Shown here piece after piece: positions 1 through 64,000 of a stretch of DNA of 64,000 nucleotides; within the stretch, counting starts at the first letter, position 1; every line of letters begins with the position of its first letter. The position numbers and the translations under genes are program-made. Source of the stretch: Dactylococcopsis salina PCC 8305 (GTDB taxonomy: Bacteria > Cyanobacteriota > Cyanobacteriia > Cyanobacteriales > Rubidibacteraceae); NCBI RefSeq assembly GCF_000317615.1, contig NC_019780.1, positions 3,245,840-3,309,839 of the forward strand. The letters run 5' to 3'. Below the pieces are notes generated by a model. It searched no databases. It saw nothing but the letters and a program-made list of their open reading frames with translations, and was not told the DNA's origin.

Positions 1-1
1 G

Positions 2-238
2 GCTGATGATGGAGAGGTGACGCTAGTTCGTCTTAATGATAATGGTACTGTTACCGAACGAGAAATTCCCATTGATTTTACTCAAGGAATTAATGAGGAT
101 AGTAATCCTGTGCTGAGAAATGATGATATTGTGGTTGTCGATCGTTCCACCCCCACTCGCATCAATGAGGAAGTGAATACTGTCACCAGTCCACTGCGTA
201 GTATTTTAGGGATTTTCAATCTGTTGAATATCTTTTAG
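2..238 (+). CDS. Polysaccharide export protein, C-terminal end (partial)
   Basis: The reading frame is open from the left edge of the window to a TAG at 236-238, so only the last 78 codons of a longer gene are present. The visible part carries an alternating hydrophobic and charged pattern, with LRNDDIVVVDRS near the middle, typical of the last SLBB / soluble-ligand-binding repeat of Wza-type outer-membrane polysaccharide export proteins. It ends in a short hydrophobic segment (SILGIFNLLNIF). In that family the protein forms an export channel for capsule or exopolysaccharide. The true start lies upstream of the window; a GTG at 17 is internal. The call rests on motif resemblance in a short fragment. 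Confidence 0.6.
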   Translation, partial: ADDGEVTLVRLNDNGTVTEREIPIDFTQGINEDSNPVLRNDDIVVVDRSTPTRINEEVNTVTSPLRSILGIFNLLNIF

Positions 239-245
239 CAAAATA

Positions 246-301
246 AGCGAGAATCCTACGACTACACCCGAAGGGTTAGTCGCTAGATGAATCGCTTTTT
301 T
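246..301 (+). terminator. Nested hairpin followed by a T-run
   Basis: An outer stem AGCGA (246-250) with TCGCT (292-296) encloses an inner hairpin, CGACTA (259-264) with TAGTCG (277-282), and runs into six T residues. The position eight bases after the export-gene stop fits an intrinsic terminator. The inner hairpin also resembles ends of IS200/IS605 elements, so it could be a transposon relic instead. Confidence 0.45.
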
Positions 302-354
302 ATATTGACAATAATTTATAAATAAGCTAAACTATAAATAAGTTTGTTCCATAA

Positions 355-837
355 TTATCTCGGAAGCAGAAAGGCTCTAGTAACAGAAACAAAGCTCGTC
401 ATCAAGTAGCCAGAGTTCATAAAAAGGTTTCTAACAGCAGGGAAGATTTTCTACACAAACTAAGTCGTAGCTTAGTTGACGAAAACCAAGTCATTTGTGT
501 AGAGAATCTAGCAGTTAAGAACATGATGAAGAACCATAATCTGGCTAAAGCCATTAGTCAAGTTGGTTGGGGACAGTTCTGTACTATGCTGAAGTACAAA
601 GCTGAACAAGACGGTAAAACCTATGTTGAGGTTGACCGCTTTTTCCCTAGTTCAAAGACTTGCAACGTCTGCTTAAATCAAGTTGATAGTCTGCCACTAG
701 ATGTTCGCAGTTGGAAATGCTCAAACTGTGGAACAGAGCATGACAGAGATATCAACGCTGCTAAAAACATCAGAGACGAAGGATTACGAATTATTGCCTG
801 TGGGACACGGGATGACAGCTTGGTTCGCCAAGGCTGA
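355..837 (+). pseudogene. tnpB: IS200/IS605-family TnpB, N-terminally truncated
   Basis: The frame is open from a stop at 352-354 to the TGA at 835-837 and gives about 160 residues of a protein normally about 400 long. It begins in the region LSRKQKGSSNRNKARHQVA, so the N-terminal half is gone. Retained are the second RuvC acidic residue (VENLAVKNM), the signature DRFFPSSKTC, the zinc finger (CxxC at CNVC and CSNC) and the last RuvC Asp (HDRDINAAKN). The first RuvC Asp lies in the missing half, so the RNA-guided nuclease cannot be active. No TnpA is present. The call of TnpB is firm; the inactivity follows from the truncation. Confidence 0.9.
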
Positions 838-956
838 AAAAGCCTATCGCCGGATGTCAGACTTGGAAATAGTCTATTTGGAGATTATGGAAAAGCATTC
901 TTTTGGGTAGGAAGCTCCTTCTACATTGCGTTAGCAATTAGAAGAGGGTAGTTCAC
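838..956 (+). mobile_element. IS200/IS605 right end with putative reRNA (omega RNA) 3' segment
   Basis: Directly downstream of the tnpB stop lies a conserved-looking tail with a hairpin CTTCTA / TAGAAG (about 918-943) enclosing ATTGC-GTTA-GCAAT, ending in GGGTAGTTCAC at 946-956. In this family the end of tnpB and the right end encode the guide RNA scaffold, with the guide starting just past the element. The left end was not found. The boundary is inferred from family structure. Confidence 0.55.
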
Positions 957-971
957 GAATAGGATGTTGAT

Positions 972-1018
972 CCCCCCATCTCCCCCATCTCCCCCATCTC
1001 CCCCATCTCCCTACCTCC
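972..1018. repeat. C-rich minisatellite, half element
   Basis: Five to six imperfect 9-base units of the type CCCCCATCT. The same unit forms one arm of the larger two-part minisatellites near 30.1, 42.7 and 63.3 kb, but here the GGGAGACAA arm is absent. Confidence 0.8.
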
Positions 1019-1209
1019 CTTGATTTCATTCATAATGAGAAGGACTCTGGGATTTTGGGGGATTAAAAACTAACGTCCGCGTTGAGGAGTGGGATAACCT
1101 CGTTGTTCTATAGCGCTACAAAATCAGGTTAGGACATTCCAAAATGTTGAAACTCACCTATAACTTACTTTTGCCTTTTGCATGCAAGCCTCTTGCCTAG
1201 CGCGTAGCG

Positions 1210-3360
1210 CTATAACATTTCTCTCGCCGCCGGACTCGGTTGGTAATTTGTACCGAAGCCTCCCGCTTCTAAGGAGTCGTCAAGGACATTGGGAGTGAGT
1301 AACACAATCACTTCTCGACGAATATTATTGCGTTGGGTACTTCTAAACAAAGAACCTAAAATGGGCAAATCACCTAAAATTGGTACTTTCGTTACAGTGG
1401 TGCGGTCTTCATCTTGAATAATTCCCGCTAAAATCAAGGTTTGACCATCTCGTAAGCGAATTTCTCCTGAATTGAGTTCCCGTTTATTCAGTAGCGCGAT
1501 CGTGTTAGAATTACCGCCAACATTCAACGCTTGCGTCCCACCAATGGAAGTAACGGTGGGATTAACATTTAAGGTAATGAATCCATTATCATCCACTCGT
1601 TGCACATCAACGTTTAACTGCAACCCAGCCTCTTCAATTTCTGCAGTAGTGGTAATTGTAGTAACCCCCTCACTACTTTCTGTTTCTCGTGTGATGTTCC
1701 CGACGACTTCTTGAGTTAAATTGACTCCTGCTGTCTGCCCCTCTTTAATTAAAAGCGTGGGATCAGTTAAAATTTTCGCGTTACCGCTAGTAACTTGCGC
1801 TTGTAATTGGGCAAGAAATCGATCGGGAAAGCTGACAAAATCAGCAAAAGGCTGACTGGGATTCGGATTCGGAATAATGGGGCGATTGAGAGAACCTGTC
1901 CTCACTTGTCCCGACGATGGAGGGGCTAAGTCTCCCACTCCTACCGTTGCTTGTCCCCCATCAAAGGAGAAAAAGGTATCGGCAATACCAAAGGAGAAAC
2001 TGGTGTTAAAGTTTTCTTGATTGCTCAAGTTAACGTCAATAATTTTGACATTTACAGCAACCTGACGACGACGAGCATCCAGTTGTTTAAGTAAGTCAAC
2101 AGCAGTGGCAATCTTACGCGATTCTCCGACCAAAGTAATCGCATTTAAACGGTCATCGGTGGAAACAGATAATCCTCGAAGTAATAACGCTCCTTTTGCT
2201 TCCCCTGGTTGATTTACTGTTAAAGGTCTTAATTCTGCTGGTTGTTCGGTTTCTCGAATTAAAGCCCCTGTTTCTTGGTTAAATTCCCGATCAACAGGGG
2301 TGACAACTTGTTGCACTTCTGCTCCTTGTGTAGCAAGAAAACCAGACGCAGCAGAAACGCCGACTTGATTTAAGCGGAGAGTACGAGTCATTACGTTTCG
2401 CACTGCTTGCGGAAGGTTAGCGCCGATAAAAATTGTGTTTCCTCTCCGATTCGCTTCTAACCCTGACAGTTGCAAAATCGAGTTAAACGCCTCTTGGATT
2501 GACTCGTTTTCTAAGTCAACAGAAATCGTTTGATCCGCAGGGTTTTCCCCTTCTTCACCGCTTTGATCCGCAAACACTAAATTAATATTCGCCGATCGCG
2601 CTAACAAAGACAAAACCTCTCTCACTGGTGCTTCTCGCAGTACCAAACGGGACACCCTTGTATCGGTCCCTAAATCCACCAAATCAGGAGCAGAATTAAT
2701 CGTCGAGACTGCAATATCCCCCACAGGTGGCGCAACGGCTCGCGGTCGAGTTGGCTCTAACCCAGGGGACGATCGTTGTCCTGATGACTGATTATTTCTA
2801 GTCGGCTGACCATCAACCGTGATTTCAGGATTAGGAAACATCACCTCTGGCTGCGTTTCCCCTTGATTCTCCAAACTAGGGAGAGGAGAATTATTCCCAG
2901 ACTCTTGGGAAAAGGTTTGCTCTCGTTGAGCTTGTTGTGTGGAACTCCCGCCGCTTCCCATGCTGACATTTAAGGTTACCTCACCATTGACAAAAGACGC
3001 AATTCGTGCATCGGGGGCTTCAGTTGTTCCTCTCACAATCACGCGGACACTGTTCGCGTCTCCTTGACTAATGCTGAGATATTCAACCCCTGGAAAAGGA
3101 TTTTGGCGTTCAATTAAATTACTATTTTCTAAATCTAATTGTGTATTCGTTACATCAACAACTAAAACATTATCTCGCTTAATTCTAAAAATCTGTGGGC
3201 GTTTATTACTATTCGTTGCTAACCTAATATTAAACCCTTGTTCTGTCCTTTGTAGTCGGACATTTTCCACTTGTGTCGCAGCAACTTGCACGAATGACGG
3301 TGACAGTAAAAAACTTGTTACACTAAACCCAATTCCAATTTTTTGTAAATAATTCCTCAT
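1210..3360 (-). CDS. pilQ: Type IV pilus secretin PilQ
   Basis: 716 residues. PilQ forms the outer-membrane channel through which the type IV pilus leaves the cell, giving motility and DNA uptake in cyanobacteria. Visible parts are a signal-peptide-like N-terminus (about 1-28), an AMIN-type beta domain (about 30-135), a Ser/Pro/Gln-rich linker, a secretin-associated STN-like domain (about 235-310), a second N-domain (about 330-440) and the secretin core (about 500-700) with GQTLILAGIIQDEDRT and VPILGDLPILGSLF, the usual secretin C-terminal signature. It is the last gene of pilM-pilN-pilO-pilQ, 63 bases after pilO. No pilP is present, as usual in cyanobacteria. Confidence 0.96.
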   Translation of the reverse strand: MRNYLQKIGIGFSVTSFLLSPSFVQVAATQVENVRLQRTEQGFNIRLATNSNKRPQIFRIKRDNVLVVDVTNTQLDLENSNLIERQNPFPGVEYLSISQGDANSVRVIVRGTTEAPDARIASFVNGEVTLNVSMGSGGSSTQQAQREQTFSQESGNNSPLPSLENQGETQPEVMFPNPEITVDGQPTRNNQSSGQRSSPGLEPTRPRAVAPPVGDIAVSTINSAPDLVDLGTDTRVSRLVLREAPVREVLSLLARSANINLVFADQSGEEGENPADQTISVDLENESIQEAFNSILQLSGLEANRRGNTIFIGANLPQAVRNVMTRTLRLNQVGVSAASGFLATQGAEVQQVVTPVDREFNQETGALIRETEQPAELRPLTVNQPGEAKGALLLRGLSVSTDDRLNAITLVGESRKIATAVDLLKQLDARRRQVAVNVKIIDVNLSNQENFNTSFSFGIADTFFSFDGGQATVGVGDLAPPSSGQVRTGSLNRPIIPNPNPSQPFADFVSFPDRFLAQLQAQVTSGNAKILTDPTLLIKEGQTAGVNLTQEVVGNITRETESSEGVTTITTTAEIEEAGLQLNVDVQRVDDNGFITLNVNPTVTSIGGTQALNVGGNSNTIALLNKRELNSGEIRLRDGQTLILAGIIQDEDRTTVTKVPILGDLPILGSLFRSTQRNNIRREVIVLLTPNVLDDSLEAGGFGTNYQPSPAAREML

Positions 3361-3423
3361 TAACTTTCACTCCTCATCACCTAAAAACATTTCCAATCTG
3401 ATATTATTCTCAGACCGTTTCCG

Positions 3424-4185
3424 TTATTCTTCTTCTGGTTGTTCTATTGCTCTTAATTTTTCGGGACTTACGGGTAAAATCGCTTCTAATTGAAAAGAAG
3501 AACTAAGTTGTGGTCTGGTTCTGATGACAAAGCGGTTTTCTTTAATTAAAAATTCCCCTTGTTGATTTTCAGTGACTTGGGTGTTGAAATCATTAATTAA
3601 TAATAAAGGTTGTAAACGTTCTAATTGATTAATCAGCGATCGCGTTTGTGCAAATGTCCCCACCATCTCTAAACTGTAGGTTTTCCGTCTGATTTTACCA
3701 TTAACTGGTTCACCAAAAGAGCCATCATTCACCACTTCTGGATTTGCCATTTGCGGTTGAAAACTTTCTAATGTTAATTCTGTCGCATTTTCTCCTATTG
3801 TTTCTTCATTGATTTCTTGAACAATTTGTTGTAAATCAAATAACAAAGTATCTAAACTCTCTTCACTGGATAACAGATTTAAAATTTCGTCTTGTTGTGA
3901 TCGAGTTTGCTGAATTTGTTGTTCCAACTCCTGAACGATTCCTTCTAAGGAGGGTTGTTGTTCAATTTGTGCTTCTAATTGGTCTCTTTGAGATACCAAA
4001 TCATTATATTGTTGTCTGGCAGTTTGTACAAAGTTCATCCATAAATAGCCAGCAATTCCTAATCCGACGAGGGCGATCGCAATCCCACTCACTTGAGGCG
4101 TAAAGGTGATTCCGAATGCTTCTGGATAGCTACCGCCTTCGTCTTCTAGTTGTTCTTCTGGACTTAATTCATCGCTAAAAGTCAT
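3424..4185 (-). CDS. pilO: Type IV pilus assembly protein PilO
   Basis: 253 residues. PilO pairs with PilN in the inner membrane and links the PilM ring to the secretin. The sequence shows an acidic cytoplasmic N-terminus, one membrane helix at about 30-52 (VSGIAIALVGLGIAGYLWM), a coiled coil at about 58-115 and a C-terminal ferredoxin-like region ending in a Glu-rich tail. This matches the family layout. It lies between pilN (52 bases upstream) and pilQ (63 bases downstream) on the same strand, so co-transcription is likely. Confidence 0.9.
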   Translation of the reverse strand: MTFSDELSPEEQLEDEGGSYPEAFGITFTPQVSGIAIALVGLGIAGYLWMNFVQTARQQYNDLVSQRDQLEAQIEQQPSLEGIVQELEQQIQQTRSQQDEILNLLSSEESLDTLLFDLQQIVQEINEETIGENATELTLESFQPQMANPEVVNDGSFGEPVNGKIRRKTYSLEMVGTFAQTRSLINQLERLQPLLLINDFNTQVTENQQGEFLIKENRFVIRTRPQLSSSFQLEAILPVSPEKLRAIEQPEEE

Positions 4186-4237
4186 CTTTTTCTTTTTGAT
4201 GGGGTAAAAATTCAGGTCTTAACTAATCACTTATTGT

Positions 4238-5014
4238 TCATTCTTCATTGTTACTTGTCAATTGGAAAATTCCCTTATTTTTTAAGGTGTTAATTCGGGT
4301 AACAAGACCCGTTGCACCTTGTTCTCTCAAAATTGGTAATAATTCCGATGCTGATTTATTATTAAGCGCAAAAGAAATATTGTAGCTAATCACTTCTTTT
4401 GGGGCTAATTCGTTTAGGTAATCGGGGAGATCATTAATTAATTCCAGTTGATAATCCCCCTGACTTGTGGTTTCTAAATTGACGGTTTCTCTGGCAATAA
4501 ACGGCGATCGTTGCAAGGTTAAGAAAAAGTAATTGACCGCTTCATAAGACTCGCCAATCCCTTCGATATTAAATTGAGTCCTCCCTTCCGTTTCTGATTG
4601 TTGTACAGAATTAACTTGAATATTATCAGGGGCGCGATCGCGCACATCTTCTAAAATCGCAGATAAAGGTTTAATTTTGTCAAAAATATTGGCGAACGCG
4701 GTCAGATTTTCCTGTGCTTGTTTTAAATCCTCTCGTTTTGCCGTCACTGCTTGCTGTTGATTTTGTACGGGTGCTAATTCTTGTTCCAACTGAGTAATTT
4801 CTTGCCGCACTTGATCCGTTCTTGCGGTGATCAGATACCAAGATCCTCCCACCAGCGCGGGGAAAGCAACTCCGATCGCAGCCCCAATAATTAAGGGTAA
4901 GTTCCCCTCTAGGGAAGGAAGCTGCAAACCTTTTTTCCCTTGAGTTTCCGTTTCTTTTTGCGGTTGTTCCTTTTCTCGGCGTTCTTTGAGCAGATTAACA
5001 TCTAAACTATACAT
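4238..5014 (-). CDS. pilN: Type IV pilus assembly protein PilN
   Basis: 258 residues. The start MYSLDVNLLKERR carries the conserved INLL-type motif by which PilN tails bind PilM. A Lys/Glu/Gln-rich linker leads to one membrane helix at about 40-62, then a coiled coil and a periplasmic fold. It begins only six bases after the pilM stop, consistent with tight translational coupling and with the direct PilM-PilN contact known for this family. Confidence 0.92.
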   Translation of the reverse strand: MYSLDVNLLKERREKEQPQKETETQGKKGLQLPSLEGNLPLIIGAAIGVAFPALVGGSWYLITARTDQVRQEITQLEQELAPVQNQQQAVTAKREDLKQAQENLTAFANIFDKIKPLSAILEDVRDRAPDNIQVNSVQQSETEGRTQFNIEGIGESYEAVNYFFLTLQRSPFIARETVNLETTSQGDYQLELINDLPDYLNELAPKEVISYNISFALNNKSASELLPILREQGATGLVTRINTLKNKGIFQLTSNNEE

Positions 5015-5020
5015 AGTGGC

Positions 5021-6136
5021 TTAAATTTCCTTCAGTGCTAAACCTAAAATTGTTCCTAAACCCGGACGCTGAGGAATGACAATCTCCTCATCTGTTTCTA
5101 GAGAAAGAGCATCAACCGGATCAATGCGAGTCGTGGGAATATTCAAACGTTGATTAAAGAAACTATCAATTTCTCCAATGCCAGCGCCGGGTCCGGCTAA
5201 AAGCATTTGTACCACTTCCATCCCCTCACTTTGGCTTAAATAATAATCCACCGATCGACGCACCTCGTCCGTTAATTCTCCTAAAACTCTTTGTAGTGCA
5301 TTCATGCCAAGATTAAGAGGCGTGGTTTCCTCTTTCGTTTTCTCTGAAGAAATGGGAAGGGTCATTTCCTGTAACATTGATACTTGGCGAGACGGTGGAA
5401 GATTCATGGCACGACTTAAAGCGCTTTGCAATTGAAATGTACCAATGGGAACAGTGCGTTTAAATTCGGGAACACCATCCACGATAATCACTAATTCTGT
5501 GTTATCAAATTCAATATCGACTAACACCACTGCTTCTTGGGAAGGATATTGTCTTAATTGTTCCCTAATCGTGCGAATTAATGCTAAGGTGTTAACTTCA
5601 AGGGCATTGATTTTTAAGCCCACTTGCTCTTCAAAAATATCAAGATAAACATCGGTGACTTCTTTCCGAGTTGATATTAATAAGACTTGCACTTTTTCGA
5701 TGCCATCTTCGTCAGCAAAATAACCGAGTTTTTGATAGTCTAAATCCATTTCTTCAATGGGATAAGGAAGGTAAAGCCCCGCTTCTTGGTTAAGGACAAC
5801 ATCCCTTAGTTCTTCTTCTGACAGTTCGGCGGGAACTGGTATAATGCTTAGAATGGAATCTCGCATCGGGACGGCGGTATTAACGGTTTTTGCTTTGATT
5901 TTATTTTCTTCCAGTGTCTCTTTGATTAAATCTGCTAGGGTGGGAGGATCAATGATTTTGCCATCGGAATAAACGCCTTCGGGAACTTCTTTGGTTGCTA
6001 AAAATTGCAGTTTATAGCCTCGGTCTGTATTTTGGACTTGAGAGACATTAATCTGGTTAGGAGTTAGCTCGATCGCCACCCCCTTTCCTTTCTTCTGTAA
6101 AAAGCTAGGAATATACTTTGAGAGTGGTTGTAGCAT
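5021..6136 (-). CDS. pilM: Type IV pilus assembly ATPase-like protein PilM
   Basis: 371 residues, an actin-like (FtsA/MreB fold) cytoplasmic protein that forms a ring under the pilus machine. Family traits visible are GVAIELTPNQINVSQV (phosphate-1 region), VVLVDIEFDNTELVII (phosphate-2-like) and MLLAGPGAGIGEIDSFF (adenosine region). It is the first gene of the pil operon; the divergent glnB starts 306 bases away, so the promoter must lie in 6137-6442. Confidence 0.94.
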   Translation of the reverse strand: MLQPLSKYIPSFLQKKGKGVAIELTPNQINVSQVQNTDRGYKLQFLATKEVPEGVYSDGKIIDPPTLADLIKETLEENKIKAKTVNTAVPMRDSILSIIPVPAELSEEELRDVVLNQEAGLYLPYPIEEMDLDYQKLGYFADEDGIEKVQVLLISTRKEVTDVYLDIFEEQVGLKINALEVNTLALIRTIREQLRQYPSQEAVVLVDIEFDNTELVIIVDGVPEFKRTVPIGTFQLQSALSRAMNLPPSRQVSMLQEMTLPISSEKTKEETTPLNLGMNALQRVLGELTDEVRRSVDYYLSQSEGMEVVQMLLAGPGAGIGEIDSFFNQRLNIPTTRIDPVDALSLETDEEIVIPQRPGLGTILGLALKEI

Positions 6137-6781
<645 letters not shown>

Positions 6782-6788
6782 GGTTAGC

Positions 6789-6925
6789 CCTTCAAGTTTG
6801 GGGGAATTGTTGCGCCCCCTCACCCCCAAGTTTGGGGGAATTGTTGCGCCCCCTGACCCCCAAGTTTGGGGGAATTGTTGCACCCCCTGACCCCCAAGTT
6901 TGGGGGAATTGTTGCGCCCCCCTTC
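6789..6925. repeat. 34-bp tandem repeat, four copies
   Basis: Units start at 6793, 6827, 6861 and 6895 (CAAGTTTG), an exact 34-base period. Each holds the palindrome CCCCCAAGTTTGGGGG followed by AATTGTTGCGCCCCCTGA. The array starts eight bases after the glnB stop. Its palindromic core is related to those in the arrays at 31.4 kb and 39.3 kb. Confidence 0.95.
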
Positions 6926-6942
6926 GACAGGCTCAGATAAAC

Positions 6943-6973
6943 AGTAGGTTGGGTGGAGTTTACGAAACCCAAC
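6943..6973. repeat. GTAGGTTGGGT ... ACCCAAC interspersed element
   Basis: A short inverted-repeat element, GTAGGTTGGGTGGAG and GAAACCCAACACC, about 31 bases. It belongs to a family with at least nine other locations in this window. Here it forms the breakpoint of the truncated group II intron: the last codons and stop of the intron reading frame lie in it. Confidence 0.85.
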
Positions 6974-7996
6974 ACCTGATATCATAAAGAACAAAGAGAT
7001 TCTCCTTACCTCTACGACCAGTCCCTTTACACAAGAAAGTCCAACGTTTCCCTTTGTATGAACCGAAGTATTTGTTTGCAACCCACTTTTTGGATTTATT
7101 TGGGTGTCGCCGACAACACCACTTCCAGAGGTACTGCCATACTCGATTTGAGATCTAGTTAAAGGTTTCTTTACTAACCACCCCTCTGTAGTAGTTAGCA
7201 AAACCTCGAAGAAGTGGATTTAGGACTTTAATGACTTCCTCTTGGGTGCAGGCTTTCATGTTGTTTAGGGTTTCCCCAATCTTTTTACAGAAGGCAAGCA
7301 CCTTCTTTTTCTGGGGTTTAATCAGTAATTTGCCATTATAGTGACGTAAGTTGAACCCAAGAAAGTCAAAACCTTCTTCCATCGAGACGATTCTCGTCTT
7401 CTCCTCACTGATTTCCAGACCCCGTTCTAACATCCATTGCTTGATCTGGCATAGTATATGTTCTAAGCTTTCCTTATCCTTGGAAGTGACCACGAAATCA
7501 TCCGCATAACGAATAACTCCGAGCTTGGGATTGACTGATTTGATGAAGTCTTCCAACCCATGCAATCCAATGTTAGCTAGCAGTGGGCTAATCACTCCAC
7601 CTTGTGGTGTTCCCATGTCGGTAGGATTCAGTACACCCTGATCGAGATAACCAGCTTTTAACCACCCTTCAATTAAATCTCCACGTGGTACAGACTCAAT
7701 TGCTGTCAGGATGGATTCATGGGCAATGTTATCGAAAAAGCCCTTAATATCAGCGTCTAGAACCCAGAGGTGCTTTGCCCCTTGAGGATTGTTATTTAGA
7801 AGTATCCAACATTGTCCTATAGCGTCGTGGCAACTCCGACCGCATCTAAACCCATAAGAATTAGGCTCAAACACAGCTTCCCATTCGGGTTCTAGTATAT
7901 TTTTAACCATTGCTTGCGCGACTCTATACGCCAGTTAATCTGACTCCAGTCTGAAATCTCTCCCCTTAGTCCATTTGTCAACGTTATAGAAGACAT
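6960..7996 (-). pseudogene. ltrA: Group II intron reverse transcriptase / maturase, degenerate
   Basis: The frame starts at ATG 7996 with a good GAGGAG site and reads MSSITLTNGLRGEISDWSQ to INWR. It then jumps at about 7922-7928 into another frame (VAQAMVKNILEPEWEAVF). Compared with the intact maturase at 33.0-34.7 kb about 110 residues are missing (RT blocks 0 to 2). RT motifs PQGGVISPLLANI and IRYADDFVV remain. A TAG at 7155-7157 interrupts the X domain; reading on in the same frame gives ISNRVWQYLWKWCCRRHPNK, then the frame ends at TAA 6960-6962 without the HNH domain. Three independent lesions show that it is dead. Confidence 0.93.
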
Positions 7997-8613
7997 CTAA
8001 CTTCTCCTCGGGTTCGTCACCCTTGTAAACTTCACTTTCATATAAGACCCAAGGCAAGTCTGCTGTTCCTTTCGGTCAGAGGTAATCTTCCAACCTCTAT
8101 CCACCCCATTACGGGTTGGCGTTCGCTTTTTGCCTCATCTTCTGCCCTCCAGAGAGTTGTGGGTTCGTTACCTCCCCCCTACTCCCGACTCGACCAGTCA
8201 AAAGACTCTGTAGGGTTTACCCTGTTGTATCGATTGAACATACGACTTGGTTAGGATGGCTGACTATTCTGCGGAAGGAATTATGTTTCCCACGTCATTA
8301 CGAAACTTGAGCGTAACAACCACCTTCTCACCATTTTGGTTACAGCCTATCAGGAATAATTTGGCTGTTTCCTTGTAACGCAGTTTATTCATCAGCTTAG
8401 ACTGTGTTCATCCTTCCAATTCTCCTCCTAGCACGGAAACCGGTTAATTCCTACCAGCAGCCGTTACGTTTGGGGCGTGCATTCCACTCCGTTCATTGCT
8501 TACTAGGAGCGTCGCCACTCTCCATGTATAGAAGAGCTTTCCACGAAGGACATAGGTGGAAATCCCTGTGGTGTAAGGGTTACACCGCTTCAACCGACCA
8601 GTTCAGGTCGCAC
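6960..8613 (-). mobile_element. Group II intron remnant, 3'-truncated
   Basis: On the minus strand the 5' end is GTGCGACC at 8613, matching the GUGYG consensus of group II introns. About 600 bases of non-coding sequence (ribozyme domains I to part of IV) lead to a maturase frame starting at 7996. No domain V or VI is found at the 3' side; the element stops inside a GTTGGGT-type repeat at about 6960. It cannot splice or retrotranspose on its own. The 5' boundary is inferred from the consensus. Confidence 0.8.
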
Positions 8614-8740
8614 TAAGTTGTCAAGGTTCTGTACCCCGAAGGGTTCTAACCAAGCCTCGGCTTATAACCCGCAGTTCATGAGAACTACAGCGTTTTTTAC
8701 CGAGAACGAATCGCACCCTTCCTTTGATCTTAGCTCCTCC

Positions 8741-9322
8741 TCAGCAGGATGAAGAAAGGTTAAGAATTTCTGGAAATAATGCCGAGAAGGCTTGACCGCG
8801 ATGGCTGACTTTTTGTTTAAGTGTGGATTCCATTTCGGCAAAGGTTTTTTGCAGTGCGGGAAAGTAGAAAACTGGATCGTAACCAAAGCCATTATTACCG
8901 CGTGGTGATCGCAGGATTTCTCCTCGACAGCGTCTTTCCCTCTCTAAGGCGATCGAGCCGTCGGGAAGGGCGATCGCAACGGCGCAAATAAACTCAGCTT
9001 CTCGCTGGGGGGTGTCTCCCAGTTCCCTTAATAACCGCGCAATGCGTTCTTCATCGGTGTTCGCATAACGAGCGGAATAAATCCCTGGTGCGCCATTGAG
9101 AGCCGCCACTGCTAACCCAGAATCATCCGCGATCGCGCATTTTCCCATTGCTTGCGCCACTGTTCTCGCTTTTAATTGTGCATTCTCCCGAAAACTCGTT
9201 CCGGTCTCTTCTACCTCCAATTCTGGCGGTTTGAGAGTGAGTTCCCAATCCAACTGACTGAGATAGGTTTGCATTTCTGCCAATTTGCCAGGGTTACTGG
9301 TGGCAACAATTAGTTGTTTCAT
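8741..9322 (-). CDS. rdgB: Non-canonical purine NTP pyrophosphatase, RdgB/HAM1 family
   Basis: 193 residues from ATG 9322 (a GTG codon directly upstream is an alternative). The enzyme hydrolyses ITP, dITP and XTP to monophosphates and so clears deaminated purines from the nucleotide pool. Visible family motifs are the N-terminal VATSNPGKLAEM, ADDSGLAVAALNGAPGIYSARY, NNGFGYDPVFYF and KQKVSHRGQAF. The length is normal. It stands alone between the group II intron and a divergent small gene; the intron 5' end lies 128 bases beyond its stop. Confidence 0.96.
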   Translation of the reverse strand: MKQLIVATSNPGKLAEMQTYLSQLDWELTLKPPELEVEETGTSFRENAQLKARTVAQAMGKCAIADDSGLAVAALNGAPGIYSARYANTDEERIARLLRELGDTPQREAEFICAVAIALPDGSIALERERRCRGEILRSPRGNNGFGYDPVFYFPALQKTFAEMESTLKQKVSHRGQAFSALFPEILNLSSSC

Positions 9323-9420
9323 CACAGTTTTTTATTTTTTCGCTTTTACAATGGAGGGAGGGAGCGTAAATTAATTGTCAATTTTTCCTGATTCATTGTC
9401 AATTATTGGGAGGAGGGATC

Positions 9421-9642
9421 ATGTTAGTGATATTAATGGATGAACAAATCCTATCACCGAAGCAAGTCTGTCAGAACTGTTTACTCGCTGACCGTAGCGG
9501 TTCTCCACGTTGGCGACAAGGACATCTCTGCTGTGGGAAAATGTTAAGAGGTTGTAGTGAGCAACAGCCAGAACTCTACGAATGTCAGATGGGTTTTTGC
9601 GTTGCTCATTTAAGCGCAAAATCAATGCCGATTATACAATAA
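9421..9642 (+). CDS. Small cysteine-rich conserved cyanobacterial protein
   Basis: 73 residues from ATG 9421, chosen because AGGAGG lies at 9411-9416. It carries seven cysteines: CQNC, an adjacent CC pair, and single Cys in RGC, YEC and GFC. The spacing suggests a small metal-binding (zinc or iron-sulphur) fold, but no known family motif was recognised. Similar short proteins are, to my recollection, widespread in cyanobacteria. It lies 32 bases upstream of the Tic20-like gene on the same strand. Confidence 0.65.
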   Translation: MLVILMDEQILSPKQVCQNCLLADRSGSPRWRQGHLCCGKMLRGCSEQQPELYECQMGFCVAHLSAKSMPIIQ

Positions 9643-9674
9643 AAGAATCTCGATAAAACTAGGAGTTAATTAAC

Positions 9675-10157
9675 ATGGCTGGTCGTGGCAATACTGAAAT
9701 TCAAGACCGATTTTTTGCAGCGTTACCTTACGTTCTACCTTTAATTTATGTGCTTCCTTTTGGAATGTCTCTCTTAAGGCAGTTCCCAATTTTACAATTC
9801 ATTTATGCTCCCTTACAACCGATTATTTCGATTTATTATGGGTTTCCTTTTGCGGGATTAATTATTTTCTTTGTCTTACTCTTTGCTGTGGTGAGAAATG
9901 AAAATATTAGCCATTTTATTCGGTTTAATACGATGCAAGCGATTTTACTCGACATTCTACTGGTTTTGATTCGCTTTGCCGCTCAGATTCTTGGTGCTGG
10001 TTTTCGATCGGGGGGCGGTTTGTTAGCAGAAACCTTTTCTAACATGGTGTTTCTCGGAATTTTAGCCACTTGTACCTTTGGCATTGTTCAATCTGCACGA
10101 GGCATTTATGCGGAGATTCCAGCGATTTCAGAAGCGGTAAATGGACAGGTGCGTTAA
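9675..10157 (+). CDS. Tic20-like membrane protein
   Basis: 160 residues. The start MAGRGNTEIQDRFFAALPYVLPLIY, four predicted membrane helices (about 17-37, 56-76, 90-112 and 125-145) and HFIRFNTMQAILLDILL between helices 2 and 3 match the cyanobacterial Tic20/Ycf60-like family, homologous to the chloroplast inner-envelope import channel. The function in cyanobacteria is not settled. The RBS AGGAG sits at 9661-9665. Its own promoter or read-through from the small Cys-rich gene are both possible. Confidence 0.85.
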   Translation: MAGRGNTEIQDRFFAALPYVLPLIYVLPFGMSLLRQFPILQFIYAPLQPIISIYYGFPFAGLIIFFVLLFAVVRNENISHFIRFNTMQAILLDILLVLIRFAAQILGAGFRSGGGLLAETFSNMVFLGILATCTFGIVQSARGIYAEIPAISEAVNGQVR

Positions 10158-10164
10158 TGATCCG

Positions 10165-10956
10165 TTAGGATTTTTTTCCTTGATTAGAAGGGATGAGATA
10201 ATTTTCTAGTGAGCCAATGCCTTCAATTTCGATGCGAACTCGATCGTTGATTTGCATGGGTCCGACTCCGGCGGGAGTTCCAGTGAGAATCACATCTCCA
10301 GGTACAAGGGTCATAATGTCGGAAATCTGAGCGACTAATTGCTCGATCGAAAACACCATTTCCGTCAATAAAGCGGATTGTCGCGGTTGAGTTTCGTCGT
10401 TGATAAAAGTCTGTAAAGTCGCTCCTGCGCTTAAATCACGGACAATCCAGGGACCGAGGGGACAAAAGCTGTCAAAGCCTTTCGCTCTTGTCCATTGACC
10501 ATCTTTCCGTTGTAAATCTCTAGCGGTGACATCATTGGCGATCGTGTAGCCCCAGAGTTTACTACGAGCTTGTTCAGGGGGACAATACCGAATCCGCTCA
10601 CCGATCACGATCGCCAGTTCCCCCTCATAATCGACTTGTGCGGTGGCTTGAGGATAGTAAATCGGCTTTTCATGGGCGGTAACGGCGGTGGGAGGTTTCA
10701 GGAAAAGTAAAGGCTCTTTTGGCACTTCTCCCCCCATTTCCGCCGCGTGTTGCTGGTAGTTTTTTCCTACTGCGATAATTTTAGTGGGAGCGCAGGGGGC
10801 GAGGAGTTCGTAGGTTTCGGGTTCGAGTTTGAGGTCGGTGGGTTGTCCTCCTAACCAAGATGGCGCATCTAAGACTTGTACGCTTCGATCGAGCTGCAAG
10901 AGTCCGTAATAAGTCTGCGCTTGGGTGGTTTTAACTCGGACGTAGCGTTGCACCAT
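10165..10956 (-). CDS. Fumarylacetoacetate hydrolase (FAH) family protein
   Basis: 263 residues. It has the FAH catalytic core: VGKNYQQHAAEM, then metal ligands in VDYEGELAIVIG (Glu, Glu) and GYTIANDVTARDLQ (Asp), followed by RAKGFDSFCPLGPWIV, and ends with DVILTGTPAGVGPM. Members are Mg-dependent hydrolases, decarboxylases or isomerases of small oxo-acids such as acylpyruvates and oxaloacetate; the substrate cannot be told from sequence. It converges with the Tic20-like gene with seven bases between the stops. Confidence 0.93.
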   Translation of the reverse strand: MVQRYVRVKTTQAQTYYGLLQLDRSVQVLDAPSWLGGQPTDLKLEPETYELLAPCAPTKIIAVGKNYQQHAAEMGGEVPKEPLLFLKPPTAVTAHEKPIYYPQATAQVDYEGELAIVIGERIRYCPPEQARSKLWGYTIANDVTARDLQRKDGQWTRAKGFDSFCPLGPWIVRDLSAGATLQTFINDETQPRQSALLTEMVFSIEQLVAQISDIMTLVPGDVILTGTPAGVGPMQINDRVRIEIEGIGSLENYLIPSNQGKKS

Positions 10957-11022
10957 AATCAGTTAACAATAAATAATTGATAGCTTATGCTTCTGTTCCA
11001 GTTGGAGAACTGGTCTAAACTC

Positions 11023-11613
11023 TCATTGTAAATGTTCAGAATCAGATTTTGATGCTTTTTCTGGTAAATGCGCTCGATCGCGTCCTTTAACAAAAACAGC
11101 AGCTAAACTGACGACACCACCTGTACCAATAAACCCCCCAGCCCACTGTGAACCATTAACTGCAACATAACCCCCCATACCGACGGTGAAAAGACCAATA
11201 ACTAAGCCAAAAATCTGCCCTAACGTTCTATCCCGATGTTCTAAATTAATACTCTTTTCATCATTCTTAACTACATCCTGTTCAACTTGATTCCTACGCT
11301 GTTGTTCTTGCTTTTCTTGTTGATGTCGGTGTAGTTGTTCTCGTTCTTCTTGTTGATGACGATGATCCTGTTCTTTCTGGATCATTTGAATTGCCACTTC
11401 TAGGAGTCCTAACTGTTGATATTGCTGTAACTTCTCTGGTTCAGGAAGAGGATCAGAAGTTGTGCTAATTTCAAAACCAAAACTTACCCCCTGATTTGAT
11501 GGATGATTTTGTTGATAGGAGGCTTGTAAATCGGGAAGAATAACCGAACTATCTTTCTGGTTCGGATCATTAGGATTGGGAGAAGTTTCTGGAGTTTGGT
11601 TCGAATCATTCAT
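11023..11613 (-). CDS. DUF2335-like membrane protein
   Basis: 196 residues. A polar, Pro/Asn/Gln-rich N-terminus (1-60) is followed by a Gln/Glu/His-rich helix with repeated HRHQQE (about 80-115) and two membrane helices at about 133-150 and 155-172 (IFGLVIGLFTVGMGGYVAV and WAGGFIGTGGVVSLAAVF). This layout, a charged helix before a two-helix C-terminal hairpin, is that of DUF2335. Its ATG overlaps the end of the upstream gene by eight bases (11606-11613), which suggests coupled translation. The function is unknown; some DUF2335 genes lie in mobile or phage-like regions. Confidence 0.7.
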   Translation of the reverse strand: MNDSNQTPETSPNPNDPNQKDSSVILPDLQASYQQNHPSNQGVSFGFEISTTSDPLPEPEKLQQYQQLGLLEVAIQMIQKEQDHRHQQEEREQLHRHQQEKQEQQRRNQVEQDVVKNDEKSINLEHRDRTLGQIFGLVIGLFTVGMGGYVAVNGSQWAGGFIGTGGVVSLAAVFVKGRDRAHLPEKASKSDSEHLQ

Positions 11614-11884
11614 GTCCTTCGGTAAATTTTTCTTTTTTTGTTACTTCCAAAGCCTTCTGAAAATCTTTCCTCACTTTCATGCGATCCGAATACAAAGCAC
11701 GTTGATCCTCTTGTAGTGAACCTAAATGTTGACGATGTAAATGTTGACGATGCAAGTAGGGACGATATCTTCTTTGAGGAGGGGGAGGCATAATTTCTAA
11801 TACGGAAGTCATTCCTTCCCAAAAATCCCTCCAGCAAACTGTAAATTTCTTTTTTGGATGTTGATTATCAACTATTTTGATCAT
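11606..11884 (-). CDS. Hypothetical protein, 92 residues
   Basis: Not recognised. It is basic and rich in Arg, His and Gln, with MPPPPQRRYRPYLHRQHLHRQHL in the middle: a tandem HLHRQ repeat encoded by a short direct repeat (ATGTTGACGATG, about 11727-11752). It has no membrane helix. Support for it being real is the eight-base overlap with the DUF2335-like gene downstream and its place 24 bases after the HTH gene, so the three may be one transcript. A shadow frame on the same strand (11610-11837) is less likely. Confidence 0.5.
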   Translation of the reverse strand: MIKIVDNQHPKKKFTVCWRDFWEGMTSVLEIMPPPPQRRYRPYLHRQHLHRQHLGSLQEDQRALYSDRMKVRKDFQKALEVTKKEKFTEGHE

Positions 11885-11907
11885 GTTAGCCTTAAAACCA
11901 TTCTCAG

Positions 11908-12273
11908 CTATAGTAACCCCTCATGTTTCCCAAAAAAGAAGGGAATTAGGAGGTTTTCTATTAATGGTTCTCCTCCTCGATGGTCACTAATTTGGATCGT
12001 TATTTTTTGTTCTAACTTATTCAGGAAGCTGAAGAGACGAATCTCAGAAAAAAGATGATATTTCCCTTGCATTAAACAGAGAGCTTCTGAGGATTTAATT
12101 TCCAGTAACGAAGCAATTTCTTCCTGTTTCAACTGACGGTTTTCCAAAAGTTTACGCAACGCATAACCCAGTTTAGCTCGAATCAGGAGTTCTTCAGCAT
12201 CTTCTAACGCCAAGTCAGCAAATACATTACCACTACTTTCTATGAATCCAGCAACATTTTCTCCTTCACTCAT
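11908..12273 (-). CDS. HTH (XRE / HigA-like, HTH_37) regulator, orphan antitoxin type
   Basis: 121 residues from ATG 12273, chosen for the AGGAGG site just upstream; an in-frame upstream start would add 14 residues. The sequence NVFADLALEDAEELLIRAK, then ENRQLKQEEIASLLEI (the helix-turn-helix) and FSEIRLFSFLNKLEQKITI matches the COG5606/HTH_37 antitoxin family, whose members bind the promoter of a RelE-like toxin operon. No RelE-like toxin lies beside it; gyrB is upstream and two unknown genes are downstream. It is therefore an orphan antitoxin or a reused regulator. Confidence 0.8.
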   Translation of the reverse strand: MSEGENVAGFIESSGNVFADLALEDAEELLIRAKLGYALRKLLENRQLKQEEIASLLEIKSSEALCLMQGKYHLFSEIRLFSFLNKLEQKITIQISDHRGGEPLIENLLIPFFFGKHEGLL

Positions 12274-12388
12274 TTTCTTTCCTCCTGCGATTTTTCCACT
12301 GCTTGTTGATAACACTTTTTAATAGCGAAATCGGTTGCCAATTGTCCTTAAGTCCAAACTGTCAACCGATCGCGCTCCAGATTCCGAT

Positions 12389-16510
<4,122 letters not shown>

Positions 16511-16639
16511 TTAGGTCAAAATCTTCGGAAATTGTAACACAAAAGCGTTAGAGAATGCTTTACCCTTGTTTCCAATTAGTTTTTTTGTGTCGATGCCAGT
16601 TTGATCGAGTTCCGTCCCGAATTCCCGATCGCGCTAACT

Positions 16640-17254
16640 TCAGAGAAGAAAAATTTGATTAGGTGTTTGTTTAAAAGCGGGAAACGTTGGTGAAACAATG
16701 GGATCATCGCCTCTACATTGCTTAATTTGATACTCCCCTTCAATTAATTGATAGATTGAAAATGTTGGCTGTTTGGGATTACCTAAAAAATTTCGTCCTC
16801 CCAATGCTGCATAATCAACAATCCAGTATTCAGGAATTCCTAATTCTTCGTAATCTGCTCGTTTTTTGAAGTAGTCATCCCGCCAATTTGTACTAACTAC
16901 TTCTACAATTAATTTTACTGATTCGGCTTTTTCAATAATTGATTCACTTCCCCAACGAGATTCAGTAGCGATCGCGTCTTGATCAATAACAATAATATCA
17001 GGTTCATAGCCTGATTTGCCATTACTTGATTTGACAATTGACTCTCTGGGAATTGTCCATTTTCCTCGTTTCCCCATTTCAATAATTGTAAGGATTAATT
17101 CTTCCATTAGAAATCCTGTTACGATCGAGTGTTTTCCTTTCGGTTTTGGCATTTCCACAACAATTTCATCATGGAGTTCATAGTGTCTTTCTCGGTTAAC
17201 ATATTGGGCGTTAAATTCATCAAACGTAATGTTTTTTGCTAAAGTTTGAATCAT
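16640..17254 (-). CDS. Uma2-family (DUF820) putative endonuclease
   Basis: 204 residues from ATG 17254; an upstream TTG frame would overlap the toxin gene. The fold is the PD-(D/E)xK nuclease type common in many copies in cyanobacteria. Visible are TFDEFNAQY, FLMEELILTI, GYEPDIIVID (Asp of the core), VKLIVEVVSTNWRDDYFKKR (Glu and Lys) and YEELGIPEYWIVDY. The role of Uma2 proteins is unknown; nuclease activity is inferred from the fold. It follows the VapC-type toxin by 24 bases and opens the accessory island beside gyrB. Confidence 0.9.
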   Translation of the reverse strand: MIQTLAKNITFDEFNAQYVNRERHYELHDEIVVEMPKPKGKHSIVTGFLMEELILTIIEMGKRGKWTIPRESIVKSSNGKSGYEPDIIVIDQDAIATESRWGSESIIEKAESVKLIVEVVSTNWRDDYFKKRADYEELGIPEYWIVDYAALGGRNFLGNPKQPTFSIYQLIEGEYQIKQCRGDDPIVSPTFPAFKQTPNQIFLL

Positions 17255-17277
17255 AATCGCTTCTGTTTGATTAAAGT

Positions 17278-17706
17278 TTAAATTGTCCAATCTTCGATCG
17301 ATAAGTTTGGAACTTTTTTAAAGTCCTGTGTGTTGCGCGTCAGTAAAATTAATCCGCGAGATACAGCGATCGAAGCGATTCGCAAATCCATTGTTTTCAG
17401 TTGAATGTTCTGAGCTTGCAAACCCTGAAATGTTATCATCGCAGCGCGATCAAAAGCAATAAGCGGTAACGTTGCAAAATCTCTTGCTAGACGAGACATG
17501 ATCGCATAGCCTGTGACAACTTGATCAGGATGACGAGCGCGACTAATATAAGTGTGAGCACCAAGCAATTGTTCATGGAATGTCACAATCGAAACTGCAA
17601 AATCTGAATGGGGATATTGATTGATTCGATTTGATAGATTAGCATAATCTCCACCTGTTTTTCGCTGGATAATGCTCAAATGGTCAGTGTCTAACAAGTA
17701 TTTCAT
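17278..17706 (-). CDS. vapC: PIN-domain toxin, VapC type
   Basis: 142 residues. The PIN ribonuclease fold is seen from MKYLLDTDHLSIIQ (first Asp), SIVTFHEQLLGA (Glu), LKTMDLRIASIAVSRGLILLTRN (Asp) and DFKKVPNLSIEDW at the end. VapC toxins cut tRNA or rRNA. The ATG overlaps the stop of the upstream antitoxin (ATGA at 17703-17706), the usual layout of such pairs. All acidic residues are kept, so it should be active. Confidence 0.92.
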   Translation of the reverse strand: MKYLLDTDHLSIIQRKTGGDYANLSNRINQYPHSDFAVSIVTFHEQLLGAHTYISRARHPDQVVTGYAIMSRLARDFATLPLIAFDRAAMITFQGLQAQNIQLKTMDLRIASIAVSRGLILLTRNTQDFKKVPNLSIEDWTI

Positions 17707-17924
17707 TCTTCATTGATTGCTTGTCCAGTAAGGGGGTCTATTTCTTCACTACGAATTGCTTTTCCATAAGCGATGACTGCTTCAAAAGCAGATTCATCTT
17801 CAAAAGAACCTGTTACCTGTTTTAACCAGTTTTTTGATTGAGATTCATTCAATTCTTCTCGTAATTCTTTAATTTCAGACTCGATCCTTGTTATGCGCTT
17901 TTCTAGAAAAAGTTTTGTATTCAT
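17703..17924 (-). CDS. Antitoxin partner of the PIN toxin
   Basis: 73 residues from ATG 17924, selected because AAGGAG lies just upstream. It is a charged helical protein (RITRIESEIKELREELNE coiled coil) with a C-terminal part GKAIRSEEIDPLTGQAINEE. No DNA-binding motif is obvious. The antitoxin role is inferred from the four-base overlap with the PIN gene. Confidence 0.75.
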   Translation of the reverse strand: MNTKLFLEKRITRIESEIKELREELNESQSKNWLKQVTGSFEDESAFEAVIAYGKAIRSEEIDPLTGQAINEE

Positions 17925-17992
17925 TTTATCTTTCTCCTTTGGTGATTGATCGCCTCTACCTACCATAATAACCTTCTTCCCTCATTTATGCT

Positions 17993-18025
17993 GTTGGTTG
18001 GGTGGAAGGAGGTGAAACCCAACAT
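17993..18025. repeat. GTTGGGT ... ACCCAAC element copy
   Basis: GTTGGTTGGGTGGAAGG and GTGAAACCCAACATT form an imperfect inverted repeat that separates the antitoxin gene from the 3' end of the helicase-like gene. It belongs to the dispersed family described under the findings. Confidence 0.8.
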
Positions 18026-18035
18026 TAATCAGTTA

Positions 18036-21000
18036 CTAATTTTCTTGATAGAGGATGAGGTTGAGGATATTTAATTCATTAGAGTTGAGAAAGTATTTAT
18101 CTGTAAAGAGTTTAATTCGGGTTTCTTTTAGACTATAACTTCTAAATAAGAGAAAGGGAAAGAATTTGTATTGATCACCGATGGGAAGCAAATCACTAAC
18201 TGGATAAAGTTGTCGCAAATAATGTTCTAAAATTTTACGAAAGGTTTGGTCTTCTGGTTCTTTTTCTTCACTATTAAAGTATTCTTTCATTATTTCATAA
18301 CTGATTAAGTTAAACAGCGGAATTGCATAGTATTGATCGTTATATTGGCTTTCTTCTTCAAAGCGTTGGGTGATGTCGGTGTTATGATTGTCTCCTAATG
18401 TTTCTAGAAAGTCGATCGATGCTTTCACAGAGGAACGAAGATTGTCGGAATACTGAGGACTGTTATTAATGTCTTTGAGTTGAGTTAATAGCTGTTCTCG
18501 ATCGAATCCTTGTTGGGATAATTGGATTGTATATTTCTCTTTTACCGTCCGATCGTCAACAGGAATGATTAAAAAACTTCCGTTGATATATCCAATTTCA
18601 AGAGTAGAAAAACCAAGTAACTGTTCAAGATTTTGATTAATATATTTTTCAAATTGATCGGTCAAGGATTCCACTAAATCTAAATAAGAAACTGGGGTTT
18701 GATTTTTAACATTACTGGAACTGACTAAAAGAATTTCGACACCATTTAAAAGTTCTTTCAGATGTTGAAAAACCTCTCCTAGTTCTTCATCATCGCGATG
18801 TTTACGGTTTTCATGTTTGAGTTGATTAATCAGTGTACTCATTTGACTGCTAAATGTTTGACCAGCAGAAAAAATAGATTTTCCTCCAATGGGAATGAGA
18901 AGAAGTTGGTTAGTTCCAATTGTCCCATATCCTCGGATACGAGTCATTATTGATGCTTTCAAAATTAGCAAGATGTTAAGGACATTAACTAAACTCCATT
19001 GAAGAGATAATTGTTTGAGTTTATCGGACTCGATCGAGGGATCATCACTGTAATAAAATGCGGATTCAGAGAGATAGAAAGTTAAGGTTTTATGTTCATG
19101 ATCAAAGCTATTTCCTGTTTCATCTCTTCCTCGACCACGATAGATTACTTGGATAATTTCCATTAAGTTTTTCTCGATTTCAAAACGAGGAACATCAACT
19201 AAAATTTTTGTAGTTTTGGGAAAAGATAATCCTCGACTCGCAGACGCGGTCATAAAGATTACTTTCACTTGATTTTGATAGCGATGGATATTTTTCTTTT
19301 CTTCTTCGGAGATACTCGCATGAATTTCTAGGTAGTCTTGATATTTTTGAAAGCGCTGTTGTTTCAGTTGGATTCGATCGATTAATTCGGCTAAACGTGC
19401 TTTGTTTTGAATGTAAACAATAATTTGTTTGGTTTCGGGTTCATTGATTAAATCATAAATATGTTTGCTGATTTCTTCTTGAACTTTGTCATCAAGATCA
19501 GCTTTAGGTTTTAGAGAAAGATCGGTTTCAAATTTACTGGATTTGATGAAGAGTTTATAGTTAATCTCTAAACTACTAGCGGGATAGGAGTTAGTATTGA
19601 TGACGACTGCTGGATTTTTTTTATAAGAGAAAGATTCGATCGATAACGGATTATTGGGAGGGGTTTTATCCCCCCTAACCCCCCTTTGAAAGGGGGGAAT
19701 TTGTTGTTCCTCATTACTGGGAAAGGGGGGAATTTGTTGTTCCTCGTTACTGGGAAAGGGGGGAATTTGTTGTTCCTCATTACTGGGAAAGGGGGGAATT
19801 GATGCTTTACGGAAAAAGATTTTATTGGGTTCTGCGATCGTTTCGGAAAGATGCTGTTTAATAACATTTGAGTCCACAATTGACGCATCAGCGACGATTA
19901 TTTTTAAGTTGAAGCCATAGTCATTTTTGAGTAAATGATACTTGTTCAAAATTTCATTAATTCGGTTGAGAAATTCCACTCCACTGTCATCCCCAGTGAT
20001 TTCGTCAATCATAATCAAGATATGTTTAACTCGATTAGAAAGTTGTCGCATTTTACTGGGAATTACTTTCCCTTCTCGATCGTTGTACGCATTTTTAAAT
20101 ATCTTCTCAAAATGAGAAAGGGTATCTTTTCCGAGTTGAGTTTTCTTTAAGGATTGAATCGCTACAGTCGCAATGATGTTATTAGAGGTTTCACGATTGA
20201 TTAAGGTATAAATCGCTTCGCAAATTGTCGCTAAAACGCCTCGATTATTTTTTCCTCGATTTTGAATTTGATCTTCTGATATCCTTTTAAATCCAGAGGA
20301 AGAAGGATAATAGTTTTGTTCTCGTTCAGTCTTTTGGTTGAGAAATTGTACTGTTTTCTGGGTGAAGTCTTCCTCGTATAAGTTGGAAAGATACTCAACG
20401 GTATAGTTTCCATTGTTGTTTTGAATAATCTCAGTATTGGTGTTAATGGTAAAGATTCTGTCGTCAGTGAGAAATCGGGTTGTGGGGTCAGTAAATTTGT
20501 CAATAATATCGAGGTTGACTTGTTTTCTCGGACTAACATAAAAGAAAAGAAACCCTTCTTCTAGTATTTCCTTATTTTGGAGAAATTGCGCGATCGCGGT
20601 GGTTTTTCCAATTCCTGGATTCCCTGTTAAAAAGATATACTTCGCTTCACTATTCAGTTGCTGTTTAATTAAGGTTGCGTGTGCTTGTCTTAGGTCTAAG
20701 CTAGAATTAGGATCGAGATTGAGATCGAGTTTTTTAGCTAAATCTGGGGAAATTGGATCAGCAAGATTCTGAAAGTCTGTAATCGTTTCTGTGTGGTTGA
20801 CTTGGGTAAGTTTATCTTCTTCGATCGCAAAGAGTCGATCGATAAATGTTCTCCCATCATCAAAACTTTTCGCTGCGTTCCGTTTGATTAATTGTATGAC
20901 TTTCTGACGATTATCTGAGAAAGATTCTGTTTTCGGTTCATTTTTATAGATGTGGGAACAGGTGGCTAAAATTTTGGTGTTTTCTCCTTTTAGGGTCATT

Positions 21001-21869
21001 GCGCTAAGGTTTCGATCGCTGTATCCTAAAATGTTGTATGTGATGTTTGTATCTTGGGTAATAATTCCTTGTTCTCGCAATAACTCTGAGAAACTATGAG
21101 TATAACTTGCTGCTTGAATTAATTTTATTGTTTCCTTATCTTTGGTTTTAAATGCGAGATAATAACGCTTGAAACTTTCCGATACATCGAGAGGAGTAGC
21201 TTGGGTATCTAAACCAAGATTAGAAAAGACACTTTTTGATTTTAAGTAACTGACTTCCTGTAATAAAATCTTTCGCAAAATTTCCATGCTATCCATATCC
21301 TCTAAATCTCGGATCGATCGAATCGAGAATATAGAATAATCAATACATAATACTCTCCACTCATCCTGACATCGCATTAAAACTAATGTGTCTGCGTTGA
21401 GAAACTCTCCCTTGTCGGAATACTTATTAATGTCAACACTGAGATCAGGAAACTGAGATAAAACATCTCGGTTAGCTTTTTCTTTTCCTTTCAAATGAGT
21501 TCCGATACTGTTATCATCACAGAAACAGCATTGGTAATACACAATCTCTAAATGTTTTTGCTTTTTGTTACTATTCCATCCCATAGCTTGGAGATATTCC
21601 GAAAAGAGATTTAAACCCGCAAAAAAACTCTTTTCTAGAAAAAACAAACTCCACTTTTTAATCATCTCTCGATGCTTTTCATTGATTACTTTTTCTTGAT
21701 CTAATAACTGTCTCAACATCCGAGAAAAAGTCAATTGTTTTAAGTCATTGCGATATAAGTCTCCAAAGTTATGGGGAATTTTTTGCTGTTCAATATAAGT
21801 CAACATTCCCACATTAAAACCGACTTCAAATAAACGCCCTAAATCTTGTCCTAAATGTTCTTGTTTCAT
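18036..21869 (-). CDS. Large helicase-like P-loop ATPase of unknown system
   Basis: 1278 residues from ATG 21869 (an upstream frame adds 17). Residues 1-380 are mostly helical with a small beta region, NADTLVLMRCQ then WRVLCIDYS (about 158-178), that might be a remnant nuclease or sensor fold. Walker A is GNPGIGKTTAIAQF (about 415), Walker B ILIMIDEITG (about 615), with KIIVADASIVDS after it. The C-terminal helicase half shows KQIIVYIQNKARLAEL, FMTASASRGLSFPKTT (motif V, about 870) and EIIQVIYRGRGRDETG (motif VI, about 905). The acidic motif is DEIT, not DEAD/DEAH. A 33-bp repeat adds an insert at about 690-737. I do not recognise a named family. The partner is probably the gene at 22318-25353. 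Confidence 0.75.
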   Translation of the reverse strand: MKQEHLGQDLGRLFEVGFNVGMLTYIEQQKIPHNFGDLYRNDLKQLTFSRMLRQLLDQEKVINEKHREMIKKWSLFFLEKSFFAGLNLFSEYLQAMGWNSNKKQKHLEIVYYQCCFCDDNSIGTHLKGKEKANRDVLSQFPDLSVDINKYSDKGEFLNADTLVLMRCQDEWRVLCIDYSIFSIRSIRDLEDMDSMEILRKILLQEVSYLKSKSVFSNLGLDTQATPLDVSESFKRYYLAFKTKDKETIKLIQAASYTHSFSELLREQGIITQDTNITYNILGYSDRNLSAMTLKGENTKILATCSHIYKNEPKTESFSDNRQKVIQLIKRNAAKSFDDGRTFIDRLFAIEEDKLTQVNHTETITDFQNLADPISPDLAKKLDLNLDPNSSLDLRQAHATLIKQQLNSEAKYIFLTGNPGIGKTTAIAQFLQNKEILEEGFLFFYVSPRKQVNLDIIDKFTDPTTRFLTDDRIFTINTNTEIIQNNNGNYTVEYLSNLYEEDFTQKTVQFLNQKTEREQNYYPSSSGFKRISEDQIQNRGKNNRGVLATICEAIYTLINRETSNNIIATVAIQSLKKTQLGKDTLSHFEKIFKNAYNDREGKVIPSKMRQLSNRVKHILIMIDEITGDDSGVEFLNRINEILNKYHLLKNDYGFNLKIIVADASIVDSNVIKQHLSETIAEPNKIFFRKASIPPFPSNEEQQIPPFPSNEEQQIPPFPSNEEQQIPPFQRGVRGDKTPPNNPLSIESFSYKKNPAVVINTNSYPASSLEINYKLFIKSSKFETDLSLKPKADLDDKVQEEISKHIYDLINEPETKQIIVYIQNKARLAELIDRIQLKQQRFQKYQDYLEIHASISEEEKKNIHRYQNQVKVIFMTASASRGLSFPKTTKILVDVPRFEIEKNLMEIIQVIYRGRGRDETGNSFDHEHKTLTFYLSESAFYYSDDPSIESDKLKQLSLQWSLVNVLNILLILKASIMTRIRGYGTIGTNQLLLIPIGGKSIFSAGQTFSSQMSTLINQLKHENRKHRDDEELGEVFQHLKELLNGVEILLVSSSNVKNQTPVSYLDLVESLTDQFEKYINQNLEQLLGFSTLEIGYINGSFLIIPVDDRTVKEKYTIQLSQQGFDREQLLTQLKDINNSPQYSDNLRSSVKASIDFLETLGDNHNTDITQRFEEESQYNDQYYAIPLFNLISYEIMKEYFNSEEKEPEDQTFRKILEHYLRQLYPVSDLLPIGDQYKFFPFLLFRSYSLKETRIKLFTDKYFLNSNELNILNLILYQEN
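19659..19800. repeat. In-frame palindromic repeat array inside the helicase-like gene
   Basis: Units of 33 bases (GGGGGGAATTTGTTGTTCCT ...) recur at about 19690, 19723, 19755 and 19788. On the coding strand they give repeated IPPFPSNEEQQ, followed by IPPFQRGVRGDKTPPNNP from the palindrome CCCCCCTTTGAAAGGGGGG. The sequence type is a dispersed cyanobacterial repeat; here it keeps the frame open between the two ATPase halves. Confidence 0.9.
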
Positions 21870-21966
21870 GGTTATTAGTGATTGGTCACTGGTGATCCGA
21901 TTAAAAAGGAAAAACAACACGCTAAAATGATAGCAGACTAATCAAATAAATTAAGGAGATTAATTA

Positions 21967-22173
21967 ATGAGACAAGTCATTATTTATCCTGGGGAAGATG
22001 GTTATTGGATTGCTCAATGTCCCAGTTTACCTCCTTGTATCAGTCAAGGGAAAACCAAAAAAGAAGCAATTGCTAATATTAAAGAAGCAATTGAACTTTA
22101 TCTTGAAGTTCTTCAGGAAGAGGATCGTGAGATTCCTGAAGATCAGATTGAAACAGTTACCGTTAATATATGA
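21967..22173 (+). CDS. hicB: HicB-family antitoxin
   Basis: 68 residues. The sequence IYPGEDGYWIAQCPSLPPCISQGKTKKEAIANIKEAIELYLE is the partial RNase H-like HicB fold, which binds and blocks HicA. AAGGAG lies nine bases upstream of the ATG. The stop overlaps the start of hicA (ATGA, 22170-22173). It sits on the plus strand between two large minus-strand genes that look like one former operon, so it is probably an insertion. Confidence 0.92.
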   Translation: MRQVIIYPGEDGYWIAQCPSLPPCISQGKTKKEAIANIKEAIELYLEVLQEEDREIPEDQIETVTVNI

Positions 22174-22286
22174 GTAAATTACCTCAGATTTCGGGTAAAA
22201 AGTGTATCAAAACCTTGCAAAAGTTAGGTTTTTATATCAAACGTCAAAAGGGTAGTCATATTATTTTGCGAAGAGATAATCCTTGA
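22170..22286 (+). pseudogene. hicA: HicA toxin, truncated at residue 38
   Basis: The frame reads MSKLPQISGKKCIKTLQKLG, then FYIKRQKGSHIILRRDNP and a TGA at 22284-22286. Normal HicA is about 60-80 residues. The dsRNA-binding-like first half and the catalytic His (GSH) are present, but the C-terminal half is gone. Four bases later a GTTGGGTTTC element (22291-22321) begins, so that element marks the truncation. The gene is too short for the track of longer frames. Loss of toxin activity is likely but untested. Confidence 0.88.
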
Positions 22287-22290
22287 ATTA

Positions 22291-22321
22291 TGTTGGGTTT
22301 CGTCACCTCCACCCAACCTAC
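22291..22321. repeat. GTTGGGTTTC ... CCACCCAACCTAC element copy
   Basis: A 31-base copy of the dispersed element. On the plus strand it truncates hicA; on the minus strand its GTAGGTTGGG end supplies the TAG stop of the 1011-residue gene (22318-22320). Confidence 0.9.
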
Positions 22322-25300
22322 AGATTTGATTCTGGTTTAACATTTAAGGCTTTTTTGACTTCGGTTAAAAACGCAAGGGAATTAAATTTAACGTTTTCTC
22401 CGAGATGATCAAATACAGATAAAGCGCCAATACTTTCATCACCAATTAGGTTTTGATAAGGATCAAGTTTTAAGCTAATATTTTTTGGGGATTCATATCG
22501 AGAAAAATGAAACAGTGTCAAAAATTCTAAAATCTCATTCTTGAGAGGAGTGTCATCAATTAAGCCATTTCGGATGTCTTCATCATCCAAGATGTTCTCA
22601 TAGATATCTAAGAGAGTCGCATAAGAAATGACTCCGTTGTAATAACGATCGTTCCCGACTTTGATTCCATTAAAGAGATTCAAAAAGACAATTGTTTTTT
22701 TGCTGGGGTCTTCGGTTAAACTGCTTAATTGGGATGTATCTTGAATATAGAGGGAACTCTTCGCTTGATCTCGATCGAGGTTCAAGGCGTAGTATTGATC
22801 GAAAAATATCGGATAGATTTTAATATCTTCTTTGTCTCCTTTTAAAGAACGAATTACTGCTTTTGACATGAAAAATCGTTCTTCGTCTTCTTCGGTTTGA
22901 GTCAGTTTTAAGGTACTCGAATATGGAGATTTGGCGAGGTAAAGAAAATGTCGAAACCCTTGTTCATAAAGATCATTGACTCGATCGATCACCACAGAAG
23001 GAGAACTATAAATTTGTTGATTTCCATAGTTATCAGAAAATGTTCCACTACTATAAATCCGAATACTCTGATCAGCTTGACGTTGAAACGCGATCGATTC
23101 TCCCACTAAATTCGAGATTCTGTAGTTAATACTTTGATCTCTCGCGCGATCGCTTTCACGACTGGAGACAATAATTAATGCGAGTTTATCCAATTGATAA
23201 TCTGAACGAGGATTAGTAAAGGTAAACTTTTTCGGAAGAATAGAATACAAGGAAGCTAAACCATTACCAACACGATACATATTGATATTTTTGACGCGAA
23301 ATCCTTGCGTATGACAGCGATGTTTTTCGTTTAATAAATGGGAAACTGAGGAAAACACTGATTTGAGAAACTTTTCTTCTGGATAGGGGTTTTGACGACT
23401 CCCTAAATGGAAGCGAATCACAGGAACAAAGAAAGGTTTTGCTGCTAAATCAAGTAAGATTTTTAAGGTGACATAAACCAGTAAGGAAAATGTCACTTTA
23501 TAGAAATAACGTTTTGAGATTGATGTTTCTTCTAGGGTTGCTTGTTTTAACTGTTTAACATCATAGGAGAAGATTAAACCCTGAAATTTTTGAGATTGAT
23601 TTAGCCCTGTATGATACGCCTCTAGACAGTTTTTTTCTTTGGGAGTTAAGAGAATGGGAAGCGTCGGAACTTTTCCAAAATGATATTTCATCTCAAACTG
23701 TTCCTCTATTCCTGTGGGAAAATAGCACACTTCACTGATGTTAATATTTACAGCGAGTGTGGAAAGCGAATTATTTCCAGCGTTGGGATTCGTAATAGAA
23801 ATATATTTTAATGCTGACTTGCGATTCTCCTGTAAGGTATGAAAAAAACTGTTATTATTGTTGATGCTTTCATAGTCTCTTTGTAGGATTCCTTGTTTGA
23901 CATTCAAATGGCGAGGATAGTTTCGCGCTGGTAAGTTATGCTTCCGTTGAATGAAGGTTTTTAAGAGGTTTTCTAGTTTGCTGATTTTGTGATTAGCTTG
24001 ATATTGTTCTAACCCTCTTTTAATTCCCTTCAATATTTTATATTTTGCTGGTTGATCATCTCCTTGAAGAATCGGTAAAACTTTTTCTTCAAAGTTAGCG
24101 ATCGGATCATACTCTAGTTCAACTTTGGGATCAATATTACTGTCAGAAAGATCATTTCCCGCAAAAACAAAGTAGTACAAGAACGCAACTTTTAAGACTT
24201 TCTCCACAAAATATTCTTTCTTAGAAGCCTTCTCGAATTCTTCTTTATATTTGTTGCTATCTGGATTAAGAAAATCTAGGTAATAAGGAAAAACCTCTTT
24301 TCCTCCATTATTATTCACTGAACCGTTTAGTTTTAATTTTAGTCCAAAGATGAATTGCTGTTTATCATTTTTCTCGTCTTCTGTTTCGCCAATACAACCT
24401 TCAATGATCGACCAAATTGGTAGCATATCAAACGCATCAGCGCGGGAAAATAAGTCTCTATATTTAACTGTAATCCCTTCATAATTTACTTCATAGTGAC
24501 CATCTTCTTTTTCTTCATCGTTGATATACGCTTCCATCAATCTTAATCGTCGGATTAAGTCTTCTAGATAGATCAAATCTTGATGTTCACCAATTTGTTC
24601 TTTGAGATATTCTAAATAAATAACTTTTGCTTCTCTTTGTAGTTTCCCTAATGCTTCTTGATCTAATAATTCTTCTAGTCGATCGAGGTCAGAGGTTTGA
24701 TAAGTTTCTAGGTCTTCTAATATGTCTAACAGGTCTCTTTGTTCTTCTTCTTCTGAAAACTGAAATTTGATATAGTTTTCTAAACTCCTTTTCAGTTGTT
24801 CTCGAAATTGATGTCCGTCTTCAACGGTAATTTTAAGTTTATGAAATTTTAATTGGGGACGAGTTGAGTTTCCCTGTTGAAAGCTGAGTTCTGTTTTTTG
24901 TAATTCTGATATTTTTTTGTCAAATGGATAATTTAAGGTAATAGTTTGATTAATTGTTCCTGTTAAGTTTTTTAATTCTGTTGTCAGAGAATTAACCCAT
25001 GTTTCTAATGTCAACTCCTGATCTTGTTCTGAAATCGCACGACTTAAATAAGGAGTTAACTGTTCTCGAATCTGTTGGATTTTTTCGGCAAATTTTTCTC
25101 TCGATTCCCCGCTAAAATTAACGGTTGCGACTTTCGCTGCTTTGGTTTTATTTCCGAGAGGATTATCGATCGAAGCGGAAGCAACTAATTGCGCGATCGA
25201 ATGGAGTTCAATCATTAACCGTTTCCCCTCACCTACTAACTTAAAAGGATTCTCAGGGTTTTGATTGTGTAAAACTGTTATAATTTTATCTAATAAATCT

Positions 25301-25353
25301 GTATAATCAACCGCAACTAATCCTTGCTTATCAGTTCTAATTTCGTTAGCCAT
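22318..25353 (-). CDS. Large protein of unknown function, partner of the helicase-like gene
   Basis: 1011 residues from ATG 25353, chosen because AAGGAGG lies just upstream; a longer frame would run into miaA. Residues 1-330 are mainly helical and charged. From about 570 the sequence alternates beta and alpha: VPVIRFHLGSRQNPYPEEKF, LALIIVSSRESDRA (about 719), GFRHFLYLAKSPYSS (about 795), TIVFLNLFNGIKVGNDRYYN (about 880). This order recalls RNase H-fold / PIWI-like modules, but I could not assign a catalytic acidic set. I do not recognise the family. It is 449 bases upstream of the helicase-like gene, with hicBA between. Its stop lies in a repeat element, so the C-terminus may be shortened. 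Confidence 0.6.
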   Translation of the reverse strand: MANEIRTDKQGLVAVDYTDLLDKIITVLHNQNPENPFKLVGEGKRLMIELHSIAQLVASASIDNPLGNKTKAAKVATVNFSGESREKFAEKIQQIREQLTPYLSRAISEQDQELTLETWVNSLTTELKNLTGTINQTITLNYPFDKKISELQKTELSFQQGNSTRPQLKFHKLKITVEDGHQFREQLKRSLENYIKFQFSEEEEQRDLLDILEDLETYQTSDLDRLEELLDQEALGKLQREAKVIYLEYLKEQIGEHQDLIYLEDLIRRLRLMEAYINDEEKEDGHYEVNYEGITVKYRDLFSRADAFDMLPIWSIIEGCIGETEDEKNDKQQFIFGLKLKLNGSVNNNGGKEVFPYYLDFLNPDSNKYKEEFEKASKKEYFVEKVLKVAFLYYFVFAGNDLSDSNIDPKVELEYDPIANFEEKVLPILQGDDQPAKYKILKGIKRGLEQYQANHKISKLENLLKTFIQRKHNLPARNYPRHLNVKQGILQRDYESINNNNSFFHTLQENRKSALKYISITNPNAGNNSLSTLAVNINISEVCYFPTGIEEQFEMKYHFGKVPTLPILLTPKEKNCLEAYHTGLNQSQKFQGLIFSYDVKQLKQATLEETSISKRYFYKVTFSLLVYVTLKILLDLAAKPFFVPVIRFHLGSRQNPYPEEKFLKSVFSSVSHLLNEKHRCHTQGFRVKNINMYRVGNGLASLYSILPKKFTFTNPRSDYQLDKLALIIVSSRESDRARDQSINYRISNLVGESIAFQRQADQSIRIYSSGTFSDNYGNQQIYSSPSVVIDRVNDLYEQGFRHFLYLAKSPYSSTLKLTQTEEDEERFFMSKAVIRSLKGDKEDIKIYPIFFDQYYALNLDRDQAKSSLYIQDTSQLSSLTEDPSKKTIVFLNLFNGIKVGNDRYYNGVISYATLLDIYENILDDEDIRNGLIDDTPLKNEILEFLTLFHFSRYESPKNISLKLDPYQNLIGDESIGALSVFDHLGENVKFNSLAFLTEVKKALNVKPESNL

Positions 25354-25378
25354 ATTAACCTCCTTGATCTCGAATAAA

Positions 25379-26287
25379 ATGCAACCTTCATTAATTGTAA
25401 TTTGTGGTGCGACCGCGACGGGAAAATCTCGTTTAGCCATGACACTCGCACAACACTTAAATACAGTTATTCTCAGCGCTGATTCTCGTCAAGTGTATCG
25501 AGAATTTGATATTGGAACCGCTAAACCCACCTGGGAAGAACAAGCATTAATTCCTCATTATTTAATTGATATTTGTGATCCAACGGAAACTTTAACCGTC
25601 GCTGAATATCAAGAAAAAGCGAATCATTTAATCTCGTCTCTTCCTCATTCTCCTCCCTTGTTAGTGGGAGGAACTGGACTTTATATTAAAGCCATTACGA
25701 GAGGGTTAAAAATCCCGCGAGTGTCTCCTCATCCTCAGCTTCGATCGAGCTTAAAACGTCTCGGTCAATTACAACTTTATGCGCTTTTACAACAAGTTGA
25801 CCCTAACTCCGCAACAAAAATTCATCCCAATGATCAAGTACGAACCTTACGCGCGTTAGAAGTTTTTTATATTACAGGAAAACCAATCAGTGAACAACAA
25901 GGAGAAAATCCTCCCTCATATCCCATTTTACAAGTTGGTTTAGATTGTTCTCCCGAAGTGCTAACAGAAAGAATTCAATATCGAACGGAACAAATGTTAG
26001 CTTTAGGATTCGTGGAAGAGGTGAAAGGATTAATTAAAAAATATGGTTGGTCACTTCCGTTATTAGATACACTAGGATATCAAGAAATTAAAGACTACTT
26101 AGCAGGAGAAACCGATTTAAAAACAGCGAAAGAATTAATGGTGATCCATACTCGTCAGTTTGCGAAAAGACAACGCACTTGGTTTAAAGGTCAATCAGAA
26201 ATAAAATGGTTTGATAGCGAACAATCTGACTTATGGGAAGCTGTGTCTAAAATGATTAATATTGAAATAGAACGTTTCCAGAAATAG
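25379..26287 (+). CDS. miaA: tRNA dimethylallyltransferase MiaA
   Basis: 302 residues from ATG 25379 (a TTG five codons upstream is possible). MiaA adds a dimethylallyl group to N6 of A37 in tRNAs that read UNN codons. Motifs are the P-loop GATATGKSRLAM, ILSADSRQVYREFDIGTAKP, HYLIDICDPTETLTVAEYQ, LLVGGTGLYIKAI, and the C-terminal DTLGYQEI and TRQFAKRQRTWFKG. The length is normal. Its start codon is only 25 bases from the divergent start at 25353, so its promoter probably lies inside the neighbouring reading frame. Confidence 0.97.
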   Translation: MQPSLIVICGATATGKSRLAMTLAQHLNTVILSADSRQVYREFDIGTAKPTWEEQALIPHYLIDICDPTETLTVAEYQEKANHLISSLPHSPPLLVGGTGLYIKAITRGLKIPRVSPHPQLRSSLKRLGQLQLYALLQQVDPNSATKIHPNDQVRTLRALEVFYITGKPISEQQGENPPSYPILQVGLDCSPEVLTERIQYRTEQMLALGFVEEVKGLIKKYGWSLPLLDTLGYQEIKDYLAGETDLKTAKELMVIHTRQFAKRQRTWFKGQSEIKWFDSEQSDLWEAVSKMINIEIERFQK

Positions 26288-26311
26288 CCAATAACGAATA
26301 GCGAATAATAA

Positions 26312-27031
26312 ATGTTACAACATCCCATTCCACCTCCCACCCATGATACCCAATACCGCGCGATCGGGTTAGTATGGGGAAAATACCAGCCGCAAGATCA
26401 ATTTACTCGCGGGGAAATGATCCTTTCCGAAACTGAAAATTTAGAAACGGTTCTTCTCGGACGAGTGATGAATGTGGTCAAAAAACATATTGATCTAGAA
26501 GTTCCTCATCTCTGGGTAGTGTATCCCCGTACCCGACAAAAACAAGATTATTTACACCTACAAATTGTCGGGGTTTGGGAACCCGATACCTTAAAAGAAT
26601 CTAGCCAACGCGCGGAACAATTAGAAACAGAAGCCGTTTCTGAAGTGAAAGCGGAAGCGGGATATTTTTCCATTCGAGGAGAGGTGGTTTTCTACTCGGA
26701 ATCTGAACAGAAAATTGTGGTTAAAATTAAGCGCTTTAGTCAAGGAAAAGCGAGATTTTTTAAGTTAAGATTAGTGGGAGTTCTCCCTGATGAAAAAGAT
26801 AATTTAGGATGGTTTTGGGAGCTTGACGCACAACTGAAGGGAGAAGAATTAGTGGTGACAAAAGGGCGAAAAATTACTCCGATGCGTGAGCAACGTCAAC
26901 CGAACCGCGCTCCCAAGAAAATCATTTCTTCTCCTCAGAAAAAAGCAACTTCTTCCTCGGAAAAGAAACCTAAACCCATCCTCCGTCGGACAAAAAAACG
27001 ATCGCCCTCTAATCCAGAGGAAGAAAACTAA
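26312..27031 (+). CDS. Conserved cyanobacterial protein of unknown function
   Basis: 239 residues. The N-terminal 170 residues form a compact mixed fold (YRAIGLVWGKYQPQDQFTRG, LWVVYPRTRQKQDYLHLQIV, FSIRGEVVFYSESEQKIVVK), and the last 55 residues are a very basic Pro/Lys/Arg-rich tail (KPKPILRRTKKRSPSN), suggestive of nucleic acid or ribosome contact. I know it only as a conserved cyanobacterial hypothetical. It follows miaA by 24 bases and may share its transcript. Its stop overlaps the stop of the convergent gene by four bases. Confidence 0.75.
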   Translation: MLQHPIPPPTHDTQYRAIGLVWGKYQPQDQFTRGEMILSETENLETVLLGRVMNVVKKHIDLEVPHLWVVYPRTRQKQDYLHLQIVGVWEPDTLKESSQRAEQLETEAVSEVKAEAGYFSIRGEVVFYSESEQKIVVKIKRFSQGKARFFKLRLVGVLPDEKDNLGWFWELDAQLKGEELVVTKGRKITPMREQRQPNRAPKKIISSPQKKATSSSEKKPKPILRRTKKRSPSNPEEEN

Positions 27032-27345
27032 GCAATTCCTAAAATTTTTCGGAATTGAATCGGCGCAAAAAAGGCGTAACAATTAATACTGAAACAAGTA
27101 AAACCTAATGATAGGAGAATATAAGTCGGTGTCATCACCACTCCTACCATTAACCAGGTCAAAACATGAAAAAACATTAAGCAAGCTGAAACTAGACCCA
27201 AGGTAGCATTCCAACGGAGATTAACGGTAGAAAATTGGCGCACCAACAATAATAAAGTGATGGAAGTAAACAAAAGATTAGTGGGAATTAGGAATCCACA
27301 GATAGTGACACAGTATTGGCGAGAAAATTCAAATAAGTGTAACAA
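27028..27345 (-). CDS. Small conserved membrane protein
   Basis: 105 residues with three to four hydrophobic segments (about 13-33, 46-66, 70-90), for example TNLLFTSITLLLLVRQF and TPTYILLSLGFTCFSINCYAFF. No function is known to me. It converges on the preceding gene with overlapping stop codons (27028-27031). Membrane location is predicted from hydrophobicity. Confidence 0.6.
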   Translation of the reverse strand: MLHLFEFSRQYCVTICGFLIPTNLLFTSITLLLLVRQFSTVNLRWNATLGLVSACLMFFHVLTWLMVGVVMTPTYILLSLGFTCFSINCYAFFAPIQFRKILGIA

Positions 27346-27493
27346 AGTCGTGACTATCCTCCTCTAAGAAGTGAATTAAGACCATGATAAACCCTAAGCA
27401 TAAGTGCTGAGTTGAAACTGTTAAATCTCGTTACATTGACAAGGAATAATTAATCATTAACAATTAAGAATTAAAGAATCTGTAACCAAGAAA

Positions 27494-28033
27494 ATGACTG
27501 CTGAAACGGAAATCAAGACCTTAGCTGACTTAGAATTTATTCCCTATCTCGATGATGAAGGAAAAATTAATCCCGAATTGGAAAAGAAAATCGGAGTTTA
27601 CGCAATTTTTGACTCCGAGAAAACCCTGAAATTAGTCTCTTACTCCCGCGATATTTACACCAGTTTGAAACAGCATCTCGTTCGTCAACCAAATCGTTGT
27701 TATTGGCTCAAAATCCAAACCATCGATCGTCCTAGTCGAAGCATTCTAGCAGAGATTCAACAATCATGGCTAGAGGAAAATGGAACAATACCAGTGGGAA
27801 ATAGTCATCAAAAAACAGCTTGGAATGATGCAATTGATGCCACACCAACCATGACTGATGCGGAAAAACAAGCGTATGATCAAGGTGATCCATTGAGTCA
27901 AACGAAGCTCTTAAAAAATATAGCGCGACGAGTTGAAGCGGAAATCAAGGAAACTCTCAGCGCGAGAGGGGTAACAATGGAAATTCGGTTTAATCCGAAA
28001 TTGAAAGAACAGGGGCGGCTAGACTTAAAATAG
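27494..28033 (+). CDS. GIY-YIG nuclease family protein
   Basis: 179 residues. After a short N-terminus, KKIGVYAIFDSEKTLKLVSYSRDIYTSLKQHL corresponds to the GIY (here GVY) and YIG (here VSYSR) segments, followed by LAEIQQSWLEENG. The C-terminal half has a conserved-looking IRFNPKLKEQGRLDLK end. Members can be DNA-cutting or repair enzymes, but the YIG motif is weak here and activity is uncertain. The downstream kinase begins 32 bases later, so the two may be co-transcribed. Confidence 0.75.
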   Translation: MTAETEIKTLADLEFIPYLDDEGKINPELEKKIGVYAIFDSEKTLKLVSYSRDIYTSLKQHLVRQPNRCYWLKIQTIDRPSRSILAEIQQSWLEENGTIPVGNSHQKTAWNDAIDATPTMTDAEKQAYDQGDPLSQTKLLKNIARRVEAEIKETLSARGVTMEIRFNPKLKEQGRLDLK

Positions 28034-28065
28034 TAGTGAGTAGCTGGGTTTGTGAGGAGTTTACT

Positions 28066-29751
28066 GTGGGAAGGGCTGTTGTTGTTTTAAATAATCGGTA
28101 TCGGGTGACGAGAGAACTTGGTCAAGGGGGGTTTGGTCGCACCTTTTTGGCGGTGGATACGCATCTTCCCTCTGAGCGCTATTGTGTGATTAAACAACTC
28201 TATCCCATTGTTTCTAAACCGAAACAGTATCAATGGGTGAGAGAGCGTTTTCAACGGGAAGCAGCGATTTTAGAAGCATTGAGTCAAGGAAATAGCCAAA
28301 TCCCCCAACTTTATGCTTATTTTGCGGAAGCGGAAACCTTCTATCTGGTTCAAGAATATATTGAGGGGATGACACTGACGCAAAAAGTCGAACAAGATGG
28401 GGTGTTGTCGGAAGCGGAAGTGACCAAAATTTTAGTGAGCTTACTCCGAGTTTTAGATTATGTTCATGGTCAACGCATTATTCACCGCGATGTGAAACCC
28501 GATAATATCATTTTGCGGAAAGGAGATGGTCAACCCGTATTAATTGATTTTGGAGTGGTGAAAGAGGCTTTAGAAACGATGATGGATTCCGATCGCACCC
28601 ATTCCATCGCCATCGGAACCCCTGGCTATATGCCTTCAGAACAAGCCGCTGGACGACCTACCTATTCTAGCGATTTATATAGTTTGGGACTCACCGCCGT
28701 GTTTTTACTCAGTGGTAAAGCACCTCACACTTTAGAGTTCGATCAGCGCACAGGGGAACTGTTATGGCGAAAAGTCGTTCCTAACTTACACAGTCAGTTA
28801 GGAAGTGTTATCGATCGCGCGGTTCGGTTTCATCCCCGCGATCGCTTTGAAAGCGCCCAAGAAATGTTAGCCGCTCTCACCAGTGATCATTCCGTTGAAA
28901 TGCCACAATGGACTCCTGAAAATACTCGTTTTCAAGGGAGAGAAACCGATGATGATAGTCAAACTGTGGCGGCGGTTTCTCCTTCTCCCCCTGAGAAGAA
29001 AGGGAATGGTTTACTAATTGGGAGCGCGATCGTCTTGGGAGTGATTCTCAGCGCGGGTATAGTGGGATACGGCATCGTAGAAGTATTACAAACGTTGCGT
29101 GATGCTAATAACAGCGAGAGGGTGGTGACAGAACCCAGTGAACCGCAAGCAACCCCTCCCCAAGAAGAGAAAAACACCGAAACTCCTCCCCCGAAACCTG
29201 AACCTAAACCTGAACCCGAACCCGAACCTAAACCTGAACCTGAACCCGAACCTAAATCAGAATTAGATATTGAAATCAACACCCCGACTGTCGTTGTTCC
29301 TACCATCGAAATCGAACCAGATTCTCCCCCAGAAAAATCGATCGCAGATGTTCCTGTTTTCGGTACAGGAGTCAGTAAAGCGCAGGTAATCGGAACATTA
29401 GGAGAACCCACTAGCACCCGTCGCGGCTATTGGGAAAATACCCAATCGGTTTTGTATAAAGATTATGTTTCAGGGAAACTCGATTTAGGTTATTTGTTCG
29501 ATCGAGACACGGGAAACTTAAGACAAACTGAGGCTTCCTTTGCTGCTTTCGTGGAATTTAATCTCATGGAAAACACCTTAAACGAAATGCTCCAAGGTCA
29601 ACTTAACCCCACCATCCGAAACGCACTAGAACAAGTGTATCGCAAAGAAACAGATTTACGTTCTTTTTCGATCGGAAATTGGGATGGAGTGATTCAACGG
29701 AAACAAGGGGGAAGAATTTATATTGGCGTTTGGGAAGAGGATTTACATTAA
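28066..29751 (+). CDS. Membrane-anchored serine/threonine protein kinase
   Basis: 561 residues from GTG 28066, preferred because GAGGAG lies six bases before it (GTG 28036 would add ten residues). The kinase domain spans about 8-270: LGQGGFGRTFLAVD, CVIKQL, IIHRDVKPDNIIL, LIDFGVVKE, GTPGYMPSEQ, so all catalytic residues are kept. A membrane helix follows at about 315-340 (IGSAIVLGVILSAGIVGYG), then a Pro-Glu-Lys repeat stretch (PEPKPEPEPEP, about 365-400) and a C-terminal domain of about 120 residues that would lie outside the cytoplasm. The layout is typical of cyanobacterial Hanks-type kinases. The signal is unknown. Confidence 0.93.
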   Translation: MGRAVVVLNNRYRVTRELGQGGFGRTFLAVDTHLPSERYCVIKQLYPIVSKPKQYQWVRERFQREAAILEALSQGNSQIPQLYAYFAEAETFYLVQEYIEGMTLTQKVEQDGVLSEAEVTKILVSLLRVLDYVHGQRIIHRDVKPDNIILRKGDGQPVLIDFGVVKEALETMMDSDRTHSIAIGTPGYMPSEQAAGRPTYSSDLYSLGLTAVFLLSGKAPHTLEFDQRTGELLWRKVVPNLHSQLGSVIDRAVRFHPRDRFESAQEMLAALTSDHSVEMPQWTPENTRFQGRETDDDSQTVAAVSPSPPEKKGNGLLIGSAIVLGVILSAGIVGYGIVEVLQTLRDANNSERVVTEPSEPQATPPQEEKNTETPPPKPEPKPEPEPEPKPEPEPEPKSELDIEINTPTVVVPTIEIEPDSPPEKSIADVPVFGTGVSKAQVIGTLGEPTSTRRGYWENTQSVLYKDYVSGKLDLGYLFDRDTGNLRQTEASFAAFVEFNLMENTLNEMLQGQLNPTIRNALEQVYRKETDLRSFSIGNWDGVIQRKQGGRIYIGVWEEDLH

Positions 29752-29800
29752 AATACAGATTGCTAAGACTTAATCAGCCAAAAAATCAAGGAAATGGACA

Positions 29801-30016
29801 AACACCGAAGCCAACAGTTTACTCGCAATTGATCAGGAAATCGGAAAACATAACCTTTCACCCGCTGAGTATGAAATTGTCCGTCGCGTGATCTATGAAA
29901 CCGCCGATTTTGATTACCGTTCTCACTTAAAATTCTCCGATCGCGCTCTCAAAGTCGGCGCAGGTGCGTTAGCCGCTCGTAGTACAATTTGGGAAACTGA
30001 AACCTTTACCCAATGA
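29801..30016 (+). pseudogene. cobH: Precorrin-8X methylmutase, N-terminal fragment
   Basis: The frame reads ANSLLAIDQEIGKHNLSPAE, then YEIVRRVIYETADFDYRSHL and FSDRALKVGAGALAARSTIW, the N-terminal third of CobH/CbiC, which moves a methyl group in cobalamin synthesis. It then runs into the left flank of a minisatellite element and stops at TGA 30014-30016. The catalytic His region and the rest of the about 210-residue enzyme are missing. A full copy presumably exists elsewhere, or this is a recombination scar. Confidence 0.85.
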
Positions 30017-30231
30017 GGCTTTAAGGCTCTTAACCCCTCAAAAAAGTGCAAGGGAGACAAGGGAGACAAGGGAGACAAGGGAGACAAGGGAGACAAGGGA
30101 GACAAGGGAGACAAGGGAGACAAGGGAGCGATTTTTCTTCCCCATCTTCCCCATCTTCCCCATCTCCCCCATCTCCCCCATCTTCCCCATCTCCCCCATC
30201 TCCCCCATCTTCCCCATCTTCCCCCTATTAC
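30001..30231. repeat. Two-part minisatellite element
   Basis: Left flank CTTTAAGGCTCTTAA and AAAAAGTGCAAGGG (30018-30054), nine GGGAGACAA units (30052-30129), a short spacer GCGATTTTTCTT, then about ten CCCCATCTT / CCCCATCTC units (30140-30229). The two halves are complementary at about six of nine positions per unit and could fold on each other. The left flank recurs at 42.5 kb. Confidence 0.9.
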
Positions 30232-30378
30232 CGAATGTAATTACTTTAATATTATTTGCCATCCTTTTATTAGTAGTAGGGTGGGCAAGGCAACCCCTAC
30301 AAGATGTAACTCTTTCCTCGCTTTTCGTGCGCGATGGGCGATCGACCTTGGCTTCGTTACATCGAGGCTTAAAATCAA

Positions 30379-31314
30379 TTACGATTCTTGGGGAATTTCT
30401 TCTTTCTGATTACGGTTTAAGAAGTTTAAAACCAATCCCACTGGACCCCGTTGTTTCCAGTGTAATCTTCCTTTACTGCTATCTCCTACCGATTGGGTGA
30501 TCCGATCGAGAACAATTGCTAATAAAACAATACCGACACCACCGACAGCCGCTAATCCCACATCTAAGCGTCCAATTCCTCGGTTAACCATTTGTCCTAA
30601 TCCCTCTACGGCAATCAGAGAAGCGATGACCACCATTGACAACGCTAACATTAAGGACTGGTTCACCCCAGCGAGAATCGTCGGCATAGCGAGGGGAATT
30701 TGTGCTTGTAAGAGAACCTGTTGCGGCGTTGCACCAAAAGCCCTTGAAGCCTCAACCACATCTTCGGGAACACCCCGAATGCCAATGTTGGTTAAACGAA
30801 TTAACGGCGGTACAGCAAACACAAAGGTGACAATCACCCCTGGCACTTCTCCCGTTCCAAATAGCATCACCACAGGCACTAAATAAACAAATGCGGGGAG
30901 AGTTTGCATCGTGTCTAAAATGGGACGAATTAAACTGGCAAATCGATCGCTGCGGGCGGCAATAATGCCTAAAGGAAGACCAATAATTACACAGAAGAAA
31001 ACGGCAGTTACAACCAAAGCAAGAGTAATCATCGATTCTTGCCACGCTCCAATTAAGCCGACCACCGTCATGGCAACTACGCTCAAAATTGCAATGTTGC
31101 GGCTGGCAATCTGCCAAGCTAAAGCCAGAAGTGCGACTAAAAAGATAATCGGATTGATGGAGAGGAAAAAGGATTGAATCCCTCTGAGTACGATTCCCAC
31201 AGGTTTACCGATCCAGTCATTAAAGATAAAACGAAAGTTATCCACCACAAAGTTAATGATGGTTTCGATTTGATCTCCCAGGGGCCAAATTGTCTCTTGA
31301 AAGGGGTCAAACAT
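30379..31314 (-). CDS. proW: Glycine betaine/proline-type ABC transporter permease
   Basis: 311 residues from ATG 31314; a longer frame would read into the repeat array. It has about seven membrane helices and the inner-membrane permease signature in EDVVEASRAFGATPQQVLLQAQIPLAMPTI, which contacts the ATPase, followed by LSMVVIASLIAVEGLGQMV. The best match is the OpuAB/ProW class, which imports compatible solutes under salt stress. It is downstream of the ATPase gene on the same strand, separated by a tandem repeat. No substrate-binding protein is in the window. Confidence 0.92.
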   Translation of the reverse strand: MFDPFQETIWPLGDQIETIINFVVDNFRFIFNDWIGKPVGIVLRGIQSFFLSINPIIFLVALLALAWQIASRNIAILSVVAMTVVGLIGAWQESMITLALVVTAVFFCVIIGLPLGIIAARSDRFASLIRPILDTMQTLPAFVYLVPVVMLFGTGEVPGVIVTFVFAVPPLIRLTNIGIRGVPEDVVEASRAFGATPQQVLLQAQIPLAMPTILAGVNQSLMLALSMVVIASLIAVEGLGQMVNRGIGRLDVGLAAVGGVGIVLLAIVLDRITQSVGDSSKGRLHWKQRGPVGLVLNFLNRNQKEEIPQES

Positions 31315-31356
31315 AATCAATATTCCGTAATTAACAGTTAGCTTTTCGATCGACCA

Positions 31357-31555
31357 TTCCCCCCAGCATTGGGGGTCAGGGGGCAACTCCCCCAGCATTG
31401 GGGGTCAGGGGGCAATTCCCCCAGCATTGGGGGTCAGGGGGCAATCCCCAGCATTGGGGGTCAGGGGGCAATCCCCCAGCATTGGGGGTCAGGGGGCAAT
31501 CCCCCAGCATTGGGGGTCAGGGGGCAATCCCCCAGCATTGGGGGTCAGGGGGCAA
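31357..31555. repeat. 27-29-bp tandem repeat, seven copies, inside the ABC operon
   Basis: AGCATT cores occur at 31365, 31394, 31423, 31450, 31478, 31506 and 31534, a period of 27 to 29 bases. Each unit has the palindrome CCCCCAGCATTGGGGG and GTCAGGGGGCAAT. The array begins directly beside the stop of the ATPase gene (31556) and ends about 43 bases before the permease start. Each copy could form a stable RNA hairpin in the shared transcript. Confidence 0.95.
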
Positions 31556-32830
31556 TTAAGCCGCTACTTCTTCGGGTTGGCTTTCTACAGTATCCCCATC
31601 CACCTCTTTCAAGCGTCCGATGCTGGCGAGAATGTCTGAGTGTTCCACCACTCCTTTAAACTCTCCTTGATCATCAATAATCGCCAGGGGAAGTTCTTGT
31701 TGACAGAGATGGGCGACCTCTTCAATGGTGGTACTAGCCTGGACTTTGGGAAAGTCAGCTTCCATCACCTCTTTAATATCTTCGATTCCCCTTTCTAACG
31801 CACGAGTTAAAGCCTCTGTCGTCACCACACCAATGGGAGAATTGCCTCGATCGACCACATACATTTCCTCTCGTTGATGTCGTTGCATTTGTTCTAATGC
31901 CGAACGCACCGAACCATGTCCAAGAATAAAGGGTATGGTTTTCCGTGTAATTGACCCCGTTTTCAACACTTGAGCGCGGTTGACATCCATCATAAAGTCA
32001 CGGATGTAGTTATCTGTGGGATTTGTCACCAATTCTTCCGGAGTGCCAACTTGCACAAAATAACCATCCTTCATCACCGCCACTCGATCGCCAATTTTCA
32101 GCGCCTCATGGATATCATGGGAAATAAACACAACGGTTTTGTGTAACTCATCTTGTAAGCGCATCAATTCCGCCTGCATATCCCTTCTAATTAGCGGATC
32201 AAGCGCACCAAACGCTTCATCCATCAATAAAATATCGGGATCAGTGGCTAACGCACGAGCTAACCCGACTCGTTGCTGCATTCCCCCGCTTAATTCCGAG
32301 GGATAACGGTTCGCCCATTTGTGTAAACCGACAATTTCGAGGGTTTCTAATGCCTTGTGACGACCTTTTTTATGATCGACCCCTCTCACTTTCAAACCAT
32401 ATTCCGTGTTTTCAGCAACAGTGAGGTGAGGAAACAGGGCAAATTTCTGGAACACCATCGCCATTTTCGTCCGTCGGACTTCTCGCAATCTCTCTAAGTC
32501 AACATGGGCGACATCTTCATCATCGACAATCACTTGACCACTGGTCGGTTCAATCAGACGATTTAAACAGCGAATCAGGGTAGATTTTCCCGACCCAGAT
32601 AAACCCATGATCACAAAAAGTTCTCCCTGTTTGATCTCAAAGGAAACCCCACCCACACCGACAACATTACCAGTTTTTTCAAAGATTGAATCCCGATCAT
32701 GCCCTTCTCGCAGTAATTTTAAGCCCTCACGAGGACTATTTCCAAATATTTTGACCAGACTCTCTACTTTGATTTTAGTTTGAGCGGTGTTTTCTTTTTT
32801 TTCCATATCTATATTCTGGTTAGTATTCAT
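31556..32830 (-). CDS. proV: Glycine betaine/proline-type ABC transporter ATPase with CBS domains
   Basis: 424 residues. It energises import of compatible solutes. Motifs are Walker A GLSGSGKSTLIRCL, Q-loop VFQKFALFPHLTV, signature LSGGMQQRVGLARAL, Walker B ILLMDEAFGALD and the His switch VVFISHDIHEAL. Residues about 275-405 form two CBS domains (RSALEQMQRHQREEMYVVDR; IEEVAHLCQQELPLAIIDDQ), which in the OpuA family sense ionic strength. The region before Walker A (EGHDRDSIFEKTGNVVGV) is typical of ProV. It is the first gene of the pair with the permease. Confidence 0.96.
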   Translation of the reverse strand: MNTNQNIDMEKKENTAQTKIKVESLVKIFGNSPREGLKLLREGHDRDSIFEKTGNVVGVGGVSFEIKQGELFVIMGLSGSGKSTLIRCLNRLIEPTSGQVIVDDEDVAHVDLERLREVRRTKMAMVFQKFALFPHLTVAENTEYGLKVRGVDHKKGRHKALETLEIVGLHKWANRYPSELSGGMQQRVGLARALATDPDILLMDEAFGALDPLIRRDMQAELMRLQDELHKTVVFISHDIHEALKIGDRVAVMKDGYFVQVGTPEELVTNPTDNYIRDFMMDVNRAQVLKTGSITRKTIPFILGHGSVRSALEQMQRHQREEMYVVDRGNSPIGVVTTEALTRALERGIEDIKEVMEADFPKVQASTTIEEVAHLCQQELPLAIIDDQGEFKGVVEHSDILASIGRLKEVDGDTVESQPEEVAA

Positions 32831-32960
32831 TTTTAGCCTTGACCGACGCTTGCGGTCAGTTATACAATCTCCAACAAGGCAAATTTTCTAGTTTTTGCGC
32901 TTGTAATTTGATTACTTCTGTCGGGTAGGTTAGGGAGATTACTCTCCCCTTCCCCCCTCA

Positions 32961-32994
32961 GAACCGTGCGTGCGACTTTTACCGCACACGGCTC
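32961..32994 (-). ncRNA. Group II intron domain V
   Basis: A 34-base hairpin, the catalytic core of the ribozyme: GAGCCGTGTGCGG on the 5' side, a short AAAA-type loop, and CGCACGCACGGTTC on the 3' side. The AGC-type catalytic triad and base-paired ends fit the family. Confidence 0.9.
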
Positions 32995-33007
32995 AAGCAA
33001 ACACGGG

Positions 33008-34720
33008 CTACCCGTAGTGAGTTGCCTTGTGGCATTCACGATGTAGTATCTCTAGATTAGACACTTTCTCGCTTCCGCCGTTTTTTCTTGGAACAATGTG
33101 ATGGATATCATAAGGCTCACCGTTGAACAAGGATTCTCCACATTTGCGGCATTTATATCCCTGCTTTTTGGCTAACCTTTGACTCCTTTTGTTTAGTTTG
33201 GCAGATTCGGATTGGAGTTTTTTCTCGAAGTGTTCTTGAACTATTGGGTCTGGGTTATCGGGAGTATAATCGTAAGGTACGGCATCATGGTATTCTATAT
33301 TAAACTCTTCGAACTTTATAATGTAAGCTCCTGAGTCTTTGCTACCAAAGTACCCTTTATTATCAGGACGATTTGGATTGAGTCTCCCTATATATTTATT
33401 TTCCCTCCAGCTTTTGCTTTTGGTTGGGTGCCGTCGACGTGTGTATCGGATACCTCTTCCGTACATATAGTCATCCAGTTCTTTGAACTTCTCACTACTG
33501 CTGACTTTATTCCAATAGTTGGCTTTCCCCCTGATGATGGGGTTCATTTTTTTGATAATCCATTCCGTTGATTTGCCTATCCCTTCAAGCCAAATCTCTC
33601 TGAGTTGTTGTTTAGTCTCCTTGATTTTTTCTTTATCGGGTCTTATTAGGGTTACATATCCACTTTTCCTGTGTTTATCAGGTAGTCTGCGGATACGAAA
33701 TCCTAGATACTTAAATCCATCATTTAGATGACAGATACTAGTTTTTTCTTCAGAGAGATGGAGTCCTCGCTCGTTTATGAATGCGTTGGCTTCCTCTTTG
33801 GCTAATTTTGCGTCTTCCTCTGATTCACATAGGATAATAAAGTCATCTGCAAATCTGATAACAGCCCGTTTTGATTGGGTAAGGGTGGCGTAGATTCCGC
33901 TCTTTGTTCTACCCTTTCGAACCTTCCATTTTACACCTAGTGCGTTTTCCAATCCATGTAAACTAATGTTTGCTAACAGTGGACTGATGACTCCTCCTTG
34001 GGGAGTTCCCCCTTCAGTAGGATTAAAGTTTCCTTTTTCGATGTATCCTGCTTTGAGCCATGTTTTAATTAACTTCCTTGCAGGGAAGTTTCCAATGACC
34101 CCTAATAGGTGTTGGTGGTCGATGTTATCAAAGCATCCTTTAATGTCTGCATCTACTACCCATTGTTTTTTTGGAGGTTTTCCCTGTGGGCTTTGTTTAG
34201 TTAATGCTTGAACACGAGCAATTGCATCATGTGGGCTCCTACCTGGTCGGAAACCATAGGAAGAAGGTTCAAACATTGCCTCCCAATGAGGTTCGAGAGC
34301 TTCCTTTACTACCGCTTGTCGAATGCGGTCTGTCACGATTGGGATGCCTAAAGGTCGCTTTTTACCATTCGATTTAGGAATCTGAATCCGTCGGGTGGGT
34401 GACGCTATGGGGTCGTTTAAGACTTGCAACTCACACACAAGTTCCCACCTTTCTTCCGGAGTCAGGGCAATTCTACCGTCCACGCCTGCCGTCCTTTTGC
34501 CTTGATTCTCTTGAGTACATCGCCTTACAGCTACAACCAGATTGGAGAAAGACTTAAGTAACAGCTTTTGTAGATTTCTGACTTTCTTGATATCGCCGTT
34601 ACGGGTAGCTCTGAATATCCGTCGCCTTAGATTCCGAACCATACGGTAAGCCTTCCGCCAGTTGATGGCGTGCCAGCATTCCGCATGATTATCAAGAGTT
34701 ACGTTTGTTATGAATAACAT
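33008..34720 (-). CDS. ltrA: Group II intron reverse transcriptase / maturase with HNH endonuclease
   Basis: 570 residues. It carries all four maturase regions: an RT domain (about 50-330) with ENQGKRTAGVDG, RRIQIPKSNGKKRPLGIP, SSYGFRPGRSPHDAI, GTPQGGVISPLLANI and the catalytic VIRFADDFIIL (FADD in place of YADD); a maturase X domain (IIKKMNPIIRGKANYWNKV); a DNA-binding segment; and a C-terminal HNH endonuclease (CRKCGESLFNGEPYDIHHIV then LEILHRECH, about 510-568). The protein helps the intron splice and copies it into DNA. It is full length and looks functional. Confidence 0.97.
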   Translation of the reverse strand: MLFITNVTLDNHAECWHAINWRKAYRMVRNLRRRIFRATRNGDIKKVRNLQKLLLKSFSNLVVAVRRCTQENQGKRTAGVDGRIALTPEERWELVCELQVLNDPIASPTRRIQIPKSNGKKRPLGIPIVTDRIRQAVVKEALEPHWEAMFEPSSYGFRPGRSPHDAIARVQALTKQSPQGKPPKKQWVVDADIKGCFDNIDHQHLLGVIGNFPARKLIKTWLKAGYIEKGNFNPTEGGTPQGGVISPLLANISLHGLENALGVKWKVRKGRTKSGIYATLTQSKRAVIRFADDFIILCESEEDAKLAKEEANAFINERGLHLSEEKTSICHLNDGFKYLGFRIRRLPDKHRKSGYVTLIRPDKEKIKETKQQLREIWLEGIGKSTEWIIKKMNPIIRGKANYWNKVSSSEKFKELDDYMYGRGIRYTRRRHPTKSKSWRENKYIGRLNPNRPDNKGYFGSKDSGAYIIKFEEFNIEYHDAVPYDYTPDNPDPIVQEHFEKKLQSESAKLNKRSQRLAKKQGYKCRKCGESLFNGEPYDIHHIVPRKNGGSEKVSNLEILHRECHKATHYG

Positions 34721-35594
34721 CTAACTTTTCCTACATGAATTTGGTCACTTCGCTTAAGAACTCAGAGAGTTCACTTTGTGGCTAAGTCTGCTTCCCTTTC
34801 AGGTAGGGCAAATTTTGAACCCTTATCCGCCAAGTTATATACCCCGCAGGGTTTTCCTCTTGCTTTCATGTTCCTGCTTGAACCAAGTCTAATTATCGGT
34901 TATCCGAAATCAGGTTATCAGACAAGGAACTGCACGGAATCAGCAGACGGCATTCGCTTCTTAACCTATCCTTTACCCACTGAGGAATTATGCCTTCCTT
35001 ACGGTCAGCTTACTGGTGAACCAGACCTCATTGGGCTTACCACGTTTCACATTTGAGAGATGCGCTCAACTTAGGTGGTGTTCTATCCGCCGAGGGTGTA
35101 TGATGTGCTAGCCTATCCAGAAAACGTGGATAAACCTTTGAGACTCCAACAAGAGGGGAGACCCCTTACCGTTGCCCTTGACAACCCCATACTTGCTCTC
35201 GCTTTCGTGGCTAATCAACCCTGTTTAACTACTCGCTTGGCACTTAACCTTAACTTGCAGGGACTTACATAACGACGGCTCCTCGAACACTTTACTTTCG
35301 TTCACCATATTGAACTTTCCCTAGCACCTGTTCCCTTTCTGGCGAGTCATACTCAAGATATGGTTACATTTAACTCCCTGCTTTCCACCCTGCCGTTACC
35401 AGCAACGCAGTTGGGAGCGGGAATACCCATGCACACTTGGGTAGAGTCTTTCTGAGGGACTCACTCTCGAAATGCAACATCGTGTCGCACGTTTTCTCTG
35501 TAATTATAACAAAGCCCTTCCCTAGACTCGTAACAGGGGTAACAATTCTGATTTTCAATTTTTAAATAGATCGCATTCAATCACCGTTAACCAA
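34721..35594 (-). other. 5' ribozyme domains of the group II intron and purE downstream spacer
   Basis: The stretch 34721-35490 holds the RNA domains I to III and the start of IV; the short frames here are not genes. 35491-35594 is the remaining spacer to the purE stop; a T-rich segment is present but no clear hairpin terminator was seen. Confidence 0.7.
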
Positions 35595-36119
35595 TTACTC
35601 CTGATTTAAATACTTCTGATAACCCATCTCGTCTAATTTTTTCTGCTTTGCCATTACTGATTGTTCTAATTTTTGCCGATAATCCTCCATTTTTTCTGCT
35701 AATTCTAAATTAAATGTCGCGAGAATTTGTAGAGCTAATAATCCTGCATTTTTAGCATTATTAATGGCAACGGTTGCTACAGGAATTCCCCCTGGCATTT
35801 GCACAATTGAATAAAGAGAATCAACGCCTTGTAAATTGCTGGTTTTTACAGGAACACCAATCACAGGAAGGGTGGTTAAAGATGCAACCATTCCTGGTAA
35901 ATGAGCCGCCCCGCCAGCACCAGCAATGATTACTTTTAAACCTCTTTCTCTGGCAGTTTTGGCATAGTTGACCATTCTTTCTGGAGTGCGATGAGCAGAG
36001 ACAATGGCGACTTCGTAGGGGATGGAAAATTCTTCACACTGCTCGATCGCGCTTTCCATTACGGGTAAATCGGAATCACTCCCCATAATAATCCCAATTA
36101 ATGGCGTTTTTTCTGACAT
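35595..36119 (-). CDS. purE: N5-carboxyaminoimidazole ribonucleotide mutase
   Basis: 174 residues. PurE converts N5-CAIR to CAIR in purine synthesis. The class I PurE signature is intact: [68 protein letters not shown] and [20 protein letters not shown]. It has a normal length with a short polar C-terminal extension. It stands alone, with a repeat-rich gap of about 310 bases upstream. Confidence 0.98.
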
Positions 36120-36430
36120 TTCTTATTAGTTATTGAGATCGGCAATGTTAACTTAACAGTTCTTAATTCTATCACTAAATCTAGCTGGGTTGAGATGAGA
36201 TTGAGGTTAGATCAAGTTCGATCGAGCAATGATAAAACGTAGGTTGGGTAGAGACGTGCCATGGCACGTCTCCACGCGAAACCCAACACCAATTATAAGT
36301 AATCGCTACAGCCTGAGATTATACCGTTTTGGAAAAGTCAGGTTATAGTTGATCCCCCCAAACCCCCCTTATTAAGGGGGGCTTCATTGATCGTTAATGT
36401 AGCGCCAATTGTTCACCCATGGTATTAAAA
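36120..36430. other. Repeat-bearing spacer between purE and pepP
   Basis: No gene. It contains a nested inverted-repeat element at 36238-36291 and a palindrome CCCCCCTTATTAAGGGGGG at 36363-36381. The purE promoter must be here, but no clear -35/-10 pair was found. Confidence 0.6.
36238..36291. repeat. Nested GTAGGTTGGGT element with internal CCATGG palindrome
   Basis: Outer arms GTAGGTTGGGTAG and GAAACCCAACACC enclose an inner palindrome GAGACGTGCCATGGCACGTC. Related nested copies lie at 47.4 and 57.4 kb, suggesting one short element type inserted into another, or a shared composite unit. Confidence 0.85.
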
Positions 36431-37810
36431 TTAGCGATCGCATAATTCCTCGATCTGATTCCGTTGACAGGGGAGAGATGCGGTTAAGACTGCTGCTCCT
36501 TCTGAGGTGGCTAAAACATCATCTTCAATGCGAATCCCTCGCACATCGGAAAATCGATCGAGTTGCTCCCAATTAATTATTTCTCCATATTTTTCTCTGG
36601 TTGACTTATCATTGAGAATAGCTGGAACTTGATAAAATCCAGGTTCAATGGTGACAGTCATTCCTGTTTGTAACGCTCGATCGAGCCGTAAGTTTCCTAA
36701 ACCAAATCTTTCACTGCGTTGTCTTCCTGGTGCGTATCCTGCTAAGTCTCCTAAGTCTTCCATATCATGGACATCTAACCCTAATAAATGCCCCACGCCA
36801 TGAGGGAAAAATAGTGAATGAGCATCCATCGCCAGTAAGTCAGAGACATTCCCCTGTAAAATTCCCAGATTCACTAATCCTTCTGTGATCACTTGGGCGG
36901 CTTGCCAGTGGATGTCTTTATATTCAACGCCAGGGGCGACGTTTTCAATACAAGCATCATGGGCGGCTAAAACCAGATCATAAATGTCTCGCTGCGTGGG
37001 GGAAAATTGACCATTGACAGGAAAGGTGCGAGTAATATCGGAAGCCCAACCGCCGACACTTTCTGCTCCCACATCGGCTAAAACTAAGTCTCCAGATTCC
37101 AAAGTATGGGAATAACTTTCATTGTGTAAGACTTCCCCATGAACCGTGACAATGCTACCGTAAGCACAAGTGAGATTATGCGCCATTATAACTTGTTCTA
37201 TGGCAGAACGAACTTCGGCTTCGGTTTTCCCTGGTTGCGCGGCTTTCATTCCCGCTTGGTGAGCTTTTATGGAAACTGAGGCGGCTTGTTTAATTTGCTC
37301 GATCGCGCTTTCATCGTGAGATAATCGTAACGTGATGATTGCTTGGATTAATGCTAAATCTTTTCCTGTTGCTTCACTGGGTTGAGGAATATTTCGCTCC
37401 AAACATTGACATTGTTGTTGATAAATTCCCACATCAGAAATAGGAATTGTCGCGGCTTCCCCTGTGTAGTTTTTTAACTCGGAATAGGGATAAGCGAGAT
37501 CAGCCCCAATGGTAGCAGCAATTTGATCACGACTTGGTTTTTCTCCTCCCCATAAAATGCTTTCTGGTGAAGGATTATCCATAAACAAGGTTAATTTTCC
37601 GCTGTCTAATTCAATCACTGCATTTTCGAGATTTAAACCTGCAAAATACAGGAAATGACTACTGGCACGAAAGAGAAAAGTATTGGCGGGAAAGTTGCGA
37701 GATGGCGCACAACCTGACCACAGTAAGGCTTTTTCTGAGAAGGTTTCTGCTAGTTTTTGACGACGCTGTTTTAAGGTGGCTTGAAAACTGTTATTATCAG
37801 GTAAGTTCAT
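36431..37810 (-). CDS. pepP: Xaa-Pro aminopeptidase, M24B family
   Basis: 459 residues. It removes the N-terminal residue before proline. An N-terminal creatinase-like domain (1-170) precedes the pita-bread metallopeptidase domain. Metal-site motifs are LADVGAESVGGWASDITRTF (two Asp), SLFFPHGVGHLLGLDVHDME (His), TVTIEPGFYQVP (Glu) and RGIRIEDDVL (Glu), all intact. The AMP_N part contains FLFRASSHFLYFAGL. Its start lies close to the divergent transporter gene. Confidence 0.96.
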   Translation of the reverse strand: MNLPDNNSFQATLKQRRQKLAETFSEKALLWSGCAPSRNFPANTFLFRASSHFLYFAGLNLENAVIELDSGKLTLFMDNPSPESILWGGEKPSRDQIAATIGADLAYPYSELKNYTGEAATIPISDVGIYQQQCQCLERNIPQPSEATGKDLALIQAIITLRLSHDESAIEQIKQAASVSIKAHQAGMKAAQPGKTEAEVRSAIEQVIMAHNLTCAYGSIVTVHGEVLHNESYSHTLESGDLVLADVGAESVGGWASDITRTFPVNGQFSPTQRDIYDLVLAAHDACIENVAPGVEYKDIHWQAAQVITEGLVNLGILQGNVSDLLAMDAHSLFFPHGVGHLLGLDVHDMEDLGDLAGYAPGRQRSERFGLGNLRLDRALQTGMTVTIEPGFYQVPAILNDKSTREKYGEIINWEQLDRFSDVRGIRIEDDVLATSEGAAVLTASLPCQRNQIEELCDR

Positions 37811-37903
37811 TTTTCTGTGATTTCTCTTGGTGTTTACTTTAATGATAAACTATTCAATTATATCAATTCTTATTTGAATCAAGAATCGCTTCTGGATGCT
37901 GAC

Positions 37904-39181
37904 ATGAAACAATCTAAATGGCTGGGACTGGGTTTAATTTCGTTTCTTACTGTTTTACTGTTTTCGGCAGTTTTTCCGAGTAAAACTATTGCTGATATTG
38001 ATGATTTATCGATCGCAAATGTGGAAGTTTCTTCTCAAACAGCAGTGGTAACATTTACTTTACCCATTGAGTTTATCTCCTTTGTTGATGATAATAAAAA
38101 CGGTGAAATCGAATCGATCGAGGTAGAGAACAACCAAGAACAATTAGAGGATTTCATGCGCGATCGATTTCGTCTTTCTAACCAAGATGATAACTTAAAC
38201 GCTCTCACAGTTCAACCGTCTTCTAAGTTAGTGATTCCTCCCAATTCTCAAATTACGACAGCGACTCACACAACCATCATTTTAAATTATTCTTGGCAGC
38301 AACCTCTAGAAACCCTTAACATCAAATATAATCTTTTTCCCACACAATTAGGAAGGGGAGTGCCAGGTTTACCCACCGCTCATTGTTTGGCGACCATTCG
38401 TTGGCAAAATGAGATTAAAACGCAAGTTTTTACCTTTACAAATAAACAGTTCGCGATTCCGTTAAACTTTCAAGAAACGAATCTTGCTTTTCCCTTTCTC
38501 AAAGAAACAACAGGCGGATTATTTGCAATTTTTGGGGCGTTAATTTGGGGAAGTTTTCATGGGCTATCTCCTGGACATGGTAAAACAATGGTTAGTGCTT
38601 ATTTAGTGGGAACAAAAGCCAGCTTAAAACAAGCGATCGTGTTAGGATTAACAACAACGGTCACTCATACAATTGGCGTGTTTATTTTCGGTTTAATTGC
38701 TTGGTTTGCGTCTCAATATATTCTACCCGAACAATTATCTCCCTGGTTAAGTTTGATCTCAGGAATGATGATTTTATTGATTGGTTTAAGTTTAATTCGT
38801 CAACGGATGAAAGGGTTACGTCATCATCACCATCACCCCCATGATCATCATCATCACGAGGTTTCTGTTGCGTCTTGGCGAGATATTTTTGCGTTAGGAA
38901 TTTCTGGGGGATTAGTGCCTTGTCCCGCAGCAACTGTGTTATTATTAAGCACGATCGCGCTGGGAGAAATTGCTTATGGTTTAATGTTAGTTTTTATTTT
39001 TAGTTTGGGATTAACCGTAACTTTAACGGGTTTAGGAATTATATTTATTTACGGAAAAAAACAGTTTCAAAAATTGCCACAGGGACAAATTTGGCTACAG
39101 AAAACTCCTATTCTCGGCGCGATCGCAATGACAATTATTGGTGTTGGGATTACCAGTAATGCGCTTTTAACGATTCTTTAA
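37904..39181 (+). CDS. Nickel/cobalt-type transporter, NicO/RcnA-like
   Basis: 425 residues from ATG 37904, preferred because a signal peptide (WLGLGLISFLTVLLFSAVF) follows; a GTG at 37817 is also open but would start seven bases from the divergent pepP start. An extracytoplasmic domain of about 190 residues precedes six or so membrane helices. The transporter core has FHGLSPGHGKTMVSAYLVG, TTTVTHTIGVFIFG and GISGGLVPCPAATVLL, the NicO/RcnA pattern, and a His-rich loop (HHHHHPHDHHHHE). The outer domain holds DDNKNGEIESIE, an EF-hand-like loop. Metal and direction of transport are unknown. Confidence 0.85.
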   Translation: MKQSKWLGLGLISFLTVLLFSAVFPSKTIADIDDLSIANVEVSSQTAVVTFTLPIEFISFVDDNKNGEIESIEVENNQEQLEDFMRDRFRLSNQDDNLNALTVQPSSKLVIPPNSQITTATHTTIILNYSWQQPLETLNIKYNLFPTQLGRGVPGLPTAHCLATIRWQNEIKTQVFTFTNKQFAIPLNFQETNLAFPFLKETTGGLFAIFGALIWGSFHGLSPGHGKTMVSAYLVGTKASLKQAIVLGLTTTVTHTIGVFIFGLIAWFASQYILPEQLSPWLSLISGMMILLIGLSLIRQRMKGLRHHHHHPHDHHHHEVSVASWRDIFALGISGGLVPCPAATVLLLSTIALGEIAYGLMLVFIFSLGLTVTLTGLGIIFIYGKKQFQKLPQGQIWLQKTPILGAIAMTIIGVGITSNALLTIL

Positions 39182-39264
39182 TTCTAGTCTTTTTTCTATT
39201 CCCCCCCAATCATCGGGGGTTAGGGGGGATTATTCATTTCCCTCAAACTTAGCTGTTGGGTTTC

Positions 39265-40495
39265 GCTACTGGTATTTTCCCCCAAACTTGGGGGTTAGGG
39301 GGCTAACTTCCTCTTGTTGGGTTTCGCTACCCTCCACCCAACCTACGCTACTGGTATTTTCCCCCAAACTTGGGGGTTAGGGGGCTAACTTCCTCTTGTT
39401 GGGTTTCGTTACCCTCCACCCAACCTACGCTACTGGTATTTTCCCCCAAACTTGGGGGTTAGGGGGCTAACTTCCTCTTGTTGGGTTTCGTTACCCTCCA
39501 CCCAACCTACGCTACTGGTATTTTCCCCCAAACTTGGGGGTTAGGGGGCTAACTTCCTCTTGTTGGGTTTCGCTACCCTCCACCCAACCTACGCTACTGG
39601 TATTTTCCCCCAAACTTGGGGGTTAGGGGGCTAACTTCCTCTTGTTGGGTTTCGTTACCCTCCACCCAACCTACGCTACTGGTATTTTCCCCCAAACTTG
39701 GGGGTTAGGGGGCTAACTTCCTCTTGTTGGGTTTCGCTACCCTCCACCCAACCTACGCTACTGGCTTTTCCCCCAAACTTGGGGGTTAGGGGGCTAACTT
39801 CCTCTTGTTGGGTTTCGCTACCCTCCACCCAACCTACGCTACTGGCTTTTCCCCCAAACTTGGGGGTTAGGGGGCTAACTTCCTCTTGTTGGGTTTCGCT
39901 ACCCTCCACCCAACCTACGCTACTGGTATTTTCCCCCAAACTTGGGGGTTAAGGGGCTAACTTCCTCTTGTTGGGTTTCGTTACCCTCCACCCAACCTAC
40001 GCTACTGGTATTTTCCCCCAAACTTGGGGGTTAGGGGGCTAACTTCCTCTTGTTGGGTTTCGCTACCCTCCACCCAACCTACGCTACTGGTATTTTCCCC
40101 CAAACTTGGGGGTTAAGGGGCTAACTTCCTCTTGTTGGGTTTCGTTACCCTCCACCCAACCTACGCTACTGGTATTTTCCCCCAAACTTGGGGGTTAGGG
40201 GGCTAACTTCCTCTTGTTGGGTTTCGTTACCCTCCACCCAACCTACGCTACTGGTATTTTCCCCCAAACTTGGGGGTTAGGGGGCTAACTTCCTCTTGTT
40301 GGGTTTCGCTACCCTCCACCCAACCTACGCTACTGGTATTTTCCCCCAAACTTGGGGGTTAAGGGGCTAACTTCCTCTTGTTGGGTTTCGTTACCCTCCA
40401 CCCAACCTACGCTACTGGTATTTTCCCCCAAACTTGGGGGTTAGGGGGCTAACTTCCTCTTGTTGGGTTTCGTTACCCTCCACCCAACCTACTAG
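39265..40495. repeat. 82-bp tandem repeat array, about 15 copies
   Basis: Units start GCTACTGG at 39265, 39347, 39429 and so on to about 40413, with near-identical sequence. Each contains the palindrome CCCCCAAACTTGGGGG, the motif TTAGGGGGCTAACTTCCTC, and the inverted pair TTGGGTTTCG / CCACCCAACCTAC. Differences are single bases (CGCTACC or CGTTACC, TTAGGGG or TTAAGGG) and one-base deletions (CTGGCTTTT). It runs from just after the transporter gene to the ispD stop. Frames read in it are not genes. Confidence 0.97.
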
Positions 40496-40499
40496 GGGG

Positions 40500-41183
40500 C
40501 TAACCGAATCGTTGTTGTAAGATAAACTCAGCGATCGCCAAATCTACTTTTGTCGTTAACTTTAAGTTCGTTTCTTCTCCTTCCACAATTGTCACAGGAA
40601 GCTGACATCTCTCAAATAAAGCCGCATCGTCTGTCACTTCCCAACCCAAAACTTTTCCTTGACGATGACAAGACTTGAGCAATTCCACTTGAAACCCTTG
40701 AGGCGTTTGTGCTGCCCACATTTGACGACGATCGGGGGTATCTTTCACCTCGCCGTTATCATCAACAATTTTAATGGTATCTTTAACGGGAACGGCGGCA
40801 ATTAACCCCTGACAAGTCATTAAAGCCTCGCTACACCGATCGAACAACTCCTTAGTCACCAAACATCTCGCCCCATCATGGATTAACACCTGTTTTGCCG
40901 TTTCGGGAAGTGCCTCTAGCCCCTGATAAACGGACTCCTGACGAGTTTTTCCCCCTTGAACCAAGCAAACGGGGGTTTTTAAGTTTAATTCCTCTAAAAT
41001 CGCCTTAAAATCGGGGAAATCAATTTCTTGACCAACAATTGCGATCCATTTGATGCTAGTTGAAGCCTCGGCGGCTAACAATGTCCAAGCCAACAGGGGC
41101 TTTCCTAATAAGGGTAATAATAACTTGTTTCGATCGCTGCCCATTCGTTGTCCCCGTCCTGCAGCAGGGATTAATAAGTGCAT
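40500..41183 (-). CDS. ispD: 2-C-methyl-D-erythritol 4-phosphate cytidylyltransferase
   Basis: 227 residues. IspD joins CTP and MEP in the non-mevalonate isoprenoid pathway. Motifs are IPAAGRGQRMGSDRNKLLLP (CTP loop), VQGGKTRQESVYQGLEAL, VLIHDGARCLVTKELFD, AAVPVKDTIKIVD, RRQMWAAQTPQGFQ, VTDDAALFE and the C-terminal EGEETNLKLTTKVDLAIAE. All expected residues are kept. The stop codon directly abuts the 82-bp array, so its transcript probably runs into the repeats. Confidence 0.97.
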   Translation of the reverse strand: MHLLIPAAGRGQRMGSDRNKLLLPLLGKPLLAWTLLAAEASTSIKWIAIVGQEIDFPDFKAILEELNLKTPVCLVQGGKTRQESVYQGLEALPETAKQVLIHDGARCLVTKELFDRCSEALMTCQGLIAAVPVKDTIKIVDDNGEVKDTPDRRQMWAAQTPQGFQVELLKSCHRQGKVLGWEVTDDAALFERCQLPVTIVEGEETNLKLTTKVDLAIAEFILQQRFG

Positions 41184-41259
41184 TGAAGACTCTCACCAAG
41201 AGATTTAACGCCCTTTAATATATCACAAACTCACTTTTTCTCATCGCATACACTGGTAA

Positions 41260-42951
<1,692 letters not shown>

Positions 42952-43025
42952 CTAAGGCAACTTGCCTTTTGCCTTACTACACCGAAAACATGAACTTTTT
43001 CAGCAAGCCCTATTTAGGAGTAAAA

Positions 43026-43196
43026 ATGAATCAACCTCAACCCAGTATTACCCCCAATACCCAAGAACCGAAATTTGGCTTTAATAAATATGCAGAACGT
43101 CTCAATGGTCGCGCGGCGATGATTGGCTTTGTTTCCTTACTACTGGTGGAATTTTTCACTGGAAAAGGTATGCTATCGTGGCTAGGATTACTGTAA
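43026..43196 (+). CDS. hli: High-light-inducible protein (HLIP, CAB/ELIP family)
   Basis: 56 residues from ATG 43026, with AGGAG at 43015-43019. The single helix has the chlorophyll-binding motif [12 protein letters not shown], followed by [21 protein letters not shown]. HLIPs bind chlorophyll and carotenoid, quench excess energy and help photosystem II assembly. The protein is a one-helix thylakoid form. The upstream spacer contains the minisatellite and a TTGCC-type repeat; no regulatory site was assigned. Confidence 0.96.
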
Positions 43197-43251
43197 CAGT
43201 TCGCGTTACCTTAGAATTAGCACTTTTTAACCTGATTAGAATCATCAAAGC

Positions 43252-43551
43252 ATGAATATGTCCTTATCTCGCTTGATTACCCGTGCTTATCGTAAAGAAC
43301 CAATTACAGCCTTTATCTTTACCGTTGGCTTAGTCAACGCAATCATCGGTGGGGTTGGGGAACGTTGGACATTGTTGAGCTTAGGGCTAATTGTGGGAGG
43401 GAGCGCGATCGCGCTACGATGGTGGCAAGGATATCAGGGACGCACCATCTCCGAGAGAGCCACCCCCCGTCGTTATCTCACCAGTTCCGACTCACCGCGT
43501 CCTCTCCCTCCCCTTCGCAAAACCCAAAACCGTTCTCATCGTCCAAATTAA
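43252..43551 (+). CDS. Small membrane protein of unknown function
   Basis: 99 residues from ATG 43252 (ATG 43258 is equally possible). Two hydrophobic segments at about 18-36 and 42-57 (ITAFIFTVGLVNAIIGGVG and LLSLGLIVGGSAIAL) are followed by a basic, Pro/Ser-rich tail (RATPRRYLTSSD). I recall similar short proteins in other cyanobacteria but know no function. It follows the HLIP gene by 55 bases on the same strand. Confidence 0.65.
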   Translation: MNMSLSRLITRAYRKEPITAFIFTVGLVNAIIGGVGERWTLLSLGLIVGGSAIALRWWQGYQGRTISERATPRRYLTSSDSPRPLPPLRKTQNRSHRPN

Positions 43552-43687
43552 ATCCTATCGATACTGTAGCATCAGGTTCTCAAAATGGTATTACAACGAG
43601 AAAAAATGCGATCGAAACTTTAAAACAACATAATTGTGATTTGAATATCAAACTTTAGTATTTCTACTGATTTTAAAAGTTTGATAA

Positions 43688-45088
43688 TTACTCTCTTTGA
43701 GAAGGTAATGAGGTCTGATGAAGATAACGTTCAAACCAAAAGCCAGCGATGAGAATACTCAAACCACAAAGTAGGAGAATCACTGCTTTCCAAATTAAAC
43801 CCGTTTGATACTCAAACATCCGAGAAATTACTTGTAAGGTTAGAAGGCTTAACCCCACCCAAAAGTTTAGGCGAACACTTTGGTTTAATCCTTGACGAAT
43901 CAGCGCGATCGAGCTAAAAAAGAGGATAAGATTATAAATTACAGTCAGAATTAAAACCGATTGAGGAAACGTTAATCCTGCAACTGTCACCCCAGTTACT
44001 AATCCAGTGGTTAAATTCGTTACTGCCACTAATGTACTATTAAATCTCAATCGCCAAGGCGCATTAGAATTTTGTCCTAATTTCCACCAGCTATAAAGAG
44101 TCAGACTAGCAAAAATTAAAATCTGTAGGAGACTGGGAGCATAATTAAGTTTGCTGTTATTCTCTCTCACTAAAGAAAAATCCACCCATACATAGTGAAA
44201 GGAAAACCAATAACACACTCCAACCAGAAAAAAAATAGAGAGAGGACGAGTAACTGTTCTCAACTGAAAATGGGTGTTTCTGCTGCCAAAATCGTAGCCC
44301 CACAAGAGCAACGGAGGGAGAGAAATCGCCCCAGCAATCATTCCTCCAGCTAAAAGCGGAGAATCAGCAAAAACCGAAGATAACTCTTGAAGAACGGTTA
44401 CTTCCAAAGCGGAAACCACCGCAATCACTCCCCAGAAGAAAACCCATTTTGATTGACATAAATGAGCTAGAGGAATAAAACCAACCATCGAAAAGAGAGG
44501 CATATAGGGCATTAACGAGAAAAAAGTCCCTCTTGCGGTGATGCTAAAAAAATCAGGAAGTCCCCACCAATAACCAATTCCGAAAAGCAAAATCGCCAGA
44601 ATGGCAAGCCAAGAAAATTGTAAGCCATAAGCCATTGCTAAGACTCCAATTCCCCAGACTAAATAGAGTTCATAAACGGCTCCACTTTGATGGAACATTT
44701 GGGACATTAAGCCTAAATTTGCCCCTAAAATCAAAGCTCCTAATAAAAGCAGTCCTTTCCCTAAACGTCGCCATCGGGGTTGTTGAGACGACCATCCCCA
44801 AAAACCGACTAAATTCACAGTAAGGAAGACACTTAACAGTAAAACCACTCGCAGATTGCGCGACCAACCTTGCCAATTAGCGGCAACCAGTGTAATAATT
44901 CCTAAACCGAGAAGAATTGCTCCTAAACCGAATAAAACAACTACAAAACGGTTTTGGTTTCTGGTTTCTAATGATTGAAATTGATATCGTTCCGCCAGTT
45001 GTTGGAAAATCGAGGTATTAATTAATCCTTCTGCTTGCCATTTTTCTGCTTCTTGTTTTAATTGTTGGCGAAACTTCTCGGAACTCAT
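43688..45088 (-). CDS. DUF2157-like multi-span membrane protein
   Basis: 466 residues. The N-terminus (MSSEKFRQQLKQEAEKWQAEG) is a soluble helix followed by about twelve membrane helices from residue 47 onward, for example VVVLFGLGAILLGLGIITLV with the conserved-looking AANWQGWSR just after it. This N-terminal helix plus AANW pattern is that of DUF2157. Function is unknown. It stands alone. Confidence 0.8.
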   Translation of the reverse strand: MSSEKFRQQLKQEAEKWQAEGLINTSIFQQLAERYQFQSLETRNQNRFVVVLFGLGAILLGLGIITLVAANWQGWSRNLRVVLLLSVFLTVNLVGFWGWSSQQPRWRRLGKGLLLLGALILGANLGLMSQMFHQSGAVYELYLVWGIGVLAMAYGLQFSWLAILAILLFGIGYWWGLPDFFSITARGTFFSLMPYMPLFSMVGFIPLAHLCQSKWVFFWGVIAVVSALEVTVLQELSSVFADSPLLAGGMIAGAISLPPLLLWGYDFGSRNTHFQLRTVTRPLSIFFLVGVCYWFSFHYVWVDFSLVRENNSKLNYAPSLLQILIFASLTLYSWWKLGQNSNAPWRLRFNSTLVAVTNLTTGLVTGVTVAGLTFPQSVLILTVIYNLILFFSSIALIRQGLNQSVRLNFWVGLSLLTLQVISRMFEYQTGLIWKAVILLLCGLSILIAGFWFERYLHQTSLPSQRE

Positions 45089-45191
45089 AATTATGATTTT
45101 GGGGAGTTAAGTCATAATCATCCTAAATCAATTGTAATTTTTTGGTGGGGTCGATCGATGATTGGGCAGAAAAAAGAATGAATAATCTTGA

Positions 45192-45209
45192 TGGTGGGCA
45201 ATTGCCCAC
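45192..45209. terminator. Perfect 18-base palindrome between two minus-strand genes
   Basis: GGTGGGCAATTGCCCACC lies about 17 bases beyond the stop of the outer-membrane gene (45226). On the minus strand a short AT-rich stretch with a T-run (ATTCATTCTTTTTT) follows about 10 bases later. It may work as a terminator, or be a small repeat, since GGTGGGCAATGCCCACC occurs at 63648. Confidence 0.4.
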
Positions 45210-45225
45210 CCGACTGTTGATTCAA

Positions 45226-46125
45226 TTAGAATTGATAGGAAACTCCTAAGCTGAAGACGGGATAAATATCGAAGTTATCGAGTTCGTTTTCTAATTCTGC
45301 TTCTTCTTCGGCAATGGCTGCATTCACATCATTTTGGTTAGCTGCAGGAACATCATTCGCTTCGATATTGACTTCTGGAGAACCAGGGAACATTACTCCT
45401 AAATTGACGTTAAAACTCCAACGACTACCTGGTCGCACTGGATTTCCCCAACCAATACCGATATAGGGCGCGATTTCATTGGGGAATTCAACGTCTGCAT
45501 CAAGAGAACTAAATTCTGTGCCTACGGTAAAGTTATTACCATCACCCAGATCAACTGTTGTTCCATCAGTAGCATTTAATGTTCCATCTATATTGTTATC
45601 GTTAAAGACTAATCCAGCAGACACCTTAAATCCAGAATTTCTAATAGGATAATAATCTGCAGCGGCGGAAATGTTGAACAAGTTGACATCAGAATCATAG
45701 GTGACATCTGTGTCTTCTACATCAACTCCTACAGAAAAGCCATTAATGCCAAGTCTTCCATTTAACTGGGGAGTTACGCCATAACTAACGGATGCGCCTA
45801 AGCCTAATGTGCTTATTTCTGGAGTCACTGCAAAACCACTGTTCACATCAGACGTGGGACTAGAACGACGGCGACGGGAAGGTTCAGGTTCAGGGGTCGA
45901 TCGAGGTCGATTGGCGCAACGAGAGTTATAGGGATATCGATCGCAAAATTCTTCTAAATCAACGGGATCGTAAGCGGTAAAAAGGTCAGAAGCAGAATTA
46001 GAATATTGAGTTAGTTCTGATGCTTTCTTTCCCACTTCAGGATTTGCAATCGCAGGCTGTGCAACTAAAGCCGTGACAGCAGCCAACCCAAATAAAGACG
46101 TACCTAATTTATTTCCTAAAATCAT
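45226..46125 (-). CDS. Outer-membrane beta-barrel protein
   Basis: 299 residues from ATG 46125, chosen because GAGGAGTGAG lies just upstream. A signal peptide is clear (GTSLFGLAAVTALVAQPAIA, then NPEVG). A spacer with FCDRYPYNSRC and an Arg-rich stretch (SRRRRSS) leads to amphipathic strands that alternate aromatic and small residues (GLGASVSYGVTPQLNGRLGI; IAPYIGIGWGNPVRPGSRW) and a terminal GVSYQF ending in Phe, the outer-membrane insertion signal. It resembles small OmpA/W-like barrels. No ligand can be inferred. Confidence 0.75.
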   Translation of the reverse strand: MILGNKLGTSLFGLAAVTALVAQPAIANPEVGKKASELTQYSNSASDLFTAYDPVDLEEFCDRYPYNSRCANRPRSTPEPEPSRRRRSSPTSDVNSGFAVTPEISTLGLGASVSYGVTPQLNGRLGINGFSVGVDVEDTDVTYDSDVNLFNISAAADYYPIRNSGFKVSAGLVFNDNNIDGTLNATDGTTVDLGDGNNFTVGTEFSSLDADVEFPNEIAPYIGIGWGNPVRPGSRWSFNVNLGVMFPGSPEVNIEANDVPAANQNDVNAAIAEEEAELENELDNFDIYPVFSLGVSYQF

Positions 46126-46245
46126 CAACTCACTCCTCACAATTTATTTTTAGGAATTAGGCTCTGATTTTAAAACAGTACGTTTCCATTGGTAATGAGT
46201 AAGATGACAGTTTCTTTTCCGTATATGATCGCCTTGAAGTATAAA

Positions 46246-47337
46246 TCACACATTAAAACGAAACTCAATCACATCCCCTTCCTGTACAACGTACTCTTTA
46301 CCCTCCGATCGAATCAGTCCTTTTTCCCTAGCAGCAGCTAAAGATTGTATTTCTGCCAATTTCTCATAACTAATGGTTTCAGCGCGAATAAATCCCCGTT
46401 CAAAATCAGAATGGATCACTCCTGCGGCTTGTGGTGCTTTCATTCCAGCGCGAATTGTCCAAGCGCGAGTTTCCGTTTCACCTGTTGTTAGATAAGTCCG
46501 CAATCCTAACAAATCATAGGTTGCTCGAATTAGAGACTGTAAACCGCCTTCGGTTACGCCTAAAGAGTCTAAAAAGTCGGTTTTTTCTTCCTCAGAAAGC
46601 TCAATCAATTCTGATTCGACTTGTGCAGAAATCACGACGACGGAAGCGTTTTCTTGTTCCGCTAAATTCCTAACTTTTTCTACAGCTTGATTCCCCGTTG
46701 CTAAGTCTTCCTCAGACACATTAGTTGCATAAATAATCGGCTTTTTAGTGAGTAAACCAAGCGGTTTAATGATCGCCTCTTCATCTTCATTTAAATCCAC
46801 CTGACGAACAGTTTTCCCCTCATTAATCGCCGCTTCCAGTCTCTCTAACAGTTCTAATTCGACTTGTGCGTCTTTGTTTTTCTTCGCATCTTTGCGAGTG
46901 CGAGCGATCCGTTTTTCAATTTGTGATAAGTCTGCTAAAGCTAATTCTAAATTAATGACTTCAATATCACGGACGGGATCAACTGAACCAGAAACATGGA
47001 CGATATCATCGCTTTCAAAGCAACGAACTACATGAACAATGGCATCCACTTCTCGAATATTTGCTAAAAATTGGTTTCCTAATCCTTCTCCTTTACTCGC
47101 ACCCGCAACTAATCCCGCAATATCTACAAATTCGATGCGAGTGGGAACAATGCGCTGAGACTTGGAGATTTCAGCTAATATTTCTAACCGTTCATCGGGA
47201 ACAGAAACCACACCGACATTTGGTTCAATGGTACAAAAGGGAAAGTTCGCCGCTTCGGCTTTGGCGTTAGCAACAAGGGCATTAAAAAGGGTTGATTTTC
47301 CGACGTTAGGAAGTCCGACGATTCCTGCTCTAAGCAT
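46246..47337 (-). CDS. ychF: Ribosome-binding ATPase YchF
   Basis: 363 residues, the normal size. YchF/Ola1 is an Obg-related P-loop protein that prefers ATP and associates with ribosomes. Motifs are GLPNVGKSTLFNAL (P-loop), FCTIEPNVGVVSVPD, DIAGLVAGASKGEGLGNQFL (G3 and switch 2), YATNVSEED (an NxxE-type G4, which explains ATP preference) and the TGS-like C-terminus with FERGFIRAETISYEKL. It follows the PRC-barrel gene on the same strand by 120 bases. Confidence 0.98.
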   Translation of the reverse strand: MLRAGIVGLPNVGKSTLFNALVANAKAEAANFPFCTIEPNVGVVSVPDERLEILAEISKSQRIVPTRIEFVDIAGLVAGASKGEGLGNQFLANIREVDAIVHVVRCFESDDIVHVSGSVDPVRDIEVINLELALADLSQIEKRIARTRKDAKKNKDAQVELELLERLEAAINEGKTVRQVDLNEDEEAIIKPLGLLTKKPIIYATNVSEEDLATGNQAVEKVRNLAEQENASVVVISAQVESELIELSEEEKTDFLDSLGVTEGGLQSLIRATYDLLGLRTYLTTGETETRAWTIRAGMKAPQAAGVIHSDFERGFIRAETISYEKLAEIQSLAAAREKGLIRSEGKEYVVQEGDVIEFRFNV

Positions 47338-47399
47338 TGTTTATAAAGTGTTAATTATTTTTATTTGTTATATCAAGTTCAGGTAATTGCTTATAGTTG

Positions 47400-47453
47400 G
47401 TGTTGGGTTTCGCGTAGAGACGCTCCATGGAACGTCTCTACCCAACCTACTTT
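47400..47453. repeat. Nested GTTGGGTTTC element with CCATGG palindrome
   Basis: TGTTGGGTTTCGCG and CTACCCAACCTAC enclose GAGACGCTCCATGGAACGTC. It lies five bases from the stop of the PRC-barrel gene and matches the nested copies at 36.2 and 57.4 kb. Confidence 0.85.
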
Positions 47454-47457
47454 TTAT

Positions 47458-48492
47458 TTAATATCCTGTTTCCTCCTCATATTCGGGTTCTTTCTCTTTG
47501 TCTTTTGCTTTTGGTTTTTCGGGAAGATTCACTTTTGGAGGAACATAAGTGTCATCTTCATCTCTCCAAACATCTTCTTCGATTTCGTCATCTTGTTGTA
47601 GTCGATCGAGCGGTTGTGGCTGATAGTCTTCTTCATAAGGAGTATCGCTATCTCCCCAATTATCTTCTTCTAACACCGCTTCTTGATAGCGTACTGACTC
47701 TTCTTCGCGACGGGGGAGAGGTTCGGGTTCTTCCCATTCGTCTTCTGTCCATGCTTCCTCGTAAACGGGTTCTTCTTCTGGAATGGGTTCTTGATATGCG
47801 GGTTCGCGGATGGGTTCTCGCGTTTCTCTGGGTTCGGTACGAATGGGAGGACGTTCGGGAGCGCGTTCGGGTAAGCCAGTTCCTAATTGATTTTCAGGAC
47901 GAGCGGTTGGTGGCGTATAATACAAGTCGTCGTCGTCTTTTTCCCAGGGGGCTTTTCCGAGTCCAATTCTTTCTAGGAGACCAACGGTTAACTGACTGAG
48001 ACGTTCTTCTGCTCCTTCAAAGACGATCACTCGTTTCGGACCACTACTGACAATTTCTTCAATGGGGAGTTCGTATGTACTCAGCACTTGGTCGGGAATT
48101 TGAGGATATCCCCAAGAAGCGATGATGAGAGAAGACACTTTCCCATCTTCCATGTTGAATTGAAAGTCACGAACGCGCCCCAACATTTCTCCGTCTTCGG
48201 TAATGACTTCGCAATTGATTAAAGCACTCAGTGCTTCAATTTCCACGTCTTCGATGACTTCTTCGTCTTCAACTAGAATCACATCACCGCTTTGAGTGAT
48301 ATCTTCTAGATACATATAACGTGGCATTCCAGCAACGGAGATCAAGTTGTCTCGCAGTCCCAACGCCACCACCTCTCGGCGGTCAATATCGACTAACATT
48401 TCTTTGACTACGCCTAGGCGTTTTCCACTGTTACGGGTGATGACTTGGGTGTTGATAACTTCAGAGCGTAAACGATTGAATTCAGTTGTCAT
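47458..48492 (-). CDS. PRC-barrel domain protein with long acidic tail
   Basis: 344 residues. Two PRC-barrel-like segments lie in the first 170 residues (RSEVINTQVITRNSGKRLG and SALINCEVITEDGEMLGRV), each followed by short strands; PRC barrels bind RNA or scaffold complexes (RimM and photosynthetic reaction centre H subunit are relatives). From about 195 to the end the chain is disordered and acidic, rich in Glu, Pro and Arg (EPIPEEEPVYEEAWTEDEWE). Such two-PRC proteins are common in cyanobacteria; the role is not known to me. Confidence 0.85.
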   Translation of the reverse strand: MTTEFNRLRSEVINTQVITRNSGKRLGVVKEMLVDIDRREVVALGLRDNLISVAGMPRYMYLEDITQSGDVILVEDEEVIEDVEIEALSALINCEVITEDGEMLGRVRDFQFNMEDGKVSSLIIASWGYPQIPDQVLSTYELPIEEIVSSGPKRVIVFEGAEERLSQLTVGLLERIGLGKAPWEKDDDDLYYTPPTARPENQLGTGLPERAPERPPIRTEPRETREPIREPAYQEPIPEEEPVYEEAWTEDEWEEPEPLPRREEESVRYQEAVLEEDNWGDSDTPYEEDYQPQPLDRLQQDDEIEEDVWRDEDDTYVPPKVNLPEKPKAKDKEKEPEYEEETGY

Positions 48493-48662
48493 TTTTTTGT
48501 TCTGCTAGTCCTTGATCTCGCAGTTCGTCTTAGATATATAGTTAGCTTAATTTTACTTTTCCCAGAAAGGAATTTATTATATCCTACTACCGATCGATCT
48601 TACCTTATCGAAGGTTGAGGAAAACGGAAGTTTCTGTTTTAAGGAATGGTAAACCTGTAATA

Positions 48663-51017
48663 ATGAGATCATGTACAGGTGAATTGATAAAGCTGATGCA
48701 AGTTTCCTCAAAAGCAACCTCTCCAGTTTCCCAAGAGAATAAAAAAACTATTACCCTCGATGTAGATGGCATGAAATGTGCTGGTTGTGTCAATGCGGTA
48801 GAACGACAAATTGAACAACAAACAGGGGTAATCGCCGCCCAAGTCAACCTGATTACTGCTACCGCAATTGTACAATATCAGCCCGATCGAGCGGATTTAG
48901 AAGCGATCGCCGCGCAACTGACGGCGAAAGGGTTTCCCTCACAACTCCACGATACCAATCAAGCCGAAGCTGGCAACAGTTACGAAGAAAAACGACAACA
49001 AGCCGATCAAGAAAATCTACAAAAACTCGCCATTGCTGGGGGTTTAATCCTCCTTTCTGCAATCGGACACCTTAAACATTTAACTGGGGTTGAGATTCCC
49101 CTATTAAGTAACATCTGGTTTCATTGGGGATTAGCAACTCTGGCGCTTGTTTTACCTGGCAGAGAAATCATTATTGATGGGGGAAAAGGATTATGGAATC
49201 GTGTCCCCAACATGAACAGTTTAATTGCTCTGGGAACACTGAGCGCTTACATCGCCAGTTGTGTCGCTTTAATTTTTCCGCAACTGGGATGGGAATGTTT
49301 TTTTGATGAACCCGTAATGCTCTTAGGTTTCATTTTACTCGGACGCACCCTAGAACAACGCGCGCGAGGAGAAGCTGGGGCGGCTTTGTCGGCTTTAGTG
49401 TCTCTGAAACCGCAAACCGCACGTCTGGTAAAAGCGACACCGAAGCAAGAAGACAAGATGATGGAAGTGCCGGTGGGGACAGTACAGGTGGGACAATGGT
49501 TAAAAGTGTTACCTGGAGAGAAGTTTCCTGTGGATGGTGAGGTGATCAAGGGGGAAACCACTGTCGATGAGTCCATGTTGACGGGTGAGTCAATGCCCGT
49601 GAGAAAACAACCTGAAGCATCGGTACAAGCGGGAACGATTAATTTAACGGGTGCGGTGACACTAAAAGCAACGCAGGTGGGGAAAGATACCACGTTAGCG
49701 AAAATTATTGCTACGGTGGAAAATGCCCAAATGCGTAAAGCACCGGTGCAACAGTTGGCGGATCAGGTGGCGGGCTATTTTGCTTATGGGGTGATGGCGA
49801 TCGCGCTGTTGACGTTCCTCTTCTGGTATTCGGTGGGAACGAATGTTTGGACAGCCGTAACCCTAGAAACCAGTCCGTTGTTATTGAGTCTCAAGCTGAT
49901 GATTGCGGTGCTAGTGATTGCTTGTCCTTGTGCGCTAGGTTTGGCGACACCAACGGCGATTTTAGTAGGAACTGGAGTTGGTGCGAAACAAGGGTTATTG
50001 TTGAAGGGAGGAGATGTTTTAGAAAATGTCCATCGCTTGGATACGTTGGTGTTTGATAAGACGGGAACGTTGACGGAAGGGAAACCCCAGGTGACAGATT
50101 ATTGGGTGGTGACAACGCCTGATTTGCAAAAAGAGACGTTATTACAGTTCGCTGCGTCGGTGGAACAGGGAACGAATCATCCGTTAGCGGCGGCGATTGT
50201 GACAGAAGCAGAGAAACAAGGGGTTTCTTTGTTACCGACAGCAGATGAGGAAACGAAGGCTGGTTTTGGGGCGAGTGCGACGATCGAGCAGCAAAATGTA
50301 ATTGTGGGTAATTCCCAATGGTTGGAAGAGAAGGGGATTGTGATTCCAGACTCCGTTGCGCTTTCTGGAGAGAAGTTAGAAGCGACGGGAAAAACGGTGG
50401 TTTATGTGGGGATTAATGGCGCATTAGCAGGGGCGATCGCCCTTAAGGATTGTTTACGCCCTGATGCGATCGAAACGGTTTCCCAGTTGCAAAAAATGGG
50501 CTTTCGGGTGATAGTATTGACAGGAGACCAAGCAAGAGTCGCCCGCGCGATCGTTCATGCTTTAAATTTAACCACCGATAATCTGATCGCAGGCGTGCAT
50601 CCCGAAGAAAAAGCGCAGGTGATACAATCTTTACAAGCTCAAGGTCAGCGAGTGGGAATGGTCGGAGATGGGATTAACGATGCTCCCGCTTTAGCACAAG
50701 CAGACGTGGGAATTGCCATCGCTCAAGGAACAGACGTGGCTTTAGAAACCGCCTCGATCATCTTGATGCGCGATCGCGTTTCTGATGTGATGACTGCCAT
50801 CCGTTTAAGTCTCGCTACCCTCAATAAAATTCGTCAGAATCTCTTTTGGGCATTAGGATATAACGTCATTACTATTCCCTTAGCTGCAGGAGTTTTATTA
50901 CCTAAATATAACCTCTTACTTAGTCCCGCGATGGCAGCGGCTTTAATGGCGTTGAGTTCGGTTATCGTAGTAACAAATTCCCTATTCTTAAAACGATTCC
51001 GTAATGCAGAGGAATGA
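48663..51017 (+). CDS. Copper-transporting P1B-type ATPase
   Basis: 784 residues from ATG 48663; other starts at TTG 48615 and ATG 48696 are possible. One heavy-metal domain at the N-terminus has GMKCAGCVNAV. The membrane core has eight helices with the metal motif CPCALGLATPTA. Cytosolic motifs are TGES (ESMLTGESMPV), DKTGTLTEGKP (phosphorylated Asp), NHPLAAAI and GDGINDAPALAQADVGIAI. These define a copper(I) ATPase such as CtaA or PacS, which supply plastocyanin and cytochrome oxidase; which of the two is not clear. The next gene starts inside its stop (ATGA). Confidence 0.93.
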   Translation: MRSCTGELIKLMQVSSKATSPVSQENKKTITLDVDGMKCAGCVNAVERQIEQQTGVIAAQVNLITATAIVQYQPDRADLEAIAAQLTAKGFPSQLHDTNQAEAGNSYEEKRQQADQENLQKLAIAGGLILLSAIGHLKHLTGVEIPLLSNIWFHWGLATLALVLPGREIIIDGGKGLWNRVPNMNSLIALGTLSAYIASCVALIFPQLGWECFFDEPVMLLGFILLGRTLEQRARGEAGAALSALVSLKPQTARLVKATPKQEDKMMEVPVGTVQVGQWLKVLPGEKFPVDGEVIKGETTVDESMLTGESMPVRKQPEASVQAGTINLTGAVTLKATQVGKDTTLAKIIATVENAQMRKAPVQQLADQVAGYFAYGVMAIALLTFLFWYSVGTNVWTAVTLETSPLLLSLKLMIAVLVIACPCALGLATPTAILVGTGVGAKQGLLLKGGDVLENVHRLDTLVFDKTGTLTEGKPQVTDYWVVTTPDLQKETLLQFAASVEQGTNHPLAAAIVTEAEKQGVSLLPTADEETKAGFGASATIEQQNVIVGNSQWLEEKGIVIPDSVALSGEKLEATGKTVVYVGINGALAGAIALKDCLRPDAIETVSQLQKMGFRVIVLTGDQARVARAIVHALNLTTDNLIAGVHPEEKAQVIQSLQAQGQRVGMVGDGINDAPALAQADVGIAIAQGTDVALETASIILMRDRVSDVMTAIRLSLATLNKIRQNLFWALGYNVITIPLAAGVLLPKYNLLLSPAMAAALMALSSVIVVTNSLFLKRFRNAEE

Positions 51018-51793
51018 CACATTCTGTAAGACGAGTCATTAACAGTAAGATTCACGCCACCAACTCTCAAGAGGCTGTCGCCGACATTATGGCTTGGGGG
51101 AAAAGAAAACTCAGTTGTTATGTTATCCCCGCGAATGTTCATTTGGTGATGACAGGGTTTTGGCAAAAGTCCTATCAAACCATTATTAATCATGCGGCTT
51201 TAGTGACTCCTGATGGGATGCTTTTAGTCTGGACGTTACGTTTGTTAGGTATTAAAAACCAAAAACGGGTTGATGCTGCAGATTTGATGTTGGTGTGCTG
51301 CGATCGCGCTTAACAAGAAAAAGTGAGTATTTATTTTTATGGGGCAAATCCTGTAATCCTTGCGAAATTGGAACGTAACTTAAAAGCGTGGTATCCTGAG
51401 TTAATCATTGCAGGTTCTCATGCTCCCCCTTTTCGTCCCCCGACTGCCAGAAAAGCAGAAATGGATATTAAAGTGATTAATGAATCTGGCGCATCGATCG
51501 TTTTTGTAGCTTTGGGATGTCCGAAACAAGAACAATGGATGGCAAAACAGGTGGGGAAAATTAACGCGGTGATGATTGGGGTGGGGGCTGCGTTTGCGTT
51601 TCATAGTGGAGAAGTATCTCAAGCCCCTCGCTGGTTAATGAAACTCGGACTAGAATGGTTATATCGTTTCGCCACCGAACCGAGACGACTTTGGCGAAGA
51701 TATTTGCTTAATAATCCTTTGTTTGTTATTTTGTTTGCTTTACAGTTGATTCAGTATTGGGGAAGGTCTTTAATGAGATTCGATCGAACCTAA
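51014..51793 (+). pseudogene. WecG/TagA/CpsF-family glycosyltransferase with in-frame stop
   Basis: Two frames of 99 and 156 residues lie in the same reading frame, separated by a single TAA at 51311-51313: CDRA, stop, QEKVSIYFYGANPVILAKL. Together they give one normal-sized enzyme of about 259 residues with VIPANVHLVM, LVTPDGMLLVW, RVDAADLM, IVFVALGCPKQEQWM and APRWLMKLGLEWLYRFATEP, all family motifs. These enzymes add N-acetylmannosamine-type sugars to lipid-linked sugars. The rest of the sequence is undamaged, which fits a recent mutation, a sequencing error, or read-through. It overlaps the upstream ATPase by four bases. Confidence 0.88.
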
Positions 51794-51807
51794 GACTTAC
51801 TCAAAAA

Positions 51808-52101
51808 AGTAGGTTGGGTGGAGAGATAACGTAACCCAACACCGATTAGTAGTAGATCAAAAGTAGGTTGGGTGGAGAGATAACGTAACCCAACACCAAT
51901 TAGTCATTAGGTAGTAGATCAAAAGTAGGTTGGGTGGAGAGATAACGTAACCCAACACCGATTAGTCATTAGTCATTGGTCATTGGAAAACAAAGAACAA
52001 AGGACGAAGGACAAATTTTGTTGGGTTTCGTAAACTCCACCCAACCTACACCCAACTACACCTTGATTGATGTTGGGTTTCGTAAACTCCACCCAACCTA
52101 C
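51808..52101. repeat. Cluster of five GTAGGTTGGGT elements
   Basis: Three copies in one direction (51810-51842, 51863-51895, 51924-51956; GTAGGTTGGGTGGAGAGATA then GTAACCCAACACC), and two in the other (52019-52049 and 52072-52101; TTGGGTTTCGTAAACTCC then ACCCAACCTAC). Between them is a short ATTAGTCATTAGTCATTGGT heptamer-type repeat. No gene lies here. Confidence 0.95.
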
Positions 52102-52103
52102 AC

Positions 52104-53474
52104 CTACACCCAACTGATTAGTTCTTGTTTTAAACGATAAATAATCGTGTCTCCCTCCACTTGGGAGAGAATATCTTTAATGACGGTACTCGGACCTAAT
52201 GGACCCCAACTGCAACCTTGTTTCAGATATTCCTGCGCGACTTTTCCCACACTGTAAGCCCCAAAACCTGCGATCGCGCCTTGAGTGGCGGCTAATCCTG
52301 CATAAGAGGCGATCGCCCCTGGGGTTCCGAAACCACTGCCAATGATCGCACCACTTTTCCCTAACCCCAACAGCGCCCCAGTTCCCATTTCCCCTAATAA
52401 TAAACTTCCAGAACTGATTAAAATCCGTCGCCATAGTTTCCCCGCTTCATAACTTGTCATCGGTAAGCCATAAAGTCGCGCTAACCCCCGAATTAACGCC
52501 AAATCAGCTACCGTTCCTCCAATGAGGTCAACAATCGCGATCGGATTCACCGCCACCGCGATCGCCTTATATCGGGTATAATTCCAAATTAAGGTTTCCG
52601 CGTCTTCTTGACGTAACCGCATGGTTTCCGTCGCAATATGATTTTCTGCGGTTTGTGCTTGTAACAGTGCATTTAAAGCCAGTAACGATCGACCTTCGCG
52701 ATTCAGTATACTTAAAATTGCCTCTTTCAACGCTTCCACTTGTGGCGGTTGTTCTTCCCGTTCGTAACTAATCTCACCATTCGCTTGTTCAACTCGCACA
52801 TAAAGCGGCGCAGGTTCTGCTGACACCATGACAATTTCTTGAGGCGATAATAATTCTGTCAACTCGTCCTTTTCCTTTCCCGTTCCCAACTCGCGCAACT
52901 GCTGGTAAATCACCTGTCGATCCTTGTCGGGATAGAGATCAACCTTATTAAACACCAACAGAATCGGTTTTTTTGCCTCTCTCAGTTCACATAATCCTCG
53001 ATACTCAGTGCGCGTGATGTCTCCCGCAACAATAAACAGAATTAAATCCGCTTGTTGCGCGATCGTTCGCGCCATTGCCGCTCGTTCCTCCCCTTCTACC
53101 TCATCTAAACCTGGCGTGTCGATCAACTCAATCTGTACTTTACCACTAGACGGAGTCCAACGGATGGTTTGGGGCCAACGAGTCACCCCATTCACTGGCC
53201 CTGTGGTCATCACCTTTTTCCCCACCAAAGCATTGACAACCGCCGATTTACCGCGACTGACTAACCCAAACGTTGCAATGCGAATCACTGTTTCATCAAG
53301 TTTTTCGTAAGCTGCTTTAATGATTTGTAAATCCTCTTTCACCGCCGCTTGTAATTCACTGTTCGGAAACGATTTGCCATGACGGCGACTGTTACCATAC
53401 CAAGATAGAGCTTGAGATAAACTCGCACGAGCTTGATTAAAATGGGTTTGTTGGGAAGAAGAATTGGCGGTCAT
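52104..53474 (-). CDS. GTPase with C-terminal DUF697-like membrane region
   Basis: 456 residues from ATG 53474. The GTPase domain (about 60-240) has GLVSRGKSAVVNALVG (P-loop), DTPGLDEVEGEE (G3) and VFNKVDLYPD (G4). The C-terminal third is hydrophobic and Gly/Ala-rich (VNPIAIVDLIGGTVADLALI; GTPGAIASYAGLAATQGAIA), as in DUF697 proteins related to dynamin-like or Era-like GTPases. A role at the membrane is inferred. Its stop codon TAG lies within the first bases of the repeat cluster, so the natural C-terminus might have been altered. Confidence 0.85.
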   Translation of the reverse strand: MTANSSSQQTHFNQARASLSQALSWYGNSRRHGKSFPNSELQAAVKEDLQIIKAAYEKLDETVIRIATFGLVSRGKSAVVNALVGKKVMTTGPVNGVTRWPQTIRWTPSSGKVQIELIDTPGLDEVEGEERAAMARTIAQQADLILFIVAGDITRTEYRGLCELREAKKPILLVFNKVDLYPDKDRQVIYQQLRELGTGKEKDELTELLSPQEIVMVSAEPAPLYVRVEQANGEISYEREEQPPQVEALKEAILSILNREGRSLLALNALLQAQTAENHIATETMRLRQEDAETLIWNYTRYKAIAVAVNPIAIVDLIGGTVADLALIRGLARLYGLPMTSYEAGKLWRRILISSGSLLLGEMGTGALLGLGKSGAIIGSGFGTPGAIASYAGLAATQGAIAGFGAYSVGKVAQEYLKQGCSWGPLGPSTVIKDILSQVEGDTIIYRLKQELISWV

Positions 53475-53682
53475 TGCAATCACAAAAGTGCAAATTCATG
53501 TCTGTATTCGTCGTTTAATTATAACGAATCAGCACCCAAAAACTAATCAATCTTCATTTCGCTTTACCAAGTATTAGAGTATTCAAAATTCCACCAATAA
53601 TCATTCAATTCAAAAGTAGAAGTGATAAAATTTTAGGTGTTCTTCCGATTCTCTAATTGTTTCTTTTTAGGATATATTATTC

Positions 53683-54705
53683 ATGTTACACCGATTCTTA
53701 ACATCTTCAGTCTTATTCGTTTGTTCATTAATGTTCACTGAAAACAGTGTTGCCTCATCTTTTAACATTGATTCCACTCCACTCGCATCAAAATCTCAAA
53801 CTATCCTTGCTCAAGATAGCATGGATAACTCAGATACTCTAGAAAAACCTCGTATTGCTGTTATTGACTTTGATTTTAGTAGTGTTGGCAGTCCCAATTT
53901 ATTATCACTGATTCCTGGCGGTGCCGATGGTGTAGCAGATATTTTAGTGACTGCGTTAGTACAAGGAGGAAAATATACTGTCGTTGAACGTAGCGAAATT
54001 GAAACAATTTTAGCCGAACAAAATTTAGGCGCGTCAGGACGTATTGATGCTTCTACCGCTGCAGAAATTGGTAAAATTTTAGGAGTAAGAGCGGTTATTA
54101 TTGGTTCAGTCACTCAATTTGATTTACAACGACAAAGTGGAGGCGGCGGTGTTTTTGGGATTGGTGCATCCACTCAAGATACTGATGCTGAGGTTGCAAT
54201 TAATGCGAGAGTCATTGATACCAGTACCGCAGAAATTCTTTATGCGATCGACGGTAAAGGCAATCAAAGCCAGTCTGATACCCAAGTTAGCATTTTTGGG
54301 GTTAGAGCAGGGTCTTCCACCAGTAACGAAGGGAAATTATTAACCCTCGCCACTGAACAAGCTGTCAAAGAAATTAGTGATGCAATGGGAGAAGAAGCCA
54401 GTGCCATTGCTACTTTACAAAAACCAGTTCCCCAAGTCGATGCGATCGTGGCGAATGTATCAGGTAGCACAATCATTTTAAATAAAGGTACAAATCAGGG
54501 ATATCGAACAGGAATGACGGTATCTATTGAACGGGTGACAGACGAAATTAAAGACCCGGAAACAGGGGAAATTCTTCGGAAATTAACCACCCAAGTGGCA
54601 GAAGTAAAGCTAACTGATGTGGATGGGAAATCAAGTTTAGGAGAAATCATTTCTGGGGCGCCTCCAAAAGTAGGAGATGTTGCTAAACCTATGGTTACAG
54701 AATAG
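53683..54705 (+). CDS. CsgG/HfaB-family secreted protein
   Basis: 340 residues. A signal peptide (FLTSSVLFVCSLMFTENSVAS) has no lipobox Cys directly after it, so it may not be a lipoprotein. The CsgG-like fold is clear from RIAVIDFDFSSVG, GVADILVTALVQGGKYTVVERSEI, AAEIGKILGVRAVIIGSVTQF and INARVIDTSTAEILYAI. The C-terminal part (VSGSTIILNKGTNQGYRTGM) looks like a small beta domain. CsgG forms a curli secretion channel; in cyanobacteria the relatives are of unknown role, perhaps in exopolysaccharide or surface fibre export. Confidence 0.8.
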   Translation: MLHRFLTSSVLFVCSLMFTENSVASSFNIDSTPLASKSQTILAQDSMDNSDTLEKPRIAVIDFDFSSVGSPNLLSLIPGGADGVADILVTALVQGGKYTVVERSEIETILAEQNLGASGRIDASTAAEIGKILGVRAVIIGSVTQFDLQRQSGGGGVFGIGASTQDTDAEVAINARVIDTSTAEILYAIDGKGNQSQSDTQVSIFGVRAGSSTSNEGKLLTLATEQAVKEISDAMGEEASAIATLQKPVPQVDAIVANVSGSTIILNKGTNQGYRTGMTVSIERVTDEIKDPETGEILRKLTTQVAEVKLTDVDGKSSLGEIISGAPPKVGDVAKPMVTE

Positions 54706-54767
54706 TTTTTTTTTTACAATTTTTATAGAGGGGCGAACCGCCGTTCGTCCCTAATTTTATCCGCGAT

Positions 54768-54834
54768 TTGCCTTTTGCATGCAAGCCTAAGGCAACTTGC
54801 CTTACTCAACCAACCAATGGACTTTTTCAGCAAA
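54768..54834. repeat. TTGCCTTTTGCATGC-type interspersed repeat
   Basis: TTGCCTTTTGCATGCAAGCC, then TAAGGCAACTTGCCTTAC, then CTTTTTCAGCAAACCCTA (54768-54834). Close relatives lie at 1170-1199 and 42943-43010, where the CTTTTTCAGCAAGCCCTA part recurs. It sits between two convergent genes. Confidence 0.75.
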
Positions 54835-54836
54835 CC

Positions 54837-57317
54837 CTAATTACCTTTTAATTTAAGTAAAACCCCTTGCGAATCTTTTAATTGAAAACAACTGAGATCA
54901 TCAATTTCTAAACCTGGAGAAACGATCGAGCAATCCCACTGATTCAAATCTAATTGTAGCCAATCGCCCAACGTTACCGTAATCGGTTCACCGCCTTGAT
55001 GCGTTACCATCGCCACTTGTTCCTCGTGGTTTTCAGGATTCATTCGCACCCCATAAAATACTGTGTGAGTTTCTTCGCTGACTTTATTAAATCGATCGCT
55101 TCCTGGAACTAAATTATCATGTAACCAGCGATTTTGCTTCCGAAACTGTCGTAATTTCAAATTAAATTTTGTTCTTTCTGGACTTAAATCCTCTCCATAA
55201 AAACTCACATTACAAACCTGATAACAATCCTCCATAAACATCAAAGCAAACTGTTTTAATTTTGGAATATCAATCTCTTTTAAAAACTGCATCATTTCGG
55301 GACGATTGAGACGCATTAACAAAGGAAACTCACATTGATCTGTACTGTCTCCTAAACAAGATTGATAGGCTTCAATGACCGCATTTAAATCATAATCCCG
55401 TTCCATCATTGTTATTTGCAACGCCTTGCCAAACTCCCGTAACTGTTCTAAAGTTTCAAACCCCAACGACTTTAAACGACGGAAAAACGGTTCTTGATTA
55501 TAGATTTTTTCGGTGATTTGCCAATCTAAAAAACCCACTTCTTCCGAGACAACTTTCACCCCATATCGTTCATCCGTATTCCGAAAAAACATCCAAGGTG
55601 CGTGCATCAAAGCATTAATAAAATCCATCGGAATCCCTGGACTAAATCCATACACCCAGAGATTAGTCGCTGGATTATCGTAGGCATTTTTTAACACTTC
55701 GGAAAGTGTATTTCCTAAATTCCAATTCATATTTTCTTGTGGATCAACTTGATTTCCCCGTCGCACTGTGTCATGGTTTCCACAACCCGTAATCCATCGA
55801 TCGCCTTGATACATCACTTCCGAAACTCGTCGCCATTTTCGTTCCCAAAACCCAGCTAAAGTGGGTGTATTATGTGCAAAAATTAGCGGCCCCCATTGAT
55901 AAGATTCTGGTTTCAATTCAATTAAATCTCGATAGGTTGAAATTTCTTCCCAACCTTCCGCAGGCCAAGGACGACCATCCTCAAAAATGGTAAACATGAG
56001 GCGTTTATTTTCACCAATTTCTTGGACGACATCACTCATTTCTAACAAATAAGCGTCATCTTGTTCCACTCTTCCCGTAAGAGGATTAAAGAAGCGAAAA
56101 TCTTGTCCTCCATCTACTCGAATTCCATCCGAACCAGTATTAATTTTCCGTCGCTGCATTTCTAGGAAAATAGCACGAACATTCGGAAGCTGATGGTTTA
56201 AGTCTTGTCCATACATATTCGGACCTTTCAAAAATTGACGGTTAATGAGAAGTTCCGCTTGGTTATCGGCATGACCATAGACTAAATCATAAATCAGTTG
56301 GATGGGACCGGTTGAAAAGTTATGTAACGTCGCCACAAAATCAACGACTTCATCAGGACGTAAACTCCCTAAAATCGCTGGATTAGTTGCGCTAGAACCA
56401 ATAATAGGAACATCATAGCCCCAGTCTTGAGTGGTGGGTTTTTTTAAGGCGATTTCTACTTCATCGCTGAGGGGAAGATGATCAGAGTCAGGGGGTTCAT
56501 TTTCATTTTCCTGAAAGTCGAAAAACTCGCTGATGGGAGTATAATCATCACGATATTCGATCGTCGGTTCAATGGGAAGTAATTGCACCGCATCGTAACC
56601 AATATAATTATTTTCGGCGGCGGTGAGGGGTTGTCCTGCTTTGAGTTTCTCGGAAATGGTTTGATAAACTCTGGTTAAGCCTTCTAATGTGCCTTCGGAA
56701 GACGCTGTTCCCACGTGCAATTGTAAGATGTTACAGGGAGAAGGAACACGGGGAATATTGCCTTCGGCATCAAGTTTGGCGGTTTCTTGGAAATAAGGGA
56801 GATCAGAACGTTGGTTTTGCAAACGGTTGAGATCATAAACTTCTGCCGGACCGAAGACACCGAAAGGAAGGGAATAAGCGACCACATCTCGATCGATCTG
56901 TAATTCTTCACGCGGATCAACATAACGTAACCAATAGAGACTTCCTAATTGGTGACGAGTTCCCGCTTGTATCCCAGAAAATACGCCCCAGAAATATTCT
57001 CCCTGTTGCCACATTGGCACGCGATCGCGTTTAAATGTTACCGTTTGCTTAACTTGTCGCAGATCAATCTCTGTTTGTGGCGTAAACACTTCTAGATAAA
57101 TCGCACGGGGACGCATCACCTCCCCAGTCAATTCTGGAGTCCAAAAACCAATTTCGGTGAGTCCATCCTCTCGATAATGGGCGCCAAGACGACGGGCTAA
57201 CGCCGCCCCTTTTTCCAAGTAACTCCGTTCTGAGTGATCCACTGCTAACGCCCAATCTAAGAGGGATTGAGTGGCTTTTTCTTCTAGTTGAATTGGGGTT
57301 TGGGTTGATGATGCCAT
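54837..57317 (-). CDS. gghA: Glycoside hydrolase, probable glucosylglycerol hydrolase (GghA)
   Basis: 826 residues. An N-terminal beta region (1-150) leads to a (beta/alpha)8-type core with NYIGYDAVQLLPIEPTIEYR, GSDGIRVDGGQDFRFFNPLT, LMFTIFEDGRPWPAEGWEEI and DRWITGCGNHDTVRRGNQVD, equivalent to the Asp, Glu and HD motifs of GH13 enzymes. The whole layout resembles the cyanobacterial hydrolase that breaks down the osmolyte glucosylglycerol after salt stress ends, as I recall it from Synechocystis. Substrate is inferred; a related sugar is possible. The betaine transporter genes fit the same theme. Confidence 0.72.
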   Translation of the reverse strand: MASSTQTPIQLEEKATQSLLDWALAVDHSERSYLEKGAALARRLGAHYREDGLTEIGFWTPELTGEVMRPRAIYLEVFTPQTEIDLRQVKQTVTFKRDRVPMWQQGEYFWGVFSGIQAGTRHQLGSLYWLRYVDPREELQIDRDVVAYSLPFGVFGPAEVYDLNRLQNQRSDLPYFQETAKLDAEGNIPRVPSPCNILQLHVGTASSEGTLEGLTRVYQTISEKLKAGQPLTAAENNYIGYDAVQLLPIEPTIEYRDDYTPISEFFDFQENENEPPDSDHLPLSDEVEIALKKPTTQDWGYDVPIIGSSATNPAILGSLRPDEVVDFVATLHNFSTGPIQLIYDLVYGHADNQAELLINRQFLKGPNMYGQDLNHQLPNVRAIFLEMQRRKINTGSDGIRVDGGQDFRFFNPLTGRVEQDDAYLLEMSDVVQEIGENKRLMFTIFEDGRPWPAEGWEEISTYRDLIELKPESYQWGPLIFAHNTPTLAGFWERKWRRVSEVMYQGDRWITGCGNHDTVRRGNQVDPQENMNWNLGNTLSEVLKNAYDNPATNLWVYGFSPGIPMDFINALMHAPWMFFRNTDERYGVKVVSEEVGFLDWQITEKIYNQEPFFRRLKSLGFETLEQLREFGKALQITMMERDYDLNAVIEAYQSCLGDSTDQCEFPLLMRLNRPEMMQFLKEIDIPKLKQFALMFMEDCYQVCNVSFYGEDLSPERTKFNLKLRQFRKQNRWLHDNLVPGSDRFNKVSEETHTVFYGVRMNPENHEEQVAMVTHQGGEPITVTLGDWLQLDLNQWDCSIVSPGLEIDDLSCFQLKDSQGVLLKLKGN

Positions 57318-57381
57318 TTTGCTGAGTTCGCGCTACAAACCGATTTTTTGGTCGAGTTAAACGTTAATTTTACAATAGACA

Positions 57382-57453
57382 AAGTAGGTTGGGTAGAGAC
57401 GTTCCATGGAACGTCTCTACGCCATGGCACGTCTCCACGCGTAACCCAACACC
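57382..57453. repeat. Nested element with two CCATGG palindromes
   Basis: GTAGGTTGGGTAGAGACG and CGTAACCCAACACC enclose GACGTTCCATGGAACGTC and then CCATGGCACGTCTCC. It is the longest nested copy in the window. Confidence 0.85.
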
Positions 57454-57587
57454 AATTATAAGGAATTACCTGAGCCTGCTCTTAAACCTGTTGAATGTTA
57501 AGATACAATCTGACTAGAGCCTGCTTTTTAAGTTCTTTTGTCACTGTAAACGTGGGACTAACCCAATCACTGTACATTAATTGACAT

Positions 57588-57845
57588 TCGTGTTGATTGT
57601 GTTCGGTTAATCCAGTCTAAGTCTCTTGGCAGACTACGTTATTTAGGTCAGGACACCTTTAGGTGCAAGCCAGCCTTCTGCTCTGTCGCTGATAGTTAAA
57701 CAGGTTCAAGTGATTCAAGGATACCAGTGCTATTAGTGTAAAAAGCCTAGATAACATTGACGAGGCACACTTAACTCCGTGCAGGGAAGTATCCCATTAT
57801 GTGGGAACTGAAGAGAGACTGCACCTCTCTCTCTTTATCTATAAA
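57588..57845 (+). ncRNA. Structured non-coding RNA candidate (6S-like?)
   Basis: The segment has at least five hairpins on the plus strand: AGTCT / AGACT (about 57613-57637), CACCT-TT-AGGTG (57655-57666), GCAC / GTGC (about 57765-57782), TCCCA-TTATG-TGGGA (57790-57804) and GAGAG / CTCTC followed by TCTTTAT (57812-57840), the last like a terminator. TTGACA at 57581 could be a -35 box. The size, terminal hairpin and GGTTCAAG ... TTCAAGGATACCAG part recall 6S RNA, which binds RNA polymerase. Family assignment is a guess; the structured nature and lack of coding sequence are what is seen. Confidence 0.45.
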
Positions 57846-57900
57846 AGTCAATTAATGTTCAGTAAATAACCTATTAGAAGTTAGCAGATTCCGATCGAGT

Positions 57901-58140
57901 ATGGATGCGTACAAGAAATATTTGACCATTTCAGATCAAAAACAGATAGTATTGTCGAATCTACCATTCTCTCCAGGACAACAGGTAGAGATCATCATAA
58001 TTGCTGAAAATCCTCCAACCGAGAACTTAACGAGTCGTTTCAAAAAGTTACTGAAAGAAACCCAAGCCCTTCACGAGGAATCCCCTTTAAGTGAAGAGGA
58101 TATCCAAACTGAAATTGATGCTTATCGTCGGGGTGAATGA
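57901..58140 (+). CDS. Antitoxin-like protein, partner toxin lost
   Basis: 79 residues. It begins MDAYKKYLTISDQKQIVLSN with an AbrB-like short beta region (LPFSPGQQVEIIIIAEN) and a helical, acidic C-terminus (EEDIQTEIDAYRRGE). Such proteins precede PIN-domain toxins in many cyanobacteria. Its stop overlaps the start of the next frame (ATGA, 58137-58140), which is only a stub of the toxin. Confidence 0.75.
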   Translation: MDAYKKYLTISDQKQIVLSNLPFSPGQQVEIIIIAENPPTENLTSRFKKLLKETQALHEESPLSEEDIQTEIDAYRRGE

Positions 58141-58160
58141 AGGTCATTATTGATACATAG
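58137..58160 (+). pseudogene. PIN-domain toxin stub
   Basis: The frame gives MKVIIDT and a TAG at 58158-58160. MKVIIDTN is the usual start of VapC-type PIN toxins and contains the first catalytic Asp. Nothing of the rest of the toxin is found downstream up to the clpB stop; a short frame (TVPKRCGRIEEQLIKAVANN, about 58206-58290) could be a transposase scrap. The toxin has been lost. Confidence 0.7.
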
Positions 58161-58288
58161 GAGAATGACACTTGATCAACAAAAAGAAATTGTGTCTTTC
58201 CCTTAACAGTTCCTAAACGCTGTGGAAGAATTGAGGAACAATTGATTAAAGCCGTTGCCAACAATTGTTCCCGAATACACCGCATTAC

Positions 58289-60916
58289 CTAATTTGGCAC
58301 AATCGTCATCATTTCCACTGGTAAACGCTTAAACGTCAACCGTTCATCTTCCACATCCCCCAAGAGGCTATCGCCCTCACTAAACTCTCCTCTTAACAGA
58401 GATTTTGCGATCGGAGTTTCCACATAACGTTGTACCGCACGTTTGAGAGGACGCGCCCCATAAACAGGATCGTAGCCAATCTCTGCTAAATAGTCTAGAG
58501 CCTCTTGGGACAATTTCAAAGACAGTTTTTGTTCGCTGAGACGATCTTCGAGATACTGCGTTTGTAATCTGACAATCTCCCGTAACTGTGCTTTCTGCAA
58601 AGCATGGAAGATAATAATTTCATCAATGCGGTTGAGGAACTCAGGACGGAAGTTTTCTCGCATCGCACCCATGACGCGATTGTACATCTCATCATAGCGA
58701 GAATCGTCTCCAGACACATCTAAAATCAAATCTGACCCAATGTTACTGGTCATAATGATAATGGTGTTCTTGAAGTCCACCACTCGCCCTTGTGAGTCAG
58801 TCAGGCGACCATCATCTAAAATTTGTAACATGATGTTAAATACATCGGGATGCGCCTTCTCAATTTCATCAAAAAGAATCACAGAATAGGGACGACGGCG
58901 GATGGGTTCGGTGAGTTGTCCGCCTTCTTCGTAACCGACATAACCTGGAGGGGCACCAACGAGACGAGAAACGGCGTGTTTCTCCATGTATTCCGACATA
59001 TCTACTCGCACTAAGGCGTTTTCGGTGTCGAAGAGGTTAGACGCTAATGCTTTCGCCAACTCGGTTTTGCCAACGCCAGTGGGTCCGAGGAAAATAAAAC
59101 TCGCAGTAGGACGATTGGGATCAGCTAATCCCGCGCGAGACCGTTGAATTGCTTCTGCAACAGCACGGACGGCTTCTTCTTGTCCAACGACGCGATCGTG
59201 CAGTTCGTCTTCTAAATGTAACAGTTTCTCTTTTTCCGAAGCCATTAATTTACTAATCGGAATCCCTGTCCATTTCGAGATAATTTCCGCCACATCTGCT
59301 TCGGCGACTTCTTCTCGTAACAGGGTATGTCCACTGCTTTGCATTTCTTCAAGTTTGTTTTCTGCTTCTTGGCGCTGTCGTTGCAGTTCGGTTAAGCGTC
59401 CATAACGTAATTCGGCAGCCCGATTAAGATCATAATCTCGTTCCGCTTGTTGGATTTCAAGGTTGACTTGATCGATCGTTTCTTTGATGCTGCGAATCTG
59501 ATCAATGACTTCTTTTTCCGCTTGCCATTGGGCGTTGAGTTCGTCTTGTTCTTCTTTGAGATTAGCCAGTTCTTTCTCTAGGGTTTCAAGACGTTCTTTG
59601 GAGGTGGTGTCTTCTTCTTTTTGTAACGAGAGACGCTCCATTTCCAATTGTAAAATTTTGCGATCGATCTCGTCGAGTTCTTCGGGTTTCGAGGTGATTT
59701 CCATTTTCAGTTTCGCGGCAGATTCATCCACTAGGTCGATCGCTTTGTCGGGAAGATATCGATCGCTAATATAGCGATCGGACAACATCGCCGCCGCCAC
59801 CAGGCATCGATCGGCAATTTTAACCCCATGATGCACTTCGTAACGTTCCTTCAAACCCCGTAAAATTGAAATCGTATCGGTGACATTCGGTTCGTCCACA
59901 TACACCGCTTGAAAACGCCGTTCTAACGCCGCATCTTTTTCAATGTGCTGACGGTACTCATCAAGGGTTGTCGCGCCAATACAGCGCAATTCTCCCCGCG
60001 CTAACATCGGTTTTAATAAGTTACCAGCATCCATTGCGCCTTGAGTTGCACCAGCACCAACAACGGTGTGAATCTCATCAATAAACATGATGATCTGACC
60101 TGCTGCTTCGGTGACTTCTTTTAAGACGGCTTTGAGACGTTCTTCAAACTCACCGCGATATTTTGCCCCTGCGACTAATGAACCTAAATCAAGGGCGAAT
60201 AATTTTCGATCGCGCAGGGATTCGGGAACATCTCGACTAACAATTCTTTGGGCTAATCCTTCCACAATGGCGGTTTTTCCCACGCCAGGTTCCCCGATTA
60301 ACACAGGATTATTTTTGGTGCGACGGGATAAAATCTGTACTGTACGCCGAATTTCATCATCCCGTCCAATCACGGGATCAAGTTTCCCTTCTCTCGCCCA
60401 TGCTGTCAAGTCGCGTCCATATTTTTCTAACGCCTCATACTTGTTTTCTGGGTTTTGGTCTGTTACTTTTTGTGAACCGCGAATATCTTTAATCACTGTT
60501 TTTAGTCTTTTTTCATTGAGTCCAAATTCCTTGTACAATGCTTTTCCGAATCGATCGTCGTCAGCGAAAGCAAGGATGAGATGTTCAATGGAAATATATT
60601 CGTCTTCGAGACTTTGACGAAATTTCTCCGCTCGATCGAGCAGTGTATCTAAACTTCGTCCTAAATAAATCGATCCTCCTGTGTTGGAAATCTTCGGCTG
60701 TTGAGCAATAAACTCGTCCGCTCGATCGCGCAAGCGTTGAACACTGACATCAGCCTTACTAAAAACACTGCTGGCTAACCCATCTTGTTCTAATAGAGAT
60801 TTTAGTAAATGCTCACTTTCGATTTGTTGCTGTTGGTTTTGCTTGGCAATTTCAGGAAGTCGCACGATCGCTTCCCAAGCCTTTTCCGTAAACTGGTTGG
60901 GATTCGTCGGTTGCAT
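58289..60916 (-). CDS. clpB: ATP-dependent chaperone ClpB
   Basis: 875 residues from ATG 60916; GGAG lies upstream, and a TTG six codons earlier overlaps it. ClpB works with DnaK to pull proteins out of aggregates after heat stress. It shows the N-terminal Clp repeat domain (1-145), NBD1 with [15 protein letters not shown] and [14 protein letters not shown], the middle coiled coil (about 405-530) that marks ClpB, and NBD2 with [31 protein letters not shown] and the sensor-2 [19 protein letters not shown]. Length and motifs are normal. No IGF/IGL loop for ClpP binding is expected in ClpB. It stands alone. Confidence 0.98.
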
Positions 60917-61116
60917 AACTTTTAACTCCTTCAATAAAATTTTCCTTTAATTCCGATCTTAGTGAGTTAAAAACTGACTCACTGGTAGAAAACCAACCCT
61001 TTTCGGTAGGGGTTTCAACCATCTCTATCTTCAAATCATTCAGTTATGAATAACAGTGACTGATATAGCAATCCCAAATCATTTGTAAAAAATTGATTGA
61101 TGAAAGCCCCCATTGT

Positions 61117-62082
61117 ATGAGTAATCACTTACAAGAGAAAAAGAAAGCACCAAGAAATAGAACACTTAGCTGTGACGATAGAGAGATTCAATTTTTATCA
61201 AAGGAACTTTTATCAATTAAAGATGCAGTTAGCTTAGAAGACATTTCCAATAAGATCATTCTAGGAGATACCTTTCAGGTATTACCATTACTCCCTTCAA
61301 AGTTTGTTGATCTGTTAATTCTTGATCCACCCTATAATCTTTCTAAAAACTACAACGGCTATTTATTCAAAGAAAAAGAAAAAGCCAATTATACTTCTTG
61401 GTTTGAAACTGTTATTCATTCTATAAAACCCTTACTCAAAAATAATGCGACCATCTATGTTTGTTCAGATTGGAAAACTTCACTGCTAATTGCTCCCATT
61501 CTTATCGATCATTTTTATGTTCAAAATCGAATTACATGGGAGAGAGAAAAAGGGAGAGGCGCAAAAAACAACTGGAAAAATAATACCGAAGATATTTGGT
61601 TTTGTACTGTCAGTAATGACTATAAATTTAATGTTGATGCGGTAAAGTTAAAGCGAAAAGTGATCGCGCCTTATCGCGTTAATGGAAAACCAAAAGATTG
61701 GAACGAAGAAAAATCTGGAAATTATCGTTTAACCCATCCCTCAAACATTTGGTCAGATATTACGGTTCCCTTTTGGTCAATGCCTGAAAATACAGATCAT
61801 CCCACACAGAAGCCAGAGAAATTAATAGCAAAGTTAATTTTAGCCAGTAGTGAGGAAGGAGATTTTGTTTTTGATCCGTTTTTAGGGAGTGGAACAACCG
61901 CAGTTGTCGCCAGCAAACTCGATCGCAAATTCTCTGGAATTGAACAAAACCTTGAGTATTGTTGTTGGGCGCAGAAACGCTTAAATTGTGTTTCAGTAGA
62001 TAGTTCAATTCAAGGATATGCTGATGGTGTTTTTTGGGAACGCAACAGTTTAAATAATCAATTTCAAGCAAAAAAACAGTAG
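61117..62082 (+). CDS. Site-specific DNA methyltransferase (beta-class, N6-A or N4-C)
   Basis: 321 residues from ATG 61117 (a TTG at 61093 is possible). The catalytic motif DLLILDPPYNLSKNY (DPPY) precedes the AdoMet-binding motif FVFDPFLGSGTTAVVASKL, the beta-class order. Also seen are HPSNIWSDI and HPTQKPEKLIAKLI. No restriction endonuclease gene lies beside it, so it may be an orphan methylase with a housekeeping role. Whether it makes N6-methyladenine or N4-methylcytosine, and at what site, cannot be told from sequence. Confidence 0.92.
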   Translation: MSNHLQEKKKAPRNRTLSCDDREIQFLSKELLSIKDAVSLEDISNKIILGDTFQVLPLLPSKFVDLLILDPPYNLSKNYNGYLFKEKEKANYTSWFETVIHSIKPLLKNNATIYVCSDWKTSLLIAPILIDHFYVQNRITWEREKGRGAKNNWKNNTEDIWFCTVSNDYKFNVDAVKLKRKVIAPYRVNGKPKDWNEEKSGNYRLTHPSNIWSDITVPFWSMPENTDHPTQKPEKLIAKLILASSEEGDFVFDPFLGSGTTAVVASKLDRKFSGIEQNLEYCCWAQKRLNCVSVDSSIQGYADGVFWERNSLNNQFQAKKQ

Positions 62083-62097
62083 CCTGATTAAATTGTC

Positions 62098-62322
62098 TTA
62101 ACGCTGAAACCTATCTTCAGAAGTATCTCCTTGGCGTTTCTTTTCAACTGCAACTTGTATCCGTTCATTGAAATCAGCAGCATCAACAGTGGTGATCACT
62201 TCATGTGGGTGTTGGTTAATTCTATCTAAGTAAACTTGGAGGGCTTCCTTGTCGTCACGATTTTGGAGAAAATATTGTTTTAACTCGTGATCGGACATTG
62301 CTTTGTAATCAATTGGACTCAT
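62098..62322 (-). CDS. DUF6887-like small protein
   Basis: 74 residues from ATG 62322. It reads MSDHELKQYFLQNRDDKEAL and VYLDRINQHPHEVITTVDAA, a pattern of a conserved cyanobacterial family (DUF6887, as I recall). The function is unknown. Its start overlaps the stop of the upstream DUF6888-like gene by one base (TGATG), so translation is probably coupled. It converges on the methyltransferase gene with 15 bases between stops. Confidence 0.75.
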   Translation of the reverse strand: MSPIDYKAMSDHELKQYFLQNRDDKEALQVYLDRINQHPHEVITTVDAADFNERIQVAVEKKRQGDTSEDRFQR

Positions 62323-62498
62323 CAAAATACTTCCCCTGTTATTGTAATTTGAAATTCTAGGTCTTCTTCACTTCCCGCTAAGATAAATAAATTTTTTGTC
62401 CTTTGGTCAATGCAGACCAGATGTATAGGCTGAAACATCATATACATCAGCCAGTAGCTTAGACGATACAAGCCTTTCAACTGAATAGCATTCGGCAT
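62322..62498 (-). CDS. DUF6888-like small protein
   Basis: 58 residues, below the usual size cut-off. It reads MPNAIQLKGLYRLSYWLMY then FQPIHLVCIDQRTKNLFILA and EEDLEFQITITGEVF. This Y-R-x-S-Y-W and I-D-x-R-T-x-N-L-F-I pattern matches a cyanobacterial family that usually sits directly upstream of a DUF6887 gene. The one-base stop/start overlap with that gene supports it. The role is unknown; the size and pairing invite comparison with toxin-antitoxin modules. Confidence 0.75.
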   Translation of the reverse strand: MPNAIQLKGLYRLSYWLMYMMFQPIHLVCIDQRTKNLFILAGSEEDLEFQITITGEVF

Positions 62499-62603
62499 TA
62501 ATGGACTCGCTCACACTTACAATCCATACTCTATCGTACCTGCGTTAATGTGAATGTTTAAAATTAGAACTTGATAGCCTCGATAATCTGACTAACTAAA
62601 ACA

Positions 62604-62972
62604 ATGACTAATGATAGTGAAGATCGCCTGAGTCGAATTGAAAAGCTGATTGAATCTAATGCCAAGTCGATTGAAGCCTTAAGTGAAGATCGCAGGGAAA
62701 GTGAACACGATCGCGCCCATCTTTATCAAGAAATGTCTAATCTCTCAAAATTAATTGAATCTAATGCCAAGTCGATTGAAGCCTTAAGTGAAGATCGCAG
62801 GAACAGTGAACGTGATCGCGCTCGTCTTTATCAAGAAATGGCGAATCTCTCCAACTCAATTGCCAATTTAAGCAACGCTCAAGCTGACTTTTACCGACGC
62901 ATGGAGGACTTTTCTCGCCGTCAGGGTGATATTGTCGAAATTCTCAAATTATTACAGCAAAGGGAAAATTAA
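62604..62972 (+). CDS. Coiled-coil protein with a 35-residue tandem repeat
   Basis: 122 residues. Nearly all helical, with two copies of a 35-residue unit (KLIESNAKSIEALSEDRR then DRAHLYQEMSNLS) encoded by a 105-base direct repeat, then ANLSNAQADFYRRMEDFSRR. It resembles the hydrophilic coiled-coil proteins common in cyanobacteria that often have variable repeat numbers. No function is known. Its end overlaps a methyltransferase fragment. Confidence 0.65.
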   Translation: MTNDSEDRLSRIEKLIESNAKSIEALSEDRRESEHDRAHLYQEMSNLSKLIESNAKSIEALSEDRRNSERDRARLYQEMANLSNSIANLSNAQADFYRRMEDFSRRQGDIVEILKLLQQREN

Positions 62973-63282
62973 CACTATTTTAGACTTAGGATGTGGAGAC
63001 GGCACTTTAACCTTAAAAATTGCTCAAACAGGCGCGATCGTTCATGGCATAGATAGCAGTAGAAGTATGATTCAAACCGCTCAAAACAGAGGATTATCTG
63101 CGGAAGTGGGAAGTGGAGAAAACCTTAAGTTTAATCAGCAATTTGATGCAGTTTTTTCTAACGCCGCCCTGCATTGGATGCCAAATTATATTGCCGTGAT
63201 TAATGGAGTGAACCGAAGTTTAAAAAATAACGGAAGATTTGTTGGTGAATTTGGCGGACAAGGGAATAAATGTCCACAGTAA
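62956..63282 (+). pseudogene. Class I SAM-dependent methyltransferase fragment
   Basis: Reads TILDLGCGDGTLTLKIAQTG (motif I), VHGIDSSRSMIQTAQNRG, FDAVFSNAALHWMPNY and GRFVGEFGGQGNKCPQ. The N-terminal 30 or so residues are missing: the frame begins at the end of the coiled-coil gene. The C-terminal half is cut off shortly before a minisatellite. Both ends are lost, so it is a remnant of the UbiE/Trans-aconitate type methylase family. Confidence 0.85.
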
Positions 63283-63306
63283 AGGATATGTAAGTTATAA
63301 GCGAAA

Positions 63307-63383
63307 CAAGGGGGAAATGGGAGACAAGGGAGACAAGGGAGCGATTTTTCTTCCCCATCTTCCCCATCTTCCCCATCTCCCAT
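63307..63383. repeat. Short two-part minisatellite element
   Basis: Three GGGAGACAA-type units (63317-63340), the spacer GCGATTTTTCTT, then three to four CCCCATCTT units and CCCCATCTCCC (63352-63381). It is the shortest complete copy and shows the shared centre GGGAGCGATTTTTCTTCCCC also seen at 30.1 kb. Confidence 0.9.
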
Positions 63384-63428
63384 GATTAGAATAGAAAGGG
63401 TAAGACCTAATCATTTTTTTCACTTCCT

Positions 63429-63632
63429 ATGCAAGAATTTTTCCAGAACGTTTCTCGTTATCCACGCTATTTAATCAGTTTCAGTCTCGGCATTTTCTTT
63501 GCCCTTTTTGAACGCATTAGACCTCTTTTTAATCGTCCAGTAACAGCAACCGCCTTAATCGGTATTCTCATCAGTGGTTTTTTCCTCGTCTTTTTCACTC
63601 TCAGAGGAATGTTAGGTTATACCACCATCTAA
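63429..63632 (+). CDS. DUF751 (Ycf33-like) membrane protein
   Basis: 67 residues. The start MQEFFQNVSRYPRYLISFSL and two hydrophobic helices (about 14-30 and 38-60) match DUF751/Ycf33, a small protein conserved in cyanobacteria and plastids of red-line algae. Function is unknown. It is directly followed by a GGTGGGCAATGCCCACC palindrome at 63648, a possible terminator. Confidence 0.88.
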   Translation: MQEFFQNVSRYPRYLISFSLGIFFALFERIRPLFNRPVTATALIGILISGFFLVFFTLRGMLGYTTI

Positions 63633-63684
63633 CTCTAATGACTCGGTGGGCAATGCCCACCCTACAAAATCAATTCGTCTCTCA

Positions 63685-64000
63685 TTAAACCCGATTTGGA
63701 TCAAGTTCAATTTCCTTTTTTGTAAAGGGTAAATCTTGATTAATGGCTTCAATCTCAGCTTCTTCCATCGCGTTGATTTCCTCAATGTAAGTGTTGAAAA
63801 TCTTACTGAAACGCTGATGATAAAAACGATGTAAGCTGTAATTTGCTTTCGCGGGAAACCCTCTTCTTCTTTTATGACTTCCTCCCGCTCCTGGATCGAA
63901 CATTTTTATCCCTTGCTCGATCGACCATGCAATAGGTTTATAATAACACGCCTCGAAATGTAAACAATCAAACTCTTCAAAACATCCCCAATATCGACCA
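63685..64000 (-). CDS. COG3146/DUF482-family acyltransferase-like protein, C-terminal part
   Basis: The frame continues to the right edge of the window, so only the last about 105 residues are seen. It reads GRYWGCFEEFDCLHFEACYY, then FDPGAGGSHKRRRGFPAKAN and YSLHRFYHQRFSKIFNTYIE. The FDPGAGGSHKxxRGF part is typical of the C-terminus of COG3146, GNAT-like proteins related to FemAB-type peptidyl transferases. Substrate is unknown. The start lies outside. Confidence 0.85.
   Translation of the reverse strand, partial: GRYWGCFEEFDCLHFEACYYKPIAWSIEQGIKMFDPGAGGSHKRRRGFPAKANYSLHRFYHQRFSKIFNTYIEEINAMEEAEIEAINQDLPFTKKEIELDPNRV

What the first reader, a model, noticed from the sequence alone, without database searches (positions are those of the whole stretch)
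57588..57845. Hairpin-rich non-coding RNA candidate upstream of a decayed toxin-antitoxin pair
Five clear hairpins and a terminator-like end in about 260 bases without coding potential. There are promoter-like boxes just upstream. It could be 6S RNA, another housekeeping RNA, or a novel small RNA.
Basis: partly seen in the sequence, partly recalled or inferred. Interest (0 to 1): 0.55.

Follow-up and report, generated by a model that had tools for sequence, protein, structure and literature searches.

The report
Standalone IscB guide RNA with cap
The hairpin-rich stretch is a small repeated element carrying the guide RNA of a Cas9-like nuclease without the nuclease gene, and in place of that gene it has a conserved folded RNA tail that none of the nuclease-bearing relatives examined has.

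Summary
The structured RNA is real, but not 6S or a housekeeping RNA. Window 57556-57775 is a HEARO (omega) RNA, the guide RNA of IscB nucleases (RF02033, 106.5 bits, cut-off 83). It lies in a repeated element of about 332 bp (57556-57887) without iscB. The genome has 15 HEARO matches (11 above cut-off): 4 next to a long iscB, 1 beside an iscB fragment, 10 alone; a 95%-identical copy carries iscB. Directly after the guide RNA lies a ~61-nt "cap" (57776-57836): hairpin UCC[GUGCAG]GGA, a middle hairpin, and a terminal hairpin whose loop CUGCAC pairs with the first loop. In 17 diverse caps this loop-loop helix is fully paired, with double changes at 4 of 6 pairs. A structure scan found it after 18 of 73 solo HEAROs and 0 of 66 with IscB homology. 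No Rfam family reaches its cut-off on it. Standalone omega RNAs are known; I found no description of this cap in the paper searches I ran. Most likely it completes and stabilises a guide RNA used in trans by IscB encoded elsewhere; that function is inferred, and a decayed relic is the main rival.

The parts
57536..57555 (+). predicted guide (spacer): host DNA immediately 5' of the element (role inferred)
   Evidence: HEARO model position 1 is 57556; flanks differ between copies; the 20-nt pattern with up to 3 mismatches has 1 match in the genome, itself
57556..57887 (+). whole repeated element, family A, about 332 bp, no iscB
   Evidence: alignment of 5 solo copies and 1 iscB-bearing copy; the right junction meets sequence resembling the 5' flank of the antitoxin homologue of a congener (by eye)
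57556..57775 (+). HEARO / omega RNA scaffold
   Evidence: RF02033, 106.5 bits, full model 1-211
57776..57836 (+). 'cap': 3' RNA module that takes the place of iscB
   Evidence: covariance models R1/R2; covariation
57776..57787 (+). cap hairpin P-a, UCC[GUGCAG]GGA; loop 57779-57784 is kissing strand 1
57790..57807 (+). cap hairpin P-b (middle hairpin)
57810..57836 (+). cap hairpin P-c, terminal and terminator-like; loop strand CUGCAC 57819-57824 is kissing strand 2, followed by CUC 57825-57827
57838..57887 (+). right end of the element, shared with the iscB-bearing copy
   Evidence: 83% match to genome 2524261-2524313, where the iscB-bearing copy ends
57901..58140 (+). antitoxin-like ORF, 79 aa, starting after a 13-nt gap; neighbour, not part of the element
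   Evidence: no Pfam family above cut-off
58137..58160 (+). remnant of the PIN toxin gene (7 codons, then stop); neighbour
   Evidence: by comparison with the intact pair of L107

Best explanation
A standalone omega-RNA element: a non-autonomous relative of IscB (HEARO) elements that lacks iscB and keeps the left end, the guide-RNA scaffold and the right end, with a kissing-loop cap where iscB would start. Proposed working: transcription from the host side produces an RNA whose 5' part is the local flank (guide) and whose 3' part is the scaffold. The cap, whose first hairpin takes the place of the scaffold's last hairpin (which in iscB copies carries the GGAG ribosome site of iscB), folds back by loop-loop pairing, ends the transcript and protects its 3' end. 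IscB made from another locus loads the RNA and cuts alleles lacking the element, so the copy is kept or copied back. Shown: identity, repeat nature, absence of iscB, restriction of the cap to solo copies in the set examined, its covariation, and an IscB gene with its domains in the same genome. Inferred: transcription, loading in trans, cleavage, and the 3'-end role of the cap.
For: HEARO match over the full model. Six near copies in the genome, itself included; the copy at 2525678-2525897 (95% identical) is followed by a 457-aa IscB with RRXRR and HNH domains that matches solved IscB chains. The 9 solo copies of families A and B without iscB remains carry the cap; the iscB-bearing copy of each family lacks it. 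Between one family A and one family B solo copy the cap is 86% identical, the scaffold 60% and the 50 nt after the cap 45%. A model built from these 9 finds the cap in 8 of 60 genomes searched, own included, starting at the base after HEARO in 6 of 8 loci scanned. Loop-loop helix paired in 17 of 17 diverse caps, 4 of 6 pairs doubly changed; whole structure 95.3% paired against at most 53.9% when slid. 18 of 73 solo against 0 of 66 loci with IscB homology, 1 of 2780 shuffles. 7 of the 8 cap-bearing genomes hold RRXRR (IscB-type) proteins, against 34 of all 60. Passage in PMC9581776: standalone omega RNAs can function with IscB.
Against: No expression data, and no promoter-like site upstream. 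Selection on the window family's scaffold is weakly supported: against four other solo copies 20 changed pairs are kept, 12 broken, 7 restored, and 7 of 65 consensus pairs are not standard in the window itself. No empty site was found in five congeners. The one Y1 transposase found shares only chance-length matches with the elements, so current mobility is doubtful. Right flanks of family A show no constant ATGA/GTGA, the motif seen at many other elements. G033 has a capped HEARO but no RRXRR match. A family B copy with an iscB deletion has no cap, so loss of iscB does not require one, and 55 of the 73 solo HEAROs scanned did not give this cap (the scan misses a few that other calls show). In Microcoleus-type genomes and a Prochloron record the cap stands without a HEARO match, which a pure guide-RNA role does not predict.
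Confidence: 0.66

Rival explanations
1. A dead relic: an internally deleted IscB element, not transcribed to any effect; the cap is merely part of a formerly mobile MITE-like repeat.
For: A real internally deleted copy with an iscB remnant exists (2826863-2827119); no cognate transposase found; the window copy sits beside decayed genes; scaffold selection weak.
Against: The cap covaries in sequences from 16 genomes and is more conserved than the scaffold between families A and B; plain decay would not give the same covarying module only in solo copies.
Confidence: 0.2
2. A cis-acting 5' leader: the element lands in front of genes and the cap controls (or insulates) translation or termination of the downstream gene.
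For: 43 of 73 solo elements are followed by an (A/G)TGA start codon of an ORF of at least 80 aa at +95 to +290 (43 of 149 such sites, background 48 of 1089), 27 of the 43 with a ribosome-site-like motif just before it; the cap is kept upstream of a PadR-type gene in 5 genomes of one genus without a HEARO match (Pfam run on one of the proteins).
Against: IscB-bearing elements without a cap show similar placement (16 of 36), so it looks like a target or survival property; in the window the gene is an orphaned antitoxin.
Confidence: 0.1
3. The cap acts as DNA: hairpins in single strands recognised by the transposase.
For: IS200/IS605 transposases recognise end hairpins (recalled).
Against: The iscB-bearing copy with the same right end lacks the cap, and the cap lies inside the ends. 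Covariation alone does not tell folded RNA from folded single-stranded DNA.
Confidence: 0.03
4. 6S RNA or another known housekeeping RNA.
For: Hairpin-rich, cyanobacterial setting (reader).
Against: No such Rfam match.
Confidence: 0.01

Closest known systems
HEARO RNA / IscB omega RNA (Rfam RF02033)
   Same: Full-length scaffold match, 5' flank in the guide position, an iscB-bearing sister copy in the genome.
   Different: No iscB here; a cap in its place that was found in 0 of 66 HEARO loci with IscB homology.
Standalone omega RNAs reported with IscB (Altae-Tran et al. 2021, recalled; mentioned in a passage of PMC9581776)
   Same: Guide-RNA loci separate from the nuclease gene.
   Different: I know of no described 3' kissing-loop module on them; the primary paper is not held, so this comparison is incomplete.
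Adaptor and nexus pseudoknots of IsrB omega RNA (passages of PMC9581776)
   Same: Loop-mediated pairing in an omega RNA.
   Different: Those lie within the scaffold; this one lies beyond position 211 of the HEARO model.
MITE-like non-autonomous insertion sequences (general knowledge)
   Same: Short, no ORF, shares both ends with a gene-bearing copy.
   Different: Carries a guide-RNA scaffold and a covarying RNA module.

Membership tests
HEARO / omega RNA (RF02033) | covariance-model score above the curated cut-off | tested here: met
   106.5 bits against 83
HEARO / omega RNA (RF02033) | HNH endonuclease (IscB) ORF directly downstream | tested here: not met
   absent in this copy; present in the 95% identical copy at 2525678-2525897. 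So the RNA is a HEARO RNA, but this is not a complete HEARO/IscB locus
HEARO / omega RNA (RF02033) | binds IscB and guides DNA cleavage by its 5' segment | not testable with these tools
   needs biochemistry
Standalone omega RNA | scaffold without nuclease gene, nuclease gene elsewhere in the genome | tested here: met
   9 RRXRR matches above cut-off (two of them pieces of one gene), one protein checked for HNH
Standalone omega RNA | works in trans | not testable with these tools
   needs expression and cleavage assays
IscB/IS200-IS605-type element | shared left and right ends with an iscB-bearing copy | tested here: met
IscB/IS200-IS605-type element | cognate Y1 transposase in the genome | tested here: inconclusive
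   one Y1 transposase, beside a TnpB-like ORF (by eye), only 10-13-base matches to the elements
IscB/IS200-IS605-type element | ATGA/GTGA at the right junction (recalled from Weinberg 2009; compare the TTGA target motif in a passage of PMC9581776) | tested here: inconclusive
   seen at many relatives; not constant in family A flanks
6S RNA | match to a 6S family in Rfam | tested here: not met

The most novel reading that the evidence does not exclude
IscB-less HEARO elements in cyanobacteria are not debris but a distinct class of guide-RNA genes: their guides are set by where they land, and each carries one of several dedicated 3' RNA modules in place of iscB, the kissing-loop cap being one. 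The modules make the RNA a self-sufficient trans-acting guide, giving one genome a dispersed, renewable set of guides for shared IscB enzymes; in some lineages the cap has been taken over by the host as a leader of a regulatory gene.
Probability: 0.25. Interest if true: 0.85.

Novelty: new variant of a known kind. Interest (0 to 1): 0.6.

Why it matters
If the cap works as proposed, nuclease-less IscB elements become a testable class of natural trans guides, and the cap a natural 3' module for omega RNAs, useful for understanding how relatives of Cas9 spread guides and perhaps for stabilising engineered omega RNAs. Even as a relic, it gives a signature that separates some solo HEAROs from complete loci and that the Rfam HEARO model, which stops just before it, does not cover.

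Tried and rejected
6S or another housekeeping RNA: not supported by Rfam. Opposite strand as the RNA: z 0.71, and the HEARO match is on +. Empty insertion site in the five congeners: joined flanks gave only separate pieces. Other targets of the predicted guide in the genome, up to 3 mismatches: none. The genome's Y1 transposase as the cognate one: only 10-13-base matches. A known RNA in the cap: only HEARO (and, in L074, a riboswitch elsewhere) reaches a cut-off in the cap-bearing loci scanned. The Streptomyces hit of the pattern scan (L223) was set aside: no HEARO, terminal stem not paired by eye.

Rows dropped: one search lost 2 of 28 caps to its motif search; one search took 46 caps, lost 1 (L066), and did not include two partial matches (L071, L083) or matches without a fetched locus; one search left out 5 of 144 loci with under 85 nt downstream. 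The remnant copy 2826863 counts with the IscB group and with the solo group. Eight of the 18 caps are own-genome copies from which the structure was derived. Its shuffles keep base content only, not dinucleotides. Registers were chosen by the script for best pairing, so the MAFFT alignments (counted in 31, 44, 75) are the main covariation evidence; the brackets were placed by me. The one-to-one swap control gave 75.5% paired cells (maximum 81.2%) against 95.1% observed.

Known limits: the phylum scan scored only 13 candidates per genome and found 5 of the 9 caps of the home genome, so 12 of 386 genomes is a lower bound. The 100 fetched HEARO regions are part of the rows printed, whose list is itself cut; I took them from the top, leaving out rows at contig ends, rows already held and lower rows. 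The pattern covers only one sequence type of the cap.

Literature: Altae-Tran 2021 and Weinberg 2009 are not held; statements about them are recalled. Seen: passages of PMC9755519, PMC8987985, PMC9581776, PMC13180657; for all other papers search listings only. The listings of paper searches showed no title or abstract start describing the cap; their full texts were not read.

Full report
WHAT IS THERE. The stretch lies on the + strand of a single contig of 3,781,008 bases. Rfam identifies 57556-57775 as HEARO RNA (RF02033), full model, 106.5 bits against a cut-off of 83; no other family reaches its cut-off there. HEARO is the RNA now called omega RNA, the guide RNA of IscB nucleases (passages of PMC9755519).

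IT IS A REPEATED ELEMENT WITHOUT ITS NUCLEASE. A 401-base query finds five further near copies in the same genome at 86-98% identity, besides four weaker ones at 71-76%. Alignment sets the borders at about 57556 and 57887. One near copy (HEARO at 2525678-2525897, 95%) continues into a long IscB ORF and ends with the same right end at 2524261-2524313. That IscB has RRXRR and HNH domains and matches solved IscB chains, best E 4.9e-38. Of the 15 HEARO matches in the genome, 11 above cut-off, 4 have a long IscB ORF directly downstream, 1 (2826863) has an iscB remnant and 10 have none.

THE CAP. Directly after position 211 of the HEARO model 9 solo copies (5 of family A, 4 of family B) share about 60 bases that the iscB-bearing copy of each family lacks, as does the family B remnant 2826863. 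In the window (57776-57836) these form a 3-bp hairpin with loop GUGCAG, a middle hairpin, and a 9-bp terminal hairpin with loop CUGCACCUC. The two loops are complementary over 6 bases, a kissing-loop pairing. The three constant differences between families A and B inside the helices (alignment columns 3-10, 7-46, 39-57) are each compensated; one cell of 138 is unpaired. The first cap hairpin stands where iscB-bearing copies have their last scaffold hairpin, whose 3' strand holds the GGAG ahead of the iscB start (by eye).

DISTRIBUTION. A covariance model from the 9 (R1) finds 35 matches in 8 of 60 genomes, the 9 of the home genome included (two matches, in G001 and G004, are partial). In 8 of those loci scanned with Rfam, HEARO ends at the base before the cap in 6; L074 and L070 had no HEARO above cut-off. 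A second model from distant caps (R2) finds it in 12 of 386 genomes of the phylum, a lower bound. A pattern scan of 84,980 species genomes gave 21 stretches, 20 of them in cyanobacterial records, 12 of these in one genome; the single Streptomyces hit looks like chance. Of 46 caps taken together 45 could be fitted, 31 distinct, from 16 genomes.

COVARIATION. On a plain MAFFT alignment of 17 diverse caps the proposed pairs are 95.3% standard, against 36-54% when the partner is slid by 1 to 3 columns; 16 of 19 pairs show changes on both sides; no shuffle of 500 reaches the observed number of doubly changed cells (81 against a mean of 25) or covariation score. The outermost terminal pair is unpaired in 9 of 17. 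The loop-loop helix is paired in all 17, with double changes at 4 of 6 pairs: GUGCAG/CUGCAC, GUGUAG/CUACAC, AUGCAG/CUGCAU, GUACAG/CUGUAC, GAACAG/CUGUUC, GAAUAG/CUAUUC. In the larger set four G013 copies have a mismatch in this helix, one of which (L209) fits poorly. Sequences are related, so counts are not independent events, but several lineages carry different loop pairs.

ONLY ON SOLO COPIES, IN THE SET EXAMINED. I classified 144 HEARO loci (100 fetched best-per-genome loci, 15 own) by IscB homology downstream. A structure scan of the 139 with enough sequence finds the cap after 18 of 73 solo HEAROs (8 of them own-genome copies) and 0 of 66 with IscB homology, in 1 of 2780 shuffles and 0 of 1654 control windows. 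R2 gives 9 clear matches among the 100 fetched regions, all at solo loci (two of them training loci), plus 2 weak ones with E 0.63. The other solo HEAROs have different tails, at least two of them shared between genomes of different families; in 14 such loci scanned only HEARO and one tRNA reached a cut-off.

HOW IT MOST LIKELY WORKS. Shown: guide-RNA scaffold, host flank in guide position, no nuclease gene, a nuclease gene with its domains elsewhere, and a conserved 3' module in place of the gene. Inferred: the RNA is transcribed from the host side, the cap closes and protects its 3' end, and IscB made elsewhere loads it in trans and cuts alleles lacking the element. The passage that standalone omega RNAs can function with IscB (PMC9581776) makes the trans step plausible; a passage that even small truncations of a hairpin of another omega RNA lowered activity (PMC13180657, passage seen in part) makes a role for the 3' end plausible. 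Direct support for function of this copy is lacking: no promoter-like site, weak evidence for selection on the scaffold (20 changed pairs kept, 12 broken, 7 restored against four solo copies), no transposase with matching ends.

AGAINST, AND LOOSE ENDS. Many solo elements are followed at once by a start codon: 43 of 73 have an (A/G)TGA start of an ORF of at least 80 aa at +95 to +290 (43 of 149 such sites; background 48 of 1089, 4.4%). The background includes coding sequence, so the enrichment over intergenic sites alone is smaller, and a few of the 43 are not exactly at the element end. IscB-bearing elements show the same (16 of 36), so this reflects target choice or survival rather than the cap. 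In five genomes of one genus, and in a Microcoleus record, the cap and right end persist in front of a PadR-type gene with no HEARO match, and in a Prochloron record the cap stands without a HEARO match above cut-off. This fits a second, cis-acting life of the cap and keeps the leader rival open. Family A flanks lack a constant ATGA/GTGA.

VERDICT. The identity (solo HEARO element) is secure. The cap as a real structured module of solo HEAROs is well supported. Its function is a reasoned guess. A new variant of a known kind; I could not read the two primary papers, so an earlier mention of such tails cannot be excluded.

Noticed in passing
L123, L143, L151, L046, L052, L208, L212 (downstream of HEARO): A second conserved tail on solo HEAROs (CCCGAAAGGGAGGCUC..UAUGCGUACAGGGUUG..GGUAAUUGUCCCGUYGAAAGUGCA..ACAAAAGUACAC), aligned from 4 genomes; no Rfam family above cut-off.
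   Followed up: partly
L140, L174, L175, L177, L198, L043, L185 (downstream of HEARO): A third tail from 5 genomes: two neighbouring hairpins with nearly the same loop, CAACCAUA, on differing stems (pairing by eye).
   Followed up: partly
L158, L171, L172, L189, L191, L196, L202: A further tail type, seen in one genome (G039), with a possible long-range pairing CUACCGA/UCGGUAG (by eye).
   Followed up: no
L099-L103, L220, L228: Cap plus right end kept upstream of a PadR-type regulator gene in Microcoleus-type genomes without a HEARO match; possible host take-over as a leader. L220 may be the same genome as L101.
   Followed up: partly
relatives' HEARO elements (L114-L213 and others): Right ends of HEARO elements often sit at (A/G)TGA start codons of the next gene, with a ribosome-site-like GGAG/GAGG inside the element end.
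   Followed up: partly
window 57381-57488: Part of a small dispersed repeat around the palindrome GTAGAGACGTTCCATGGAACGTCTCTAC; dozens of partial matches in the genome and some in congeners.
   Followed up: no
window 32920-32996, - strand: Group II intron domain (RF00029, 66.5 bits).
   Followed up: no
L074 1208-1275: A glutamine riboswitch lies about 225 bases upstream of a cap, on the other strand.
   Followed up: no
G000:C1, IscB gene next to HEARO 2525678-2525897: The family A IscB carries an extra stretch of roughly 25-30 residues after the N-terminal domain compared with its family B relative (by eye).
   Followed up: no
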